Positions 1 through 64,000 of a DNA stretch of 64,000 bases are shown piece by piece. Position numbers and translations under genes: made by a program. Source of the DNA: an uncultured Alphaproteobacteria bacterium (GTDB lineage Bacteria > Pseudomonadota > Alphaproteobacteria > HIMB59 > GCA-002718135); the NCBI GenBank assembly GCA_902602515.1, contig CACKRG010000003.1, forward strand, positions 150,784-214,783. Direction: 5' to 3'. Position 1 is the first letter of the stretch. Each line of letters opens with the position of its first letter. A model generated the notes under the pieces. That model was not told the DNA's origin, ran no database searches, and saw only the letters and a list, made by a program, of their open reading frames with translations.

Positions 1-478
1 TGGAAATTTAATTTCTCTGCTGCATAACAATGAACCTATTATAGGAATTATAAATTGTCCTGCCCATAAAGAAAGGTGGATAGGTATAAAAGATAAGAAA
101 ACTACATGTAATGGTAAGAAAGTATTAACATCAGGTGTTAATAAAATTGAAAACGCATATCTTTTTTCTTCTGGAATATTCTTTTATGAACCGATTTTTA
201 GAAAAGGCTTCGAGATTTTAAAAGAAAAATCAAAATATTATAGACTTGGCGGTGATTGTTATATGTATGGAATGTTATCAAGTGGCTTAATAGATATTGT
301 AGTTGAGGACACGCTTAAAGCACATGATTATATGGCACTTATAAATGTTATAGAAGGAGCTGGAGGAAAGATTACGGATAAATTTGGAAAGTCAGTTAAT
401 TTACAATCTGATGGCAGCCTGATAGCTTCTAGTTGTGATGAGTTACATGATAAAATTATTAAAATAATTAATAATTAA
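1..478 (+). CDS. hisN: Histidinol-phosphatase / inositol monophosphatase family protein, 3' part (truncated by window start)
   Basis: Frame open from base 2; reads GNLISLLHNNEPIIGIINCPAHKERW...GGDCYMYGMLSSGLIDIVVEDTLKAHDYMALINVIEGAGGKITD, IMPase-family C-terminal pattern. Confidence 0.75.
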   Translation, partial: GNLISLLHNNEPIIGIINCPAHKERWIGIKDKKTTCNGKKVLTSGVNKIENAYLFSSGIFFYEPIFRKGFEILKEKSKYYRLGGDCYMYGMLSSGLIDIVVEDTLKAHDYMALINVIEGAGGKITDKFGKSVNLQSDGSLIASSCDELHDKIIKIINN

Positions 479-507
479 AATTTCTTTTTTTTTAAAATAG
501 ACTTATA

Positions 508-2343
508 TTGATAACTGTAATGATAAAAGTATTATATTTTTTTCTAATTTTATTTTCTTCAAATAATTTATATTCAAACACAAATATTTCTCACGCAATT
601 TCAATGCATGGTGATCCAAAATATGAAGAAAATTTTTTAAATTTAGAATATATCGATACAGACTCAATTAAAGGTGGTTCAATTGTTAGAAGTGCCATTG
701 GCACCTTTGATTCTTTTAATCCCTTTATACTTAAAGGCACGGCTGCTGCTGGAGTAGGGGCATTGTATGAGACACTAACCACTGGATCTAGCGATGAAGC
801 ATTTACAGAGTATGGATTACTTGCAGAATCTATAGAATGGCCTGACGATAGATCATGGGTATCTTTTGAAATTAGAAAAGAAGCTAGGTGGCATGATGGT
901 GAAAAAATATCAGCTGATGATGTAATTTGGACTTTTAATACTTTAATGGAAAAAGGTCATCCATTTTACAAATATTACTATGGTGATGTAAGTGAAGTAA
1001 TAAAAGAAGATGAGTTAAAAGTTAGATTTAATTTTAAAAATAATACAAATAAAGAACTTGTGTTAATCGTTGGGCAATTACCAGTTCTGCCAAAACATTA
1101 CTGGAAGGACAAAAATTTTGAAGAAACAACTCTTGAGATCCCAATAGGAAGTGGCCCATATAAAATTAAAACATTTGATAGTGGAAGGTCAATTACATAC
1201 GAATTAAACGAAGAATATTGGGGTTTTAAAAACAATATTCCAATTAAAATAGGTAAAGATAATTTTGGAACTATAAGATATGACTATTACAAAGACAGAG
1301 GAATTGAAAGAGAAGCATTTAAATCAGGTGAGATTGATTTTTTTAGTGAAAACTCTTCTAAAGAATGGGCAACTTCTTATAGTATCGATGCAGTAGAAAA
1401 AGGATTAATAGTTAAAGAATTAATTCAACATGAAAACCCTCAAGGCATGCAAGGTTTTGCTTTTAATTTACGAAAAGATAAATTTAAAGATAGAAGAGTA
1501 AGAAAAGCATTATCAAATGCATTTGATTTCGAATGGTCAAATAAGAATCTGTTTTTTGATGCTTATAAAAGAACAGATAGTTTTTTTGAAAATTCAGAAC
1601 TAGCATCTAGTGGGCTGCCATCTAAAGACGAATTAAAACATTTAAACCCATATTTTGATATTTTGCCTAATGAGATTTTTTCTCAAGAATTTAAAAATCC
1701 AGTTACTGACGGTTCTGGATATATGCGTGAACAACTTCAAGAAGCTGTGGAACTTTTAAAAGAATCTGGATGGCAATTAATTGATGGCAAACTAATCGAC
1801 CCTTCTACTCAAGAAAATTTCTCCTTTGAAATTTTACTAAGGTCACCAGCTTTTGAAAGAATAGTTTTTCCTTTTAAAGATAATCTTGAAAAGTTAGGAA
1901 TAAATGTAGAAGTAAGAACTATAGATAGCGCACAATATCAAAAAAGATTAGAGTCTTTTGACTTTGATATGGTTGTACAATCCTTTTCTCAATCTTTATC
2001 TCCCGGGAATGAACAAAGAAGTTTTTGGGGATCAGATGCTGCAGACACAAATGGTTCAAGAAATATTATTGGTATTAAAAACTATGCTGTTGATGGATTA
2101 ATTGACAGTTTAATCAATGCAAAGGATAGACAAGAGTTAATTACTGTAACGAAAGCGTTAGACCGCGTATTATTATGGAACTATTACGTCATACCTCAGT
2201 GGCATATTTCGTCCTATAGAGTCCTGTATTGGAATTTTTTTGATCAACCTAAAATAAAACCTAAATATTCACTTGGTTTTGATACTTGGTGGGTTAATAA
2301 TAATAAATTTGAGCAAGTTCGAACTAATAGAACTTCAAACTAA
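508..2343 (+). CDS. yejA: Peptide ABC transporter, extracellular substrate-binding protein (YejA-like); likely real start ATG at 520
   Basis: SBP_bac_5-type sequence (WHDGEKISADDVIWTFNTL; RVRKALSNAFDFEWSNKNLF), N-terminal signal-like segment, followed by two permeases and a double ATPase. Confidence 0.85.
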   Translation: MITVMIKVLYFFLILFSSNNLYSNTNISHAISMHGDPKYEENFLNLEYIDTDSIKGGSIVRSAIGTFDSFNPFILKGTAAAGVGALYETLTTGSSDEAFTEYGLLAESIEWPDDRSWVSFEIRKEARWHDGEKISADDVIWTFNTLMEKGHPFYKYYYGDVSEVIKEDELKVRFNFKNNTNKELVLIVGQLPVLPKHYWKDKNFEETTLEIPIGSGPYKIKTFDSGRSITYELNEEYWGFKNNIPIKIGKDNFGTIRYDYYKDRGIEREAFKSGEIDFFSENSSKEWATSYSIDAVEKGLIVKELIQHENPQGMQGFAFNLRKDKFKDRRVRKALSNAFDFEWSNKNLFFDAYKRTDSFFENSELASSGLPSKDELKHLNPYFDILPNEIFSQEFKNPVTDGSGYMREQLQEAVELLKESGWQLIDGKLIDPSTQENFSFEILLRSPAFERIVFPFKDNLEKLGINVEVRTIDSAQYQKRLESFDFDMVVQSFSQSLSPGNEQRSFWGSDAADTNGSRNIIGIKNYAVDGLIDSLINAKDRQELITVTKALDRVLLWNYYVIPQWHISSYRVLYWNFFDQPKIKPKYSLGFDTWWVNNNKFEQVRTNRTSN

Positions 2344-2383
2344 TCATTAACCTTTAGTATAAATAATATAAAATAGTGTTTTA

Positions 2384-3481
2384 ATGGCTTTTTACTTATT
2401 TAAAAGACTTCTGCTTATTATTCCAACTCTCTTTGGCATAATGTTAATTAACTTTGCTATTGTTCAGATTGTGCCTGGTGGACCTGTTGAACAAATGATT
2501 GCGCAAATGACTGGTACTGCGGTTGAGTCAACAGCTAGATTTTCCGGAGGTGGTGAGGGAGAAACTTTAGAATTCAGTAATGAAAATTTGTCGGTAAATG
2601 AAAGTAAGTACAGAGGTGCACAAGGTTTAGACCCAGATATTATAGAAGAGATTGAAAAAATGTATGGAATGGATAAGCCAGCTTATGAACGTTTTTTTAA
2701 AATGTTAAAAGATTATTTAACTTTTGATTTTGGAGAAAGTTTTTTTAGAGATCAAAAAGTTACTACATTAGTTATTGATAAAATGCCCGTATCCATTTCA
2801 CTTGGTTTATGGACAACACTTTTAGTTTATTTAGTTTCAATACCACTTGGAATAAGAAAGGCTATAAAAGATGGATCTAAATTTGATATAGTTTCAAGTT
2901 CAATAGTTACAATTGGTTATGCTATTCCAAATTTTTTATTTGCAGTTATTTTGATAGTATTTTTTGCAGGAGGAAGATTTTATGATATCTTTCCATTAAG
3001 AGGATTATTTTCTGAAAATTTTGATGAATTAAATTTATTACAAAAAATTTTAGATTACTTTTGGCATTTAGCACTCCCTTTAACAGCAATGCTTGTAAGT
3101 GGATTTGCAGGATTAACTTTTTTAACTAAAAATTCTTTTTTAGATCAAGTTAATCAACAATATGTAATAACTGCAAGATCAAAGGGATTGTCAGAGAAAA
3201 AAGTATTATATGGTCATGTTTTCAGAAATGCTATGTTAATTGTAATTGCTGGATTTCCCTCTGCTTTTATTGGAATACTTTTCTCAAGCTCACTATTTAT
3301 TGAAGTAATTTTTTCTTTGGATGGGCTGGGCCTTTTAGGATACGAAGCTGCACTTACAAGAGATTATCCAGTTATATTTGCCACTCTTTATTTCTTTTCG
3401 TTATTGGGATTAATAATGGGTATCATAGGTGATTTTATGTATTCGATAATTGATCCAAGAATTGATTTTGAATCGAGATGA
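2384..3481 (+). CDS. yejB: Peptide ABC transporter permease (YejB-like)
   Basis: BPD_transp_1-like, multi-TM, operon context. Confidence 0.88.
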
Positions 3482-4509
3482 AAATGAATTTATCCAAACT
3501 TAATAGTAGAAGATTAAACAATTTTAAAAAAAACAAAAGAGGATATTATTCATTCTGGATATTTAGTATATTATTTTTAATTTCTTTATTTGCAAACTTT
3601 ATAGCTAATGAAAAACCTTTATTGATAAAATATAATTCAAAATTTTATTTTCCTGTATTTTATTATTACTCTGAAACTACTTTTGGAGGAGATTTTGAAA
3701 CAGAAGCTGACTACAAAGATCCTTATGTAAAAGACTTGATAAATAAAGATGGTTGGATAATTATGCCGATTATTCCTTTTTCCTATAATACAATTATACG
3801 AGACCTTAAATCTCCTGCGCCAGCCCCTCCCTCAAAAAAAAATTGGTTAGGAACAGATGATCAAGCAAGAGATGTCCTAGCGAGACTAATTTATGGATTT
3901 AGGATTTCAATATTATTTGGCTTTACATTAACTTTTTTTTCGATGATAATTGGTGTTACTGCCGGTGCAATTCAAGGCTATTTTGGTGGTAAAACAGATT
4001 TATTTTTTCAGAGATTCATGGAAGTTTGGTCTGCTATTCCAACACTTTATGTTTTAATAATATTAGCAAGTGTTATTCAACCAAATTTTTGGTGGTTACT
4101 TATAATTTTACTTTTATTCAGCTGGATGGGTTATGTGGGTGTAGTGAGAGCTGAATTTCTTCGGGCAAGAAATTTTGATTATATAAGAGCTGCTAAAGCA
4201 TTAGGAGTATCTAATTCTACAATAATTTTTAGACATATGCTACCAAATGCAACAATAGCAACAGTAACTTTTCTTCCATTTAGCTTAAGTGCTTCGGTCA
4301 CTGCACTTTCAGGTTTAGATTTTTTAGGTTTTGGATTACCGCCTGGTTCTGCTTCTTTAGGCGAAATGGTAAACCAAGGGAGAAATAATATACAAGCTCC
4401 GTGGTTAGGAATTACAAGTTTTTTAACTTTGGGCATAATGTTAGGTCTTCTAGTTTTTGTTGGAGAAGCTATTAGAGATTCTCTAGATCCACGAAAAACC
4501 TTTAATTAA
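3478..4509 (+). CDS. yejE: Peptide ABC transporter permease (YejE-like)
   Basis: [23 protein letters not shown] motif; overlaps upstream gene by 4 nt. Confidence 0.88.
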
Positions 4510-4510
4510 A

Positions 4511-6088
4511 ATGGAATCAATAATATCAATTAAAAATCTTGGTATTGATTTTAATAATCAAAATGAAGTTGTTAAAAATATCAACATAGAAATTGTTAAA
4601 GGTAAAACAACCGCAATCGTTGGTGAATCTGGTTCAGGTAAAACAGTTTCGGCATTGAGCATTTTGAAACTTCTTCCTAATAATGCGAATATAAAAAATG
4701 GTGAAATTATATTTAATAATCAAAATATTTTATCTCTAAGTGATAATCAAATAAGAAATATCAGAGGTAATAAGATTGCAACTATTTTTCAAGAGCCAAT
4801 GACAAGTTTAAATCCATTACATACAATAAATAGGCAAATTGAAGAAATTATATTAACGCATAACAAGACAGAAAAAATTAATGCAAAAGAAAAAGTAAAA
4901 AAATTATTAAATGAAGTAGGTCTTGAGGAAATTGCTAAAAGGCCTAAAGTTTATCCCTACGAACTATCAGGTGGACAAAGACAAAGAGCTATGATTGCTA
5001 TGAGCATAGCCAATAAGCCTGATTTATTAATAGCTGATGAACCTACGACTGCTCTTGATGTAACAATTCAAATGCAAATTTTAGATTTATTATCACAGCT
5101 TCAAAAAAAATTAGGTATGACATTACTTTTTATTAGTCATGATTTATCAGTAGTTAAAAAAATATCAGATTATGTCTATGTAATGAAAGAGGGTAAAATT
5201 ATTGAAAATGGGTCAACATCAGAAGTATTTAAAAATCCTACTCATATTTATACAAAAGAGTTAATAACTTCACAAAGTAATAAAAAAATAAAAGTAAAAA
5301 AATTAGAAAAGACAGTACTTAAAATTGAAAAACTTAATGTTTGGTATCCAATTAAAAAGGGATTACTGAAAAGGACTGTGGATTATGTAAAGGCTATAAA
5401 AAATGTCAGTTTTAATTTAAATATAGGTGAAAGTATTGGTGTTGTTGGTGAATCAGGATCAGGAAAGACATCCCTTATACTAGCGATATTAAGGTTAATT
5501 GAGAGTAGTGGGGATATTTATTTTAAAAATATCAATATAAATAAACTCAAAAGTAATCAAATTTTAAATTTAAGAAAAGAGATTCAAATAGTATTTCAAG
5601 ATCCATTTTCATCATTAAGCCCACGTATGAATGTTGAAGAAATTATTTGTGAAGGTTTAAGAGTGCATTATCCAAATATTTCTATAGAAAATAGAATAAC
5701 GAAATTAAAAAATGTCCTTAATAAGGTTGGGCTAAATTATTCTGAATGTATAGAAAAATACCCTCATGAGTTTTCTGGAGGTCAAAGACAAAGGATTGCA
5801 ATTGCAAGAGCTTTAATACTTGAACCAAAAATTCTAATTTTAGATGAACCAACATCAGCTTTAGATATTACTATTCAGAATCAAATAATAAATCTTTTAA
5901 ATAAATTACAAAGTGAGCTTTTGCTTAGTTATATTTTTATAAGTCATGATATGAAAGTTATTAGGTCAGTTGCTGACAAAATAATAGTTCTAAGAAAAGG
6001 TGTTATAATAGAAGAATCTTCAAGTGAAAATATTTTTAATAATCCACAAAGTGAATATACAAAAAATCTAATAAAAGCTGTGTTATAA
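4511..6088 (+). CDS. yejF: Peptide ABC transporter ATP-binding protein with two ABC domains (YejF-like)
   Basis: Two Walker A motifs (GESGSGKT twice) and two LSGGQRQR/FSGGQRQR signatures. Confidence 0.9.
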   Translation: MESIISIKNLGIDFNNQNEVVKNINIEIVKGKTTAIVGESGSGKTVSALSILKLLPNNANIKNGEIIFNNQNILSLSDNQIRNIRGNKIATIFQEPMTSLNPLHTINRQIEEIILTHNKTEKINAKEKVKKLLNEVGLEEIAKRPKVYPYELSGGQRQRAMIAMSIANKPDLLIADEPTTALDVTIQMQILDLLSQLQKKLGMTLLFISHDLSVVKKISDYVYVMKEGKIIENGSTSEVFKNPTHIYTKELITSQSNKKIKVKKLEKTVLKIEKLNVWYPIKKGLLKRTVDYVKAIKNVSFNLNIGESIGVVGESGSGKTSLILAILRLIESSGDIYFKNININKLKSNQILNLRKEIQIVFQDPFSSLSPRMNVEEIICEGLRVHYPNISIENRITKLKNVLNKVGLNYSECIEKYPHEFSGGQRQRIAIARALILEPKILILDEPTSALDITIQNQIINLLNKLQSELLLSYIFISHDMKVIRSVADKIIVLRKGVIIEESSSENIFNNPQSEYTKNLIKAVL

Positions 6089-6092
6089 ATAG

Positions 6093-8081
6093 ATGAATAC
6101 AAATATTAGTACAGAGCCTAAAAAAGATGAAGCTAATGAATTACTTAAATTATTTAATGAAAAAAAATTTGGTGAATTATTAAATAAGGCTGAGGGCTTA
6201 AGATTAATTTATCCTAACTCATTATTAATATTTAATATTCTAGGTGCTTCATATTTTGAAGTTGGCGATTACAAAAAATCTCTAGTTTTCTTTAATAATT
6301 TAATTCGAAATAAGCCAAATTATTTTGAAGCTTATTACAATATAGGAAATGTTTATACTAAAATTGGTAAATTAGATTTAGCACTTACATATTATATAAA
6401 ATCTACTAATTTAAAAAAAGATTTTTTTGAAGCATTCAACAACATTGGAAATATATATAAAAGAAAAAATCAAAAAAGCTCTGCTATAGTTAATTATATT
6501 AAAAGCCTTAAAATAAATCCTGATTTTAAAAGATCTTATCATAATTTGGCTGTAGTTTTACAAGATTATATCTTTAATGAGCCCATCCCTAATATCGAAA
6601 AATATTTAATTAGGATTCTTGAAAGTGAGACAATTGTAAGACCTATTGCGATAGCAAATTCAATAATTAGTTATTTACAACTAAATGAGGATTTTAAAAA
6701 ATTTTTTTATATGAAAGATGATAAATATAAAAAAATTCCAATTAATAAAAAAATAAAATTCTTATCAAATTACAAACTATTTACTAAATTATTACAACTT
6801 TGCCCTATACCGAATATAAAAATTGAAGAAAAATTAAGAGAAATAAGAAAGGAGATACTTTTAAAAGTATCTATAATAGAAAATAGAAATGATAATTTCG
6901 AATTAATTAATGCTATTTCAACTCAATGTTATTTAAATGAATATATTTATGAGATATCAGAAGAGGAAATTTCTGCTCTTAAAAATTTAGAAGAAGAAAT
7001 ATTTAAAAAAATAATAATAAATAATCATTCAGCTAATTTGGAAATATTATGTTTATCGTGTTTTAAATCTTTAAATGATTTAGATTGGATAAAGAATATA
7101 AAAGAAATTAAAGTCTTAAATCAAGTATATAAATATCATTATCAAGAAAAACTTGAAGAAGAAGAAATTTCTAAAACAATTAAATCAATTGCAATGATTA
7201 AAGATAACATCTCAATTAAAGTGAAAAGTCAATATGAAGAGAATCCATATCCAAGATGGAATAATATAGGACTAAGTTTTGCCCCAAAAAGTCTAAAAAA
7301 TGTAATTAAAGATATCAATTTAAATATTGCTGAAAATAGTATTTCCGAATTGTCTAAACCTGAAATATTGATTGCTGGTTGCGGAACAGGACAACATGCA
7401 ATAACATCTGCATCGAAGTATCTAAATTGTAATATTACTGCCATTGACCTTAGTAAAAGGAGTTTGTCTTATGCAATTAGAAAAGCAAAACATTTTAAAT
7501 ACAATAATATTAAATTCCTGGAAGGAGATATTTTAGATTTAAAAAGATTAAATAAAAAATTTAATATCATTGAATGCGTAGGAGTATTACATCATATGGA
7601 TGATCCGTATAATGGGTGGAAGTGTCTTAAAGATTGTCTTAGAGATGATGGATTAATGTATATTGGCTTGTATAGTGAATTAGCAAGACAAAATATTAAA
7701 TTGATACGAAATGAAATTAAAAAAATGGATATATACCCAGATAAAAAAAATATTATTAATTTTAGAAACAAAATTATAAAATCAAATGAAAAAAAATATC
7801 ACGACTTAAAAAATAGTACAGATTTTTATTCTTTAAGTGCTTTAAGAGATTTAATATTTCATTTTCAAGAACATACTTTTACTTTAGACAAAATAGAGCA
7901 AATACTAAAAAAATTAAATATGAAATTTATAGGTTTTGAAGATACGTATGTTCTAGAAAAATTTAAATCTTTTAAAAAAAGTGAAAATCAGATTTATAAT
8001 CTAGAAGATTGGAAAAGGTTTGAAAATAAAAATCCTAGAATTTTTGCAGGGATGTATCAATTTTGGTGTCAGAAGATTTAA
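6093..8081 (+). CDS. TPR-repeat protein with C-terminal class I SAM-dependent methyltransferase domain
   Basis: N-terminal TPR units (NYFEAYYNIGNVYTKIGKLDLALTYYIKSTNLKKDFFEAFNNIGNIYKR); QYEENPYPRW; EILIAGCGTGQHAI SAM-binding motif. Confidence 0.85.
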   Translation: MNTNISTEPKKDEANELLKLFNEKKFGELLNKAEGLRLIYPNSLLIFNILGASYFEVGDYKKSLVFFNNLIRNKPNYFEAYYNIGNVYTKIGKLDLALTYYIKSTNLKKDFFEAFNNIGNIYKRKNQKSSAIVNYIKSLKINPDFKRSYHNLAVVLQDYIFNEPIPNIEKYLIRILESETIVRPIAIANSIISYLQLNEDFKKFFYMKDDKYKKIPINKKIKFLSNYKLFTKLLQLCPIPNIKIEEKLREIRKEILLKVSIIENRNDNFELINAISTQCYLNEYIYEISEEEISALKNLEEEIFKKIIINNHSANLEILCLSCFKSLNDLDWIKNIKEIKVLNQVYKYHYQEKLEEEEISKTIKSIAMIKDNISIKVKSQYEENPYPRWNNIGLSFAPKSLKNVIKDINLNIAENSISELSKPEILIAGCGTGQHAITSASKYLNCNITAIDLSKRSLSYAIRKAKHFKYNNIKFLEGDILDLKRLNKKFNIIECVGVLHHMDDPYNGWKCLKDCLRDDGLMYIGLYSELARQNIKLIRNEIKKMDIYPDKKNIINFRNKIIKSNEKKYHDLKNSTDFYSLSALRDLIFHFQEHTFTLDKIEQILKKLNMKFIGFEDTYVLEKFKSFKKSENQIYNLEDWKRFENKNPRIFAGMYQFWCQKI

Positions 8082-8101
8082 ATAAATTATGTATTTATTT
8101 T
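8078..8101. terminator. Candidate bidirectional terminator between convergent genes (AT-only 8-bp perfect stem, 5-nt loop)
   Basis: AAATAAAT(8080-8087) TATGT ATTTATTT(8093-8100), between the stops of convergent CDSs. Confidence 0.35.
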
Positions 8102-8105
8102 AAAT

Positions 8106-9152
8106 TTAATCTAAAATAAATTCATTAAATTTATTAGCTATAGCTTTACCTATAATCGCAGAGGCTTTGGGTGAAGTATGTATACCATCATAAAAATCAT
8201 TATCATTTATTTTTAAATTTTCATTCGATAAGTCAATACATAAAATTTTTTCATTTTTACAAAAATTATTTGTAAAATTATTTATAATAGAAAGATAATC
8301 CTTTAACCAATGTTCGTTAGATATAACTTGAGTTACTAAAATTAGTTTTGATTTATATTTATTTGCATTATTATTGATGTTTATTAAATTATTATAATAA
8401 TAATTTTCAAAGATCTTAATTGTTTTATTATTTAACATTAAGTTTTCTGGTGATTTGACTATGAAAGGTTTAAATTTTTTAGGCTTTTGATTATAATTAA
8501 ATTTAAATTTTCTAGAAATTAAATTACCTTTAATGACTAAATAAAAAGTATGTAGAGCACTATTATTTTTTACATATTGCACTGCTCTATCGGTCAAATT
8601 TATATTCATAAGTGTATCCCTATTAGATGAGTTTAAATTTCTACCTTCATCAGGAATTTCATTTTTATTTAAATTTTCTAATAAAAATAACGCATCATTT
8701 ATCCCAACATAAAGAATAATATATTTTGGAGATAATGTTTCAAATTTATCAAACCACAAACTAAACATTGATTTGTGTCCATAAGATGTTTGACCTCCAA
8801 TACCAGCATTTAAAACTTTTAAATTTGAATTTAAATTTTTTTCAAAAATTTTAGTCCAAATTTTGTTATCATCTACCTCTCTTTCCTCAGTTGTACTTCC
8901 TCCCAGTATTAATATTTCAATATCATTTAGTTCATATTCGTTTGCTCTGAATCCATTTTTATCCCTAGAATAAATGCCAATTTCTTCAGCATCATATGGA
9001 AAACTTTCAATAATGTTTGTCTGTTTTTTAGGAATAAGTAAACTTCCATAATTTGATTTTTTAAACCAACTCCCAAATATTATTTCAATAAAAAATAATC
9101 CTAAGATAAATATAAAAAAATTTATGATTAGTATTTTTAAAACATTATTCAT
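8106..9152 (-). CDS. SGNH/GDSL-family hydrolase with N-terminal TM anchor
   Basis: ILGGSTTEERE, NAGIGGQTSYGH, YVGINDALF, YDGIHTSPKA blocks resemble SGNH hydrolase motifs. Confidence 0.7.
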   Translation of the reverse strand: MNNVLKILIINFFIFILGLFFIEIIFGSWFKKSNYGSLLIPKKQTNIIESFPYDAEEIGIYSRDKNGFRANEYELNDIEILILGGSTTEEREVDDNKIWTKIFEKNLNSNLKVLNAGIGGQTSYGHKSMFSLWFDKFETLSPKYIILYVGINDALFLLENLNKNEIPDEGRNLNSSNRDTLMNINLTDRAVQYVKNNSALHTFYLVIKGNLISRKFKFNYNQKPKKFKPFIVKSPENLMLNNKTIKIFENYYYNNLININNNANKYKSKLILVTQVISNEHWLKDYLSIINNFTNNFCKNEKILCIDLSNENLKINDNDFYDGIHTSPKASAIIGKAIANKFNEFILD

Positions 9153-9262
9153 TATTATATTCTAAAAGACTTAGTCTAACATGATTTATTGATAACATCT
9201 AATGACAGTTTATTCGAAATTGATATTTATTATTAAAATATTATATAATTATTTATTTATTG

Positions 9263-9350
9263 TGGAGAGAAAGGAATGCTAACCCTTTATAGCATTACTT
9301 CTACACAGGCTTTCTAAGAGAACTTATTAGTCAGCTCTTAAATATTTCCC
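9263..9350 (-). pseudogene. Degenerate near-full-length tRNA-Ser copy (ghost A)
   Basis: On the minus strand aligns to tRNA-Ser(10806-10895): GGGAAATATTTAAGAGCTGACTAATAAGTTCTCTTAGAAAGCCTGTGTAGAAG...AAGGGTTAGCATTCCTTTCTCTCCACA; anticodon stem no longer pairs. Confidence 0.65.
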
Positions 9351-9579
9351 TAAAAATAATATCAATTATTCCTTTCTAATTATAAGTTTTATCAATCATG
9401 GTATATAGAAAAGTTTATTTTGAATTTATTGCAAGTTAAAGGATTATTTTTTGATTATTAGAGTTTATTTGTATATGATGATTTATTAATAATATTTTTA
9501 AAATAATATTGGTTATTAAATTCTAAATGATTTAAATTATACTATCCTAATTATATAAGATATGTTTTGTAAATAAAAT

Positions 9580-10593
9580 ATGAAAAACACCAAAAAAGTT
9601 GTTAAATTTTCTAAAGACTATAGTGATATTTTAAAAATAAAGAATTCCTTTTATGATGAAAATTTTCTACATCTCAACAATAGAAAAAAAATATATCAGG
9701 AATATGTAAATCAACCAAAAAGAAAATCATGTAAGAATTGTAATAACGATGCTTCTAAAAGTTTTATTGAAATTCATAAAGTAAAGTATTTTTTTTGCGA
9801 AAAATGTGGTCATGTTAATGGCGTCAATGAAGATACAAAAGATTTTACAGATAAATTATATTTTGGAAAAAAAGGGAAGAACTACTCTAAAGTGTATTTG
9901 AATGATTACGTTTCTAGAGTAAAAAAAATTTATTCGCCCAAAGTTGATTTTTTAATGCAGGTTGTTAACAAACAACCAAAAGTTTTAGATGTGGGTTGTG
10001 GAGCTGGTCATTTTGTATATGCTTGTGAGATAAATAAAATTGAAGCAAAGGGAATAGAGCCAAGTGAAGAATTGGTTAACTTAGGTAAAAATTTTATAAA
10101 AAAAAATAATATTTCAAAGATTTTAATGGAAGATGCTTACTCTGAAATTACCAATACTGATTCTAATGTTATTTCTTTAATTGGTGTATTAGAACATGTT
10201 AGATACCCAAGAAAAATATTAGAGAGCTATTTGAAATCTAAAGCAGAATATCTATATATATTAGTTCCTATATTCTCTTTGTCAAATTTTATAGAAAAAA
10301 ACTTTTTAAATATCTTTCCAAGACATTCATCTGGTGGTCACACTCATTTTTATACTGAAGAATCACTAAACTACATAGCTAAAGAATTTAATCTTAAAAT
10401 TGTGGGAGAATGGTGGTTTGGTCAAGATTTTGCTGACTTATATAGATCACTATTAATTAATCATAAAAATCTTAATCCTACCTATACAAAAATGTTAAAT
10501 AAATATCTATTTAATGAAATAGCAGATTTACAAAATGTACTTGATAAAAAGAAAATTTGTTCTGAAGTACATATGATTTTTTCAAAAAAATAA
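9580..10593 (+). CDS. Class I SAM-dependent methyltransferase with N-terminal zinc-ribbon-like CxxC pair
   Basis: CKNC...CEKC; PKVLDVGCGAGHFVYACE; LIGVLEHV; SGGHTHFYTEESL. Confidence 0.8.
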   Translation: MKNTKKVVKFSKDYSDILKIKNSFYDENFLHLNNRKKIYQEYVNQPKRKSCKNCNNDASKSFIEIHKVKYFFCEKCGHVNGVNEDTKDFTDKLYFGKKGKNYSKVYLNDYVSRVKKIYSPKVDFLMQVVNKQPKVLDVGCGAGHFVYACEINKIEAKGIEPSEELVNLGKNFIKKNNISKILMEDAYSEITNTDSNVISLIGVLEHVRYPRKILESYLKSKAEYLYILVPIFSLSNFIEKNFLNIFPRHSSGGHTHFYTEESLNYIAKEFNLKIVGEWWFGQDFADLYRSLLINHKNLNPTYTKMLNKYLFNEIADLQNVLDKKKICSEVHMIFSKK

Positions 10594-10617
10594 TTTAGGA
10601 AAAGTTTCAAAATTTCA

Positions 10618-10700
10618 TGGTATATGAATTCTAACCCTTGGTAGTATTACTATTACACACGCTTTCCAAGCGTGCTGAATAGAACAAACTCAAGGAAACA
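10618..10700 (-). pseudogene. Degenerate tRNA-Ser copy (ghost B) with intact anticodon arm
   Basis: 10633-10678 matches 10827-10872 of tRNA-Ser at 43 of 46 positions by hand alignment; T-stem and acceptor degraded. Confidence 0.85.
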
Positions 10701-10805
10701 TGAAGATATTTATATGATTTTTTTTAATTATTATAAGAGTAAGTGTGATCTATGTGTGATCTTTTGAGTTAATTAAAAATAATTTAATATTTTTTATGCA
10801 AAATA

Positions 10806-10895
10806 TGGCGGAGAGAGAGGGATTCGAACCCTCGGTAGTATTGCTACTACACACGCTTTCCAAGCGTGCTGATTAAACCGCTCTCACATCTCTCC
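10806..10895 (-). tRNA. tRNA-Ser, anticodon GGA, CCA encoded
   Basis: GGAGAGATGTGAGAGCGGTTTAATCAGCACGCTTGGAAAGCGTGTGTAGTAGCAATACTACCGAGGGTTCGAATCCCTCTCTCTCCGCCA; acceptor 7 bp, anticodon CACGC-TTGGAAA-GCGTG, long variable arm, T arm GAGGG-TTCGAAT-CCCTC. Confidence 0.97.
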
Positions 10896-10900
10896 ATGAT

Positions 10901-12703
10901 TTAATTATCTTTCATTTTTAAAGCATTTAAAAAAGTGTTTTGGGGGATATCAACTTTTCCGAACTGTCTCATTCTTTTTTTTCCTTTTTTTTGCTTATCG
11001 AGAAGTTTGTTTTTTCTTGTTACATCTCCACCATAAAGTTTTTGCGTTACATCCTTTCTAAATGAGGCAACTGTTTCTCTAGCAATTATCTTACCTCCAA
11101 TCGCTGCTTGAATTGCAACTTTAAATTGCTGTCTTGGAATTAAATCTTTAAGCCTTTCACAAAGGGCTCTACCTCTTTGTTCTGATCTATCTTTGTGAAC
11201 AATGAGTGAAAGGGCATCTACATGATCTCCATTAATAAGTATTCCAACTTTTACTAGATTATTTACCTCATATCCTGTTATCTCATAATCAAAACTTGCA
11301 TAACCTTTTGTGATTGATTTTAATCGATCATAAAAATCAAATACTACTTCATTTAAAGGAAGTTTATATTCAACTAGTGGTCTGTTACCAGCATAACTCA
11401 TATTTAATTGAATCCCCCTTTTAGAGGTACACAATTCTAAAACTGAGCCAAGAAACTCTTCTGGTACGATTATGGTTGCTTTAATCCAAGGTTCAGAAAT
11501 ATTCTCTACTTTTACTGGATCAGGCATATCAGTTGGATTATGAAGATCAATAATCAAACCATCTTTCATTAATATTTTATAAACAACAGATGGTGCTGTT
11601 GTTACTAATTCTAAATTAAATTCTCTTTCAAAACGATCTCTTATTATTTCTAAATGTAACAAACCCAAAAAACCACATCTAAAACCATATCCTAATGCAG
11701 GACTAACTTCGGGTTCATAAGAAAAACTAGAATCATTTAAAGCTAATTTAGCCATACTATCCCTCATGTGCTCATAATCATCTGAGTCAACAGGAAACAT
11801 TCCACAAAAAACAACTGGTTGTGATGGCTTAAAGCCTGGAAAAACTTCGTCAGTAGGTAATTTATCATCTGTAATGGTGTCGCCTACTTTACAATCAGAA
11901 ACACTTTTAATTCCCGAGTTAATAAAACCTATTTCTCCAGGGCCTAAAGAATTAACTTCTGTTGCTTTGGGAGAAAATACTCCTACTCGATCGATAGTAT
12001 ACGTAGCTCCGGTAGCCATAAATCTAATTTTAGCACCTTTTTTTAATTGTCCATTTACAACCCTAACCAATACAACAACCCCAAGATAACTGTCATACCA
12101 ACTGTCAACTAACATACATTTTAATTCTTTATTTTTTTGACCAGAAGGTGAAGGTAATAATTTTACAATTTTATTTAATAAATCTTCTATACCATCACCT
12201 GTTTTTGCAGAGACTAGTGAAGCATTTTCTGTTTCAATACCCAAAACATCTTCAATTTGTGATTTAATTTTATCTGGTTCAGAAGATGGCAGATCAATTT
12301 TATTTAAAACAGGTAATATTTCATGATCATTATTAATTGCTTGATAAGCATTTGCCAATGTTTGAGCTTCTACACCCTGTGTGGAATCAACAATTAGCAA
12401 AGATCCTTCACATGCGGCTAAAGATCTTGAAACTTCATATGAGAAATCAACATGTCCTGGAGTATCCATTATATTTAAGATATAGGTTTTTCCATCTTCT
12501 GATTTATAGGAAAGCCTTACAGTTTGTGCTTTAATTGTTATACCTCTCTCTCTTTCTAATTCCATTGAATCTAAAACTTGTTCTTTCATTTCTCTATCAG
12601 ATAGACCTCCACAGAATTGTATAAGCCTATCGGCTAATGTTGATTTACCATGATCTATATGAGCAACAATTGAAAAATTTCGAATAGAACTAAGTTCTGT
12701 CAT
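10901..12703 (-). CDS. lepA: Elongation factor 4 (LepA)
   Basis: [50 protein letters not shown]-terminal [17 protein letters not shown]. Confidence 0.98.
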
Positions 12704-15093
12704 TAGTTTCTAATAGAAGCTTCAAATGATTTTGATATTATATCAATAATTTGTTTAGATAAGTTTTCAATTTCCTCTTCACTAAATGTTTTATCTTGAG
12801 GTTGCATTAAAACTCTTATTGCAATACTTTTTTTATTATCAGGTAACTTTTCTCCTTCGAATACATCAAATATCGTAACTTTTTTTATAAAATTCTTATC
12901 AATTTTCTTAATTTTTTTTATTATTTCATTTGCTTGAATTTCTTTTGGAAAAAGAAAGGCAAAGTCTCTTTCAACCATTTGATATGGATTATTAGTAAAG
13001 GCACCTCTTGATGAAGATTTATTTTCTTGAAATTGGGATACATTTTCTATGTAAATTTCAAAACCAAATACTTTAAAATTAATATCCATATTTTTTAATA
13101 AAATTGGATGAATTTCTCCAAAATTAGCAATCTTATTTTTTCCTAATCTTAATAATGAAGATTTGCCAGGATGATAAATTTGACCACTTATTTTTTCATA
13201 TAATAGATTTTCAGTAGGTACATTAAGGCTAGTTAAAACAGAAAAAAGATCAGCTTTAATTGAATAAACATCAATATTTTTTTTATTTGATAACCAATTT
13301 AATTCATCTATTAAACCATAAGAGATTGAAGTTGCAACATTTTCTTGTAAGTCTGAAAGAGTTTTAGAAAAATTAGGACCTATCTCAAATATTTTAGCAC
13401 TTGAATACATACGGGCTTTATTTTGATTAATTGCTTCTAATAAATTTGGAATTGTCGAAGGTCTCATTGTATTTAAATCACTGCTAATTGGATTTTTTAA
13501 ACCTATTGTTTCATTAGAAATGATTTTGGCTTTATTTTCATCCATAAATGACCAGGTAACAACTTCAGAATATCCTTTTGATGCTATAATTTTTTTTATT
13601 TTATGAAAAGTTTTAATAGAATTATTTAATGTTTCTTTTTTAACTTCTTCGTAATTTATTTTTTTTAAAGGTATTTTATCAAAACCATATATTCTAATAA
13701 TTTCTTCAACAATATCGGCTTCTCCAATAATATCAGGTCGAAATGTAGGAATTTCAATTTCAAGATTAGATTTTAATTCGTTAACATTAAAACCGAGAGA
13801 TTTAAGAATTTTTACCTGATCTTTAATTTCAATTTCAACACCTCCAAAAGTTTTTACCATGTTTGTATTGAAAAAGATTTTTGCTCTTTTTTCTATATGT
13901 AGCTCTGAAGATACATATTCGCTTGCCTCTCCACCACATAATTCATTTATCATTTGACTTGCTGCTTCTACACCCCAATAAATAGACTCTGTATCTATAC
14001 CTCTTTCAAATCTATACCTTGCATCACTTTGTAAATTTAGTTTTCTACCTGTTTTTGTAACAGAAATTGGATCAAATAAAGCAACTTCTAAAAAGACGTT
14101 CTTCGTATCCATATTGCATCCACTTTTTAATCCTCCCATTACACCACCAATACCATGAATTTTTTCGTCATTATCTGAGATAATAATCATCTCTTCATCA
14201 CATTGATAGTTTACTTCGTTTAATGCTATGCACTCTTCTTTATTATTAGCTAGTCTCATTTTTAAATTCCCTGATACTTTGTCAGCATCATAAACATGAA
14301 GAGGACGACCAAGATCAAATGTTACATAATTGGTTATATCAACAAGTGCTGAAATTGGTCTTAATCCTATAGCTTTAAGTCTCTTTTGAAGCCATGTTGG
14401 ACTTTCAACATTTTTAACATTTTTGAAATATCTGCCAGCCACTCCTGGGCATAATTTATTATCTTTAAACTCTTTATTCCATTTCATTGGACTTTTAAAA
14501 CTTTCTTTGATTTTTTTAAATTTAAGTTCTTTTAATTTTCCAAGTCCTGCTGCTGATAGATCTCTTGCAATACCTCTAACTGATAAGCAATCTGATCTGT
14601 TTGGTGTTAAATTTATTTCTATAATTGGTTCATCTAATTTGAAAATCTTACTAAATTGATCACCAACTTTAAAATTACCTTTAACTTCTATTATTCCATC
14701 GTGCTCATCTGAAATACCCATCTCTCTTTCTGATACAAGCATACCACATGACTCAACACCTCTAATTTTTGTTTTTTTTAAATGTACATCAGTGCCTGGA
14801 ATATAGCTATTTTCTGGAGCAAAAATTCCTAACATACCAGCTCTTGCATTAGGAGCACCACATACTACTTGAAACTCTCCATTTGCTGTCTTAACTTTGC
14901 ATACTTTTAGTTTATCTGCATTCGGATGTTTTTCAGCTTTGATCACCTCAGCTACAGTAAAGTTTTTAAAATCTTCTGACTTATCTTCTACACTTTCTAT
15001 TTCTAAACCAATATTCGTAAGCGTATCTGTTATAGTTTTAAGATCTTTTGATGTTTCCAAATGATCTTTTAACCAGTCTAATGTAAACTTCAT
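12703..15093 (-). CDS. pheT: Phenylalanine--tRNA ligase beta subunit
   Basis: [14 protein letters not shown]..., tRNA-binding, B3/B4, B5 and FDX-ACB-like regions; adjacent to pheS. Confidence 0.97.
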
Positions 15094-16149
15094 TTATAAA
15101 CCTGATCTTGTTTGACTATCTAAAATACTAAATCCATAGTGCTCCAACCATCTATAATTTGGATCAAAAAAACTTCGTAGATCACTAATACCATATTTAA
15201 GCATAGACAATCTTTCAATACCCATGCCAAAAGCAAAACCTTGGTATTTTTTTGAATCAATGTTACAATTTTCAAGCACAATTGGATTTACCATTCCACA
15301 ACCTAAAATCTCTAACCAATTGTCTCCTTCACCAATTTTAATTTTATTATTTACTTTAGTATAAGCCACATCCATTTCAGCACTTGGTTCCGTAAAAGGA
15401 AAATAACTTGGTCGAAAGCGGTATTGTAAGTTTTTAACCTCAAAGAATTCTTCTAAAAAAGTAACTAATGTTGATTTTAAATCTACCATAGTTGAATTTT
15501 CATCTACAACCAAACCTTCTACTTGATGAAACATTGGAGCATGAGTAGCATCTGAATCACTTCTATAGGTTCTACCAGGAACAATAATTTTAATTGGTGG
15601 TTGTTTATTTAACATTGTTCTAACTTGCACAGGACTAGTGTGTGTTCTTAAAACATTATTATCTTCTCCATCTATATAGAATGTGTCTTGCATTTCTCTT
15701 GCAGGGTGGTGCTCAGGAATATTTAATGCTGTAAAATTGTTAAAATCAGTTTCTATATCAGGTCCAGTTTCAACTACATAATTTAGATTACCAAAAATCT
15801 CTATAATACTAAAGATTGTTTGACTTATTGGATGTATCTTACCCTGCTGACTTATATTAGGCGGCAATGTAACATCAATAGTTTCTGATATAAGTTTATT
15901 TTCAATTTCTTTGTTTTCGATAATTATTTTTTGTTCTTTAACTGTCTCTTCAATTAATTTTTTTGTTATATTTAGTTCTTGCCCTTTAGATTTTTTTTCA
16001 TCAATAGATAAAGATCCTAAACCTTTTAATGCTTCAGGAATTAGACCTTTTTTTCCTAAGTAATGAAGTCTAATTTTTTCTAAATCATCAATAGAGCTAG
16101 TACTCTTAATTTCATTTATTATATTTTTTTTGTCTTCAGCCAAAGCCAT
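15094..16149 (-). CDS. pheS: Phenylalanine--tRNA ligase alpha subunit
   Basis: HPAREMQDTFYI, LRTHTSPVQ, FHQVEGLVVD, GCGMVNPIVL, FGMGIERLSMLKYGI. Confidence 0.98.
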   Translation of the reverse strand: MALAEDKKNIINEIKSTSSIDDLEKIRLHYLGKKGLIPEALKGLGSLSIDEKKSKGQELNITKKLIEETVKEQKIIIENKEIENKLISETIDVTLPPNISQQGKIHPISQTIFSIIEIFGNLNYVVETGPDIETDFNNFTALNIPEHHPAREMQDTFYIDGEDNNVLRTHTSPVQVRTMLNKQPPIKIIVPGRTYRSDSDATHAPMFHQVEGLVVDENSTMVDLKSTLVTFLEEFFEVKNLQYRFRPSYFPFTEPSAEMDVAYTKVNNKIKIGEGDNWLEILGCGMVNPIVLENCNIDSKKYQGFAFGMGIERLSMLKYGISDLRSFFDPNYRWLEHYGFSILDSQTRSGL

Positions 16150-16178
16150 TACAATCTATTATATTTTATTAATTTAAA

Positions 16179-16532
16179 TTATCTAGCAGATTGAGCTTTA
16201 TCAACTAATGCTTTAAATGCATCAGGCTGATTAACAGCAAGATCTGCTAAAATCTTTCTATCAATTTCTATAGATGATTTCTTTAAACCAGAAATAAACT
16301 GAGAATATGTAAGACCATACATTCTTACCCCAGCATTGATTCGCTGAATCCAAAGACCTCTAAAATCACTTTTTCTTTTTTTCCGATCTCTGTAAGCATA
16401 CTGCATTCCTCTTTCAACAGCTTGAACTGCTACTCTGAATACATTTTTTCTTCTACCGTAATAACCTTTTGCCCTTTTGATAACTTTTTTATGTCTAGCT
16501 CTTGCTGTAACACCTCTTGATACTCTTGCCAT
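16179..16532 (-). CDS. rplT: 50S ribosomal protein L20
   Basis: [33 protein letters not shown]. Confidence 0.98.
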
Positions 16533-16544
16533 AATTAATCTCCC

Positions 16545-16745
16545 CTACTTATTGTATGGTAACATATGATCAATCAAAGCAGAGTCACCTGGTGACATAA
16601 TAGCTGATCTTTTAGTGTTACGAATAAATTTATTGGAACGTTTACTCATTCCGTGTCTTTTTCCAGCAGGTTTAAATTTAATTTTGCCAGTTCCTGTTCT
16701 AGAAAATCTTTTTTTTAAACTACTTTTAGTTTTAAGCTTGGGCAT
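16545..16745 (-). CDS. rpmI: 50S ribosomal protein L35
   Basis: [33 protein letters not shown]. Confidence 0.97.
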
Positions 16746-16769
16746 TGAAATCTCCTTTATTTAAGTTTA

Positions 16770-16798
16770 CCGTTAGGCTGCCCTACAGGCCATAACAA
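16770..16798 (-). promoter_or_regulatory. Candidate leader hairpin upstream of rpmI-rplT
   Basis: RNA sense TTGTTA(U)GGC-CTGTAGGGCA-GCC-TAACGG: 7 Watson-Crick pairs with one bulge plus two possible G.U pairs; GC-rich patch in an AT-rich leader. Confidence 0.4.
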
Positions 16799-16845
16799 GT
16801 TTGAAAGGCTTATACTGATTAATATATCTTTTGCAATATTTAGAA

Positions 16846-17385
16846 TTATTTAGCGACTTGCGGGACTAAAATCATCATTATTTGTTTACCCTCAAATTTT
16901 GGAGCTACTTCTACTTTTGCATATTCTTCAACCTCTGTAGTAAGTTTTTTTAAGAGATCAAAACCTAAATTTTGATGCTCCATTTCCCTACCCTTAAAAC
17001 GCATTGATACTTTAACCTTATTTCCTCCTCCAATAAATTTTGAGAGAGCTTTAACTTTTACATTATAATCGTGTGTATCTATTCCAGGTCTCATTTTAAT
17101 TTCTTTTACTTCAATTGTTTTTTGTTTCTTTTTAGCCTCTTTTTTACTTTTTTGTTCTCTATATTTTAACTTACCATAGTCTATAATCTTACATACTGGT
17201 GGGTTTGCCTCTGGAGAGACTTCAACCAGATCAAAGCCCTCATCTTCTGCTTGAATAAGAGCTTCGCGGATACTCAGTATACCTAACTGTTTTCCATTAC
17301 TTGATATAAGCCTTACTTCACTTGCAGTAATTTGCTCATTGATTCTTGGACCAATATCTTTCTTTAATTTAAAGTTTATGGCCAA
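16846..17385 (-). CDS. infC: Translation initiation factor IF-3
   Basis: GPRINEQITASEVRLIS...EVSPEANPPVCKIIDYGKLKY...EIKMRPGIDTHDYNVK. Confidence 0.97.
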   Translation of the reverse strand: MAINFKLKKDIGPRINEQITASEVRLISSNGKQLGILSIREALIQAEDEGFDLVEVSPEANPPVCKIIDYGKLKYREQKSKKEAKKKQKTIEVKEIKMRPGIDTHDYNVKVKALSKFIGGGNKVKVSMRFKGREMEHQNLGFDLLKKLTTEVEEYAKVEVAPKFEGKQIMMILVPQVAK

Positions 17386-17539
17386 AATTATATAGGGATT
17401 ACGTTATAGCTATTATTTAATAGCATATTAAGAAATTAAGTGTTTTGTCATATTTTGTTAGGATATAATCTCAAATGAAATTAAATTCAAGACCTGATTT
17501 TGTAAAAATTAAATTGTTTTTAAGTTATTAAATATAATT

Positions 17540-18547
17540 ATGAAAATTTGTATAGTAAGGACTGATAAAATGGGTGATATGATCCTTACTCTTCCAATTA
17601 TACAAGGGTTGAAAGAAATTAACAAAGATTATCAAATTGATGTTGTTTGCTCTAACACAAATCAAAAAGTTTGTAGTAAATTTAAAACTATTAGCAATAT
17701 TTTTTTACTTCAAAATAACTTTTTAGATATTTTCAGAACAATTTTAAAATTAAGAAGAAAAAATTATGATTACATTTTTACATTTAGCCCTGGAATAATA
17801 AGTATATTAGTATCTATTTTTTCTAAAAGTAGAACAAAATCCCTATTGATTTTAAAATCAAGATATAAAAAAAACAATAGAAGTAAACTAATTGAGAAAA
17901 TTTTAGGTAAAATATTTTTTAATCAAAACTTAACAATTGATCGACAATTAAGATATTCGCAAAACAATCAATTACATCAAACCAAAACAATGATGGAGTT
18001 AGTAACTAAAAATGGATTAGATTTAAATGATAATACTGAGATAAAAAATAAATTTGAATTGAATAAAATAGATTTCAATTCTGAAAAATTATGTTTGATT
18101 CACTTATCTTCAAAATGGATTAATAGATTTTTTTCTGAAGAAAACTTTATAAATCTATTGGAAAATTTAAAAAATTTAAACATTAATATTATAATAACTA
18201 CCGATAATACATCAAAAGATGTATTTTATAAAATCTTTAAAAAATATAAAATTGTAACTAATGATGATTTTAAAAATCTCAATAATATAAATAAAGTTTT
18301 AATTTTGGATCAATTAAATTTTGATAATTGGATATCAATAATTAATTCGTCAAAATATGTAATTACACCCGAATGTGGATGTACACATATTGCATCTCTT
18401 TCTGAAGCTAAACTTTGTGTAATTTATGATGCTGATAATTTTCCACATATGATTGCAAAAGAGTATGCGCCTTGGAAGAAAAAATATACTAAAATGCTCT
18501 CAAATAACGAAAATTTAGCAAAAGAATTAATATCATTTATTAATTAA
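17540..18547 (+). CDS. Glycosyltransferase family 9 (heptosyltransferase-like)
   Basis: MKICIVRTDKMGDMILTLPIIQGLK; ECGCTHIASL C-terminal motif. Confidence 0.75.
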   Translation: MKICIVRTDKMGDMILTLPIIQGLKEINKDYQIDVVCSNTNQKVCSKFKTISNIFLLQNNFLDIFRTILKLRRKNYDYIFTFSPGIISILVSIFSKSRTKSLLILKSRYKKNNRSKLIEKILGKIFFNQNLTIDRQLRYSQNNQLHQTKTMMELVTKNGLDLNDNTEIKNKFELNKIDFNSEKLCLIHLSSKWINRFFSEENFINLLENLKNLNINIIITTDNTSKDVFYKIFKKYKIVTNDDFKNLNNINKVLILDQLNFDNWISIINSSKYVITPECGCTHIASLSEAKLCVIYDADNFPHMIAKEYAPWKKKYTKMLSNNENLAKELISFIN

Positions 18548-19477
18548 TTTTTTATCCTTTAAAAAATCTAAAACATCATTTACTGATATTGACTGCATAG
18601 TATCACTAAGAATATAATGTCCATTTTTATATTCTGACAAATTTGATTTTGCTATTACATTATCTTTAGCTAAAAAAAGTATAGGTGATTTGCTTAGAGC
18701 CGCTATGTGGCCTGGTCCGGTATCATTACTAATTACAAAATTACTTTTTTTTGCCATAGAGTAGATGACTGCAGGAGGGGACTTATCAGTTAAATCAATA
18801 ATTTTTTGGCATGCTTTACTTATAGTAGTTATTGTTTCTCTATCTGATTTTTGTCCAACGACACAAATATGATAACCTCTTTTTTCTAGTGAACTTGCAA
18901 GTTTTGCAAAATTATCAGGCGACCATTGTTTATCTCTACCTGATTTAGACACGCTAGGTACCATCAAAATTACATTATCTTTATTTATTTCTGAAATATT
19001 TGTTGAAAGCCAATCAACATTTTGATTAATTTCATTTATGCCTATTAATTTTAATTGATTGTATAATCCATTTTGTGGAGATTCAGTTCCTTGAGAAGGA
19101 ATAACATATTGAATATCGCAATTCGACCTAGATCCATTTATTTTTACCTTTGAAATAAGTTTTAATAATGCCCAGTAGTTATTTGTTCTTTTAGAATTCT
19201 GTAAATCTATAACTAAATCATATTTATTTCGTTTAATTTTAAAGACAACCTTTAAAGAATCTATTATTCCTCTTCTGTTATCTCTAATAATTGTCTTAAA
19301 ATAATTAGAACTTTTCAAAAAATTTATGTATTTTTCCTCAGTAAGTAGATCAATAGTCGCATTGCTAAAATTTTTTTTAATTGAAGCCATAGCATGTAGA
19401 GAAAAGGCAATGTCACCAAGTGATCCATGCTTGACAACAAGTATATTATTAAATTGATTGTTGCTCATATAAATCAA
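18533..19477 (-). CDS. Glycosyltransferase family 9 (heptosyltransferase-like)
   Basis: ILVVKHGSLGDIAFSLHAMASIKK; SNDTGPGHIAAL. Confidence 0.82.
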   Translation of the reverse strand: MIYMSNNQFNNILVVKHGSLGDIAFSLHAMASIKKNFSNATIDLLTEEKYINFLKSSNYFKTIIRDNRRGIIDSLKVVFKIKRNKYDLVIDLQNSKRTNNYWALLKLISKVKINGSRSNCDIQYVIPSQGTESPQNGLYNQLKLIGINEINQNVDWLSTNISEINKDNVILMVPSVSKSGRDKQWSPDNFAKLASSLEKRGYHICVVGQKSDRETITTISKACQKIIDLTDKSPPAVIYSMAKKSNFVISNDTGPGHIAALSKSPILFLAKDNVIAKSNLSEYKNGHYILSDTMQSISVNDVLDFLKDKKLINK

Positions 19478-20576
19478 CGTAGCTTTTTACCATTTGAGAT
19501 TTTGAAAATGATTTTGATATATGCTCTTTACTTAATGAAGATATGTTAAAAAAATTTTCATCATCTAATTTTAAAATATTTTCAAGTTTTGTAGCAATAT
19601 CACTATATTTATGAGGATCTACTTTATAAATATCATCCAATTTCTCTAACTGATCCCTAACTCCTCCATAGTTAAAAGATAGTATTTTTTTTTGCATTAT
19701 TAAAGCTTCACTTATAATTCTTCCAAATCCTTCAGCTTGTAAAGGAAAAGAGGTAATAATTGATGACAGATAATATAAAGTTTTTAAATCATCTCTAGAT
19801 AGATTACCAATTATTTTACAATTATGAGTGAGGTTTAAACTTCGAATTTTATTCTGCAATTTTTCTGTATAAGATTGGTTTTTGGTATCACCTACAAAAT
19901 ACAATAAAAAATCATGATTTTCCATCTTATTAAATATTTCTAAAAATTCAATTTGTCCTTTCCAATTTGTTAACCTTGCTGGATACAATATAAGTTTTTT
20001 AGAAATATCAATTTGGAACTTATTAATTATTTTGTCGATTTCAGAATCTAAAATTTGTTTTTCAAAATATTTAACATCAACTCCTCTATTAATTACTTTA
20101 ATTTTTTTTGAGTCTAAATTATATTTCGTACAAATTTCATTTTTAACATAATTTGAAATTGCAACAATTTGGTCAACTTTTGATAATTTCTTATTATAGA
20201 TTTTTTTAAAATATGAATTTCCACTATAAACATTATGAAATGTAGATATTGTTTTAAAGTTTTTATTTTTAATAAAACTGAGAATCCATGCCGGTGCTCT
20301 TGATCGTAAATGGACTATATTTACATTTTGATCGATAATTATTTTTTTTAATTTATTTGCTATTGTTGGATAGCTAAAAAAATTTTTTGAATGAACTGCT
20401 AATTCAAAATGTGTAGTGTAATTTTTATTAATTTCATTAATTAAACGTCCTCCATTTGAGATAATATTATTTTTTAACTTTAATTCAGATAAATAATTAG
20501 CAACTTCGATAGTTCCTCTTTCGACACCACCAGAATCTAAAGAAGGTAGAATTTGAGCGACATTAAATGATGACAT
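19449..20576 (-). CDS. Glycosyltransferase family 4
   Basis: ILPSLDSGGVERGTIEVANYL; GRIISEALIMQKKILSFNYGGVRDQ. Confidence 0.85.
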   Translation of the reverse strand: MSSFNVAQILPSLDSGGVERGTIEVANYLSELKLKNNIISNGGRLINEINKNYTTHFELAVHSKNFFSYPTIANKLKKIIIDQNVNIVHLRSRAPAWILSFIKNKNFKTISTFHNVYSGNSYFKKIYNKKLSKVDQIVAISNYVKNEICTKYNLDSKKIKVINRGVDVKYFEKQILDSEIDKIINKFQIDISKKLILYPARLTNWKGQIEFLEIFNKMENHDFLLYFVGDTKNQSYTEKLQNKIRSLNLTHNCKIIGNLSRDDLKTLYYLSSIITSFPLQAEGFGRIISEALIMQKKILSFNYGGVRDQLEKLDDIYKVDPHKYSDIATKLENILKLDDENFFNISSLSKEHISKSFSKSQMVKSYVDLYEQQSI

Positions 20577-20605
20577 TTTTTAAAATATAAGTATTTGTAT
20601 CAAAG

Positions 20606-21340
20606 ATGGCCTATTTTATTAATAAGAAAAAAGAAAAAATACATTATAAATCTCTTAAGGGGAAATCTCCTGGTATCATTTTTATACATGGTTTAAATTC
20701 TGATATGAGTGGCCAAAAAGCCTTATCTATTGAGAAATATGCAAAGAAAAATAAGCTTCGTTTTATTCGTTTTGAGTGCCGAGGTCATGGTAAATCTAGT
20801 GGAAAATTTGAAGATTTTACAATCTCTGATTGGAAAAAAGATTTAATCGATGTCATTGATAATATAGCTAAAGGTCCTCAAATACTTGTTGGAAGTAGCA
20901 TGGGAGGATGGTTAATGTTCCTAGCAGCTAAGGCAAGATCATCAAGAGTAGCTGGTATGGTAGGACTTGCTGCAGCACCAGATTATATTGAAGGATTTTA
21001 CAATGATCTTTCTAATAAGAAAAAAGAGGAGTTGAATAAAAAAGGATTTATTAAATATTCTTCTTATGGATTTAGTTATCTTGTTAAAAAGAAATATATT
21101 ATTGATGGAAGAAAAAATAAAATTTTAAAAAAAGAATTTAAATGGAACAAGCCTTTAATATTAATACAAGGTTTAAAAGATAATGTTGTTAAGCCAGATA
21201 TTCCTGGAAAAATAGCTAAAAAAGTAAAAAGCAATCAGATTCAAATTAAGCTTTTAAAAAACAGTGATCATCGATTGTCTGAACCTTTTGACTTAAAGGT
21301 AATTAATGAATCTATTACTTCTGCGATAAAAAGAAATTAA
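20606..21340 (+). CDS. Alpha/beta hydrolase
   Basis: GIIFIHGLNSDMSG; FECRGHGKSSGK; LVGSSMGGWLM nucleophile elbow (GxSxG); NSDHRLSEP. Confidence 0.88.
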   Translation: MAYFINKKKEKIHYKSLKGKSPGIIFIHGLNSDMSGQKALSIEKYAKKNKLRFIRFECRGHGKSSGKFEDFTISDWKKDLIDVIDNIAKGPQILVGSSMGGWLMFLAAKARSSRVAGMVGLAAAPDYIEGFYNDLSNKKKEELNKKGFIKYSSYGFSYLVKKKYIIDGRKNKILKKEFKWNKPLILIQGLKDNVVKPDIPGKIAKKVKSNQIQIKLLKNSDHRLSEPFDLKVINESITSAIKRN

Positions 21341-24300
21341 GCTGATTTTTCTTCTTTGATTAAAACTGGTTGATCAAATTTATTAATCATTTCTTTTGGG
21401 ACAATTTGCCAGAATAGTAATTTTTCATTATCCCAGTTATCTAAGATATTTTGAGCATATTTAGAGTTTGTTTCTTTGACATGCTCTTCAATTTTTTGAA
21501 TTAATATTTGTTCCCAATAATTTGTCATTTGTTGCTGATAGAAAATGTCTTCTAAATTAATTCTAAGAGGTAATGTTCCTTCTTTATCATAAACAAACGC
21601 CATACCACCTGTCATTCCTGCTCCAAAATTGTTTCCAACTTCACCAAGAATAACGGCACTTCCTCCAGTCATATATTCACAACCATTATCTCCACAACCT
21701 TCTATAACTGCATGAGCACCAGAATTTCTAACTCCAAATCTATCTCCTGCAGTTCCTGCAGCAAATAATTTACCTCTAGTTGCACCGTAAAGGATAGTGT
21801 TTCCTATAATTACGTTTTTATTTGTTGGAAGCATTGACACCGAACTTGGTTGAATAACAATCTTTCCTCCAGATAATCCTTTTGCAACATAATCATTAGC
21901 ATCCCCGTAAACTCTTAAGGTAGTGCCTTGTACACTCCATGCACCAAAAGATTGACCAGCTGAACCATGAAAGTTAACAGTAAAGAAATCTTCATTAAGA
22001 GTGCTCATGCCTTTATTTGTTGTAATCTCAGAAGCTAATCTGGTTCCAATTGCTCTATCTGTATTTTGAATATTATAATTTAATTCAATTTTATGGTTAT
22101 TATCAAAAAATGATTTTGCATCTTCTATAATTTTTAAATCTAAACTGTCACTTACTTTATTAATGATATTCTTTTTACTATCAAAATCTCCTACAGATGA
22201 ATCAATTGTTTGAATGATTGGATTTAAATCAAGATCATCAAGATCTGAACTTCCTCGACTTACCTGATAAAGAAGATCTGATCTTCCAACAACTTCATCT
22301 AAAGAATTAAAACCAAGGTTGGATAAAATTTCTCTAACTTCTTCAGCAATAAAACTAAATAAATTAATAACTTTTTCAGGTGTCCCTGTAAACTTTTCTC
22401 TTAACTTTTCATCTTGAGAGCATACGCCAACTGGACATGTATTTGAATGGCATTGCCTTACCATTATACAACCCATTGCAACTAAACTAGCAGTACCAAT
22501 ACCGTATTCTTCCGCTCCTAGCATTGCAGCAATAACAATGTCTTTACCAGTTTTTAAACCACCATCTGTTCGAAGAACAACTTTATCTCTTAAATTGTTT
22601 AATGATAAAACTTGATGAACTTCACTTAATCCTAACTCCCATGGAAGACCTGCGTATTTAATACTTGTTTGCGGACTAGCTCCAGTTCCACCATTATGTC
22701 CTGAAATTAAAATTGTGTCGGCTTTTGCTTTTGCTACACCAGCTGCAACAGTACCAATACCTGACTGCGCAACAAGTTTAACACAAACTTTTGCCTTTGG
22801 GTTTATTTGTTTCAAATCATAAATTAGTTGTGCGAGATCCTCTATGGAATAGATATCATGATGAGGTGGTGGGCTAATTAGAGTTACACCCTCTGTTGAA
22901 TGTCTTAACTTTGCAATTAGGCCTGTAACCTTACCTCCTGGTAATTGACCACCTTCTCCAGGCTTTGCACCTTGGGCAACTTTAATTTCAATTTCCTCAC
23001 AGTTGTTTAAATACTCAGCTGTTACTCCAAAACGTCCACTAGCAATTTGTTTAATTTTCGAAGACGCGTTATCTCCATTTGCTTTAGGCTTAAATCTAAT
23101 TGGATCCTCTCCGCCTTCACCTGAATCTGATTTTGCACCAATTCTATTCATGGCCACAGATAATGTTTCATGTGCTTCTGGACTTAATGCACCAAGGGAA
23201 ATACCAGGAGCTACTAATCTCTTTCTAATTTCTTGAGATGGTTCGACATTATTTGATAGATTTTTAGACTCTTTATTTTTTTTGAAATTTAAAAGATCAC
23301 GAATATTAATTGGATCCATGTCATCTACCATTGAAGAATATTTTTTAAATAAAGAATAGTTATTAGAAGAAACTGCGGTTTGAAGCATATGTATGGAGCG
23401 AGCTTCAAACGCATGTTTTTCTCCTCCAAATCTGTATCTGTAATTTCCACCAATAGGTAAGGTTATTATATTTTCTTCATAAGCTTTATCATGTGCTTCT
23501 CTTGATCTATTTTCAATACCGCTAATACCAATTCCTGAAATTTTAGAGCTCATGGATGGAAAGTATTTACTCATTAAATTTCTGCTAAGACCGATGGCCT
23601 CGAAGTTACAACCACCACGATATGAGTTTACAACAGAAATACCCATCTTGCTCATTGTCTTCAACAAGCCATTATTTATTGAGTTTATAAACCTTTCTAC
23701 GCATTCTTCATATGTCAAATTTTTAAATAATCCTTTTTTATGTCTATCAGCTATTGCTTGTTGAGCCATATAAGCATTTACACTAGTTGCCCCTACGCCA
23801 ATAAGAACAGCAAAATAATGAACATCAAGACATTCAGCTGATTGAACATTAAGTGAAATAAAAGTTCTTAAGTTATTTTTAATTAAGTAATGATGAACAG
23901 AACTTGTTACTAAAATCATAGGAAGAGCAATTCTTGTTTTAGACATTGCCTTGTCACTTAATATAATATGAACATAACCTTCTCTAACAGCTTGTTCAGC
24001 CTCTTTATTTATTCTTGAAATTTCGTTTTCAAAATTATTGTCTTCATTAGTTTTATCCATTGTTGTATCAATAATCTTGACTGTATCATTCATATATTTT
24101 CTCATAGACTTAAATTGCTCTATAGATAAAACAGGTGAGTTTAATTGAAGGTGATCACACTGGTTTTCGTTTTCATCAAGAATATTACTTAAATTTCCTA
24201 TTCTTGTTCTAAGACTCATGACAACTCTTTCTCTTAGAGAATCTATTGGTGGGTTTGTTACTTGACTGAAATTTTGTCTAAAAAAGTGATGAAGCCCACG

Positions 24301-25863
24301 GTATTTGTTTGAAAGTACAGCAAGAGGCGTATCATCTCCCATGGAGCCTGTTGCTTCTTTTTTTTCAGCAATCATAGGGTGGAGTATTAATTCAATATCT
24401 TCTACTGACCATGCAAAGCATGCCATTCTTTTTCTCAAATCACTTGAGTCTAAATCTCTAAATTCCTCATCAGCAGAATTGACAAGTTTATCAATATAAG
24501 AAATTTTTTTAGTCCAGTTTCCAAATGGCTTAGTATCTGATAAATACTTCTTAATTTCATTGTCTTTGTAAAATTTTTTTTCTTTAAAGTTTATTGCAAT
24601 TAATTGACCAGGACCTACTCTTCCCTTTTCAACAACATCTTGTTCATTAACTTTTACCATTCCTGTTTCGGAACCAGCAATCAATAAATTTTTTGTAAGA
24701 GTATAGCGAATAGGTCTTAAACCATTTCTATCCATACCAGCTATCGCCCAATCATCATGAGCTCCGCATATAGCAGCTGGTCCATCCCACGGCTCCATAA
24801 CAGCACCACCATAAGCATATAAATCTTTTAATTTTTTTGGAAAATCTCTTCTGTGTGCCCATGCTTCAGGAATTGTCATTATTTTTGCCATTGGAAGAGA
24901 ACGATTTGCTTTAACAAGTAACTCAACTGTTGAGTCTAATGCAGCTGAGTCAGAAGCATTTGAGTCTATGATTGGCTTTAAGTCATCAATATTACTTCCA
25001 AAATTTTGATGTTGCATTCTAGGTTCATGAGCAGACATCCAGTTTTTATTCCCTTTTAGAGTATTGATTTCACCATTATGAGCAATTACTCTAAATGGTT
25101 GTGCAAGTGACCATGTAGGGAATGTGTTTGTAGAATATCTCTGATGATAGACAGCATACCTAGATACAAAGTTTTCTTTTTGTATGTCAGGGTAAAAATT
25201 CGAAAGCTGTTCAGCTAAAAACATTCCTTTGTAAACAATTGATTGGCAAGAAAGAGAACAGATATAAAAATCTGATATATTTTGTCGTCTTATTTCCTTC
25301 TCAATTCTTTTTCTAATTATATAAAGTTTATTATCGAAATCTTTTTCATCTTGTATTTTTTCATTCGATATAAGTATTTGCTCTATTTCAGGTCTGGTAG
25401 CTTTAGCCTTATCACCAATAATCGAAGAATTAATTGGGACATGTCGCCAACCATATATTTTTAGACCCTCTCTAATTATTTCAGATTCTACTATTGTACG
25501 TGCATTTTCCTGTGCTACAAAATCAGTTCTTGGTAAAAAAATCATACCAACGCCAAAAGGATAATCATTTGGTTTGTGTCCTGTTCTTTCAATTTTTTCT
25601 TTAAAAAAATCTTTAGGAATAGATAATTGAATTCCAGCACCATCACCTGTTTTACCATCTGCATCGACAGCTCCTCTGTGATAGAGAACCTTGAGTGCTT
25701 GTACTCCCAACTCAACAATCTCTCGTGTTTCAGAGCCATCCAAAGAAGCAATTAATCCAACACCACATGATGAATGCTCATCTTTTTCATCGTATATGTG
25801 ATTATCTTCAAGAAATTTTTTATTCTTCTTATATTTTTTGATAAAATTATTATGCATTTGCAA
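21337..25863 (-). CDS. gltB: Glutamate synthase large subunit
   Basis: DEHSSCGVGLIASLDG class II amidotransferase N-terminus; FMN domain KPGEGGQLPGGKV; CNTCPVGVC; GXGXG C-terminal helix domain. Confidence 0.98.
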   Translation of the reverse strand: MQMHNNFIKKYKKNKKFLEDNHIYDEKDEHSSCGVGLIASLDGSETREIVELGVQALKVLYHRGAVDADGKTGDGAGIQLSIPKDFFKEKIERTGHKPNDYPFGVGMIFLPRTDFVAQENARTIVESEIIREGLKIYGWRHVPINSSIIGDKAKATRPEIEQILISNEKIQDEKDFDNKLYIIRKRIEKEIRRQNISDFYICSLSCQSIVYKGMFLAEQLSNFYPDIQKENFVSRYAVYHQRYSTNTFPTWSLAQPFRVIAHNGEINTLKGNKNWMSAHEPRMQHQNFGSNIDDLKPIIDSNASDSAALDSTVELLVKANRSLPMAKIMTIPEAWAHRRDFPKKLKDLYAYGGAVMEPWDGPAAICGAHDDWAIAGMDRNGLRPIRYTLTKNLLIAGSETGMVKVNEQDVVEKGRVGPGQLIAINFKEKKFYKDNEIKKYLSDTKPFGNWTKKISYIDKLVNSADEEFRDLDSSDLRKRMACFAWSVEDIELILHPMIAEKKEATGSMGDDTPLAVLSNKYRGLHHFFRQNFSQVTNPPIDSLRERVVMSLRTRIGNLSNILDENENQCDHLQLNSPVLSIEQFKSMRKYMNDTVKIIDTTMDKTNEDNNFENEISRINKEAEQAVREGYVHIILSDKAMSKTRIALPMILVTSSVHHYLIKNNLRTFISLNVQSAECLDVHYFAVLIGVGATSVNAYMAQQAIADRHKKGLFKNLTYEECVERFINSINNGLLKTMSKMGISVVNSYRGGCNFEAIGLSRNLMSKYFPSMSSKISGIGISGIENRSREAHDKAYEENIITLPIGGNYRYRFGGEKHAFEARSIHMLQTAVSSNNYSLFKKYSSMVDDMDPINIRDLLNFKKNKESKNLSNNVEPSQEIRKRLVAPGISLGALSPEAHETLSVAMNRIGAKSDSGEGGEDPIRFKPKANGDNASSKIKQIASGRFGVTAEYLNNCEEIEIKVAQGAKPGEGGQLPGGKVTGLIAKLRHSTEGVTLISPPPHHDIYSIEDLAQLIYDLKQINPKAKVCVKLVAQSGIGTVAAGVAKAKADTILISGHNGGTGASPQTSIKYAGLPWELGLSEVHQVLSLNNLRDKVVLRTDGGLKTGKDIVIAAMLGAEEYGIGTASLVAMGCIMVRQCHSNTCPVGVCSQDEKLREKFTGTPEKVINLFSFIAEEVREILSNLGFNSLDEVVGRSDLLYQVSRGSSDLDDLDLNPIIQTIDSSVGDFDSKKNIINKVSDSLDLKIIEDAKSFFDNNHKIELNYNIQNTDRAIGTRLASEITTNKGMSTLNEDFFTVNFHGSAGQSFGAWSVQGTTLRVYGDANDYVAKGLSGGKIVIQPSSVSMLPTNKNVIIGNTILYGATRGKLFAAGTAGDRFGVRNSGAHAVIEGCGDNGCEYMTGGSAVILGEVGNNFGAGMTGGMAFVYDKEGTLPLRINLEDIFYQQQMTNYWEQILIQKIEEHVKETNSKYAQNILDNWDNEKLLFWQIVPKEMINKFDQPVLIKEEKSA

Positions 25864-27295
25864 CTTTCTTTTTCTCTCTGTTTTCTGAAAATTGCTTGAA
25901 CTCTATATATTCACTAATGTTTTTTGCAGCATCTCTGCCATCTTTGATACCCCATACTACAAGACTTGCACCTCTAACAATATCACCTGCAGCAAAGACA
26001 CCATCAATTGATGTCATCATATTTTTATAATTAATTTTGAGAGTTCCCCATCTAGTAATGGTTAGTTCTTGATTATCAAAAAGTTTAGGTAAATTTTCAG
26101 GCTCAAAGCCAAGAGCCTCTATAACAAGATCAACATCAAGATTTTTTTCAGTTCCTTCTTTTGGTTCAGGTTTTCTCCTGCCAGACTCATCTGGTTCACC
26201 AAGTTGCATAAGAACAGTTTTGACATTTTTTAGAGAACCATTTCCAGAATATTCAGTAGGTAGAGTCAGCCATTGGAAATCAACTCCCTCTTCAATAGCA
26301 TTTTGAACTTCTCTTTGTGATCCAGGCATATTGGTTTTATCACGTCTATACAAACACTTAACAGATTTAGCGCCTTGTCTTACTGCAGTTCTAACACAAT
26401 CCATTGCTGTGTCACCACCACCGATAACCACAACATTTTTACCACTTGCATTTAATCTTCCGTTTACAAAATCTTCAACTTTATCTTTTAAACCTGTTTT
26501 GTTACTAGCAACTAAGAAATCTAATGCTGGTACTACGTTATTGTAGTTTGAATTGTTTAGATTAATTTCTCTAAATTTGTAAACTCCGGTAGCAATTAGA
26601 ACTGCGTTGTGCTTATTTTTTATATCTTCAAAAGTTATATCTTTCCCAATATCACAGTTTAATTCAAATTTAATTCCACTTTCTTTAAGACGATCTGTTC
26701 TTCTTATCACAATTTCTTTTTCTAATTTAAAATTTGGAATTCCATATATTAAAAGTCCACCTGGTCTATCGTATCGATCATAGATCGTAATCTGAAAACC
26801 TTTTTTTCTAAGCTCTTCAGCTGCAGCTAAACCAGCTGGGCCTGAACCTATTATTCCAACGCTTTCTGATTTTTCTTCATTGGGTGTTATTTTTTTTACC
26901 CAGCCCTTTTCCCATGCATTATCAGTAATATATTTTTCAATTGATCCTATAGTAACTGTTCCATGTCCTGATTGTTCAATTACACAGTTACCTTCACATA
27001 GACGATCTTGGGGGCAGATACGGCCACAAATTTCAGGCATATTGTTTGTTGAACTTGAAATTTCAAATGCTTCTTGCATTCTATCCTCAGCGGTTAACTT
27101 TAACCAATCAGGTATGTTGTTATGTAGAGGACAATGGACTTGGCAGAAGGGAACTCCACACTGAGAACATCTTGAAGCCTGCTCTTCAGCTTTTTGAGCA
27201 GCATATCTTGCATAAATTTCATCAAAAGTTTTGACTCTCTTATCAGGAGATATTTTACTAGGATTTTCTTGATTTATTTTAGTAAATTTAAGCAT
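25850..27295 (-). CDS. gltD: Glutamate synthase small subunit
   Basis: CSQCGVPFCQVHCPLHNNIPDWL; GSGPAGLAAAEELRKKG; VVIGGGDTAMDCVRTA. Confidence 0.97.
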   Translation of the reverse strand: MLKFTKINQENPSKISPDKRVKTFDEIYARYAAQKAEEQASRCSQCGVPFCQVHCPLHNNIPDWLKLTAEDRMQEAFEISSSTNNMPEICGRICPQDRLCEGNCVIEQSGHGTVTIGSIEKYITDNAWEKGWVKKITPNEEKSESVGIIGSGPAGLAAAEELRKKGFQITIYDRYDRPGGLLIYGIPNFKLEKEIVIRRTDRLKESGIKFELNCDIGKDITFEDIKNKHNAVLIATGVYKFREINLNNSNYNNVVPALDFLVASNKTGLKDKVEDFVNGRLNASGKNVVVIGGGDTAMDCVRTAVRQGAKSVKCLYRRDKTNMPGSQREVQNAIEEGVDFQWLTLPTEYSGNGSLKNVKTVLMQLGEPDESGRRKPEPKEGTEKNLDVDLVIEALGFEPENLPKLFDNQELTITRWGTLKINYKNMMTSIDGVFAAGDIVRGASLVVWGIKDGRDAAKNISEYIEFKQFSENREKKKVANA

Positions 27296-27412
27296 TAGTT
27301 CACATTTGTTTACTATTTAAGTTAGTTTAGATCAAATACACAATCAAGAGTCTAAAATAAATAGAAAAAAATATAAAATAGTACCATTTTTGTACGAAAT
27401 TATAAAAAAAAC

Positions 27413-28318
27413 TTATTTTTCGGCAATATTCTTTGTAATTTCTAGAGTATCCTGTGGATTAATATTTAAATTTTCAAAGGTTTTATCAATATTTTGCTGA
27501 ATGTTATCCTTTTCAAATAATAACAACTGTTCTGAAGTAAGAGGCGAAAATGGAGTTTTTTCAGCAATACTTATTAAAGGCTTCATAACACTCATTGGAG
27601 TTGGAACTAGTACTCTTGTTTTTTTTAGACAATTTGAAATAAAATTATAATAATCTTTGTAACAAATAACTCTTGGTCCAGCTAATTCATAAATACTACT
27701 TCCTTTAGAATTGTTTTCAATTATTTTTTCAATAGCATGTGAGACATCATCAATAAATACTGGTTGAAAGTTAGTTAATCCATTTCCAAACAATGGGACA
27801 AAAAAAGAGGTTTTAAAGATTGGAATCAATCTTTTTAGAAATAAATCACCTCCGCCTATTATTACTCCAGGTCTAATTATTATAGTATTTTTAATATTCT
27901 TTAATGCTTCTTTCTCTGACTTATATACTGCAATACTTCTTTTTGAATTTTTATCAATATCAACACCCAAACCAGAAAAAAATACATATTTTTCCAAGGA
28001 TATATTTTTTTTTAGAATGCTTATTAATTTCTTATTAAACTTAAAAATAGTAGAGTTAAAATCTCCACTTTTTTGATCATAAGTTGTCTTAAGATTAATA
28101 AAAATATCTGAATTTTTAAGAACATTTTTTAATCTATGATCGTCCAATGACGAATATCTAAAAGGCATTATTTGACCAGTAACACCTAGAAGACGAATTT
28201 TCGCTTCCTGTATTGATTTTTGATAGGGAATTATAATTTTATAGCCTTTTTTTGCTAATCTACGAGTTAGATGTTTTCCAACAAAACCAGCTCCACCAAA
28301 AATTACTATAGATTTCAT
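27413..28318 (-). CDS. NAD(P)-dependent epimerase/NDUFA9-like (atypical SDR) protein
   Basis: MKSIVIFGGAGFVGKHLTRRLAKKGYK; RPGVIIGGGD; FQPVFIDDVSHAI. Confidence 0.8.
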   Translation of the reverse strand: MKSIVIFGGAGFVGKHLTRRLAKKGYKIIIPYQKSIQEAKIRLLGVTGQIMPFRYSSLDDHRLKNVLKNSDIFINLKTTYDQKSGDFNSTIFKFNKKLISILKKNISLEKYVFFSGLGVDIDKNSKRSIAVYKSEKEALKNIKNTIIIRPGVIIGGGDLFLKRLIPIFKTSFFVPLFGNGLTNFQPVFIDDVSHAIEKIIENNSKGSSIYELAGPRVICYKDYYNFISNCLKKTRVLVPTPMSVMKPLISIAEKTPFSPLTSEQLLLFEKDNIQQNIDKTFENLNINPQDTLEITKNIAEK

Positions 28319-28376
28319 GACCTTTAATTAAATAAGTGATATAATAAAATAATATAATACATTTAATCAAATTAAA

Positions 28377-28985
28377 ATGAAAATAAATCTTTATCAAGGC
28401 GATCTACCAGATAGTTTTAAGCCATCAAAATATATAGCTATAGATAGTGAAACTATGGGATTAAATCCAAAAAGAGATAAGCTGTGTTTAGTACAAATTT
28501 CAAATGGAGACGATATTTGTAATTTAATTAAAATAAATTTTACACATAAAAAGCCTAAAAATTTAATTAATATTTTAAAAGATAATAAGATACAAAAAAT
28601 ATTTCACTATGCTAGATTTGATATAGCAGTTTTTAAATATAATTTTAAAATTAAAATTAAAAATGTTTATTGCACTAAAATAGCATCCAAATTAGTTAGA
28701 ACATATACGGATAAACATGGATATAAAGATCTATGTAGTGAGTTATTAAATAAAAATATTTCAAAATCTGAACAATCTTCAGATTGGGGTGGTGAACTTT
28801 CAAAAGAACAACAAAGGTATGCAGCTACAGATGTGTTATATTTACATAAAATTAAGGATAGACTTAATAAAATGTTAATTAGAGAAAAAAGAGATAAACT
28901 TGCAAAAGCATGTTTTGATTTTATTGAATATAGAACTGACTTAGATCTTATGGGTTGGGCTGAGCAAGATATTTTTAAACATTAA
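28377..28985 (+). CDS. rnd: Short ribonuclease D-type 3'-5' exonuclease
   Basis: AIDSETMGLNPKRDKLCLVQIS; FHYARFDIAVF; YAATDVLYLHKI. Confidence 0.85.
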   Translation: MKINLYQGDLPDSFKPSKYIAIDSETMGLNPKRDKLCLVQISNGDDICNLIKINFTHKKPKNLINILKDNKIQKIFHYARFDIAVFKYNFKIKIKNVYCTKIASKLVRTYTDKHGYKDLCSELLNKNISKSEQSSDWGGELSKEQQRYAATDVLYLHKIKDRLNKMLIREKRDKLAKACFDFIEYRTDLDLMGWAEQDIFKH

Positions 28986-29944
28986 TGAATAAAAAAAAGA
29001 AAATCTTAAGTAGTGCTAAGAAAGCTTATATGAGGGAATTAGGTAGTATTAAAACTTTAAATTCCACATTTAATAATAATTTTTACAAGGCTGTAGATGC
29101 AATTCATCATACTAAAGGTAGAGTTATTCTAACTGGTGTTGGAAAAAGTGCACATATTGGTAATAAAATATCAGCAACATTAACTTCAACTGGAACCCCT
29201 TCTTATTTTATTCATGCTACAGAAGCAAGTCATGGTGATTTAGGAAGTATAAAGAAAAACGATTGTGTAATTGCGATTTCTAATTCGGGTGAGACATCTG
29301 AATTAAATAATATCATACAATTTGTAAAAAGATTTAATATTACTTTAATAAGTATAACTAGTAATTCCAAAAGTAGTCTACATAAAAATTCAACTTTTGG
29401 AATTCTATATAAAAAACCCATTGAAGCATGTCCTTTAAATTTAGCTCCTACTACTTCTACCACAATGGCTCTAATTATAGGCGATTGTATTGCTATTGCG
29501 TTACTAGAGCTAAAAGGTTTTGAAAGTAAAAATTTTAAAAGTCTTCATCCAGGAGGAAATCTTGGGAAAGATTTAAAATATGCAAATGAAATAATGCATA
29601 CTAAAAATAAAATTCCAACAGTTAATCAAGATGTAAAAATGTCAAAAGCAATCATTATAATGACTAAGAAAAGTTTTGGGTGTTTAGGTGTTGTTGACAA
29701 AAATAAACAAATAATAGGAATAATAACAGATGGAGATTTAAGAAGAAAAATGAATTCTAAATTTTTTGAAAAAAAAGCTAAAGAAGTAATGACTAAAAAT
29801 CCAACTATAGCTAGTAAAGATATTCTTGTTGGTGAAGCTATAAATATTATGAATACTAAGAAAATTACCAGTCTTTTTATTTGTGAAAATAAGAAACCAC
29901 TTGGGATTGTTCATATTCATGACTTATTAAGGTTAACAAGTTAA
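28985..29944 (+). CDS. kdsD: Arabinose-5-phosphate isomerase (KpsF/GutQ/KdsD; SIS + CBS)
   Basis: GRVILTGVGKSAHIGNKISATLTSTGTPSYFIHATEASHGDLG; HPGGNLGKDLK; CBS pair. Confidence 0.92.
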   Translation: MNKKKKILSSAKKAYMRELGSIKTLNSTFNNNFYKAVDAIHHTKGRVILTGVGKSAHIGNKISATLTSTGTPSYFIHATEASHGDLGSIKKNDCVIAISNSGETSELNNIIQFVKRFNITLISITSNSKSSLHKNSTFGILYKKPIEACPLNLAPTTSTTMALIIGDCIAIALLELKGFESKNFKSLHPGGNLGKDLKYANEIMHTKNKIPTVNQDVKMSKAIIIMTKKSFGCLGVVDKNKQIIGIITDGDLRRKMNSKFFEKKAKEVMTKNPTIASKDILVGEAINIMNTKKITSLFICENKKPLGIVHIHDLLRLTS

Positions 29945-29945
29945 A

Positions 29946-30395
29946 TTGAATCTTTTGCTATCAATAAACAGAAACTATATTTTATTTTTTTCATTATTCA
30001 TTTCAATTATTTTTTTAATTATTATTTTCTCTAAATATTTTTCAATTTCATTTTCTAAAATTAAAATTAATAACAACATAATTTCTAATGTAGATATAAC
30101 TGCGCCAAGGTTTTCAATTAATAGTTTAAATCAAAAAATTTTAGTAACTGCCAAGGAGGGTAACTTTGTTGATAAAGATAAAATATTATTGAAAAAAAAT
30201 GTGCTTTTTAAATCTAATAAATTTAGTATTGAAAGTGATAATGTAATATTTGATAGAAAAGAACAAACAGCAAGAAGTGAAAATAATTCAACTTTTAAAT
30301 CAAAAAAAACAAAAATTTCTGCAGAAGGTTTCAATATTTATGATAAAGGTCAAAAAATAAAATTTTTTGGAAATTCAACTATAACTTTAAAATGA
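29946..30395 (+). CDS. lptC: LPS export ABC transporter periplasmic protein LptC-like
   Basis: Single N-terminal TM, small beta-rich protein, between kdsD and lptA/lptB. Confidence 0.7.
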   Translation: MNLLLSINRNYILFFSLFISIIFLIIIFSKYFSISFSKIKINNNIISNVDITAPRFSINSLNQKILVTAKEGNFVDKDKILLKKNVLFKSNKFSIESDNVIFDRKEQTARSENNSTFKSKKTKISAEGFNIYDKGQKIKFFGNSTITLK

Positions 30396-31153
30396 GAATA
30401 TTTTTTATTTTATGTATATTATTAATTACTAATTATTCTTATTCGCGAACTTTAGGGGAAACAGAAATAACAGCTGAAGAGGGTATTGAGGTATTTCAAG
30501 ATGATAAATACTACCTTTTAAAAAAAAATGTAAAAATAGATTCAGATAAATTTGTTTTACTTGGAGATGAAATAAAAATATTTTTTGATAAAGATTTGTA
30601 TGATATCAAATTAATAAATGCATTTGGAAATGTTAGTCTGATTTCAGATCAATTCAATATTACCGCTGAAGGTAATAAGCTTTTATTTCGAATTGAGAAT
30701 GAGGAAATTATAATTGAAGGAACAAGTTCAAAGCTAATTACTGATGAAATAGAAATGTTTTCTGATGAAAAAATTCAAGTAATAAATTTAAATGGTAGTT
30801 TTAATCTCAATGGTTCTAATTCAATTCTTAAATCTCAAGATATACTTATAGAAGGAAGTGAAATTGATGGTAAGTTTTCTTCTAAAAATAATGCTAAAGA
30901 AATCATCATACTAAACGTGTATGATCAAAATATTGCATACATTAAGAGTGATAATACAGAAATGTTTGCTAAAAATATAAAATATAATAAGGAAATATCA
31001 TTAATTGAATTAGAAGAAGATGTAAAAATTTTAAGAGGTGGCGAAGTCATTATGGGTGATTATGGAACTCTTGATACAAAAACTAATTCATATAAAATAA
31101 AGTCTAATGATTCTAATAAAGTAAAAGCAATATTAAAAAATAATAATGAATAA
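30392..31153 (+). CDS. lptA: LptA/OstA-like periplasmic LPS transport protein
   Basis: Signal peptide, repeated OstA-like segments, directly before lptB. Confidence 0.72.
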   Translation: MRIFFILCILLITNYSYSRTLGETEITAEEGIEVFQDDKYYLLKKNVKIDSDKFVLLGDEIKIFFDKDLYDIKLINAFGNVSLISDQFNITAEGNKLLFRIENEEIIIEGTSSKLITDEIEMFSDEKIQVINLNGSFNLNGSNSILKSQDILIEGSEIDGKFSSKNNAKEIIILNVYDQNIAYIKSDNTEMFAKNIKYNKEISLIELEEDVKILRGGEVIMGDYGTLDTKTNSYKIKSNDSNKVKAILKNNNE

Positions 31154-31889
31154 GTTTAACATTTTAGATGATGGATTGATTGTTAATAAAATATCAAAAT
31201 CATATGGTAACAAGGAGGTCGTGAGAGATTTAAGCCTCTCCATAAAAAGAGGTGAGATAGTTGGCCTTCTTGGACCAAATGGAGCAGGCAAAACTACAAG
31301 TTTTTACATTGTTGTGGGTTTGGTCAAACAAGATAGAGGATCAATTTTTTTAGATAAATTAGAAATTTCAAATATACCAATTTATAAAAGAGGTTTAATG
31401 GGTATAAGTTACCTACCTCAAGAATCTTCAATATTTCGAGGTATGAATGTGGAGGATAATTTATTATCAATAATTGAAATAACAGAAAGTGAAAAAAACA
31501 AGCAGGATATAATTTTACAAAATTTACTAAATGAATTTGATATTAATCACGTAAGAAAATCAAAATCTATAGTATTATCAGGTGGAGAAAGAAGAAGATT
31601 AGAAATAGCAAGAACACTTGCATCTAATCCTAAATATCTACTTTTAGATGAACCTTTAACGGGAATTGATCCAGTATCAATTGAAGAAATTAAAGTTATA
31701 ATAAAAAAATTAAAACAAAAAAATATAGGAGTTCTTATTACAGATCATAACGTAAGAGAAACTCTTAAGATTGTTGATAAAGTTTATATTGTAAATGAAG
31801 GAGCATTATTTTTTGAAGGTAATCCTGAGGATGCTATAAAAGATGAAAAAATACAAAAATTTTATCTTGGATCAAATTTCCAGCTTTAA
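31146..31889 (+). CDS. lptB: LPS export ABC transporter ATP-binding protein
   Basis: LLGPNGAGKTTSFYIVVGLVKQDRGSIFLD; ISYLPQESSIFRGM; LSGGERRRLEIARTLAS. Confidence 0.95.
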   Translation: MNKFNILDDGLIVNKISKSYGNKEVVRDLSLSIKRGEIVGLLGPNGAGKTTSFYIVVGLVKQDRGSIFLDKLEISNIPIYKRGLMGISYLPQESSIFRGMNVEDNLLSIIEITESEKNKQDIILQNLLNEFDINHVRKSKSIVLSGGERRRLEIARTLASNPKYLLLDEPLTGIDPVSIEEIKVIIKKLKQKNIGVLITDHNVRETLKIVDKVYIVNEGALFFEGNPEDAIKDEKIQKFYLGSNFQL

Positions 31890-33187
31890 TGATAAGTAAC
31901 AAAATAAATACAGCTCTTAAGGGTTTACCAAAAATACCTGGTGATAAATCAATATCACACAGATCTATAATTATACCTTCTATTTCAAATGGTATATGTG
32001 AAGTAAGTAATTTATTAAAATCTGATGATGTAATAAATACTCTTGAAGCTTTTAAATGTATGGGTGTCAATATTACCGAACAAAATGGAAAGGTGACTAT
32101 TTATGGCAAAGGAATGAATTCCTTAAAAAAACCTAAAAAAGAAATTTACCTTGGTAATTCTGGAACGAGTGCTAGATTGTTAGCAGGTCTATTATCTAGT
32201 CAAAGCTTTAATTCTAAATTAATCGGTGACAAATCTCTGTCTTCAAGGCCAATGAAAAGAATATCTGACCCATTAAAAAAAATGAATGCTGAAATTTATG
32301 ATAACAATGGTAAGCTACCAATGGAAATAAAAGGTAAAGAATTATTAAGCACATCTATAGATATAAAAATACCATCAGCACAAATTAAATCAGGAATAAT
32401 TTTAGCGGCTTTAAATACAAATGGCACAACTGAAATAGTAGAAAACCATATATCAAGAGATCACACAGAGATTATGTTGCAGTCATTTGAAGCAGACATT
32501 GATATTTTAAAAAATAATTCAAAAAAAATCATCAAAATAAAAGGAAAAAAAGAGTTAATATCTAAAAATATTGATGTTCCATGTGATTTATCAAGCAGTG
32601 CTTTTTTTATAGTTGCAGCAATTATAAATGATGATTCAAAGATTAAATTATGTAATATAAATATCAATCCTACTCGAAATGGAATTTTAATTGCTCTAGA
32701 AAAAATGGGTGCCGACATAAATTATTTTAATGAACGAACGTCTAACAATGAGAAGGTTTGTGATATTGAAGTTAGTAATTCAAAATTGACTGGTTGTGAT
32801 TTAGATTCTGATTTTTCAAAATTAATGATTGATGAATATCCAATACTTGCAGTAGCGGCATCTTTTGCTGATTCACCTAGTATTTTTAGAGGGTTGGGAG
32901 AACTTAGAGTTAAAGAGAGTGACAGATTAAATTTAATTATGCTGAACCTTCAAAGATGTGGAGTAAAATGTAAAATTGAAAATGATGACCTTCATATTTT
33001 TCCAAGTAAAAATTTTGACATTAAAAATAAAAGTATTAAAACTGACTATGATCACAGAATTGCAATGGCATTTGCTGTGATGGGTACTAAAATCGGACCT
33101 TTAAAAATTGAAGATGCAAATTCTATAAATACTAGTTTTCCATCATTTGTAGATGAGTTTAATAAAATTGGTGCCCATATTTCTTAA
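31889..33187 (+). CDS. aroA: 3-phosphoshikimate 1-carboxyvinyltransferase
   Basis: PGDKSISHRSIII; LGNSGTSARLLAGLL; RVKESDRL; DHRIAMAFAV. Confidence 0.97.
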   Translation: MISNKINTALKGLPKIPGDKSISHRSIIIPSISNGICEVSNLLKSDDVINTLEAFKCMGVNITEQNGKVTIYGKGMNSLKKPKKEIYLGNSGTSARLLAGLLSSQSFNSKLIGDKSLSSRPMKRISDPLKKMNAEIYDNNGKLPMEIKGKELLSTSIDIKIPSAQIKSGIILAALNTNGTTEIVENHISRDHTEIMLQSFEADIDILKNNSKKIIKIKGKKELISKNIDVPCDLSSSAFFIVAAIINDDSKIKLCNININPTRNGILIALEKMGADINYFNERTSNNEKVCDIEVSNSKLTGCDLDSDFSKLMIDEYPILAVAASFADSPSIFRGLGELRVKESDRLNLIMLNLQRCGVKCKIENDDLHIFPSKNFDIKNKSIKTDYDHRIAMAFAVMGTKIGPLKIEDANSINTSFPSFVDEFNKIGAHIS

Positions 33188-33192
33188 GTGTA

Positions 33193-33819
33193 ATGATTGT
33201 TACTATTGATGGTCCAGCTGGTTCAGGTAAAGGCAAAATAGCGAAATATATTTCTAATAAGTGGGGTTTTAAACATCTTGATTCTGGCATTTTATATAGG
33301 AATTTAGCATACAAAATTCTTAAAAGTCAAATTGATATAAAATCCACAACAGAAATAAAAGAAATAATGAAAGAGCAAAAAAATATCTCATTTAGAAATT
33401 ATAAAAGGCTAAGATCAGAAAAAGTTAGTAAAATTGCCTCAATAATTGCTACACATAAATTTGTAAGAGATCATATCAATAAATTTCAAAGAAATTTTGT
33501 TAATTTTAATAAAAAAAATAGCCATTTTGTTATTGATGGAAGAGATATTGGGTCAGTAGTTTTTAGGAATGCTGAACTAAAACTATATATAGACGTAAGT
33601 GAGCAAAATAGAGCAAAAAGAAGATATAAACAGTTGATTGATAGTGGTGAAAAGTCTATATACCGTCAAATTTTGAAAGATATAAAATTGAGAGACAAGA
33701 AAGATAAGAATAGATCAGTTTCACCTCTAGTAATTCCTAGTGGTGCCATTATAATAAACAATAATGGTAACTTCTTGAGAACAGCAAATCAAATTAACAA
33801 GTTAATAAGAAATATATAA
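33193..33819 (+). CDS. cmk: Cytidylate kinase
   Basis: MIVTIDGPAGSGKGKIAKYIS; HLDSGILYRN; VIDGRDIGSVVF. Confidence 0.95.
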   Translation: MIVTIDGPAGSGKGKIAKYISNKWGFKHLDSGILYRNLAYKILKSQIDIKSTTEIKEIMKEQKNISFRNYKRLRSEKVSKIASIIATHKFVRDHINKFQRNFVNFNKKNSHFVIDGRDIGSVVFRNAELKLYIDVSEQNRAKRRYKQLIDSGEKSIYRQILKDIKLRDKKDKNRSVSPLVIPSGAIIINNNGNFLRTANQINKLIRNI

Positions 33820-35520
33820 ATGACTGAAAATACAAGTAATAAAATTTCTAATACTGAATACGATGCACTACTTGCAAACTCATATAAAAACACAAATGCA
33901 AAGGAAAAAAGTATTGTTTCTGGAACTATTGTTTCAATTGAAAATGATATTGTAACTATTGATGTTGGATTAAAAAGTGAAGGTCGTATTTCAATAAGTG
34001 AATTTTCACGACCAGGTCAAAAACCTGAAATTAATATTGGTGATCAAACAGAAGTGTTTATTGAAAACTTAGATAATGCAGATGGTGAAACATCTATTTC
34101 AAGAGAAAAAGCTGTGAAGCAAAAAGCTTGGCATGATTTACAAGAAAGTTTTTCAAATAACAATGTTGTTACAGGTATTCCATACAATAGAGTAAAAGGT
34201 GGATTAAGTGTAGATCTAAATGGAGTAACTGCATTTTTGCCTGGCAGTCAAATAGATACGAGACAAATTGTTAAAGATACAAAGGAGTTACTCAATAAAC
34301 CGATTGAATTATTAATTCTTAAAATGGATAAATTTAGAGGCAACATTGTTGTTTCTAGAAAAGCAATTACTGAAAATGAACTCAAAGAACAAAGAAAAGA
34401 ACTTTTAAGTTCTATTGAAGAAGGATCTATAATAGAAGGCAAAGTAAAAAATATTACTGATTATGGAGCTTTCATCGACCTTGGTGGTTTAGATGGGTTA
34501 GTTCATGTAACAGATATTTCATGGACTAAAATAAATAACCCATCAGATATTTTGGAATTAAACCAAAGTATTAAAGTAAAAGTTTTAAAGTTTGATGAAG
34601 AACTTTCAAGACTTAGCTTAGGAATTAAACAATTATCTCCAAATCCATGGGATACTGTTCACGATAATATTAAAGTTGATGACAAGATTAAATGTAAGAT
34701 TTCAAATATATCTGACAATCAAATTAATATTATAATAAACGAAATTTATGATGGTATTATTACAATTAATGAACTAACTTGGTTAAAAAAACCCCCTCAC
34801 CCTTCAAAGATAATAAACTTAGGTGAAACAATAGAAGTCAAAGTAATAGAAATAGACGAAGATAAAAAAAGAATAAATTGTAGTTTAAAACAAACTAAAG
34901 AAAATCCTTGGGTAAAGCTTAAAGAAAACTATAATATAAATGATTCTTTTGAAACTGAGGTTGTTAATGTTGTTGATTTTGGGATATTTGTAAAAGTTCA
35001 AGATGAAATTGACGGCATGGTCCATGTTTCAGACCTAAGTTGGGAAGAAAAAGAATGTGACTTAATGCTAAAAGAATTCAAAAAAAGTGACAAAGTTAAA
35101 GTAAAAATATTAGATATTAATGTTGAAAAAGAAAGAATTAGTTTAGGTATTAAACATTTAAAGAGTGATCCAGTACAAGAATATCTGGATAAAAATCCAC
35201 TTAAATCCAAAATAACTGGTAAAATAATAGAAATTGATGAAAAAGGTTTAAAAGTTGAACTAGATTCTCAAAAAAAGATATTAGGATATATTAAGAAAAT
35301 TAACTTATCAAAAGATAAAAATGAGCAAAAGACTGAAAGATTTGCCATTGGTGAAAATGTGGATTCAATAATAGTATCACTAGATAGTAAATCAAGAGTC
35401 TTAAATCTTTCAATTAAAGAACTTGAAATAATAGATGAAAAAGAAGTTTTATCTAAATATGGATCTAGTGCTTCTGGAGCTTCATTAGGAGATATATTAG
35501 GTTCAGTTCTAAAGAAATAG
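33820..35520 (+). CDS. rpsA: 30S ribosomal protein S1
   Basis: Repeated S1 domains (GKVKNITDYGAFIDLGGLDGLVHVTDISW; FGIFVKVQDEIDGMVHVSDLSW). Confidence 0.96.
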   Translation: MTENTSNKISNTEYDALLANSYKNTNAKEKSIVSGTIVSIENDIVTIDVGLKSEGRISISEFSRPGQKPEINIGDQTEVFIENLDNADGETSISREKAVKQKAWHDLQESFSNNNVVTGIPYNRVKGGLSVDLNGVTAFLPGSQIDTRQIVKDTKELLNKPIELLILKMDKFRGNIVVSRKAITENELKEQRKELLSSIEEGSIIEGKVKNITDYGAFIDLGGLDGLVHVTDISWTKINNPSDILELNQSIKVKVLKFDEELSRLSLGIKQLSPNPWDTVHDNIKVDDKIKCKISNISDNQINIIINEIYDGIITINELTWLKKPPHPSKIINLGETIEVKVIEIDEDKKRINCSLKQTKENPWVKLKENYNINDSFETEVVNVVDFGIFVKVQDEIDGMVHVSDLSWEEKECDLMLKEFKKSDKVKVKILDINVEKERISLGIKHLKSDPVQEYLDKNPLKSKITGKIIEIDEKGLKVELDSQKKILGYIKKINLSKDKNEQKTERFAIGENVDSIIVSLDSKSRVLNLSIKELEIIDEKEVLSKYGSSASGASLGDILGSVLKK

Positions 35521-35525
35521 AACTA

Positions 35526-35822
35526 ATGTTAAAATCTCAAATTCTAGATAAACTACATAATAAGTATAAAAATCTTGATTTAAATGACATCGAAAGTATT
35601 TTCGAGCTATTTATTAAAAAATTATCAAGCTCACTTAAAGATGGAAGAAATATTGAAATCAGAGGATTTGGTACTATCAGCAGGAAAATCAATAAAGAGA
35701 AGCAAGTAAGAAATCCTAAGACAAATGAAAAATTATTTAAAAAAAAATCATATAAATTGCATTTTAAAATAGGTAAAATTTTACATAATAGAGTAAATCC
35801 GAAAACAAATAATGAATTCTAA
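35526..35822 (+). CDS. ihfB: Integration host factor beta subunit / HU-family protein
   Basis: GRNIEIRGFGTISRK; RNPKTNEKL; downstream of rpsA. Confidence 0.88.
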   Translation: MLKSQILDKLHNKYKNLDLNDIESIFELFIKKLSSSLKDGRNIEIRGFGTISRKINKEKQVRNPKTNEKLFKKKSYKLHFKIGKILHNRVNPKTNNEF

Positions 35823-36489
35823 AAAAGTTATCGTTGCTATAGATAGTGATAATTTAAAAAAAATAAAAAAATTAGTAAATATTTTAAAATCTGAAGCTTA
35901 CGCGTTTAAAATAGGATACGAATTTTTTTTTAATTTTGGAATAGATGGTTATAATCAAGTTAAGAAAATTTGTCCTAATATTTTTTTAGATCTTAAATTG
36001 CATGATATTCCCAATACGGTGGAAAAAGGAGTCAAAGCTATAGGTAAATTAAAACCATTACTTACAACTGTACATATTTCAGGAGGTAATGAAATGATGA
36101 GAGCAAGTATTAAAAATAAGAAATATACAAAAATTTTAGGTGTTTCAGTATTAACAAGTCTGGATCAGAACATGACTAAATTATATTATAATGAAAAAAA
36201 AATTGAAAAGTTAGTTAAAAAATTTGTAAATCAAGCAAAAAAAAACCAACTAGATGGTGTAGTCTGTAGTCCTTTAGAGATAAAATATATTAGAAAAAAA
36301 GTTGGAAAAAAATTTCTTATCATCACACCAGGGATACGTATAAAAAATGAACATGATGATCAAAAAAGAGTAATGACCCCAAAAGAAGCAATTGATTTAG
36401 GAGCTGATTACTTAGTGATTGGAAGACCAATTATTAAAGCTTCTAACCCTTTAAAAATTCTAAAAACAATAAATAATTCTATAAATTAA
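35812..36489 (+). CDS. pyrF: Orotidine-5'-phosphate decarboxylase
   Basis: VIVAIDSDN; FLDLKLHDIPNTVEKG; ITPGIR; DYLVIGRPI. Confidence 0.95.
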   Translation: MNSKKVIVAIDSDNLKKIKKLVNILKSEAYAFKIGYEFFFNFGIDGYNQVKKICPNIFLDLKLHDIPNTVEKGVKAIGKLKPLLTTVHISGGNEMMRASIKNKKYTKILGVSVLTSLDQNMTKLYYNEKKIEKLVKKFVNQAKKNQLDGVVCSPLEIKYIRKKVGKKFLIITPGIRIKNEHDDQKRVMTPKEAIDLGADYLVIGRPIIKASNPLKILKTINNSIN

Positions 36490-37118
36490 TGATTATAAAA
36501 ATTTGTGGAATTCAAACTAAAGAAACTCTCCTCTGTTGTGAAAAAAATAAAATTGATTTTTTTGGTATGATTTTTTACACAAAAAGTCCTCGTAATATTT
36601 CAAAAGAAAATGCAAAATATCTTTTAAATTTATCAAAAAATTTAAATATTGAAGGTGTTGGTGTTTTTGTTAATGAAAATATAAACACTCTAAAAGAATT
36701 GGTTTTTGATCTAAAGCTTAAGATAATTCAACTTCATGGTGAAGAAGATAATGATTATATAAAAAAATTAAAAGATAATAAATTAAAGGTAATTAAAAAA
36801 ATTTCGATAAAATATCAAAATGATTTGAATAAAATTGATAATTACTCAGAAGCAGATTATTATTTATTTGATTACATGCCAAATCCTGGTGAGTTACCAG
36901 GAGGAAATGCTAAAAGTTTTAATTGGAATATTTTAAATAATTTCCAAATTACAAAGCCTTGGTTTATTTCAGGTGGTATAAATATAGATAATATTGATCT
37001 ATTAAGAAAAAAAATCAATCCTTTTGGAGTTGATTTGTCTTCTGGAGTCGAAAAAGAGCTTGGCATTAAAGATAATCACATTATAAATAATTTAATGGAC
37101 AAAATTAAATATGCTTAA
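36489..37118 (+). CDS. trpF: Phosphoribosylanthranilate isomerase
   Basis: [40 protein letters not shown]. Confidence 0.95.
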
Positions 37119-38319
37119 AAATACTTATAAAAAATATCCAGATGAGAAGGGTTATTTTGGTCAGTTTGGAGGTAGATATGTTTCTGAGACGTTAATGCCT
37201 CTTATACTTGAAGTCGAAAAAGAGTATGATAAAATTAAGAATGATGAAAAATTTATTGATGAGTTTAATCACTACTTAAAAACTTACGTGGGAAGACCAA
37301 GCCCATTATTTTTTGCCAGAAGAATATCTGAAGATTTAAATGGTCCTAAAATATATTTTAAGAGGGACGAATTAAATCACACAGGTGCTCATAAAATAAA
37401 CAATTGTATGGGTCAGATTTTATTAGCAAAAAAGATGGGAAAAAAGAGAATTATAGCTGAAACAGGTGCAGGTCAACATGGTGTAGCTACTGCCACAGTT
37501 TGTGCACTATTTGGACTACCCTGCATAGTGTATATGGGTGAAAAGGATATTGAAAGACAGTCCCCGAATGTATTTAGAATGAAGTTACTTGGTGCAGAAA
37601 TAAGAAGTGTTTCAACTGGATCTAAATCTCTCAAAGATGCTATGAACGAGGCTTTACGAGACTGGGTAACGAATGTTAAAGATACATTTTACATAATTGG
37701 AACTGCTGCTGGTCCACATCCTTATCCTGCTATGGTAAGGGATTTTCAATCCATTATTGGTAAAGAAGTTAGAGAACAGCTTAAAGAAATTGAAGGTAAA
37801 TCACCTGATTTACTGCTTGCTTGTATAGGTGGTGGATCAAATGCTTTAGGACTTTTTCATGAATTTCTAGATGACACTGACGTTGAAATGATAGCAGTTG
37901 AAGCAGCTGGACATGGTATTGATACATTTAAACATGCAGCTAGTTTGACAGGTGGCAAACCTGGTGTTTTACATGGTAATAAGACTTACCTATTACAATC
38001 TTCTACTGGACAAATTCAAGAGGCTCACTCCATTTCTGCAGGTTTAGACTATCCAGGAATTGGACCAGAACACGCTTTTTTATTTGAAGAAAAGAGAGTT
38101 AAATATATGTCAGCTACTGACAAAGATGCTCTAGAAGCTTTTCAATATTGTTGTAAACTTGAAGGTATAATACCAGCTTTGGAACCTGCACACGCCTTAT
38201 CAGTACTAAAAAAAATAGCAAAAAATTATAGTAAAGATAAAATAGTTGTTATGAACATGTGTGGGAGAGGTGATAAAGATATTTTTACAATAGCTGATGA
38301 GCTTAAAATAAAAATTTAA
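37111..38319 (+). CDS. trpB: Tryptophan synthase beta subunit
   Basis: [38 protein letters not shown]. Confidence 0.98.
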
Positions 38320-39119
38320 TGACTAATTTAATAAGCCAAATTTTTAAAAAAAATAAAGACCAAAAAAAATTAGTAACTTTTATAACAGGTGGTGACCCTG
38401 ATTTTGAAACTAGTAATAAAATTATTGAAATTTTGATTAAAAATAACGTGGATATTATAGAAATAGGTATGCCATTTTCAGACCCTATGGCTGATGGTCC
38501 TACCATACAGTTATCAAGCAATAGGGCTTTAAATAATAATATTGATTTAGATAATATTTTTCAATTGGTTGCAAATGCAAAAAATTTAAAGAATAATTTA
38601 CCTATTATATTAATGGGATACTACAATGTTATTTTGAATTATGGAATTGATGATTTTGTAAAAAATTGTGTTCTAAACGGTGTGGATGGTTTAATTATTG
38701 TGGATTTACAACCAGAAGAAGACACTGATTTATTAATTGAATTAAAAAAAAATAATATAGATTTAATAAGACTTATTACACCTACTACAGATGAAAATAG
38801 ACTTAAACTAATATTAAAAAATGCTAGCGGATTTCTATATTATGTAAGTGTAATGGGAACTACTGGTCAAAAGTCTGCAAACATCCAAGAATTAGAACAA
38901 TCTGTAAAATTTATTAGAAAACATTCAGATTTACCCGTTGTTCCTGGTTTTGGCATAAAAGGTGCAGAAGATGTAAGTAAAATTTGCAAAATTGCTGATG
39001 GAGCTGTTGTAGGTTCGAGTATTATAAAAATAATTGAAAAAAATTTAGATCAAAAAAAAATTATGCTTGAAAAAATTGAAGATTTTACAATAAAATTAAA
39101 GCAAGGTACCTATTCGTGA
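38319..39119 (+). CDS. trpA: Tryptophan synthase alpha subunit
   Basis: VTFITGGDPDFETS; EIGMPFSDPMADGPTIQ; GLIIVDLQPEE; VVPGFGIKGAEDV. Confidence 0.97.
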   Translation: MTNLISQIFKKNKDQKKLVTFITGGDPDFETSNKIIEILIKNNVDIIEIGMPFSDPMADGPTIQLSSNRALNNNIDLDNIFQLVANAKNLKNNLPIILMGYYNVILNYGIDDFVKNCVLNGVDGLIIVDLQPEEDTDLLIELKKNNIDLIRLITPTTDENRLKLILKNASGFLYYVSVMGTTGQKSANIQELEQSVKFIRKHSDLPVVPGFGIKGAEDVSKICKIADGAVVGSSIIKIIEKNLDQKKIMLEKIEDFTIKLKQGTYS

Positions 39120-39961
39120 ACTGGTTAACAAATTTTGTAAAACCAAAATTATCTTCTTTAGTTAAAAGAAAAGAAGTACCTGAAAAACTATGGAGTAACT
39201 GCATATCATGTGGAAATATGATACATCATAAAGACTTAACTGAAAATCTAAGAGTTTGCATGAATTGTGATTACCATTTTAGAATGTCAGCTGAAGATAG
39301 AATAAAATTATTTTTTAAGGAAGGTGAATATAGTGAAATTTCAACTGACAAGATTTCAGATGATCCACTAAATTTTTCAGATAAAAAAAAATATAAAGAT
39401 AGATTGAAAGAATATAGAAAAAAAACAAGTAGAGAAGATGCATTCATTCTTTTAGAAGGAAAGATTAATGATAAAGGATTGGTAATTGGATTGATGAATT
39501 TTGAATTTATGGGTGGATCAATGGGTAGAGCTGTTGGAGGTGCAATTGTTAAAGGTGCAAAAATATCAGTTAAAAGAAAATTACCTTATGTAATTGTTAC
39601 ATCTTCTGGTGGTGCAAGAATGCAAGAGGGTATAATTAGTTTAATGCAAATGCCAAGAACTGTAGCTGCTATTGATATGTTAAATGATAATAAAATTCCC
39701 TACATAGTAATTTTGACAGAACCAACAACTGGTGGTGTGACAGCTTCTTTTGCAATGCTTGGAGATATTACAATAGCTGAAAAAGGAGCTACAATTGGTT
39801 TTGCAGGAAAGAGGGTAATTCAAGATACTATAAGAGAAGAATTACCAATTGATTTTCAAAAAGCAGAGTATCTAAAAGAACACGGAATGGTTGATATAGT
39901 TTCTCATAGAAAAAACCTCAGAGATACTCTTTATAAAGTTCTTAAGCATATAAGTGAATAA
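39116..39961 (+). CDS. accD: Acetyl-CoA carboxylase carboxyltransferase beta subunit
   Basis: Zinc finger CISCGNMIHHKDLTENLRVCMNCDYHFRM; GGSMGRAVGGAIVKGAK; SSGGARMQEG; GTG start. Confidence 0.97.
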   Translation: MNWLTNFVKPKLSSLVKRKEVPEKLWSNCISCGNMIHHKDLTENLRVCMNCDYHFRMSAEDRIKLFFKEGEYSEISTDKISDDPLNFSDKKKYKDRLKEYRKKTSREDAFILLEGKINDKGLVIGLMNFEFMGGSMGRAVGGAIVKGAKISVKRKLPYVIVTSSGGARMQEGIISLMQMPRTVAAIDMLNDNKIPYIVILTEPTTGGVTASFAMLGDITIAEKGATIGFAGKRVIQDTIREELPIDFQKAEYLKEHGMVDIVSHRKNLRDTLYKVLKHISE

Positions 39962-41218
39962 GTGAGCTCTAATACAAATAAGCTTTTAGATGAGCTTTTA
40001 AAGTTACACCCTAAATACATAGATTTATCTTTAGAGAGATTAAGGAAACTTTTAAAAAAACTTGGAGATCCACATTTAGACCTTCCAAAAACTATTCACA
40101 TTGCTGGTACAAATGGTAAGGGTTCAGTTCAAAGTTTTATAAGAAATATTATTATCACAAATGGATATTCATGCGATGCATACATATCTCCTCATCTTTC
40201 AAAATTTAATGAGAGAATCATTCTAAATAATAAAGAGGTCAGTAGTAAAAAATTAAATAGCACTTTAGAATTTGTAAAAAAAATTAATAATAACCAACCT
40301 ATAACTTTTTTTGAAATTACAACAGCTGCTGCATTTGTTTTATTTCAAAGGTCACTTTCTGATTTCTTAATACTTGAAACAGGTTTGGGAGGAAGATTAG
40401 ATGCAACTAATATTATACCTAAAAAACTATGTAGTATTATTACACCAATTAGTCATGATCATCAGGAATTTCTTGGAAATACAATAATTAAAATAACAAA
40501 AGAAAAATTAGGTATTATAAAAAACAGTGATTTCGTATTGATAGGTAAGCAAAAAGTAGAAGTAGAAAATTTTATTAGAAACAAACTATTAAAAAGAAAA
40601 AATATTTATTTTTTTGGTAGAGATTTTAACATTACAAATATTAAAAATAAAAAATTTGAGTTTCAGTATAAAAAAAAGAAAAGAAATATTAATAAACCCA
40701 AACTAAATGGAACTCATCAAATAGAAAATGCATCAATTGCATTAGCTTTTTTTGAAATAATGAAAAAAAATATAGGATTTAGTTTTAAAAAAACCAATAT
40801 TGCAATTAAGGAAACAGTGTGGCCTGGAAGATTAGAAATAATTAATTTTAATAATAAAAAAATTATTTTAGATGGTTCTCATAATATTGAGGGCGCATTC
40901 AAATTAAAAGAGTTTTTAAAAATGAAGAAATTTAAACCCCATGTAGTTTTTGGGATGCTTAACAATAAAGATATTTATAACTTTTTAAAAATAATTAAGA
41001 GTGAAATAAAATATATATTAGCATTAAAAATTCCCAATGAAAATAATGCATTTGAAACTAATATCATTGCTAATAAATGTGAGTCACTTTCAATTAACTG
41101 TGAAGAAATAAAAAATATAAATATGGCGATAAATTATATTAATAATTCTAATGATAAAATTTTTTTAATTACAGGGTCTTTGTATTTAGTAGGAAAAATT
41201 AGGAGAAATTTTTTATAG
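39962..41218 (+). CDS. folC: Folylpolyglutamate/dihydrofolate synthase
   Basis: TIHIAGTNGKGSVQSFI; YISPHLSKFNERI; ETGLGGRLDATNI; LDGSHNIEG; GTG start. Confidence 0.94.
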   Translation: MSSNTNKLLDELLKLHPKYIDLSLERLRKLLKKLGDPHLDLPKTIHIAGTNGKGSVQSFIRNIIITNGYSCDAYISPHLSKFNERIILNNKEVSSKKLNSTLEFVKKINNNQPITFFEITTAAAFVLFQRSLSDFLILETGLGGRLDATNIIPKKLCSIITPISHDHQEFLGNTIIKITKEKLGIIKNSDFVLIGKQKVEVENFIRNKLLKRKNIYFFGRDFNITNIKNKKFEFQYKKKKRNINKPKLNGTHQIENASIALAFFEIMKKNIGFSFKKTNIAIKETVWPGRLEIINFNNKKIILDGSHNIEGAFKLKEFLKMKKFKPHVVFGMLNNKDIYNFLKIIKSEIKYILALKIPNENNAFETNIIANKCESLSINCEEIKNINMAINYINNSNDKIFLITGSLYLVGKIRRNFL

Positions 41219-41533
41219 ACTAGTCTTAATCCAAGCCTCAAGAGCCGATTTAGGTAAACTACCGACTTTTGTATCTACTAAATTACCATCTTTAAAAAGC
41301 ATCAAAGTAGGTATCCCTCTAACTCCAAATTTTTGAGGCGTCATAGGATTTTCATCTATATTTATTTTAAATACTTTAAGTGAATTAATATTTTCACTTG
41401 CAATCTCCTCTAATATTGGATCTAGTTGTTTACACGGGCCACACCACTCAGCACCAAAATCTACAACGACAGGTACATCTTGAGTAGATATATCTTTTTC
41501 AAAATTTTCATCATTTGTTAAGTGAGTAGACAT
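41213..41533 (-). CDS. trxA: Thioredoxin
   Basis: VVVDFGAEWCGPCKQLDPILEEIA; RGIPTLMLFKDG. Confidence 0.97.
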   Translation of the reverse strand: MSTHLTNDENFEKDISTQDVPVVVDFGAEWCGPCKQLDPILEEIASENINSLKVFKINIDENPMTPQKFGVRGIPTLMLFKDGNLVDTKVGSLPKSALEAWIKTSL

Positions 41534-41581
41534 ATAGTTATATTTATAAGCTATAATTGGTTATTCAAGTTAAAAAAAAAA

Positions 41582-42262
41582 TTATAACTGTCTAAATGTG
41601 TTTTTATCCCCAACATGTAAAATATCTGAGCCTATAATTTCTCCTTTTAAGCTCTTATTTAAAATTAATTTTTGCCAAACTTCATTTATTGAAAAATTTA
41701 AAGGCATATTTCTAAATATCTTTTTACTTACAATTTGTAAGCCTGAATAATAAATAACTTCATCGCCACTATTCCAATTTGAAACAATATTATTTTTAAT
41801 GTTAAAGTCACCTTTTTTATTTTTTAAACCAAAAAAATTATTTTCTTTTACTAATAAAATTTTACAATTTTTTACATTGTTAAAATCTTTTAAAAAATTT
41901 AAAATATCTAATTTATTATGTTGCCTCCAAAAAATGTCTGAATTAACGACACATATATTTTCATTATTTACATAATTAAATATATTTTTTATTCCTCCTC
42001 CAGTTCCAAGTATTGATGGCTCATATACTAGGTTTATTCGATTATTTTTGTATTTTTTTAAAATATAATTTTCTATTTTTTTATGAAGATAATGAGTATT
42101 AATAAAAATTTTATTACATCCGATATTTTGAAAAAAATTTATAGTATTTTCTAAAATTGAACTATTTTCTATTTTTAATAGTGGTTTTGGTTTGTTAACA
42201 GTTAAATCTAACATACGCTTTCCAAAACCTGCACACAGTATAAGTAAAGAAAATTTTTGCAT
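41582..42262 (-). CDS. murU: Sugar nucleotidyltransferase, MurNAc-1-P uridylyltransferase-like
   Basis: SLLILCAGFGKRMLDLTVNKPKPLLKI; LGTGGGIKNI; pairs with kinase gene immediately upstream. Confidence 0.75.
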   Translation of the reverse strand: MQKFSLLILCAGFGKRMLDLTVNKPKPLLKIENSSILENTINFFQNIGCNKIFINTHYLHKKIENYILKKYKNNRINLVYEPSILGTGGGIKNIFNYVNNENICVVNSDIFWRQHNKLDILNFLKDFNNVKNCKILLVKENNFFGLKNKKGDFNIKNNIVSNWNSGDEVIYYSGLQIVSKKIFRNMPLNFSINEVWQKLILNKSLKGEIIGSDILHVGDKNTFRQL

Positions 42263-43182
42263 TAATTTATAAATATATTTTCATAAATTGTTTTTAAGTC
42301 AGAAGAAGGAAGATTGTTCATAGAGGATATTATCCTTTTTGTAGTAATATTAACATACTTTAAATATTCTTTTTTTCCATTTTTAAACAGCTTAATCCAT
42401 CTACCAAGCAATCTTGATTGTCTGCATAAATTTAATAAATAATATTGATTACGAAATTCAAAAAAATCATTATTTATTGTAATACTTTCATAAAAAAACT
42501 TGATCAAATCTTCATTATATTTTCTAGTAAAATTAATTCTTGGATTTTCAAGAATAGAAAATAAATCCCAACCCTTGAATCCAATAAAAGCACTTTGAAA
42601 ATCAATTATACCACATTTTAAGTGTAAATTATTTTCATTTAATAATATTAAATTAATAAATTCAAAATCTTTATGTATTAAGCTACTAAAATCGAACTTT
42701 TGACTATTATAGCTATTTTCCCAAGATTGATAAAATCTATCAGCTTGAAAGTTCGAAATTTTTTTATATGGAATATAATAATCAACAAACTCACTAATTT
42801 CATTTTTTAAATCGTTGTATGTATATTTATTCAATTTATTTAAATCTTCTTCAACAAGTGAATTTTGAATTATAATCAAATTATCTACAGCTAATTTTAA
42901 CAAACTATAAACTTGATGTTCTTTAAATATTTTATCAAAATTATTATTACCAAAATCTTCTACTATAATTATTTTTTTATTTGAATGTACTTCATAGACT
43001 TTTGGAATTGAAATATTTAATTTTTTTAATATTTCGTATACATTTATAAAATTATTAAATTCTGTTTCATCTTTAGAAAAATCAATAACTATTTTACTGA
43101 TTTTTTTTTCATATTTTCTAAATATTTTTTTTTTTGATAATCCACCTTTAATTTCAGTTAAATTTCGTAAAAAATTATTCAT
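42262..43182 (-). CDS. amgK: Aminoglycoside phosphotransferase-family sugar kinase (AmgK-like)
   Basis: SSLIHKDFEFINLIL; CGIIDFQSAFIGFKGWDLFSIL; adjacent to tsaE and murU. Confidence 0.72.
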   Translation of the reverse strand: MNNFLRNLTEIKGGLSKKKIFRKYEKKISKIVIDFSKDETEFNNFINVYEILKKLNISIPKVYEVHSNKKIIIVEDFGNNNFDKIFKEHQVYSLLKLAVDNLIIIQNSLVEEDLNKLNKYTYNDLKNEISEFVDYYIPYKKISNFQADRFYQSWENSYNSQKFDFSSLIHKDFEFINLILLNENNLHLKCGIIDFQSAFIGFKGWDLFSILENPRINFTRKYNEDLIKFFYESITINNDFFEFRNQYYLLNLCRQSRLLGRWIKLFKNGKKEYLKYVNITTKRIISSMNNLPSSDLKTIYENIFIN

Positions 43183-43187
43183 AAATT

Positions 43188-43634
43188 TTAATTGAAATAT
43201 TTAATATTTATAATTCTTTTTGTGTAGGAGTGTATTTCCAAATTTATTAAATAATGTTTATGTTTTAAAGGCATGTTATCCAATAGCTCTGGCCATTCAA
43301 TTAATGTTATTGAATTTTTAATATTTTCAAAGAAGCCTAACTCTTCTAACTCTTTAATATTTTTTATTCTGTATAAATCGTAATGATAGATTTCAAATGT
43401 ATTTAAGTCATAAGTAATTAAAATTGGATAAGTAGGACTTTTAATTGAATGAGGTATAGATAAATTATTTAGTTTATGTAAATGATTTATTATAAATCTT
43501 GATAGTGTTGTTTTTCCAACACCCAGTTCACCTTTCAACATTAAAACATCACCTAGATTAAGGTTTTTGCAAAAATTTAATGCAAAAGATTTTATTTCAG
43601 AGATATCTAAAATTTGATTCTCGATATTTTGCAA
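43188..43634 (-). CDS. tsaE: tRNA t6A biosynthesis ATPase TsaE
   Basis: LKGELGVGKTTLSRFII; SPTYPILITYD; YHYDLYRI; LIEWPELL. Confidence 0.93.
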   Translation of the reverse strand: MQNIENQILDISEIKSFALNFCKNLNLGDVLMLKGELGVGKTTLSRFIINHLHKLNNLSIPHSIKSPTYPILITYDLNTFEIYHYDLYRIKNIKELEELGFFENIKNSITLIEWPELLDNMPLKHKHYLINLEIHSYTKRIINIKYFN

Positions 43635-43640
43635 TTCTAA

Positions 43641-44810
43641 CTATGCTATTCCTTTAAGAGCATCTACTAAATCAGTTTTTTCCCAAGTAAAATGCCCTTC
43701 ATTTGTTGGCTCTCTTCCAAAATGTCCATAAGCAGAAGTAGGTACATAAATCGCGTTTGTTAATTTTAAATGTTCTCTTATTCCTCTTGGGCTTAGATCA
43801 AATAAATCTTGAACTGATTTTTCAATCTTTATTTCATCAACTTTGTTAGTTCCATTTGTGTTTACGTAGACTGATAAGGGTTTTGAAACTCCTATTGCAT
43901 AAGATAATTGTATTGTACACTGATCAGCTAGATCTGCTGCAACAACATTTTTAGCCAAATATCTAGCAGCATATGCTGCAGATCTATCTACTTTTGAGGG
44001 ATCTTTACCTGAAAAGGCACCACCACCATGAGGTGCAGCTCCACCATAAGTATCGACGATTATTTTTCGACCTGTTAAACCGGAGTCGCCATCAGGTCCT
44101 CCAATAACAAAGTTACCTGTTGGATTTACATAGAATTCATCATCATGCAGATCTTCTAATAACTCGTTAGGTATACATTCATACACATAAGGTTTAACTA
44201 TTTCCTTAACATCATTTGGAGACAAACCTTCTTTGTGTTGAGATGAAATAACTAATGAAGTTACTTTACTAGGCTTACCGTTTTCATATAGCATTGTAAC
44301 TTGACTTTTTGAGTCAGGCTCTAATCCAGAAGCAGTTCCGTCTTTTCTAGCTTGAGCCATTTTATATAATATTTGGTGAGAATAATGAATTGGAGCGGGC
44401 ATTAATGATTCTGTATCTTTGCAAGCAAACCCAAACATTATTCCTTGATCTCCTGCTCCTTCATCTTTATCACTTCCAGAGTCTACCCCCATAGCAATGT
44501 CTGCCGATTGTTCATGTAGAAAGCTATCAACATCACAATTTTGCCAATGAAAGCCATCCTGTTCATAACCAATATCTTTTATGCAATCTCTAACTTGAGA
44601 TATAATTTGGTCTTTAGATACTGATGGGCCGCGTACTTCGCCGGCAAGTACAACTTTATTAGTAGTAGTAAGTGTCTCACAGGCAACTCTTGTTTGTGGG
44701 TCTCCAGATGATAAGTAAGTATCCACAACCATATCGGATATTCTATCGCAAACTTTATCTGGGTGACCTTCAGAAACTGATTCGCTTGTAAATAAATAAG
44801 ATCTACTCAT
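43641..44810 (-). CDS. metK: S-adenosylmethionine synthetase
   Basis: [57 protein letters not shown]. Confidence 0.99.
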
Positions 44811-44818
44811 GTTAATTC

Positions 44819-46117
<1,299 letters not shown>

Positions 46118-46128
46118 TTATTATTCTT

Positions 46129-47868
46129 TTAGATTTTATTTTTGATATTTAAAGGTAATTTAATCATAAAACAAGCACCCCTAAAGTTAAAATTGTCACT
46201 TTCTGTTAATTCTATTGAGCCGTTAAATGATTTAATAATTTCTCTTGAAATAGATAGCCCAAGCCCGGAGTGATCATTTCTTGAAACCTCTCTATCTGTA
46301 TAAAATCGCTCAAAAACTTTTTCTTTATCAACAAATTTAATACCTTTACCTTGGTCATAAACTTTTATTAGCACATTATTATTAAATTTTTCTGTTTTTA
46401 TTAAAATCTGTGAGTTTTCTTTAGAAACAGAAAAACTATTATTAATAAGATTAAGAATCACCTGTAAAAATTTATCCTCATTAACTAATACCTCAAATAT
46501 AGATTCATCCAATTCTAATTTTATACTTATTCCTTTAATATTGCCCATGTAATTTTTTTTAAAATTTAAAAAAAATTTATTAATTTCAATTTTTTTAAAA
46601 CTCTCAGTTTCTATTTCAGATATAATTCTTGAAAAATTTGAAATATCCGAAATTAATCTATTCATTCGATCAACTTCATTATTAAAATTTTTGATTAACT
46701 TTATTTTATTTTCTTTACTAATAGTATTTCTTAACAATAGTTCACTAGATGATTTAATCGCTGTAAGGGGATTTTTCAATTCATGGGCAACGTCGGTAGT
46801 GAACTTTTCTAATTGTTCAATCTGTGTTTTTAAATCTTGAGACATTATTTGAATTTGTTGTGATAAAATACCAATTTCATCATATCTAATAGGGTAATTT
46901 AAATTTTCAGTATTTCTTAATTTGCTTCTTTCAAGTACAGTTATTTTTGTTAACTCATTTAAAGGGTTAATAAGACCTCTTAAAAAAAAATAAGATAGTA
47001 TCAAAATTATAATAATAAGCACTATAAAAAAGTTTAATAGATTAATCGAACTAAGTGCAAGATCATCATTGGTAATAATAAGATTAAACGACAATAATGC
47101 GACACCATATACTTTTTGGTTAAGAATAATTGGAGATGAAATAATATTAATTATTTTGCCTTGTTCATTAATATATATTTTTTTTGATAATTCTTTTTCT
47201 CTTATAGTTTCAGATACAATATTAATTTCATGAGTTTTATTAGTAAGATATTTAGAATATCTACTTTTTAATATGTACAAGTAAGCTGAATTAAAAACAT
47301 TAAAGTAGCTTTGTTTATAAAAAGAAGAAATATTAGAAGTTTTTTGAGGCTTTTCAGGAATTTCACTTTGACTTACTTCATTTGATAAATATGGATTATC
47401 CGAGTCAGCTATTTTAATCCAATTATCATTAAAAATCTTGATATTATATTCCTTATTTGAATAATTTTGTAAAATATATTGTTCGGCAGTAAATTGCTCA
47501 AGCTCCAGATCTGATAATTCTAATGTATTTAAAAATAAATTTTCTTGAGCACATTTTTCTTCTTCATAAAGCTCAGCATCTATATCTTTATCTATAACAC
47601 GACATCGGTAATTGGTTTGATATAAAGGGATATTAATAATAGAATTATTTTCTAAATAAGATGTTATTTTTTTTAATTCATTGATAGATGTCTCAATCCT
47701 ATTTTCAATTAATTTATCATTTTTTATTAAAAAATAATTAAAAATTAATAAAAAAATTAATCCAAATACTATTATTAATAAATTTACTATTAGTAACTGT
47801 ATAGATAATCTAAAATTTGAAAAATTAAAAATTTTTAAACTAATCACGCCAAGAATATCCAGACCCAT
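46129..47868 (-). CDS. chvG: Sensor histidine kinase, ChvG-like
   Basis: Two TM helices with large periplasmic region, HAMP, VAHELKNPLTAIKSS H-box, GLGLSISREIIKSFNG; downstream of a ChvI-like regulator. Confidence 0.85.
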   Translation of the reverse strand: MGLDILGVISLKIFNFSNFRLSIQLLIVNLLIIVFGLIFLLIFNYFLIKNDKLIENRIETSINELKKITSYLENNSIINIPLYQTNYRCRVIDKDIDAELYEEEKCAQENLFLNTLELSDLELEQFTAEQYILQNYSNKEYNIKIFNDNWIKIADSDNPYLSNEVSQSEIPEKPQKTSNISSFYKQSYFNVFNSAYLYILKSRYSKYLTNKTHEINIVSETIREKELSKKIYINEQGKIINIISSPIILNQKVYGVALLSFNLIITNDDLALSSINLLNFFIVLIIIILILSYFFLRGLINPLNELTKITVLERSKLRNTENLNYPIRYDEIGILSQQIQIMSQDLKTQIEQLEKFTTDVAHELKNPLTAIKSSSELLLRNTISKENKIKLIKNFNNEVDRMNRLISDISNFSRIISEIETESFKKIEINKFFLNFKKNYMGNIKGISIKLELDESIFEVLVNEDKFLQVILNLINNSFSVSKENSQILIKTEKFNNNVLIKVYDQGKGIKFVDKEKVFERFYTDREVSRNDHSGLGLSISREIIKSFNGSIELTESDNFNFRGACFMIKLPLNIKNKI

Positions 47869-48553
47869 ATCTTGTTCTTATCTGGTTAAAAGATGTATCA
47901 TAAGATCTGAATTTTTTTCTAAGTCTTTTAATGTGACTATCTATTGTTCTATCATCAACATAAATCGAATCGCCATACATTGCATCCATCAATTGGTTAC
48001 GATCTTTTACAACACCAGGATATTTTGCAAGTGATTTAATAAGATTAAATTCAGCAACAGTAAGTTCAATTTCTATACCCTTCCAAAAACAAAGTTGTTT
48101 ATCCTCATCAAGTACCAAATCACCCTTTACAAATGATATTTTTTGTTCGCTAGATTCATTATTATTTTTTGATCTATTAGAGTGGATTCTTAGAACAGTT
48201 CTAACTCTTTCATTTAGCAGTTTTTGTGAAAAAGGTTTTTTGATATAATCTGCAGCACCCATTCTAAGTCCTATGATTTCATCCTGCTCATGGTCTTTAG
48301 ATGTCAAAAAAATAATTGGTAAATCTTTTAGTTTTCCAATCTTGCTTGATCTTACTTTACTTAGTAGTTCATTCCCGTCCATTTTGGGCATTTTGATATC
48401 AAATAAGCCTAAATCATATGATTTTTTTTCCAAAGCTTCCAAGGCCTCAACGCCATTTAGAAAAGTATCTACATTAAAACCTTCACTTTCCAGAGAAAGA
48501 GACACTGATGTTAGAATCGACTGTTCATCGTCCACTAATGCAATAGTTACCAT
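47840..48553 (-). CDS. chvI: OmpR-family response regulator, ChvI-like
   Basis: IALVDDEQSILTSVSLSLESEGF; IFLTSK; winged helix DDRTIDSHIKRLRKKF. Confidence 0.87.
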   Translation of the reverse strand: MVTIALVDDEQSILTSVSLSLESEGFNVDTFLNGVEALEALEKKSYDLGLFDIKMPKMDGNELLSKVRSSKIGKLKDLPIIFLTSKDHEQDEIIGLRMGAADYIKKPFSQKLLNERVRTVLRIHSNRSKNNNESSEQKISFVKGDLVLDEDKQLCFWKGIEIELTVAEFNLIKSLAKYPGVVKDRNQLMDAMYGDSIYVDDRTIDSHIKRLRKKFRSYDTSFNQIRTRYGSGYSWRD

Positions 48554-48756
48554 ATTGAAATATATCCATAATTTATGGCATATTTAAGTTCAAAGATAAA
48601 ATAACACATTTTTAAAATTTAATAATTTGTGATTTAAGTTGATAAGTAAATTCAATTATTTCAATAACTTGTTTCACTCTCGTAAAACTATATTAAATAA
48701 TAGTTTGACTTCATAAAAAAAATATTTATGTTCTTATTTTGTTCTTATTGCGATAT

Positions 48757-48803
48757 TAAGCAAATGTTGTATTGTCATTTTTCGGCGGCACTACATATTG
48801 TGT
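48757..48803 (+). promoter_or_regulatory. Candidate nrdA promoter with NrdR-box-like pair
   Basis: 48788-48803 GCACTACATATTGTGT matches the ACACWATATMTWGTGT-type NrdR consensus at 14/16 (consensus from memory); weaker half at 48757-48772, 31 bp upstream; -35-like TTGTCA 48772-48777, 18-nt spacer, -10-like TATTGT 48796-48801. Confidence 0.6.
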
Positions 48804-48841
48804 TTTTCGACAATAATTTATTAAAAATGGATAGAATTTAA

Positions 48842-51595
48842 ATGGCAGACAATCTACAGGTATCATCAAATATTTCAGAAGCAAAAAGTGTAAACATTTT
48901 AACATTAAGTGTTGTACGTCGAGATGGAGCTATAACTCCTTTCAAATCAGATAAAATTTCTAACGCTATTAAAAAAGCATTCTTAGCTCAAACAAAAATT
49001 AGAAATGATAAGAATAAAGAAAAAGAACAACAGGATGGAATTCATAAAACTGTTGAAGCTTTAACTCATAAAGTTGTCTCCGCGCTCACTAGAAGAATAG
49101 CTGACGGCGATATGATTCACATTGAAGATATACAAGACCAGGTAGAATTAGCTCTTATGAGAGATGAACATCATAAAGTAGCTAGGGCATATGTATTATA
49201 TAGAGAACAAAGAGCTGCATCCAGGTATCACACTAAAAAACTGAAAGAACAAGTTGGAGAAAAAGCTTCATCGATGATGGTAACTAAAAGAGATGGAAGC
49301 AGAGAACCTATTTCACTAGATAAAATTACTAATAGGGTTTCGGTTCTTTCTACTGGTTTAAATATTGACCCAATTGTTGTTGTTCAAAAAGCTGTTCCAG
49401 GTTTATATAGCGACATTAGTTCCGTTGAAATTGATACTTATCTTGCTGAAACAGCTGCAGCTTTAACTGTAGAACATCCTGATTATTCTTATCTAGCAGC
49501 AAGAATAAAAGTTAATTCTCTTCATAAAGAAACTCCTGGTTTCATAATAGCTACAAAGAACTTATACGATGATGGTTTATTGAGAGAAGATTATTATAAA
49601 AAAGTAATGGAAAATGCTGATGCTATAGAATCAGTAATTGATTATGACAAAGATTATACATTTGATTATTTTGCCCTTACAACACTAATTAGAGCTTATT
49701 TGTTAAAGTTTGATAATAAAACAATTGAAAGGCCTCAGGATTTATGGATGAGAGTAACTTTAACTGTTACCGGTAATGAGTTTAATTTAGATAAAATAAA
49801 AGAAACTTACAAAAGTTTATCTAGTGGTATGTATACTCATGCTACTCCCACATTATTTAATAGTGGATTAAAAATGCAGCAATTATCATCGTGCTTTCTA
49901 ATAGGTATGGAGGATGATTCTATCGAAGGTATTTTTAATACTATAAAAGATTGTGCCTTAATATCTAAAACTGCAGGCGGTATTGGAATGCACGCTCACA
50001 ATATTAGAGGTAGTGGAAGTAGAATAAAATCAACAAATGGCAAATCTAATGGCCTAATACCGTTTCTTAAAATTTTTAATGAGACAGCTAAATCAGTTGA
50101 TCAAGGCGGAGGTAAAAGAAAAGGTTCTTTTGCAGTATACTTAGAGCCTTGGCACGCTGATATTGAGAAGTTTCTAGAACTTAGAAAAAATACGGGTGCC
50201 GAAGAATTTAGAGCAAGAGATTTGTTTTACGCTTTATGGATACCAGATTTATTCATGAAAAGAGTAGAAAATGATGAAGAATGGACACTTATGAGTGAGC
50301 ATGAATGCCCTGGTCTTTCAGATGTGTATGGTGACAAATTTGAAAAACTTTATACAAAATATGAAAATGAAATGAAGCATTTAGAAAAAATTAAAGCAAG
50401 AGATTTAATGTCTAAGATCATAGAAGCGCAGATAGAAACAGGACAGCCTTATATGCTCTATAAAGATTCGATTAACAATAAGTCTAATCAAAAAAACATA
50501 GGTGTTATTAAATCATCTAACCTATGTGCAGAAATAGTTGAATATTCAGATAAGAATGAAACATCCGTATGTAATTTAGCATCTATTGCTCTACCAAAGT
50601 TTGTAAAAAAGTCAGAAAAAAAATCAATATATGACTATGATGCTCTTTACGAGACGGCAAAATTAGCTACAAAAAACTTAGATGAAGTAATTGATATTAA
50701 TTTTTATCCAACTGATAAAACGGAAAGATCTAATAATAAACATAGGCCGATAGGTTTAGGAATACAGGGGCTTGCAGATGTGTACTTCAAAATGGGAATA
50801 ACTTATGAATCTGAGGAGGCTAAAGAAATAAATAAACTAATTTTTGAAACAATTTACTTTGGTGCTTTAGAAGCTTCATGCGAATTAGCAAAAGAAAAGG
50901 GAGCCTACGAAACATTTAATAATTCACCAATTTCTGAAGGAAAATTTCAATTTGATCTATGGAATGTTAATCCATCTTCAAAATGGGATTGGGATACACT
51001 TAGAACTAAAATAAAGGAGCATGGTGTAAGAAACTCTTTAACAACCGCTTGTATGCCAACTGCGTCAACTGGTATTATATTAGGAAATACAGAAACATTC
51101 CAAATACAAACCTCTAACATATATAAAAGACAGACACTCTCAGGTGAGTTCTTGCTGGTAAATAGATATTTAGTGAATGAACTTTCTCAAAGAGGTTTGT
51201 GGAATAAAGAAATGAGGGACAAAATAATCTTAGAAAATGGATCGGTTGAAAACATAAACGAAATTCCAACTGAACTAAAAGAAGTTTACAAAACGGTTTG
51301 GGAAGTGTCTCAGAAAACTGTAATTGATATGTCTGCAGATAGAGCTCCATTTATAGATCAAACACAGTCAATGAATCTTTGGCTCTCAACACCTACATTT
51401 GGAAAAGTTAATTCAATGCATATGTATGCATGGAAAAAAGGTCTTAAAACAGGAATGTATTATCTAAGAAGTAGATCAGCAGTTGATGCTGTGAAAGTCA
51501 CAGTTTCATCTGAAAAAGCAGCGAAAGATGCTTATATAAATACTGCTATTAAACAAAATAATGAGCCAGAAGATTGCGAAACTTGCAGTGCATAA
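48842..51595 (+). CDS. nrdA: Ribonucleoside-diphosphate reductase alpha subunit (class I) with two N-terminal ATP-cone-like domains
   Basis: VVRRDGAITPFKSDKISNAI and VTKRDGSREPISLDKITNRV; ATPTLFNSGLKMQQLSSCFL; NLCAEIVEYS; C-terminal CETC. Confidence 0.97.
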   Translation: MADNLQVSSNISEAKSVNILTLSVVRRDGAITPFKSDKISNAIKKAFLAQTKIRNDKNKEKEQQDGIHKTVEALTHKVVSALTRRIADGDMIHIEDIQDQVELALMRDEHHKVARAYVLYREQRAASRYHTKKLKEQVGEKASSMMVTKRDGSREPISLDKITNRVSVLSTGLNIDPIVVVQKAVPGLYSDISSVEIDTYLAETAAALTVEHPDYSYLAARIKVNSLHKETPGFIIATKNLYDDGLLREDYYKKVMENADAIESVIDYDKDYTFDYFALTTLIRAYLLKFDNKTIERPQDLWMRVTLTVTGNEFNLDKIKETYKSLSSGMYTHATPTLFNSGLKMQQLSSCFLIGMEDDSIEGIFNTIKDCALISKTAGGIGMHAHNIRGSGSRIKSTNGKSNGLIPFLKIFNETAKSVDQGGGKRKGSFAVYLEPWHADIEKFLELRKNTGAEEFRARDLFYALWIPDLFMKRVENDEEWTLMSEHECPGLSDVYGDKFEKLYTKYENEMKHLEKIKARDLMSKIIEAQIETGQPYMLYKDSINNKSNQKNIGVIKSSNLCAEIVEYSDKNETSVCNLASIALPKFVKKSEKKSIYDYDALYETAKLATKNLDEVIDINFYPTDKTERSNNKHRPIGLGIQGLADVYFKMGITYESEEAKEINKLIFETIYFGALEASCELAKEKGAYETFNNSPISEGKFQFDLWNVNPSSKWDWDTLRTKIKEHGVRNSLTTACMPTASTGIILGNTETFQIQTSNIYKRQTLSGEFLLVNRYLVNELSQRGLWNKEMRDKIILENGSVENINEIPTELKEVYKTVWEVSQKTVIDMSADRAPFIDQTQSMNLWLSTPTFGKVNSMHMYAWKKGLKTGMYYLRSRSAVDAVKVTVSSEKAAKDAYINTAIKQNNEPEDCETCSA

Positions 51596-51610
51596 AGAAG
51601 GAGTAATAGA

Positions 51611-52600
51611 ATGATATCTAAAGGTGTTAAATCAATATTTCCAATAAAAAACCAAGAAATTTGGGATAGATATAAACAACATATTCAAGCCTTTTGGACA
51701 ACTGAAGAGGTATCATTGCAAGATGACTTAAGAGATCTTGAAACTTTAAATGATGGTGAGAAACATTTTATTAAGCACGTGCTTGCTTATTTTGCTAATT
51801 CCGAAGCAATGATTAATGAGAACTTAGCAAGTAGGTTTTATAAAGAAATATTAATACCTGAGGCAAGATGTTTTATCTCAATGCAAATGTTAAATGAGTC
51901 AATTCATGCAGAAATGTATGGTCTTCAAATTGAAGCCTATGTGAAAGATGCTAGAGAAAAAGATATGCTTTTTGATGCAATACAAAACGTACCATGCATT
52001 AATCACAAAGCACAATGGGTTTCAAAATGGCTTAATGGTAGCCAAAATCTCCTAACCAGATTAATTGGATTTGGATTAGTTGAAGGTTTATTTTTTGCAG
52101 GTTCATTCTGTGCAATATATTATTTTAGAAAAAGAGGTTTGCTACCTGGTTTGGCATTATCTAACGATTGGATCGCGAGAGACGAAGGAATGCATTTTAG
52201 CTTTTCGTCGTTAATGTTTAGAACTTTAAGAGATAAATTTAATAATAAAACATTAACTGATGCAGATATTAGCGATTTATCTTTGATCCCATCAGACGTT
52301 CCTCAATCACAATTTGAAGAGATCGTTAGGGAGGCAGTAGCTTTTGAAAAAGAATTTGTAAAGGATGCGCTTCCTGTAGATTTAATTGGTATGAATGCTG
52401 ACTTGATGTGTCAGTATATTGAGGCTGTTGCAGATAGAATTGCTGACTTATTTGAGTTTGATAGAGTATTTAAGACAGAAAACCCCTTCGATTTTATGAG
52501 AGCTTTAGATGTTCAAAATGTCACTAACTTTTTTGAAAAAAGAGTGTCTGAATACCAAAGACCAACAGATAGGGCTTTAAGTTTTGATGAAGCATTTTAA
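51611..52600 (+). CDS. nrdB: Ribonucleoside-diphosphate reductase beta subunit
   Basis: FFANSEAMINENL-type ligand helix, EARCF, NESIHAEMYGLQIEAY, RDEGMHFSF. Confidence 0.97.
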   Translation: MISKGVKSIFPIKNQEIWDRYKQHIQAFWTTEEVSLQDDLRDLETLNDGEKHFIKHVLAYFANSEAMINENLASRFYKEILIPEARCFISMQMLNESIHAEMYGLQIEAYVKDAREKDMLFDAIQNVPCINHKAQWVSKWLNGSQNLLTRLIGFGLVEGLFFAGSFCAIYYFRKRGLLPGLALSNDWIARDEGMHFSFSSLMFRTLRDKFNNKTLTDADISDLSLIPSDVPQSQFEEIVREAVAFEKEFVKDALPVDLIGMNADLMCQYIEAVADRIADLFEFDRVFKTENPFDFMRALDVQNVTNFFEKRVSEYQRPTDRALSFDEAF

Positions 52601-52839
52601 TGGAAGCAGAAATATATTCTAAAATTAATTGTGGTTACTGTGATAGAGCTAAATTAAAGTTAGCTAAATATAATCCAAAAATTTATATGCTTGATACAGA
52701 TTATACGAGAGAAGATTTTTTTGAAAAGTTTCCAAATGCAAAAACATTTCCTCAAATAATTTTAAATGGTGAAAAAATTGGTGGCTATCATGAGCTTGAA
52801 AAATGGTTTGAAATGAATACCTTTGATGAAGAATTCTAA
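52600..52839 (+). CDS. Glutaredoxin, probable NrdAB electron donor
   Basis: IYSKINCGYCDRAKLKL; TFPQIILNGEKIGGYHEL; starts at the nrdB stop. Confidence 0.9.
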   Translation: MEAEIYSKINCGYCDRAKLKLAKYNPKIYMLDTDYTREDFFEKFPNAKTFPQIILNGEKIGGYHELEKWFEMNTFDEEF

Positions 52840-52964
52840 ATAACCTTTTTATTTCCCTTTCTAGTGTAAGTTTTTTTACTTCTAACAATTCTTTGTTTAT
52901 ACTTCGGAAGTTTTAAATCTTGAGCGTAGGGATTTCGTTTCTTAATTTTTTTTTTTATATTCAT
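52836..52964 (-). CDS. arfA: Small 42-aa ORF resembling alternative ribosome-rescue factor ArfA; absent from the supplied ORF track
   Basis: Codon-by-codon reading gives MNIKKKIKKRNPYAQDLKLPKYKQRIVRSKKTYTRKGNKKVI*; starts 9 nt after polA on the same strand; QR-V--KK-Y-RKG pattern resembles ArfA. Confidence 0.72.
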   Translation of the reverse strand: MNIKKKIKKRNPYAQDLKLPKYKQRIVRSKKTYTRKGNKKVI

Positions 52965-52973
52965 AAATTAGCT

Positions 52974-55715
52974 CTAATGTGCTTGACCCCAATTATCACC
53001 AGAACCATAATCAACAACTAACGGAACTGAAAATTCTTTATATTTTAAATGTACTGACTCCATAATTGTTTTTACACTATTTACTAAATTATCATATTTT
53101 TTAATTTCAACTTCAAATATCAACTCATCATGTACTTGCAAAAGCATTTTTGCCTCAATATTTTTAAGATTTATTTCTTTATGAATTTGAATCATTGCTA
53201 ACTTAATAATATCTGCTGCGCTTCCTTGTATTGGAGCATTAATAGCTTGCCTTTCTGCAAAACCCCTAATAGCAAAATTTTTATCTACAATTCCCTTAAT
53301 GTTAATTTTTCTTTTGAAAATGGTTTCAACATATTGATTTGTCTTTGCAAAATCAATTTGATTATCCATATATTTCTTAATCTTTGGATATTTATTAAAG
53401 TACTCATTTATATAATTTTTTGCTTCTGTATTGGAAATATTAAGTTGCTTGCCCAAACCATATGGACTAATTCCATATAAAATTCCAAAATTAATTGCTT
53501 TTGCCTTTCTTCTATAGTCATTGTTTATTTGACTATCTTTCAAATTAAATATTTCTTTAGCAGTTGATGCATGAATATCTTCGTTATTTTTAAAAGACGT
53601 AATAAAATTTTTATCACCTGAAATTTCTGCAGCTAATCTTAGTTCTATTTGAGAATAATCAAAACTGACTAGTTTTTTGTCTTTTCCACTTATAAATGCT
53701 GTTCTAATTTTTTTTCCATTTTCAGTTCTAATTGGAATATTTTGAAGATTTGGATCTGTTGAGCTTAATCTGCCTGTTAAAGTATTAGCTAAACCAAATG
53801 ATGTATGTACTCTACTTTTGCCATCGGTTAATCTAAATAGAGCATCTGTATAAGTTGATTTAAGTTTTGTTAATTCCCTCCAATCAAGAACTAATTGAGC
53901 GATTTCAAATCCATCTGAAGCTAAATTATTTAAAGTGGAAGAATCAGTAGAATAAGTTCCTGATTTTGTTTTTTTTCCACCAGGTATTTTAAGACTAATA
54001 AACAATATTTCTCCTAATTGTTTAGGTGAGCCAATATTAAACTCTTGTTTAGATAGTTTATAAATATTTTTTTCAATTTTCTTACTCTCATTCTCAAATT
54101 CTGTACTTAAACTTGTTAAAAATTTTTTATTTACTTCAATACCATTTGCTTCAATTTTTGATAAAACTTCTACAAGAGGTAAATCTATATTTTGATAAAC
54201 AAAATTAGCCTTCTCTTTTATTAAACGAGGATAAAGATATTGAAAAAGTCTATATGTTAATAGAGAATCTTCAGCAGCATAATTTACTGCCTTATCAATT
54301 GTTACTTTATCAAATGTAATTTCATTTTTTCCCGTACCAACAACTTCCTTATACTTAATAGTTGTATGATTTAAGTGATTAAATGATAGATCATCTAAAT
54401 TGTGCTTATAAATTCCATTATCAATTGAGTAGGAAATTAACATTGTATCTGCAATTGAATTAAAAGTTACTCCATACTTATTTAAAATTCTAATATCATA
54501 TTTTATATTTTGACCAATTTTCAAGATTGATTCACTTTCACAAATTTTATTAATGTGATTAATTACATATTTTTCATCTAGCTGATTATCAATTTTGTTA
54601 AATCCATCTGGAGTAGTATGGTTTATTGGAATATAATAAGAGATATTTTCATTGTAACAAAGTGATATCCCAACTAATTCAGCTTTTTCTATATTTAGTG
54701 AGTTAGTTTCAGTATCAATTGCACATATGCCATTCTTTTCGATTTCTTTTAAAATTTTTTCAAAATTATTCTTTGAATTAATAAGTATATACTTTGGCTC
54801 TGTTTCTTTTTTTAAAATGTTATCGTCACTAGTAAAAGATATAAAAGAATTAGATTTTAATCTTTCAGATGTTGACCTAAATCCCTGCTCTTTAAGAAAT
54901 TTAAATATGTTATTATTTTCTTTTTTTAATTCATTATAGGTTTTTATATTTTTAATACTTTCAGGTATTTTGACATCATTTTTTAGTGTTACAAGTTCTA
55001 AACTTAGTCTGATATTATTTTCTGCTTCTATTAAAATATTTCTTCTTTTTTCTTGTTTAATTTTATCGAGATTTTTAATTAGACCATCAATATCATTAAA
55101 TTCATTAATTAAATGCGATGCTGTCTTAGGGCCAATACCAGGAGCACCTGGAATGTTATCTACTTTATCTCCTGTTAAAGCTTGAATATAAATAACTTTA
55201 TCTGGTTGTACTCCAAATTTTTCTTTAACATCTTTAACTTCTATTTTTTTATTTTTCATTGGATCAAGCATTGTCACATTATTACTAACAAGCTGCATTA
55301 AATCTTTATCTGATGAAACTATTATAGTCTCAATTTTATCTTTTTGTGCTAAGTTAACATATGTAGCTATTAAATCATCAGCTTCAAATCCTTCTATTTC
55401 TAATTGTGGTATGTTAAAACTTTTAACGCACTCTCTGATTAAAGGAAATTGTGGTATTAAGTCATCAGGAGCCTCTCCTCTATTTGCTTTATATTCTGGA
55501 TAAATTTTATTTCTAAAATTTTCTCTTGCAGCATCAAATATCACTATCATTTTATCAGCGCTGTAATCTTCTATTAACTTTACAAGCATATTTGTAAATC
55601 CAAAAACAGCATTAATTGGAATTCCATCTGCACGATACATAGGTGGTAATCCATAATATGCCCTAAATATATAGGCAGAACCATCAACTAATACTAATCT
55701 ACTCTTTTTATTCAT
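52974..55715 (-). CDS. polA: DNA polymerase I (5'-3' exo, 3'-5' exo and polymerase domains)
   Basis: DGSAYIFRAYYGLPPMYRADG; CAIDTETNSL; SFDYSQIELRLAAEIS; LLQVHDELIFEV. Confidence 0.98.
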   Translation of the reverse strand: MNKKSRLVLVDGSAYIFRAYYGLPPMYRADGIPINAVFGFTNMLVKLIEDYSADKMIVIFDAARENFRNKIYPEYKANRGEAPDDLIPQFPLIRECVKSFNIPQLEIEGFEADDLIATYVNLAQKDKIETIIVSSDKDLMQLVSNNVTMLDPMKNKKIEVKDVKEKFGVQPDKVIYIQALTGDKVDNIPGAPGIGPKTASHLINEFNDIDGLIKNLDKIKQEKRRNILIEAENNIRLSLELVTLKNDVKIPESIKNIKTYNELKKENNNIFKFLKEQGFRSTSERLKSNSFISFTSDDNILKKETEPKYILINSKNNFEKILKEIEKNGICAIDTETNSLNIEKAELVGISLCYNENISYYIPINHTTPDGFNKIDNQLDEKYVINHINKICESESILKIGQNIKYDIRILNKYGVTFNSIADTMLISYSIDNGIYKHNLDDLSFNHLNHTTIKYKEVVGTGKNEITFDKVTIDKAVNYAAEDSLLTYRLFQYLYPRLIKEKANFVYQNIDLPLVEVLSKIEANGIEVNKKFLTSLSTEFENESKKIEKNIYKLSKQEFNIGSPKQLGEILFISLKIPGGKKTKSGTYSTDSSTLNNLASDGFEIAQLVLDWRELTKLKSTYTDALFRLTDGKSRVHTSFGLANTLTGRLSSTDPNLQNIPIRTENGKKIRTAFISGKDKKLVSFDYSQIELRLAAEISGDKNFITSFKNNEDIHASTAKEIFNLKDSQINNDYRRKAKAINFGILYGISPYGLGKQLNISNTEAKNYINEYFNKYPKIKKYMDNQIDFAKTNQYVETIFKRKINIKGIVDKNFAIRGFAERQAINAPIQGSAADIIKLAMIQIHKEINLKNIEAKMLLQVHDELIFEVEIKKYDNLVNSVKTIMESVHLKYKEFSVPLVVDYGSGDNWGQAH

Positions 55716-55746
55716 TGTAAATTTAAATATATAAGATTCTAGATTA

Positions 55747-56676
55747 ATGTCAGACTATAAATATTCAATAGAAGCAAAAAATGTAAATAAAATTTATATT
55801 AAAAATTCAAAAAAAATTAATGCATTAATTGAGTTTGATATACAAATTAAGAGAGGAAGTATTCATGGATTATTAGGCCCTAACGGGGCGGGTAAATCAA
55901 CTTTCATCAATATACTTGGAGGTTTGGTTAAGAAAAATACAGGAAAAGTTAGCATTTGTGGAATTGATATAGATAAAAATTCAAAACAAAGTAAGTTTAA
56001 AATTGGAATAGTTCCTCAGGAACTTAATATCGATCCATTTTTTTCACCAGTAGAGCTACTGGAACTACAAGCAGGACTCTATGGAATTCCAAAAAATAAA
56101 AGAAAAACTGAAGAGATTTTAGAAAATCTTAAATTGACAGAACAACGAAACGCATATGCTAGAACTCTCTCTGGTGGAATGAGAAGAAGATTGTTAATTG
56201 CAAAAGCATTAGTTCATAGCCCTGAAATGTTAATTTTAGATGAACCAACAGCAGGTGTTGATATAGATATAAGAGCTTCAGTGTGGAATTATATACGTAA
56301 AATCAATAAATTAGGAACAACAATCTGTCTTACTACGCATTATTTAGAAGAAGCTGAAAACTTATGTGATTCAATTACAATTATTAATTTTGGAAAAAAA
56401 ATAAAAGAAGACACCAAAGAAAATTTACTAAATATTATTTCAAATAAAACAGTATCTTTTACAATAAATAATGATTTTATTATACCAAATGATTTACAAA
56501 AGTTTGATCCAATAAAGGAAAACTTAAAATTAACACTTAAATATGATAAAAATAGAACTAATCTTAGAGAAATAATAGATATATTAAATAAATCAAAAAT
56601 AAACTTTAAAGAAATAAACACTTTTGAAAGTGATTTAGAGGATGTTTTTTTAAAACTAGTAAAAATTGATGACTAA
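55747..56676 (+). CDS. ABC-2-type transporter ATP-binding protein
   Basis: GLLGPNGAGKSTFINILGGLVKKNTGKV; LSGGMRRRLLIAKALVHSPEMLILDEPTAGVD. Confidence 0.93.
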   Translation: MSDYKYSIEAKNVNKIYIKNSKKINALIEFDIQIKRGSIHGLLGPNGAGKSTFINILGGLVKKNTGKVSICGIDIDKNSKQSKFKIGIVPQELNIDPFFSPVELLELQAGLYGIPKNKRKTEEILENLKLTEQRNAYARTLSGGMRRRLLIAKALVHSPEMLILDEPTAGVDIDIRASVWNYIRKINKLGTTICLTTHYLEEAENLCDSITIINFGKKIKEDTKENLLNIISNKTVSFTINNDFIIPNDLQKFDPIKENLKLTLKYDKNRTNLREIIDILNKSKINFKEINTFESDLEDVFLKLVKIDD

Positions 56677-57991
56677 TTATATTAAAATCTTTTTTATATA
56701 TTTACTTATCCTCTTGCCAGTTACATTAATAACTGGTCCAGCTATTCCAGATATGACTATAACTTTTGGAGGTATTTTTGGATTATTAATAATAATGCTT
56801 CAACAAAAAGAATTAGATTTAAAAAAAAATCGATTAATCCAAATATCACTATTATTTTGGTTAAGTTTAATTTTTATAAGTTTCTTTTCTATTAATCAAA
56901 TAAAGTCATTTCAAGATTCAATTATTTATTTAAGATATCTTTTAATTCCAGTATGTTGTTATTATATTTTTTTTAAAGAAAATAAATTTTTTAATCAGCT
57001 TTTATTAGTTATATTTATTTCAGTAACTTTTGTTTCAATAGACACTTTATTTCAATTTTTTAATTACACATCGAAAGATGGTTTTGGAACAGATTTGTTA
57101 GGTTTTAAGTCAGATTGGTATGGTAGGCTGACTGGTCCTTTTGGAGAAGAATTAGTACCTGGTGCTTATGCATCTAAATTTGGTTTAATAGGATATGTTT
57201 TTCTTTTAAAGAATAAATTTTTTAAAAATAAAATTTTTATTCAATCAATTTATTTATCTAGTATTTTGATAGTATGTTTTGCATCAGGTGAAAGAATGTC
57301 TTTTGCAACATATTTACTCGGTTTAATTATATTATTGTTTTTCTTAAATAAAAATAGAATTGTTGTTTTACAATCATTAGTTATTGCAATTATATCAATA
57401 TTCTTAATTTATAAATTTCATCCATTTTATAATGATTTTAATGTAATTGAGTCAAATGAACACCATCAAGGCTTAAAAATTGAAAAATACTATCAATGTG
57501 AAGATGATATAGACAAAGAATGTAAAAAAATTGTAAATTTACAGCCAAATATTTTTAAAATTTTACAAAACTTTTCATCTTCTGCATATGGTGAAATATA
57601 TTTATTATCACTAAAAATGTTTAAAGATAATCCAATTACAGGAATTGGAATAAGTAATTTTAAATTTTTATGCGAAAATGAAGATAAATATAATAAAATG
57701 ATGCAAAATTATGGATGTGCTTCACATCCACATAATACTTATATACAGTGGTTAGCAGAAGGTGGATTAATAGTTTTTATTAGTTTTATTTTATATTTAT
57801 ACTTTATTTATAAATTTATAAAAAATAATGACGGTGATAATACATCTAAAATCATATCTATAGTTTTATTAGTAATTTTATTTTGGCCAATTATGTCTAC
57901 TGGAAGCCTTATTAAAAATTGGTATGGTATATCGGTTTACTTTATAATAGGTATTAGCTTATGTTTAAGCAGGGCTAAAATAAATAATTAA
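56666..57991 (+). CDS. O-antigen ligase/polymerase-like (Wzy_C family) membrane protein; likely start ATG at 56669
   Basis: Polytopic; GRLTGPFGEELVPGAYASKFG; ITGIGISNFKFLCEN; ASHPHNTYIQWLAEGG. Confidence 0.85.
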   Translation: MMTNYIKIFFIYLLILLPVTLITGPAIPDMTITFGGIFGLLIIMLQQKELDLKKNRLIQISLLFWLSLIFISFFSINQIKSFQDSIIYLRYLLIPVCCYYIFFKENKFFNQLLLVIFISVTFVSIDTLFQFFNYTSKDGFGTDLLGFKSDWYGRLTGPFGEELVPGAYASKFGLIGYVFLLKNKFFKNKIFIQSIYLSSILIVCFASGERMSFATYLLGLIILLFFLNKNRIVVLQSLVIAIISIFLIYKFHPFYNDFNVIESNEHHQGLKIEKYYQCEDDIDKECKKIVNLQPNIFKILQNFSSSAYGEIYLLSLKMFKDNPITGIGISNFKFLCENEDKYNKMMQNYGCASHPHNTYIQWLAEGGLIVFISFILYLYFIYKFIKNNDGDNTSKIISIVLLVILFWPIMSTGSLIKNWYGISVYFIIGISLCLSRAKINN

Positions 57992-59006
57992 ATCTTGATA
58001 TATGAAAACGTTTTTTTATATACCTTGCTAAAAGAATACCCATAATAAAAAAAATTAGTACTGAAAGTGAAGTTCCATTACCACTTCCAAAAAAAGAGCC
58101 CAAATATATAAACAAAAAGATTATTGAAGATGAAATTATTTTATATTGAAGGCCTAGAAAAGAACCTATTATAAGAAATGAAATAATAAATAGTGTATTA
58201 CCTAAACCCATTCCAAAATATGAACCTACATATGCCATATATAAAGAGGTAAATATTATGGATATATTAGTTGAACGATCATTATCAAAAAATCTGGCCT
58301 TTAATAGATAATAAAAAGATTTAATGCCGTCAATCCAGGTAATCTTTTTACCTTGCGATTTGGTTCTAAAATAATAAGACACACCATATTCGTATATAAA
58401 AAATTTGTTTCTAACTATTTGAGATGCTAAATCAATTTCTATCCCAAAATCGTTAACCGTTAAATTAATTTTATCTACCACACTACGATGTAATATTTTT
58501 AAACCGCAATGCACATCACTTAAAGATTGTGAGAAAAAAATATTAAATATAAAAGAATTTATCTTACCAACTAATGTATTTACAAAATAATTATTTTTCT
58601 TTAATTTGCCTGATAAGTATCTACTACCAAAAATACATTTTATAATATTATTATTTTTTATTATTTGATACATCTCATTTGCATCTTCAATATCCAATTC
58701 TAAATCTGCATCTTGTAATAGTATATATTCACCAGATGAATTATTAATTCCAACTTGTATTGCTTTTCCTTTACCAGAATTTTTTTCTAAACTTACTATC
58801 TTTAGGTTAAAATTGTAATTACTATTTTTTTCGAATGAAGCTAAAATCTCTGCGGAACTATCTGTTGAGCCATCATCAACAAAAATTAGTTCGATAGATT
58901 TATTATTAAAAAATTTTATGATTTGATTAAAGAGAGTTTTTAAATATTGATCTTCATTATATACTGGAATAATAATTGATAGATTTATTTTATTCTCTTG
59001 GGGCAT
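57975..59006 (-). CDS. Glycosyltransferase family 2 (polyprenyl-phosphate sugar transferase-like) with C-terminal TM helices
   Basis: LSIIIPVYNEDQYL; FVDDGSTDSS; LQDADLE; DVHCGLKI. Confidence 0.85.
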   Translation of the reverse strand: MPQENKINLSIIIPVYNEDQYLKTLFNQIIKFFNNKSIELIFVDDGSTDSSAEILASFEKNSNYNFNLKIVSLEKNSGKGKAIQVGINNSSGEYILLQDADLELDIEDANEMYQIIKNNNIIKCIFGSRYLSGKLKKNNYFVNTLVGKINSFIFNIFFSQSLSDVHCGLKILHRSVVDKINLTVNDFGIEIDLASQIVRNKFFIYEYGVSYYFRTKSQGKKITWIDGIKSFYYLLKARFFDNDRSTNISIIFTSLYMAYVGSYFGMGLGNTLFIISFLIIGSFLGLQYKIISSSIIFLFIYLGSFFGSGNGTSLSVLIFFIMGILLARYIKKRFHISRFNYLF

Positions 59007-59517
59007 GCTTATTTAGAATTCTCTGTAGTGTTCTTCTGTGCATGCGAAGTCTTCTAGCGGTTTCAGAAACATTTCGATTACACTGTATAAACACTCTTTG
59101 GATATGTTCCCATCTAATTCTATCAGCCGTCATAGGATTATCTGGTGGTGGTGGAAGAATTTCTTTAGAATTTGTCAATGCATCATAAATTTGATCAATT
59201 TCTGCTGGTTTTGGTAAATAATCAACAGCACCAGACTTTATAGCGGCAACTGCTGTTGCAATATTCCCATAACCAGTAAGTAATAAAGACTTAGTTTTTG
59301 GACTTATTTTTTGCATTTCCTTGATTAATTCTAAACCTGATCCATCCTCTAATCTCATATCAACTATAGCGTAATCATATTGGTTTTCATTTACTTTATT
59401 TAAAGATTCTTTGAAACTGAATGATGATTCAACATCAAAACCTTTTTTTTCCATAGAACGAGTTAATCTTTCTCTAAATGGAAGATCGTCGTCAACAATA
59501 AGTAATTTCATATTCAT
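58990..59517 (-). CDS. regA: Response regulator, RegA/PrrA/ActR family
   Basis: LLIVDDDLPFRERLTRSMEKKGF; LLTGYGNIATAVAAIKSGAVDYLPKPA; C-terminal HTH ARRLRMHRRTLQRILNKHAPRE. Confidence 0.95.
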   Translation of the reverse strand: MNMKLLIVDDDLPFRERLTRSMEKKGFDVESSFSFKESLNKVNENQYDYAIVDMRLEDGSGLELIKEMQKISPKTKSLLLTGYGNIATAVAAIKSGAVDYLPKPAEIDQIYDALTNSKEILPPPPDNPMTADRIRWEHIQRVFIQCNRNVSETARRLRMHRRTLQRILNKHAPRE

Positions 59518-60743
59518 ATACTTAAGATAGAGTTTTCAAAATGTATTTCAACAACAGCGTTATTATCTTTTGAATTATAAAATTTTATTTTTCCACCCAT
59601 ATTTTCAATTAAATTTTTTGAAATAAATATTCCTAGACCCATTCCCTCATTATTTTTTGATACATAAGGCTCTCCAAGTTTATCAAATATTTCTTTAGAA
59701 AAACCAAGCCCATCATCAGAAATTTTTATTAAAACACTATTCTCCAAATATTCAATTTGACAATTTACATTTCTTTTTGCATATAAAATTGCATTTTGAA
59801 TAATATTACCTAATGCATACATCATCTCATCTTTAAATATAATCTCAGGTTCTTCATCTTTAATATTCCTAGTAATTTTTAAATTTTTATTTTTGTTGAA
59901 TTTATCAAAATTAATTTTAATTAAGTCTGAAATTTTTACCTTTTCTAAAAATTTATCTTTAAGTTTTAATGGGTTTTGAGACAATTTTTGTAATATTTCT
60001 TTACATCTATCAGCTTGTGATTTTAATAATATTATATCTTTTAGAATTGTCTCATTTTTAATAAGATCTTTATCTTTAATTAAATCATTCAAAACTAAAA
60101 AAATTGTATTTAATGGCGTTCCTAATTCATGAGCTGCTGCTGCACTTAATGATCCTACTTCAGTAATTTTTTTTTGATTCAGTATTTGAAGTTTTGAAAC
60201 AGATAATGCATTAGAAATTTTACGTGAAGAACTAGCAAAAAGGTAGGCATAAATTGCAATAAAAACCACTGTTGTAATTAAAGATACTACTAAACCAAAA
60301 TTATATATTTCAGGTAATATAAATTCATTTCCAAGTTTAAGTGGTATAAAGAAAAAATTTAAAACTATTATAATAATTATTGATATTGAAGACAAAATTA
60401 CAGTAAGTAAAGCTGGCAAGTATGATGCTGATGTAATTACAGGTGCTAAAATTAAAATTGAAAAAGGATTTACAATGCCTCCAGTAAGAAAGAGTAAAAT
60501 GCCAAGTTGCAAAGTATCAAATAATAAATATGAGAATGCTTTTATATTACTAATTGATTTATTTTTTCTTTCTTCAAGATAAGAGTAAAAATTTATAGCT
60601 ACTGAAAATAAAATTATAATTAAAGCTTCAAAAAATGGTATTTTAATATTTAATATAAAAGAAGCAAACAGAATTGCTATTAGTTGACCAAAAATTGCTA
60701 TCCATCTAATCTTTATTAAATTGCCAAGTAGAATTGTATTCAT
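59514..60743 (-). CDS. regB: Redox sensor histidine kinase, RegB/PrrB/ActS family
   Basis: GGIVNPF membrane-loop motif; AAHELGTPLNTIFLVL H-box; SQADRCKEIL with Cys; GMGLGIFISKNLIENMGG. Confidence 0.95.
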   Translation of the reverse strand: MNTILLGNLIKIRWIAIFGQLIAILFASFILNIKIPFFEALIIILFSVAINFYSYLEERKNKSISNIKAFSYLLFDTLQLGILLFLTGGIVNPFSILILAPVITSASYLPALLTVILSSISIIIIIVLNFFFIPLKLGNEFILPEIYNFGLVVSLITTVVFIAIYAYLFASSSRKISNALSVSKLQILNQKKITEVGSLSAAAAHELGTPLNTIFLVLNDLIKDKDLIKNETILKDIILLKSQADRCKEILQKLSQNPLKLKDKFLEKVKISDLIKINFDKFNKNKNLKITRNIKDEEPEIIFKDEMMYALGNIIQNAILYAKRNVNCQIEYLENSVLIKISDDGLGFSKEIFDKLGEPYVSKNNEGMGLGIFISKNLIENMGGKIKFYNSKDNNAVVEIHFENSILSI

Positions 60744-60749
60744 TAAGAT

Positions 60750-64000
<3,251 letters not shown>

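Follow-up and report, generated by a model that had tools for sequence, protein, structure and literature searches.

The window, the whole 64,000-nucleotide stretch of DNA analysed here, belongs to a genome of 1.43 Mb in 34 contigs and carries, as the preliminary description had stated, a single intact tRNA-Ser(GGA) at 10806-10895 (-), directly beside lepA (Table 1); both ARAGORN and Rfam detected it. Two degenerate copies of this tRNA, here called ghosts A and B, lay on the same strand with alignment scores of 45 (ghost B) and 40 (ghost A). Nothing else in the window scored above about 15, and the top score in a control of 1000 first-order Markov sequences of 2.2 kb each was 16. The two same-orientation decayed copies reported earlier are thus real and far above chance (0/1000 random controls). 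Scored as tRNAs, both ghosts fell under detection by ARAGORN and Rfam. An Rfam match to psbl-rps4 on the strand opposite the tRNA was rejected, being under the gathering score and merely mirroring the tRNA. Ghost B had been placed at 10618-10700, which exceeds its alignable part; its match was best over about tRNA positions 21-74 (91% by blastn), and convincing tRNA similarity was absent 5' of about position 21-24. Ghost B is a displaced 3' part of the tRNA whose own 3' end is gone. Ghost A aligned where it had been expected (about 9263-9350) and appears to be the oldest scar, a decayed, near full-length tRNA-Ser copy of putative insertion origin.

Table 1. Features of the tRNA-Ser(GGA) locus in the window, from the lepA side onwards.
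Feature	Position	Strand	Description
lepA	10901..12703	-	Stable left flank; Pfam LepA_C
Intact tRNA-Ser(GGA)	10806..10895	-	ARAGORN and Rfam RF00005, 53.1 bits
Left-end spacer, tRNA-proximal unit	10762..10805	-	44 bp, CCA to arms
Tandem 11-bp arm pair GATCACACATA-GATCACACTTA	10740..10761	-	~0.15 such sites expected per 64 kb per strand
Right-end spacer, tRNA-proximal unit	10684..10739	-	56 bp, to position-19 equivalent of ghost B
Ghost B	10628..10692	-	tRNA positions 10-74, 55/65 identical, ungapped
SAM-dependent methyltransferase, 337 aa	9580..10593	+	Pfam Methyltransf_23, E=1.5e-15
Ghost A	9264..9349	-	tRNA positions 1-86, 63/86 identical, ungapped
GDSL/SGNH hydrolase gene	8106..9152	-	Beyond ghost A, variable flank; Pfam
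TPR-methyltransferase gene	6093..8081	+	Hotspot right flank in part of the genus
Dipeptide/oligopeptide-type ABC ATPase gene	4511..6088	+	Stable right flank; Pfam

The methyltransferase gene, described earlier as the sole CDS between the ghosts, is indeed the only sizeable ORF there. Its best relatives in 110 family genomes were 41% and 33% identical and located on other contigs, and it was not found in the tRNA-Ser arrays of those genomes. A homologue of the GDSL/SGNH hydrolase gene (76% identical DNA) lay past the array of one relative (G033), not bracketed by ghosts. In several relatives the TPR-methyltransferase gene ended close to the last tRNA copy, with a few to about 15 bp separating its stop codon from that copy.

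We used lepA to locate the tRNA-Ser locus in relatives and read downstream of it in 28 of them, of which 21 share the window's genus and 7 belong to a sister family (f2), adding 20 further family loci that were chosen for detected ghosts, so that the ghost frequency in that set is biased upward. The assemblies, single-cell or similar, are incomplete, and their contigs often break at tRNA repeats. One relative (G020) had an empty site consisting of lepA, the tRNA, 5 bp and the ABC ATPase gene, with no ghost. In other relatives the tRNA was separated from one or more copies of itself by cargo that differed among genomes and measured 0.4–13 kb; the intact tRNA formed the near end of this variable cargo and a displaced, direct-orientation tRNA fragment the far end. 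These ghosts usually began at tRNA position 19-23 and ended at 90, many were 90-100% identical to the tRNA, and the same starting positions recurred in units with unrelated cargo. In multi-ghost arrays the nearer ghost was usually better kept (24 pairs versus 9, the pairs not being independent), a pattern consistent with insertion having occurred at the intact tRNA more than once. The preliminary description had read the locus as a repeatedly used integration hotspot. With an empty site, variable cargo, ghosts in many relatives and signs of sequential accretion, the lepA–tRNA-Ser–dpp region is indeed one in HIMB59/AEGEAN-169-like Alphaproteobacteria, with the intact tRNA-Ser(GGA) as the attachment site, regenerated on the lepA side. 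Ghosts were absent at all 7 f2 tRNA-Ser loci read, and among the matches listed in an order-wide comparison with an array junction, those in f2 genomes covered the tRNA itself and nothing more; the cassette system is therefore seen in one family only. A separate insert of ~5.4 kb with five genes lay between lepA and tRNA-Ser, with no detectable ghost, in G022, G019, G007, G010 and G021 (loci L046, L052, L054, L055 and L037).

Alignment of the flanks of all tRNA copies delimited the ends of the units. At the left end, a spacer of ~45 bp 3' of CCA was followed by a tandem 11-bp repeat of the form N5CACATA-N5CACTTA; at the right end, a like tandem repeat was followed by ~55 bp and then the ghost, placing the arms ~78 bp before it. 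Arms stood near +45 and near -78 in most units. Of 48 intervals scored, 29 had a recognisable arm pair at each end; the window's interval is one of these, its two pairs being the same site. Arms were unrecognisable in 19/48. The N5 portion differed among units yet agreed inside each, with 7.73/10 matches versus 4.9 when shuffled and 0/50,000 as high (22 units, window unit excluded, repeated cassettes collapsed, registers set by eye). The exact pattern GGCRCACATAYGGCRCACTT had 14 occurrences in the 110 family genomes, all at tRNA-Ser arrays, and a reversed control of the pattern gave 0 matches in the same genomes. Judged by these alignments, the units have a lambda-type (heterobivalent) attP layout, in which a tRNA core is accompanied by arm repeats on both sides at near-fixed distance.

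Two types of unit could be distinguished by the part of the tRNA that they bring. The common type A carries tRNA positions 19-90 and leaves 3' ghosts. In type B, 5' ghosts (tRNA positions 1 to about 53-73) stand on the lepA side and the full tRNA is terminal, often with arms 83-85 bp upstream of it. The stretch of tRNA common to both types, about 19-53, contains the anticodon arm. An earlier suggestion that the element carried a whole tRNA fits type B, which brings one, but not type A. The alternative suggestion, that a tandem tRNA duplication came first, is superfluous for ghost B and may apply to ghost A. Type B units, in which arms follow the 5' ghosts, were seen at L338 (G076), L051 (G033), L329 (G061) and L053 (G023), and the one in G033 also appears cargo-free.

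The feature that proved key in the window is one absent from the preliminary description, the tandem GATCACACATAGATCACACTTA at 10740-10761 (-). Between CCA and the point in ghost B that corresponds to tRNA position 19 lie 122 bp (10805 down to 10684), made up of 44 + 22 + 56, and the CCA-to-arm spacing in relatives' units was likewise mostly 44-47 bp. The right-end spacer was homologous to class II right ends in relatives; together with ghost B it matched G033 at 76% over 104 bp. The tRNA-proximal unit (10684-10805) consists of two ends with one common arm pair and no cargo, and the cargo may have been lost via deletion between two direct arm repeats. Within the window, no arms were found after ghost B or before ghost A, nor around the methyltransferase gene or ghost A. 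Ghost A, which matches tRNA positions 1-86, also reaches past position 19, where ghosts at this locus usually begin. Because it has no flanking arms, the role of the methyltransferase as remaining cargo, as previously proposed, is one that we infer: it is tied to the cassette system only via its position and its absence from relatives' arrays, and was probably the former cargo of such a unit.

Cargo sampled in relatives included, by Pfam, an ammonium transporter, a zinc dehydrogenase, a small multidrug-resistance-type transporter and a polysaccharide lyase, as well as most of a 12-kb operon encoding histidinol dehydrogenase, SnoaL and cupin proteins, a LacI regulator and ABC transporter parts; many cargo proteins had no Pfam family. 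Among the cargo proteins scanned with Pfam, which are part of all cargo, there were no conjugation or mobility genes. Whole units were 94-99% identical between genomes whose lepA was 79-84% identical, and in the best cases identity spanned the full unit. G001 and G130 (lepA 79.5%) share a 12.1-kb unit that is 98.9% identical from end to end, and a 253-aa unit was 94.3% identical over its length (lepA 78.6%). Further examples were a unit with 100-, 90- and 138-aa ORFs (96.6% over 1.4 kb; lepA 79.9%) and a 354-aa unit (97.9% over 1.2 kb; lepA 83.8%). The same cassettes recurred in differing neighbourhoods or array positions. Whole units have thus moved recently between genera, as precise units. 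The 12.1-kb unit (L059, L325, L327) was present in three genomes of two genera at 98.9-99.8% identity. The zinc dehydrogenase cassette (353-354 aa) occupied differing array positions in seven genomes, with 97-99% identical protein (L330:5252-6316 and six other arrays).

The preliminary description had proposed a search for tyrosine recombinases in islands at this tRNA; no PF00589 protein was present in or near any tRNA-Ser(GGA) array examined. A helper integrase for tRNA-Ser(GGA) was likewise not found in the 110 family genomes, and integrase-bearing members could have been missed, given incomplete genomes and contig breaks at repeats. Viral contigs contained no match to the 55-bp tRNA core or to the unit end sequences. 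Further viral matches were rejected: 120 contigs matched the 26-bp tRNA 3' end, the best being mostly whole tRNA-Ser genes on higher-GC contigs, and the arm pattern gave one chance match within a high-GC phage gene. Phages and plasmids matched an array junction only in part, around the tRNA core.

Phage-type integrases of the family genomes adjoin other tRNA genes or ghosts of them (Gly-GCC, Leu-CAA, Arg-ACG, Ser-GCT, Gln, Phe, Met and Val). A tandem 11-bp repeat stood just before the integrase gene in 10/11 loci, with nominal random p up to 0.038 each, the value at the eleventh being 0.13. In the G003 element at tRNA-Gly, GGTCACAGATAGGTCACACTT lay ~45 bp past CCA. These integrase-bearing elements at other tRNA genes share the layout of the tRNA-Ser cassettes. 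The window's own genome contains a tRNA-Gly(GCC) with two 3' ghosts ~14 kb away (L161:9926-11637 and L162:4344-4418; G000:C2), where one ghost adjoins an integrase gene with tandem arms, and a 108-aa unit lacking an integrase lies between the two ghosts. The same genome has a conserved single tyrosine recombinase of 352 aa, Cre-like by sequence (L172:8692-9750; G000:C10), which adjoins cobB in five genomes compared. No PF00589 match of XerC/XerD strength was found in the window's family, and the sister family has two such genes; the Cre-like recombinase is possibly a replacement of XerC/XerD.

Small non-autonomous cassettes probably attach at the tRNA-Ser(GGA) beside lepA, mobilised by a putative trans-acting helper integrase. 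The number of genes per cassette ranges from one to about a dozen, and the two ends that enclose them jointly form a lambda-type attP, with a copy of tRNA positions 19-90 and a tandem 11-bp arm pair on each side. The helper would bind the arms in trans and cross over inside the tRNA, probably at the anticodon arm. Integration would restore an intact tRNA on the lepA side and leave the displaced 3' part at the far end as a ghost; later arrivals would reuse the intact tRNA, such that units accrete beside it while the ghosts of earlier ones decay. The last unit in the window is cargo-free and ends in ghost B, with the methyltransferase and ghost A as likely remains of older insertions. Comparison of the locus across relatives, as proposed in the preliminary description, found variable cargo and an empty site, but the units are more than eroded islands: they have conserved attP-like ends, none of the arrays examined contains an integrase, and they still move between genera. 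A tentative extension, to which we give somewhat less than even weight, is an integron-like, tRNA-based system of minimal cassettes passed among genera of streamlined ocean bacteria, in which the arm code picks the helper integrase, supplied in trans by phages or satellites, and a second class enters from the 5' side with a whole tRNA.

The units might instead be classical CIMEs that have lost their own integrase and are now shuffled between genomes by homologous recombination via tRNA repeats and shared ends, with no integrase active today. Every array does lack an integrase, the 72-bp near-identical repeats and shared ends could support such recombination, some arms are decayed, and the same mechanism was preferred in a study of phosphate islands from this order (PMC10734472). 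However, arm spacing and the end-to-end match are kept over many unrelated units, full-unit identity occurs in genomes whose lepA is only 79% identical, and single-gene units with intact ends leave scant room for a lost integrase. We consider this origin unlikely. Far less probable is an ancient tandem duplication of tRNA-Ser followed by decay, with genes inserted afterwards for unrelated reasons. It would account for ghost A, which is nearly full length (63/86) and unlike a typical 3' att fragment, but it is already contradicted for ghost B, and it sits badly with the single tRNA at the empty site, with ghosts that form the ends of variable cargo and with conserved arms before and after ghosts. 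Duplication had earlier been considered the better account if all close relatives shared the methyltransferase and both ghosts and none carried an integrase here; the lack of an integrase was observed, but relatives' arrays are without the methyltransferase.

The core Cre-like recombinase could also drive the cassettes as a resident enzyme, in integron fashion. It is conserved family-wide in one neighbourhood, the family has none of the XerC/XerD-strength matches of the sister family, and it would account for units without integrase and without any helper. Yet its closest solved structures are those of Cre (weak matches), which has no arm-binding domain, and Pfam gives a catalytic domain only. 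Cassette-like arms precede phage-type integrases instead, and replacing XerC/XerD would be a sufficient role. We therefore set this candidate aside as the least likely of all. Mobilisation by a helper integrase acting in trans is the reading that we prefer.

The locus bears on how streamlined, mostly uncultured ocean bacteria swap single adaptive genes. For the phosphate islands of HIMB59, a 2023 study described boundaries without tRNA and favoured homologous recombination (PMC10734472). In apparently the same order, the tRNA-Ser locus points to site-specific, tRNA-anchored exchange of units down to one gene; what is exchanged includes genes for an ammonium transporter and a zinc dehydrogenase as well as a 12-kb operon for uptake and catabolism. 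A direct handle is provided by the arm sequences for an integrase search, trans-mobilisation tests and metagenome scans for free cassettes.

tRNA-targeted islands, CIMEs and tandem accretion are already established (PMC5704250; PMC3146451; PMC4383910). CIMEs of ICESt1-related elements in Streptococcus (PMC5704250) are, like the units here, att-flanked, without integration genes and tandem-stacked at one site, the stacking there occurring via site-specific recombination. The units here share the CIME traits of att sites at both ends (core and arm pairs in 29/48 intervals) and missing integration genes. CIMEs are regarded as ICEs or IMEs that have decayed, whereas the present units are often single-gene with intact paired arms, the integrase is absent from every unit at the tRNA-Ser site, and single units recur across arrays of different genera. 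In Dehalococcoides, ssrA islands (PMC3146451) are likewise arranged in tandem behind a tRNA-like gene with direct repeats of its 3' end. There, 15 islands lack an integration module and 16 have one, and a serine recombinase and a 20-bp repeat are involved; at the tRNA-Ser site no island carries an enzyme, the repeat is ~72 bp and the layout is of tyrosine-integrase type. Islands at tRNA genes catalogued by Islander also split and regenerate their target, a displaced fragment marking the far end (PMC4383910); our locus differs in having islands without integrase and a second class entering from the 5' side. Streamlined plankton also harbour tycheposons, known from Prochlorococcus and marine Methylophilaceae (PMC10872708), which likewise bring cargo to tRNA genes, nutrient genes included. 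They are described as having a tyrosine recombinase and spanning 4-200 kb, while the units here start at ~0.4 kb and lack a recombinase. Integron gene cassettes work in a comparable way, in that small units lacking a recombinase of their own form arrays with the newest beside a fixed site, but here a double-stranded lambda-type attP with a tRNA core would take the place of attC, and no tyrosine recombinase (PF00589) that could be an IntI lay near any array. What is distinct at the tRNA-Ser locus is the combination of small size, consistent integrase absence at this site, matched arm variants and independent movement of single units between genera.
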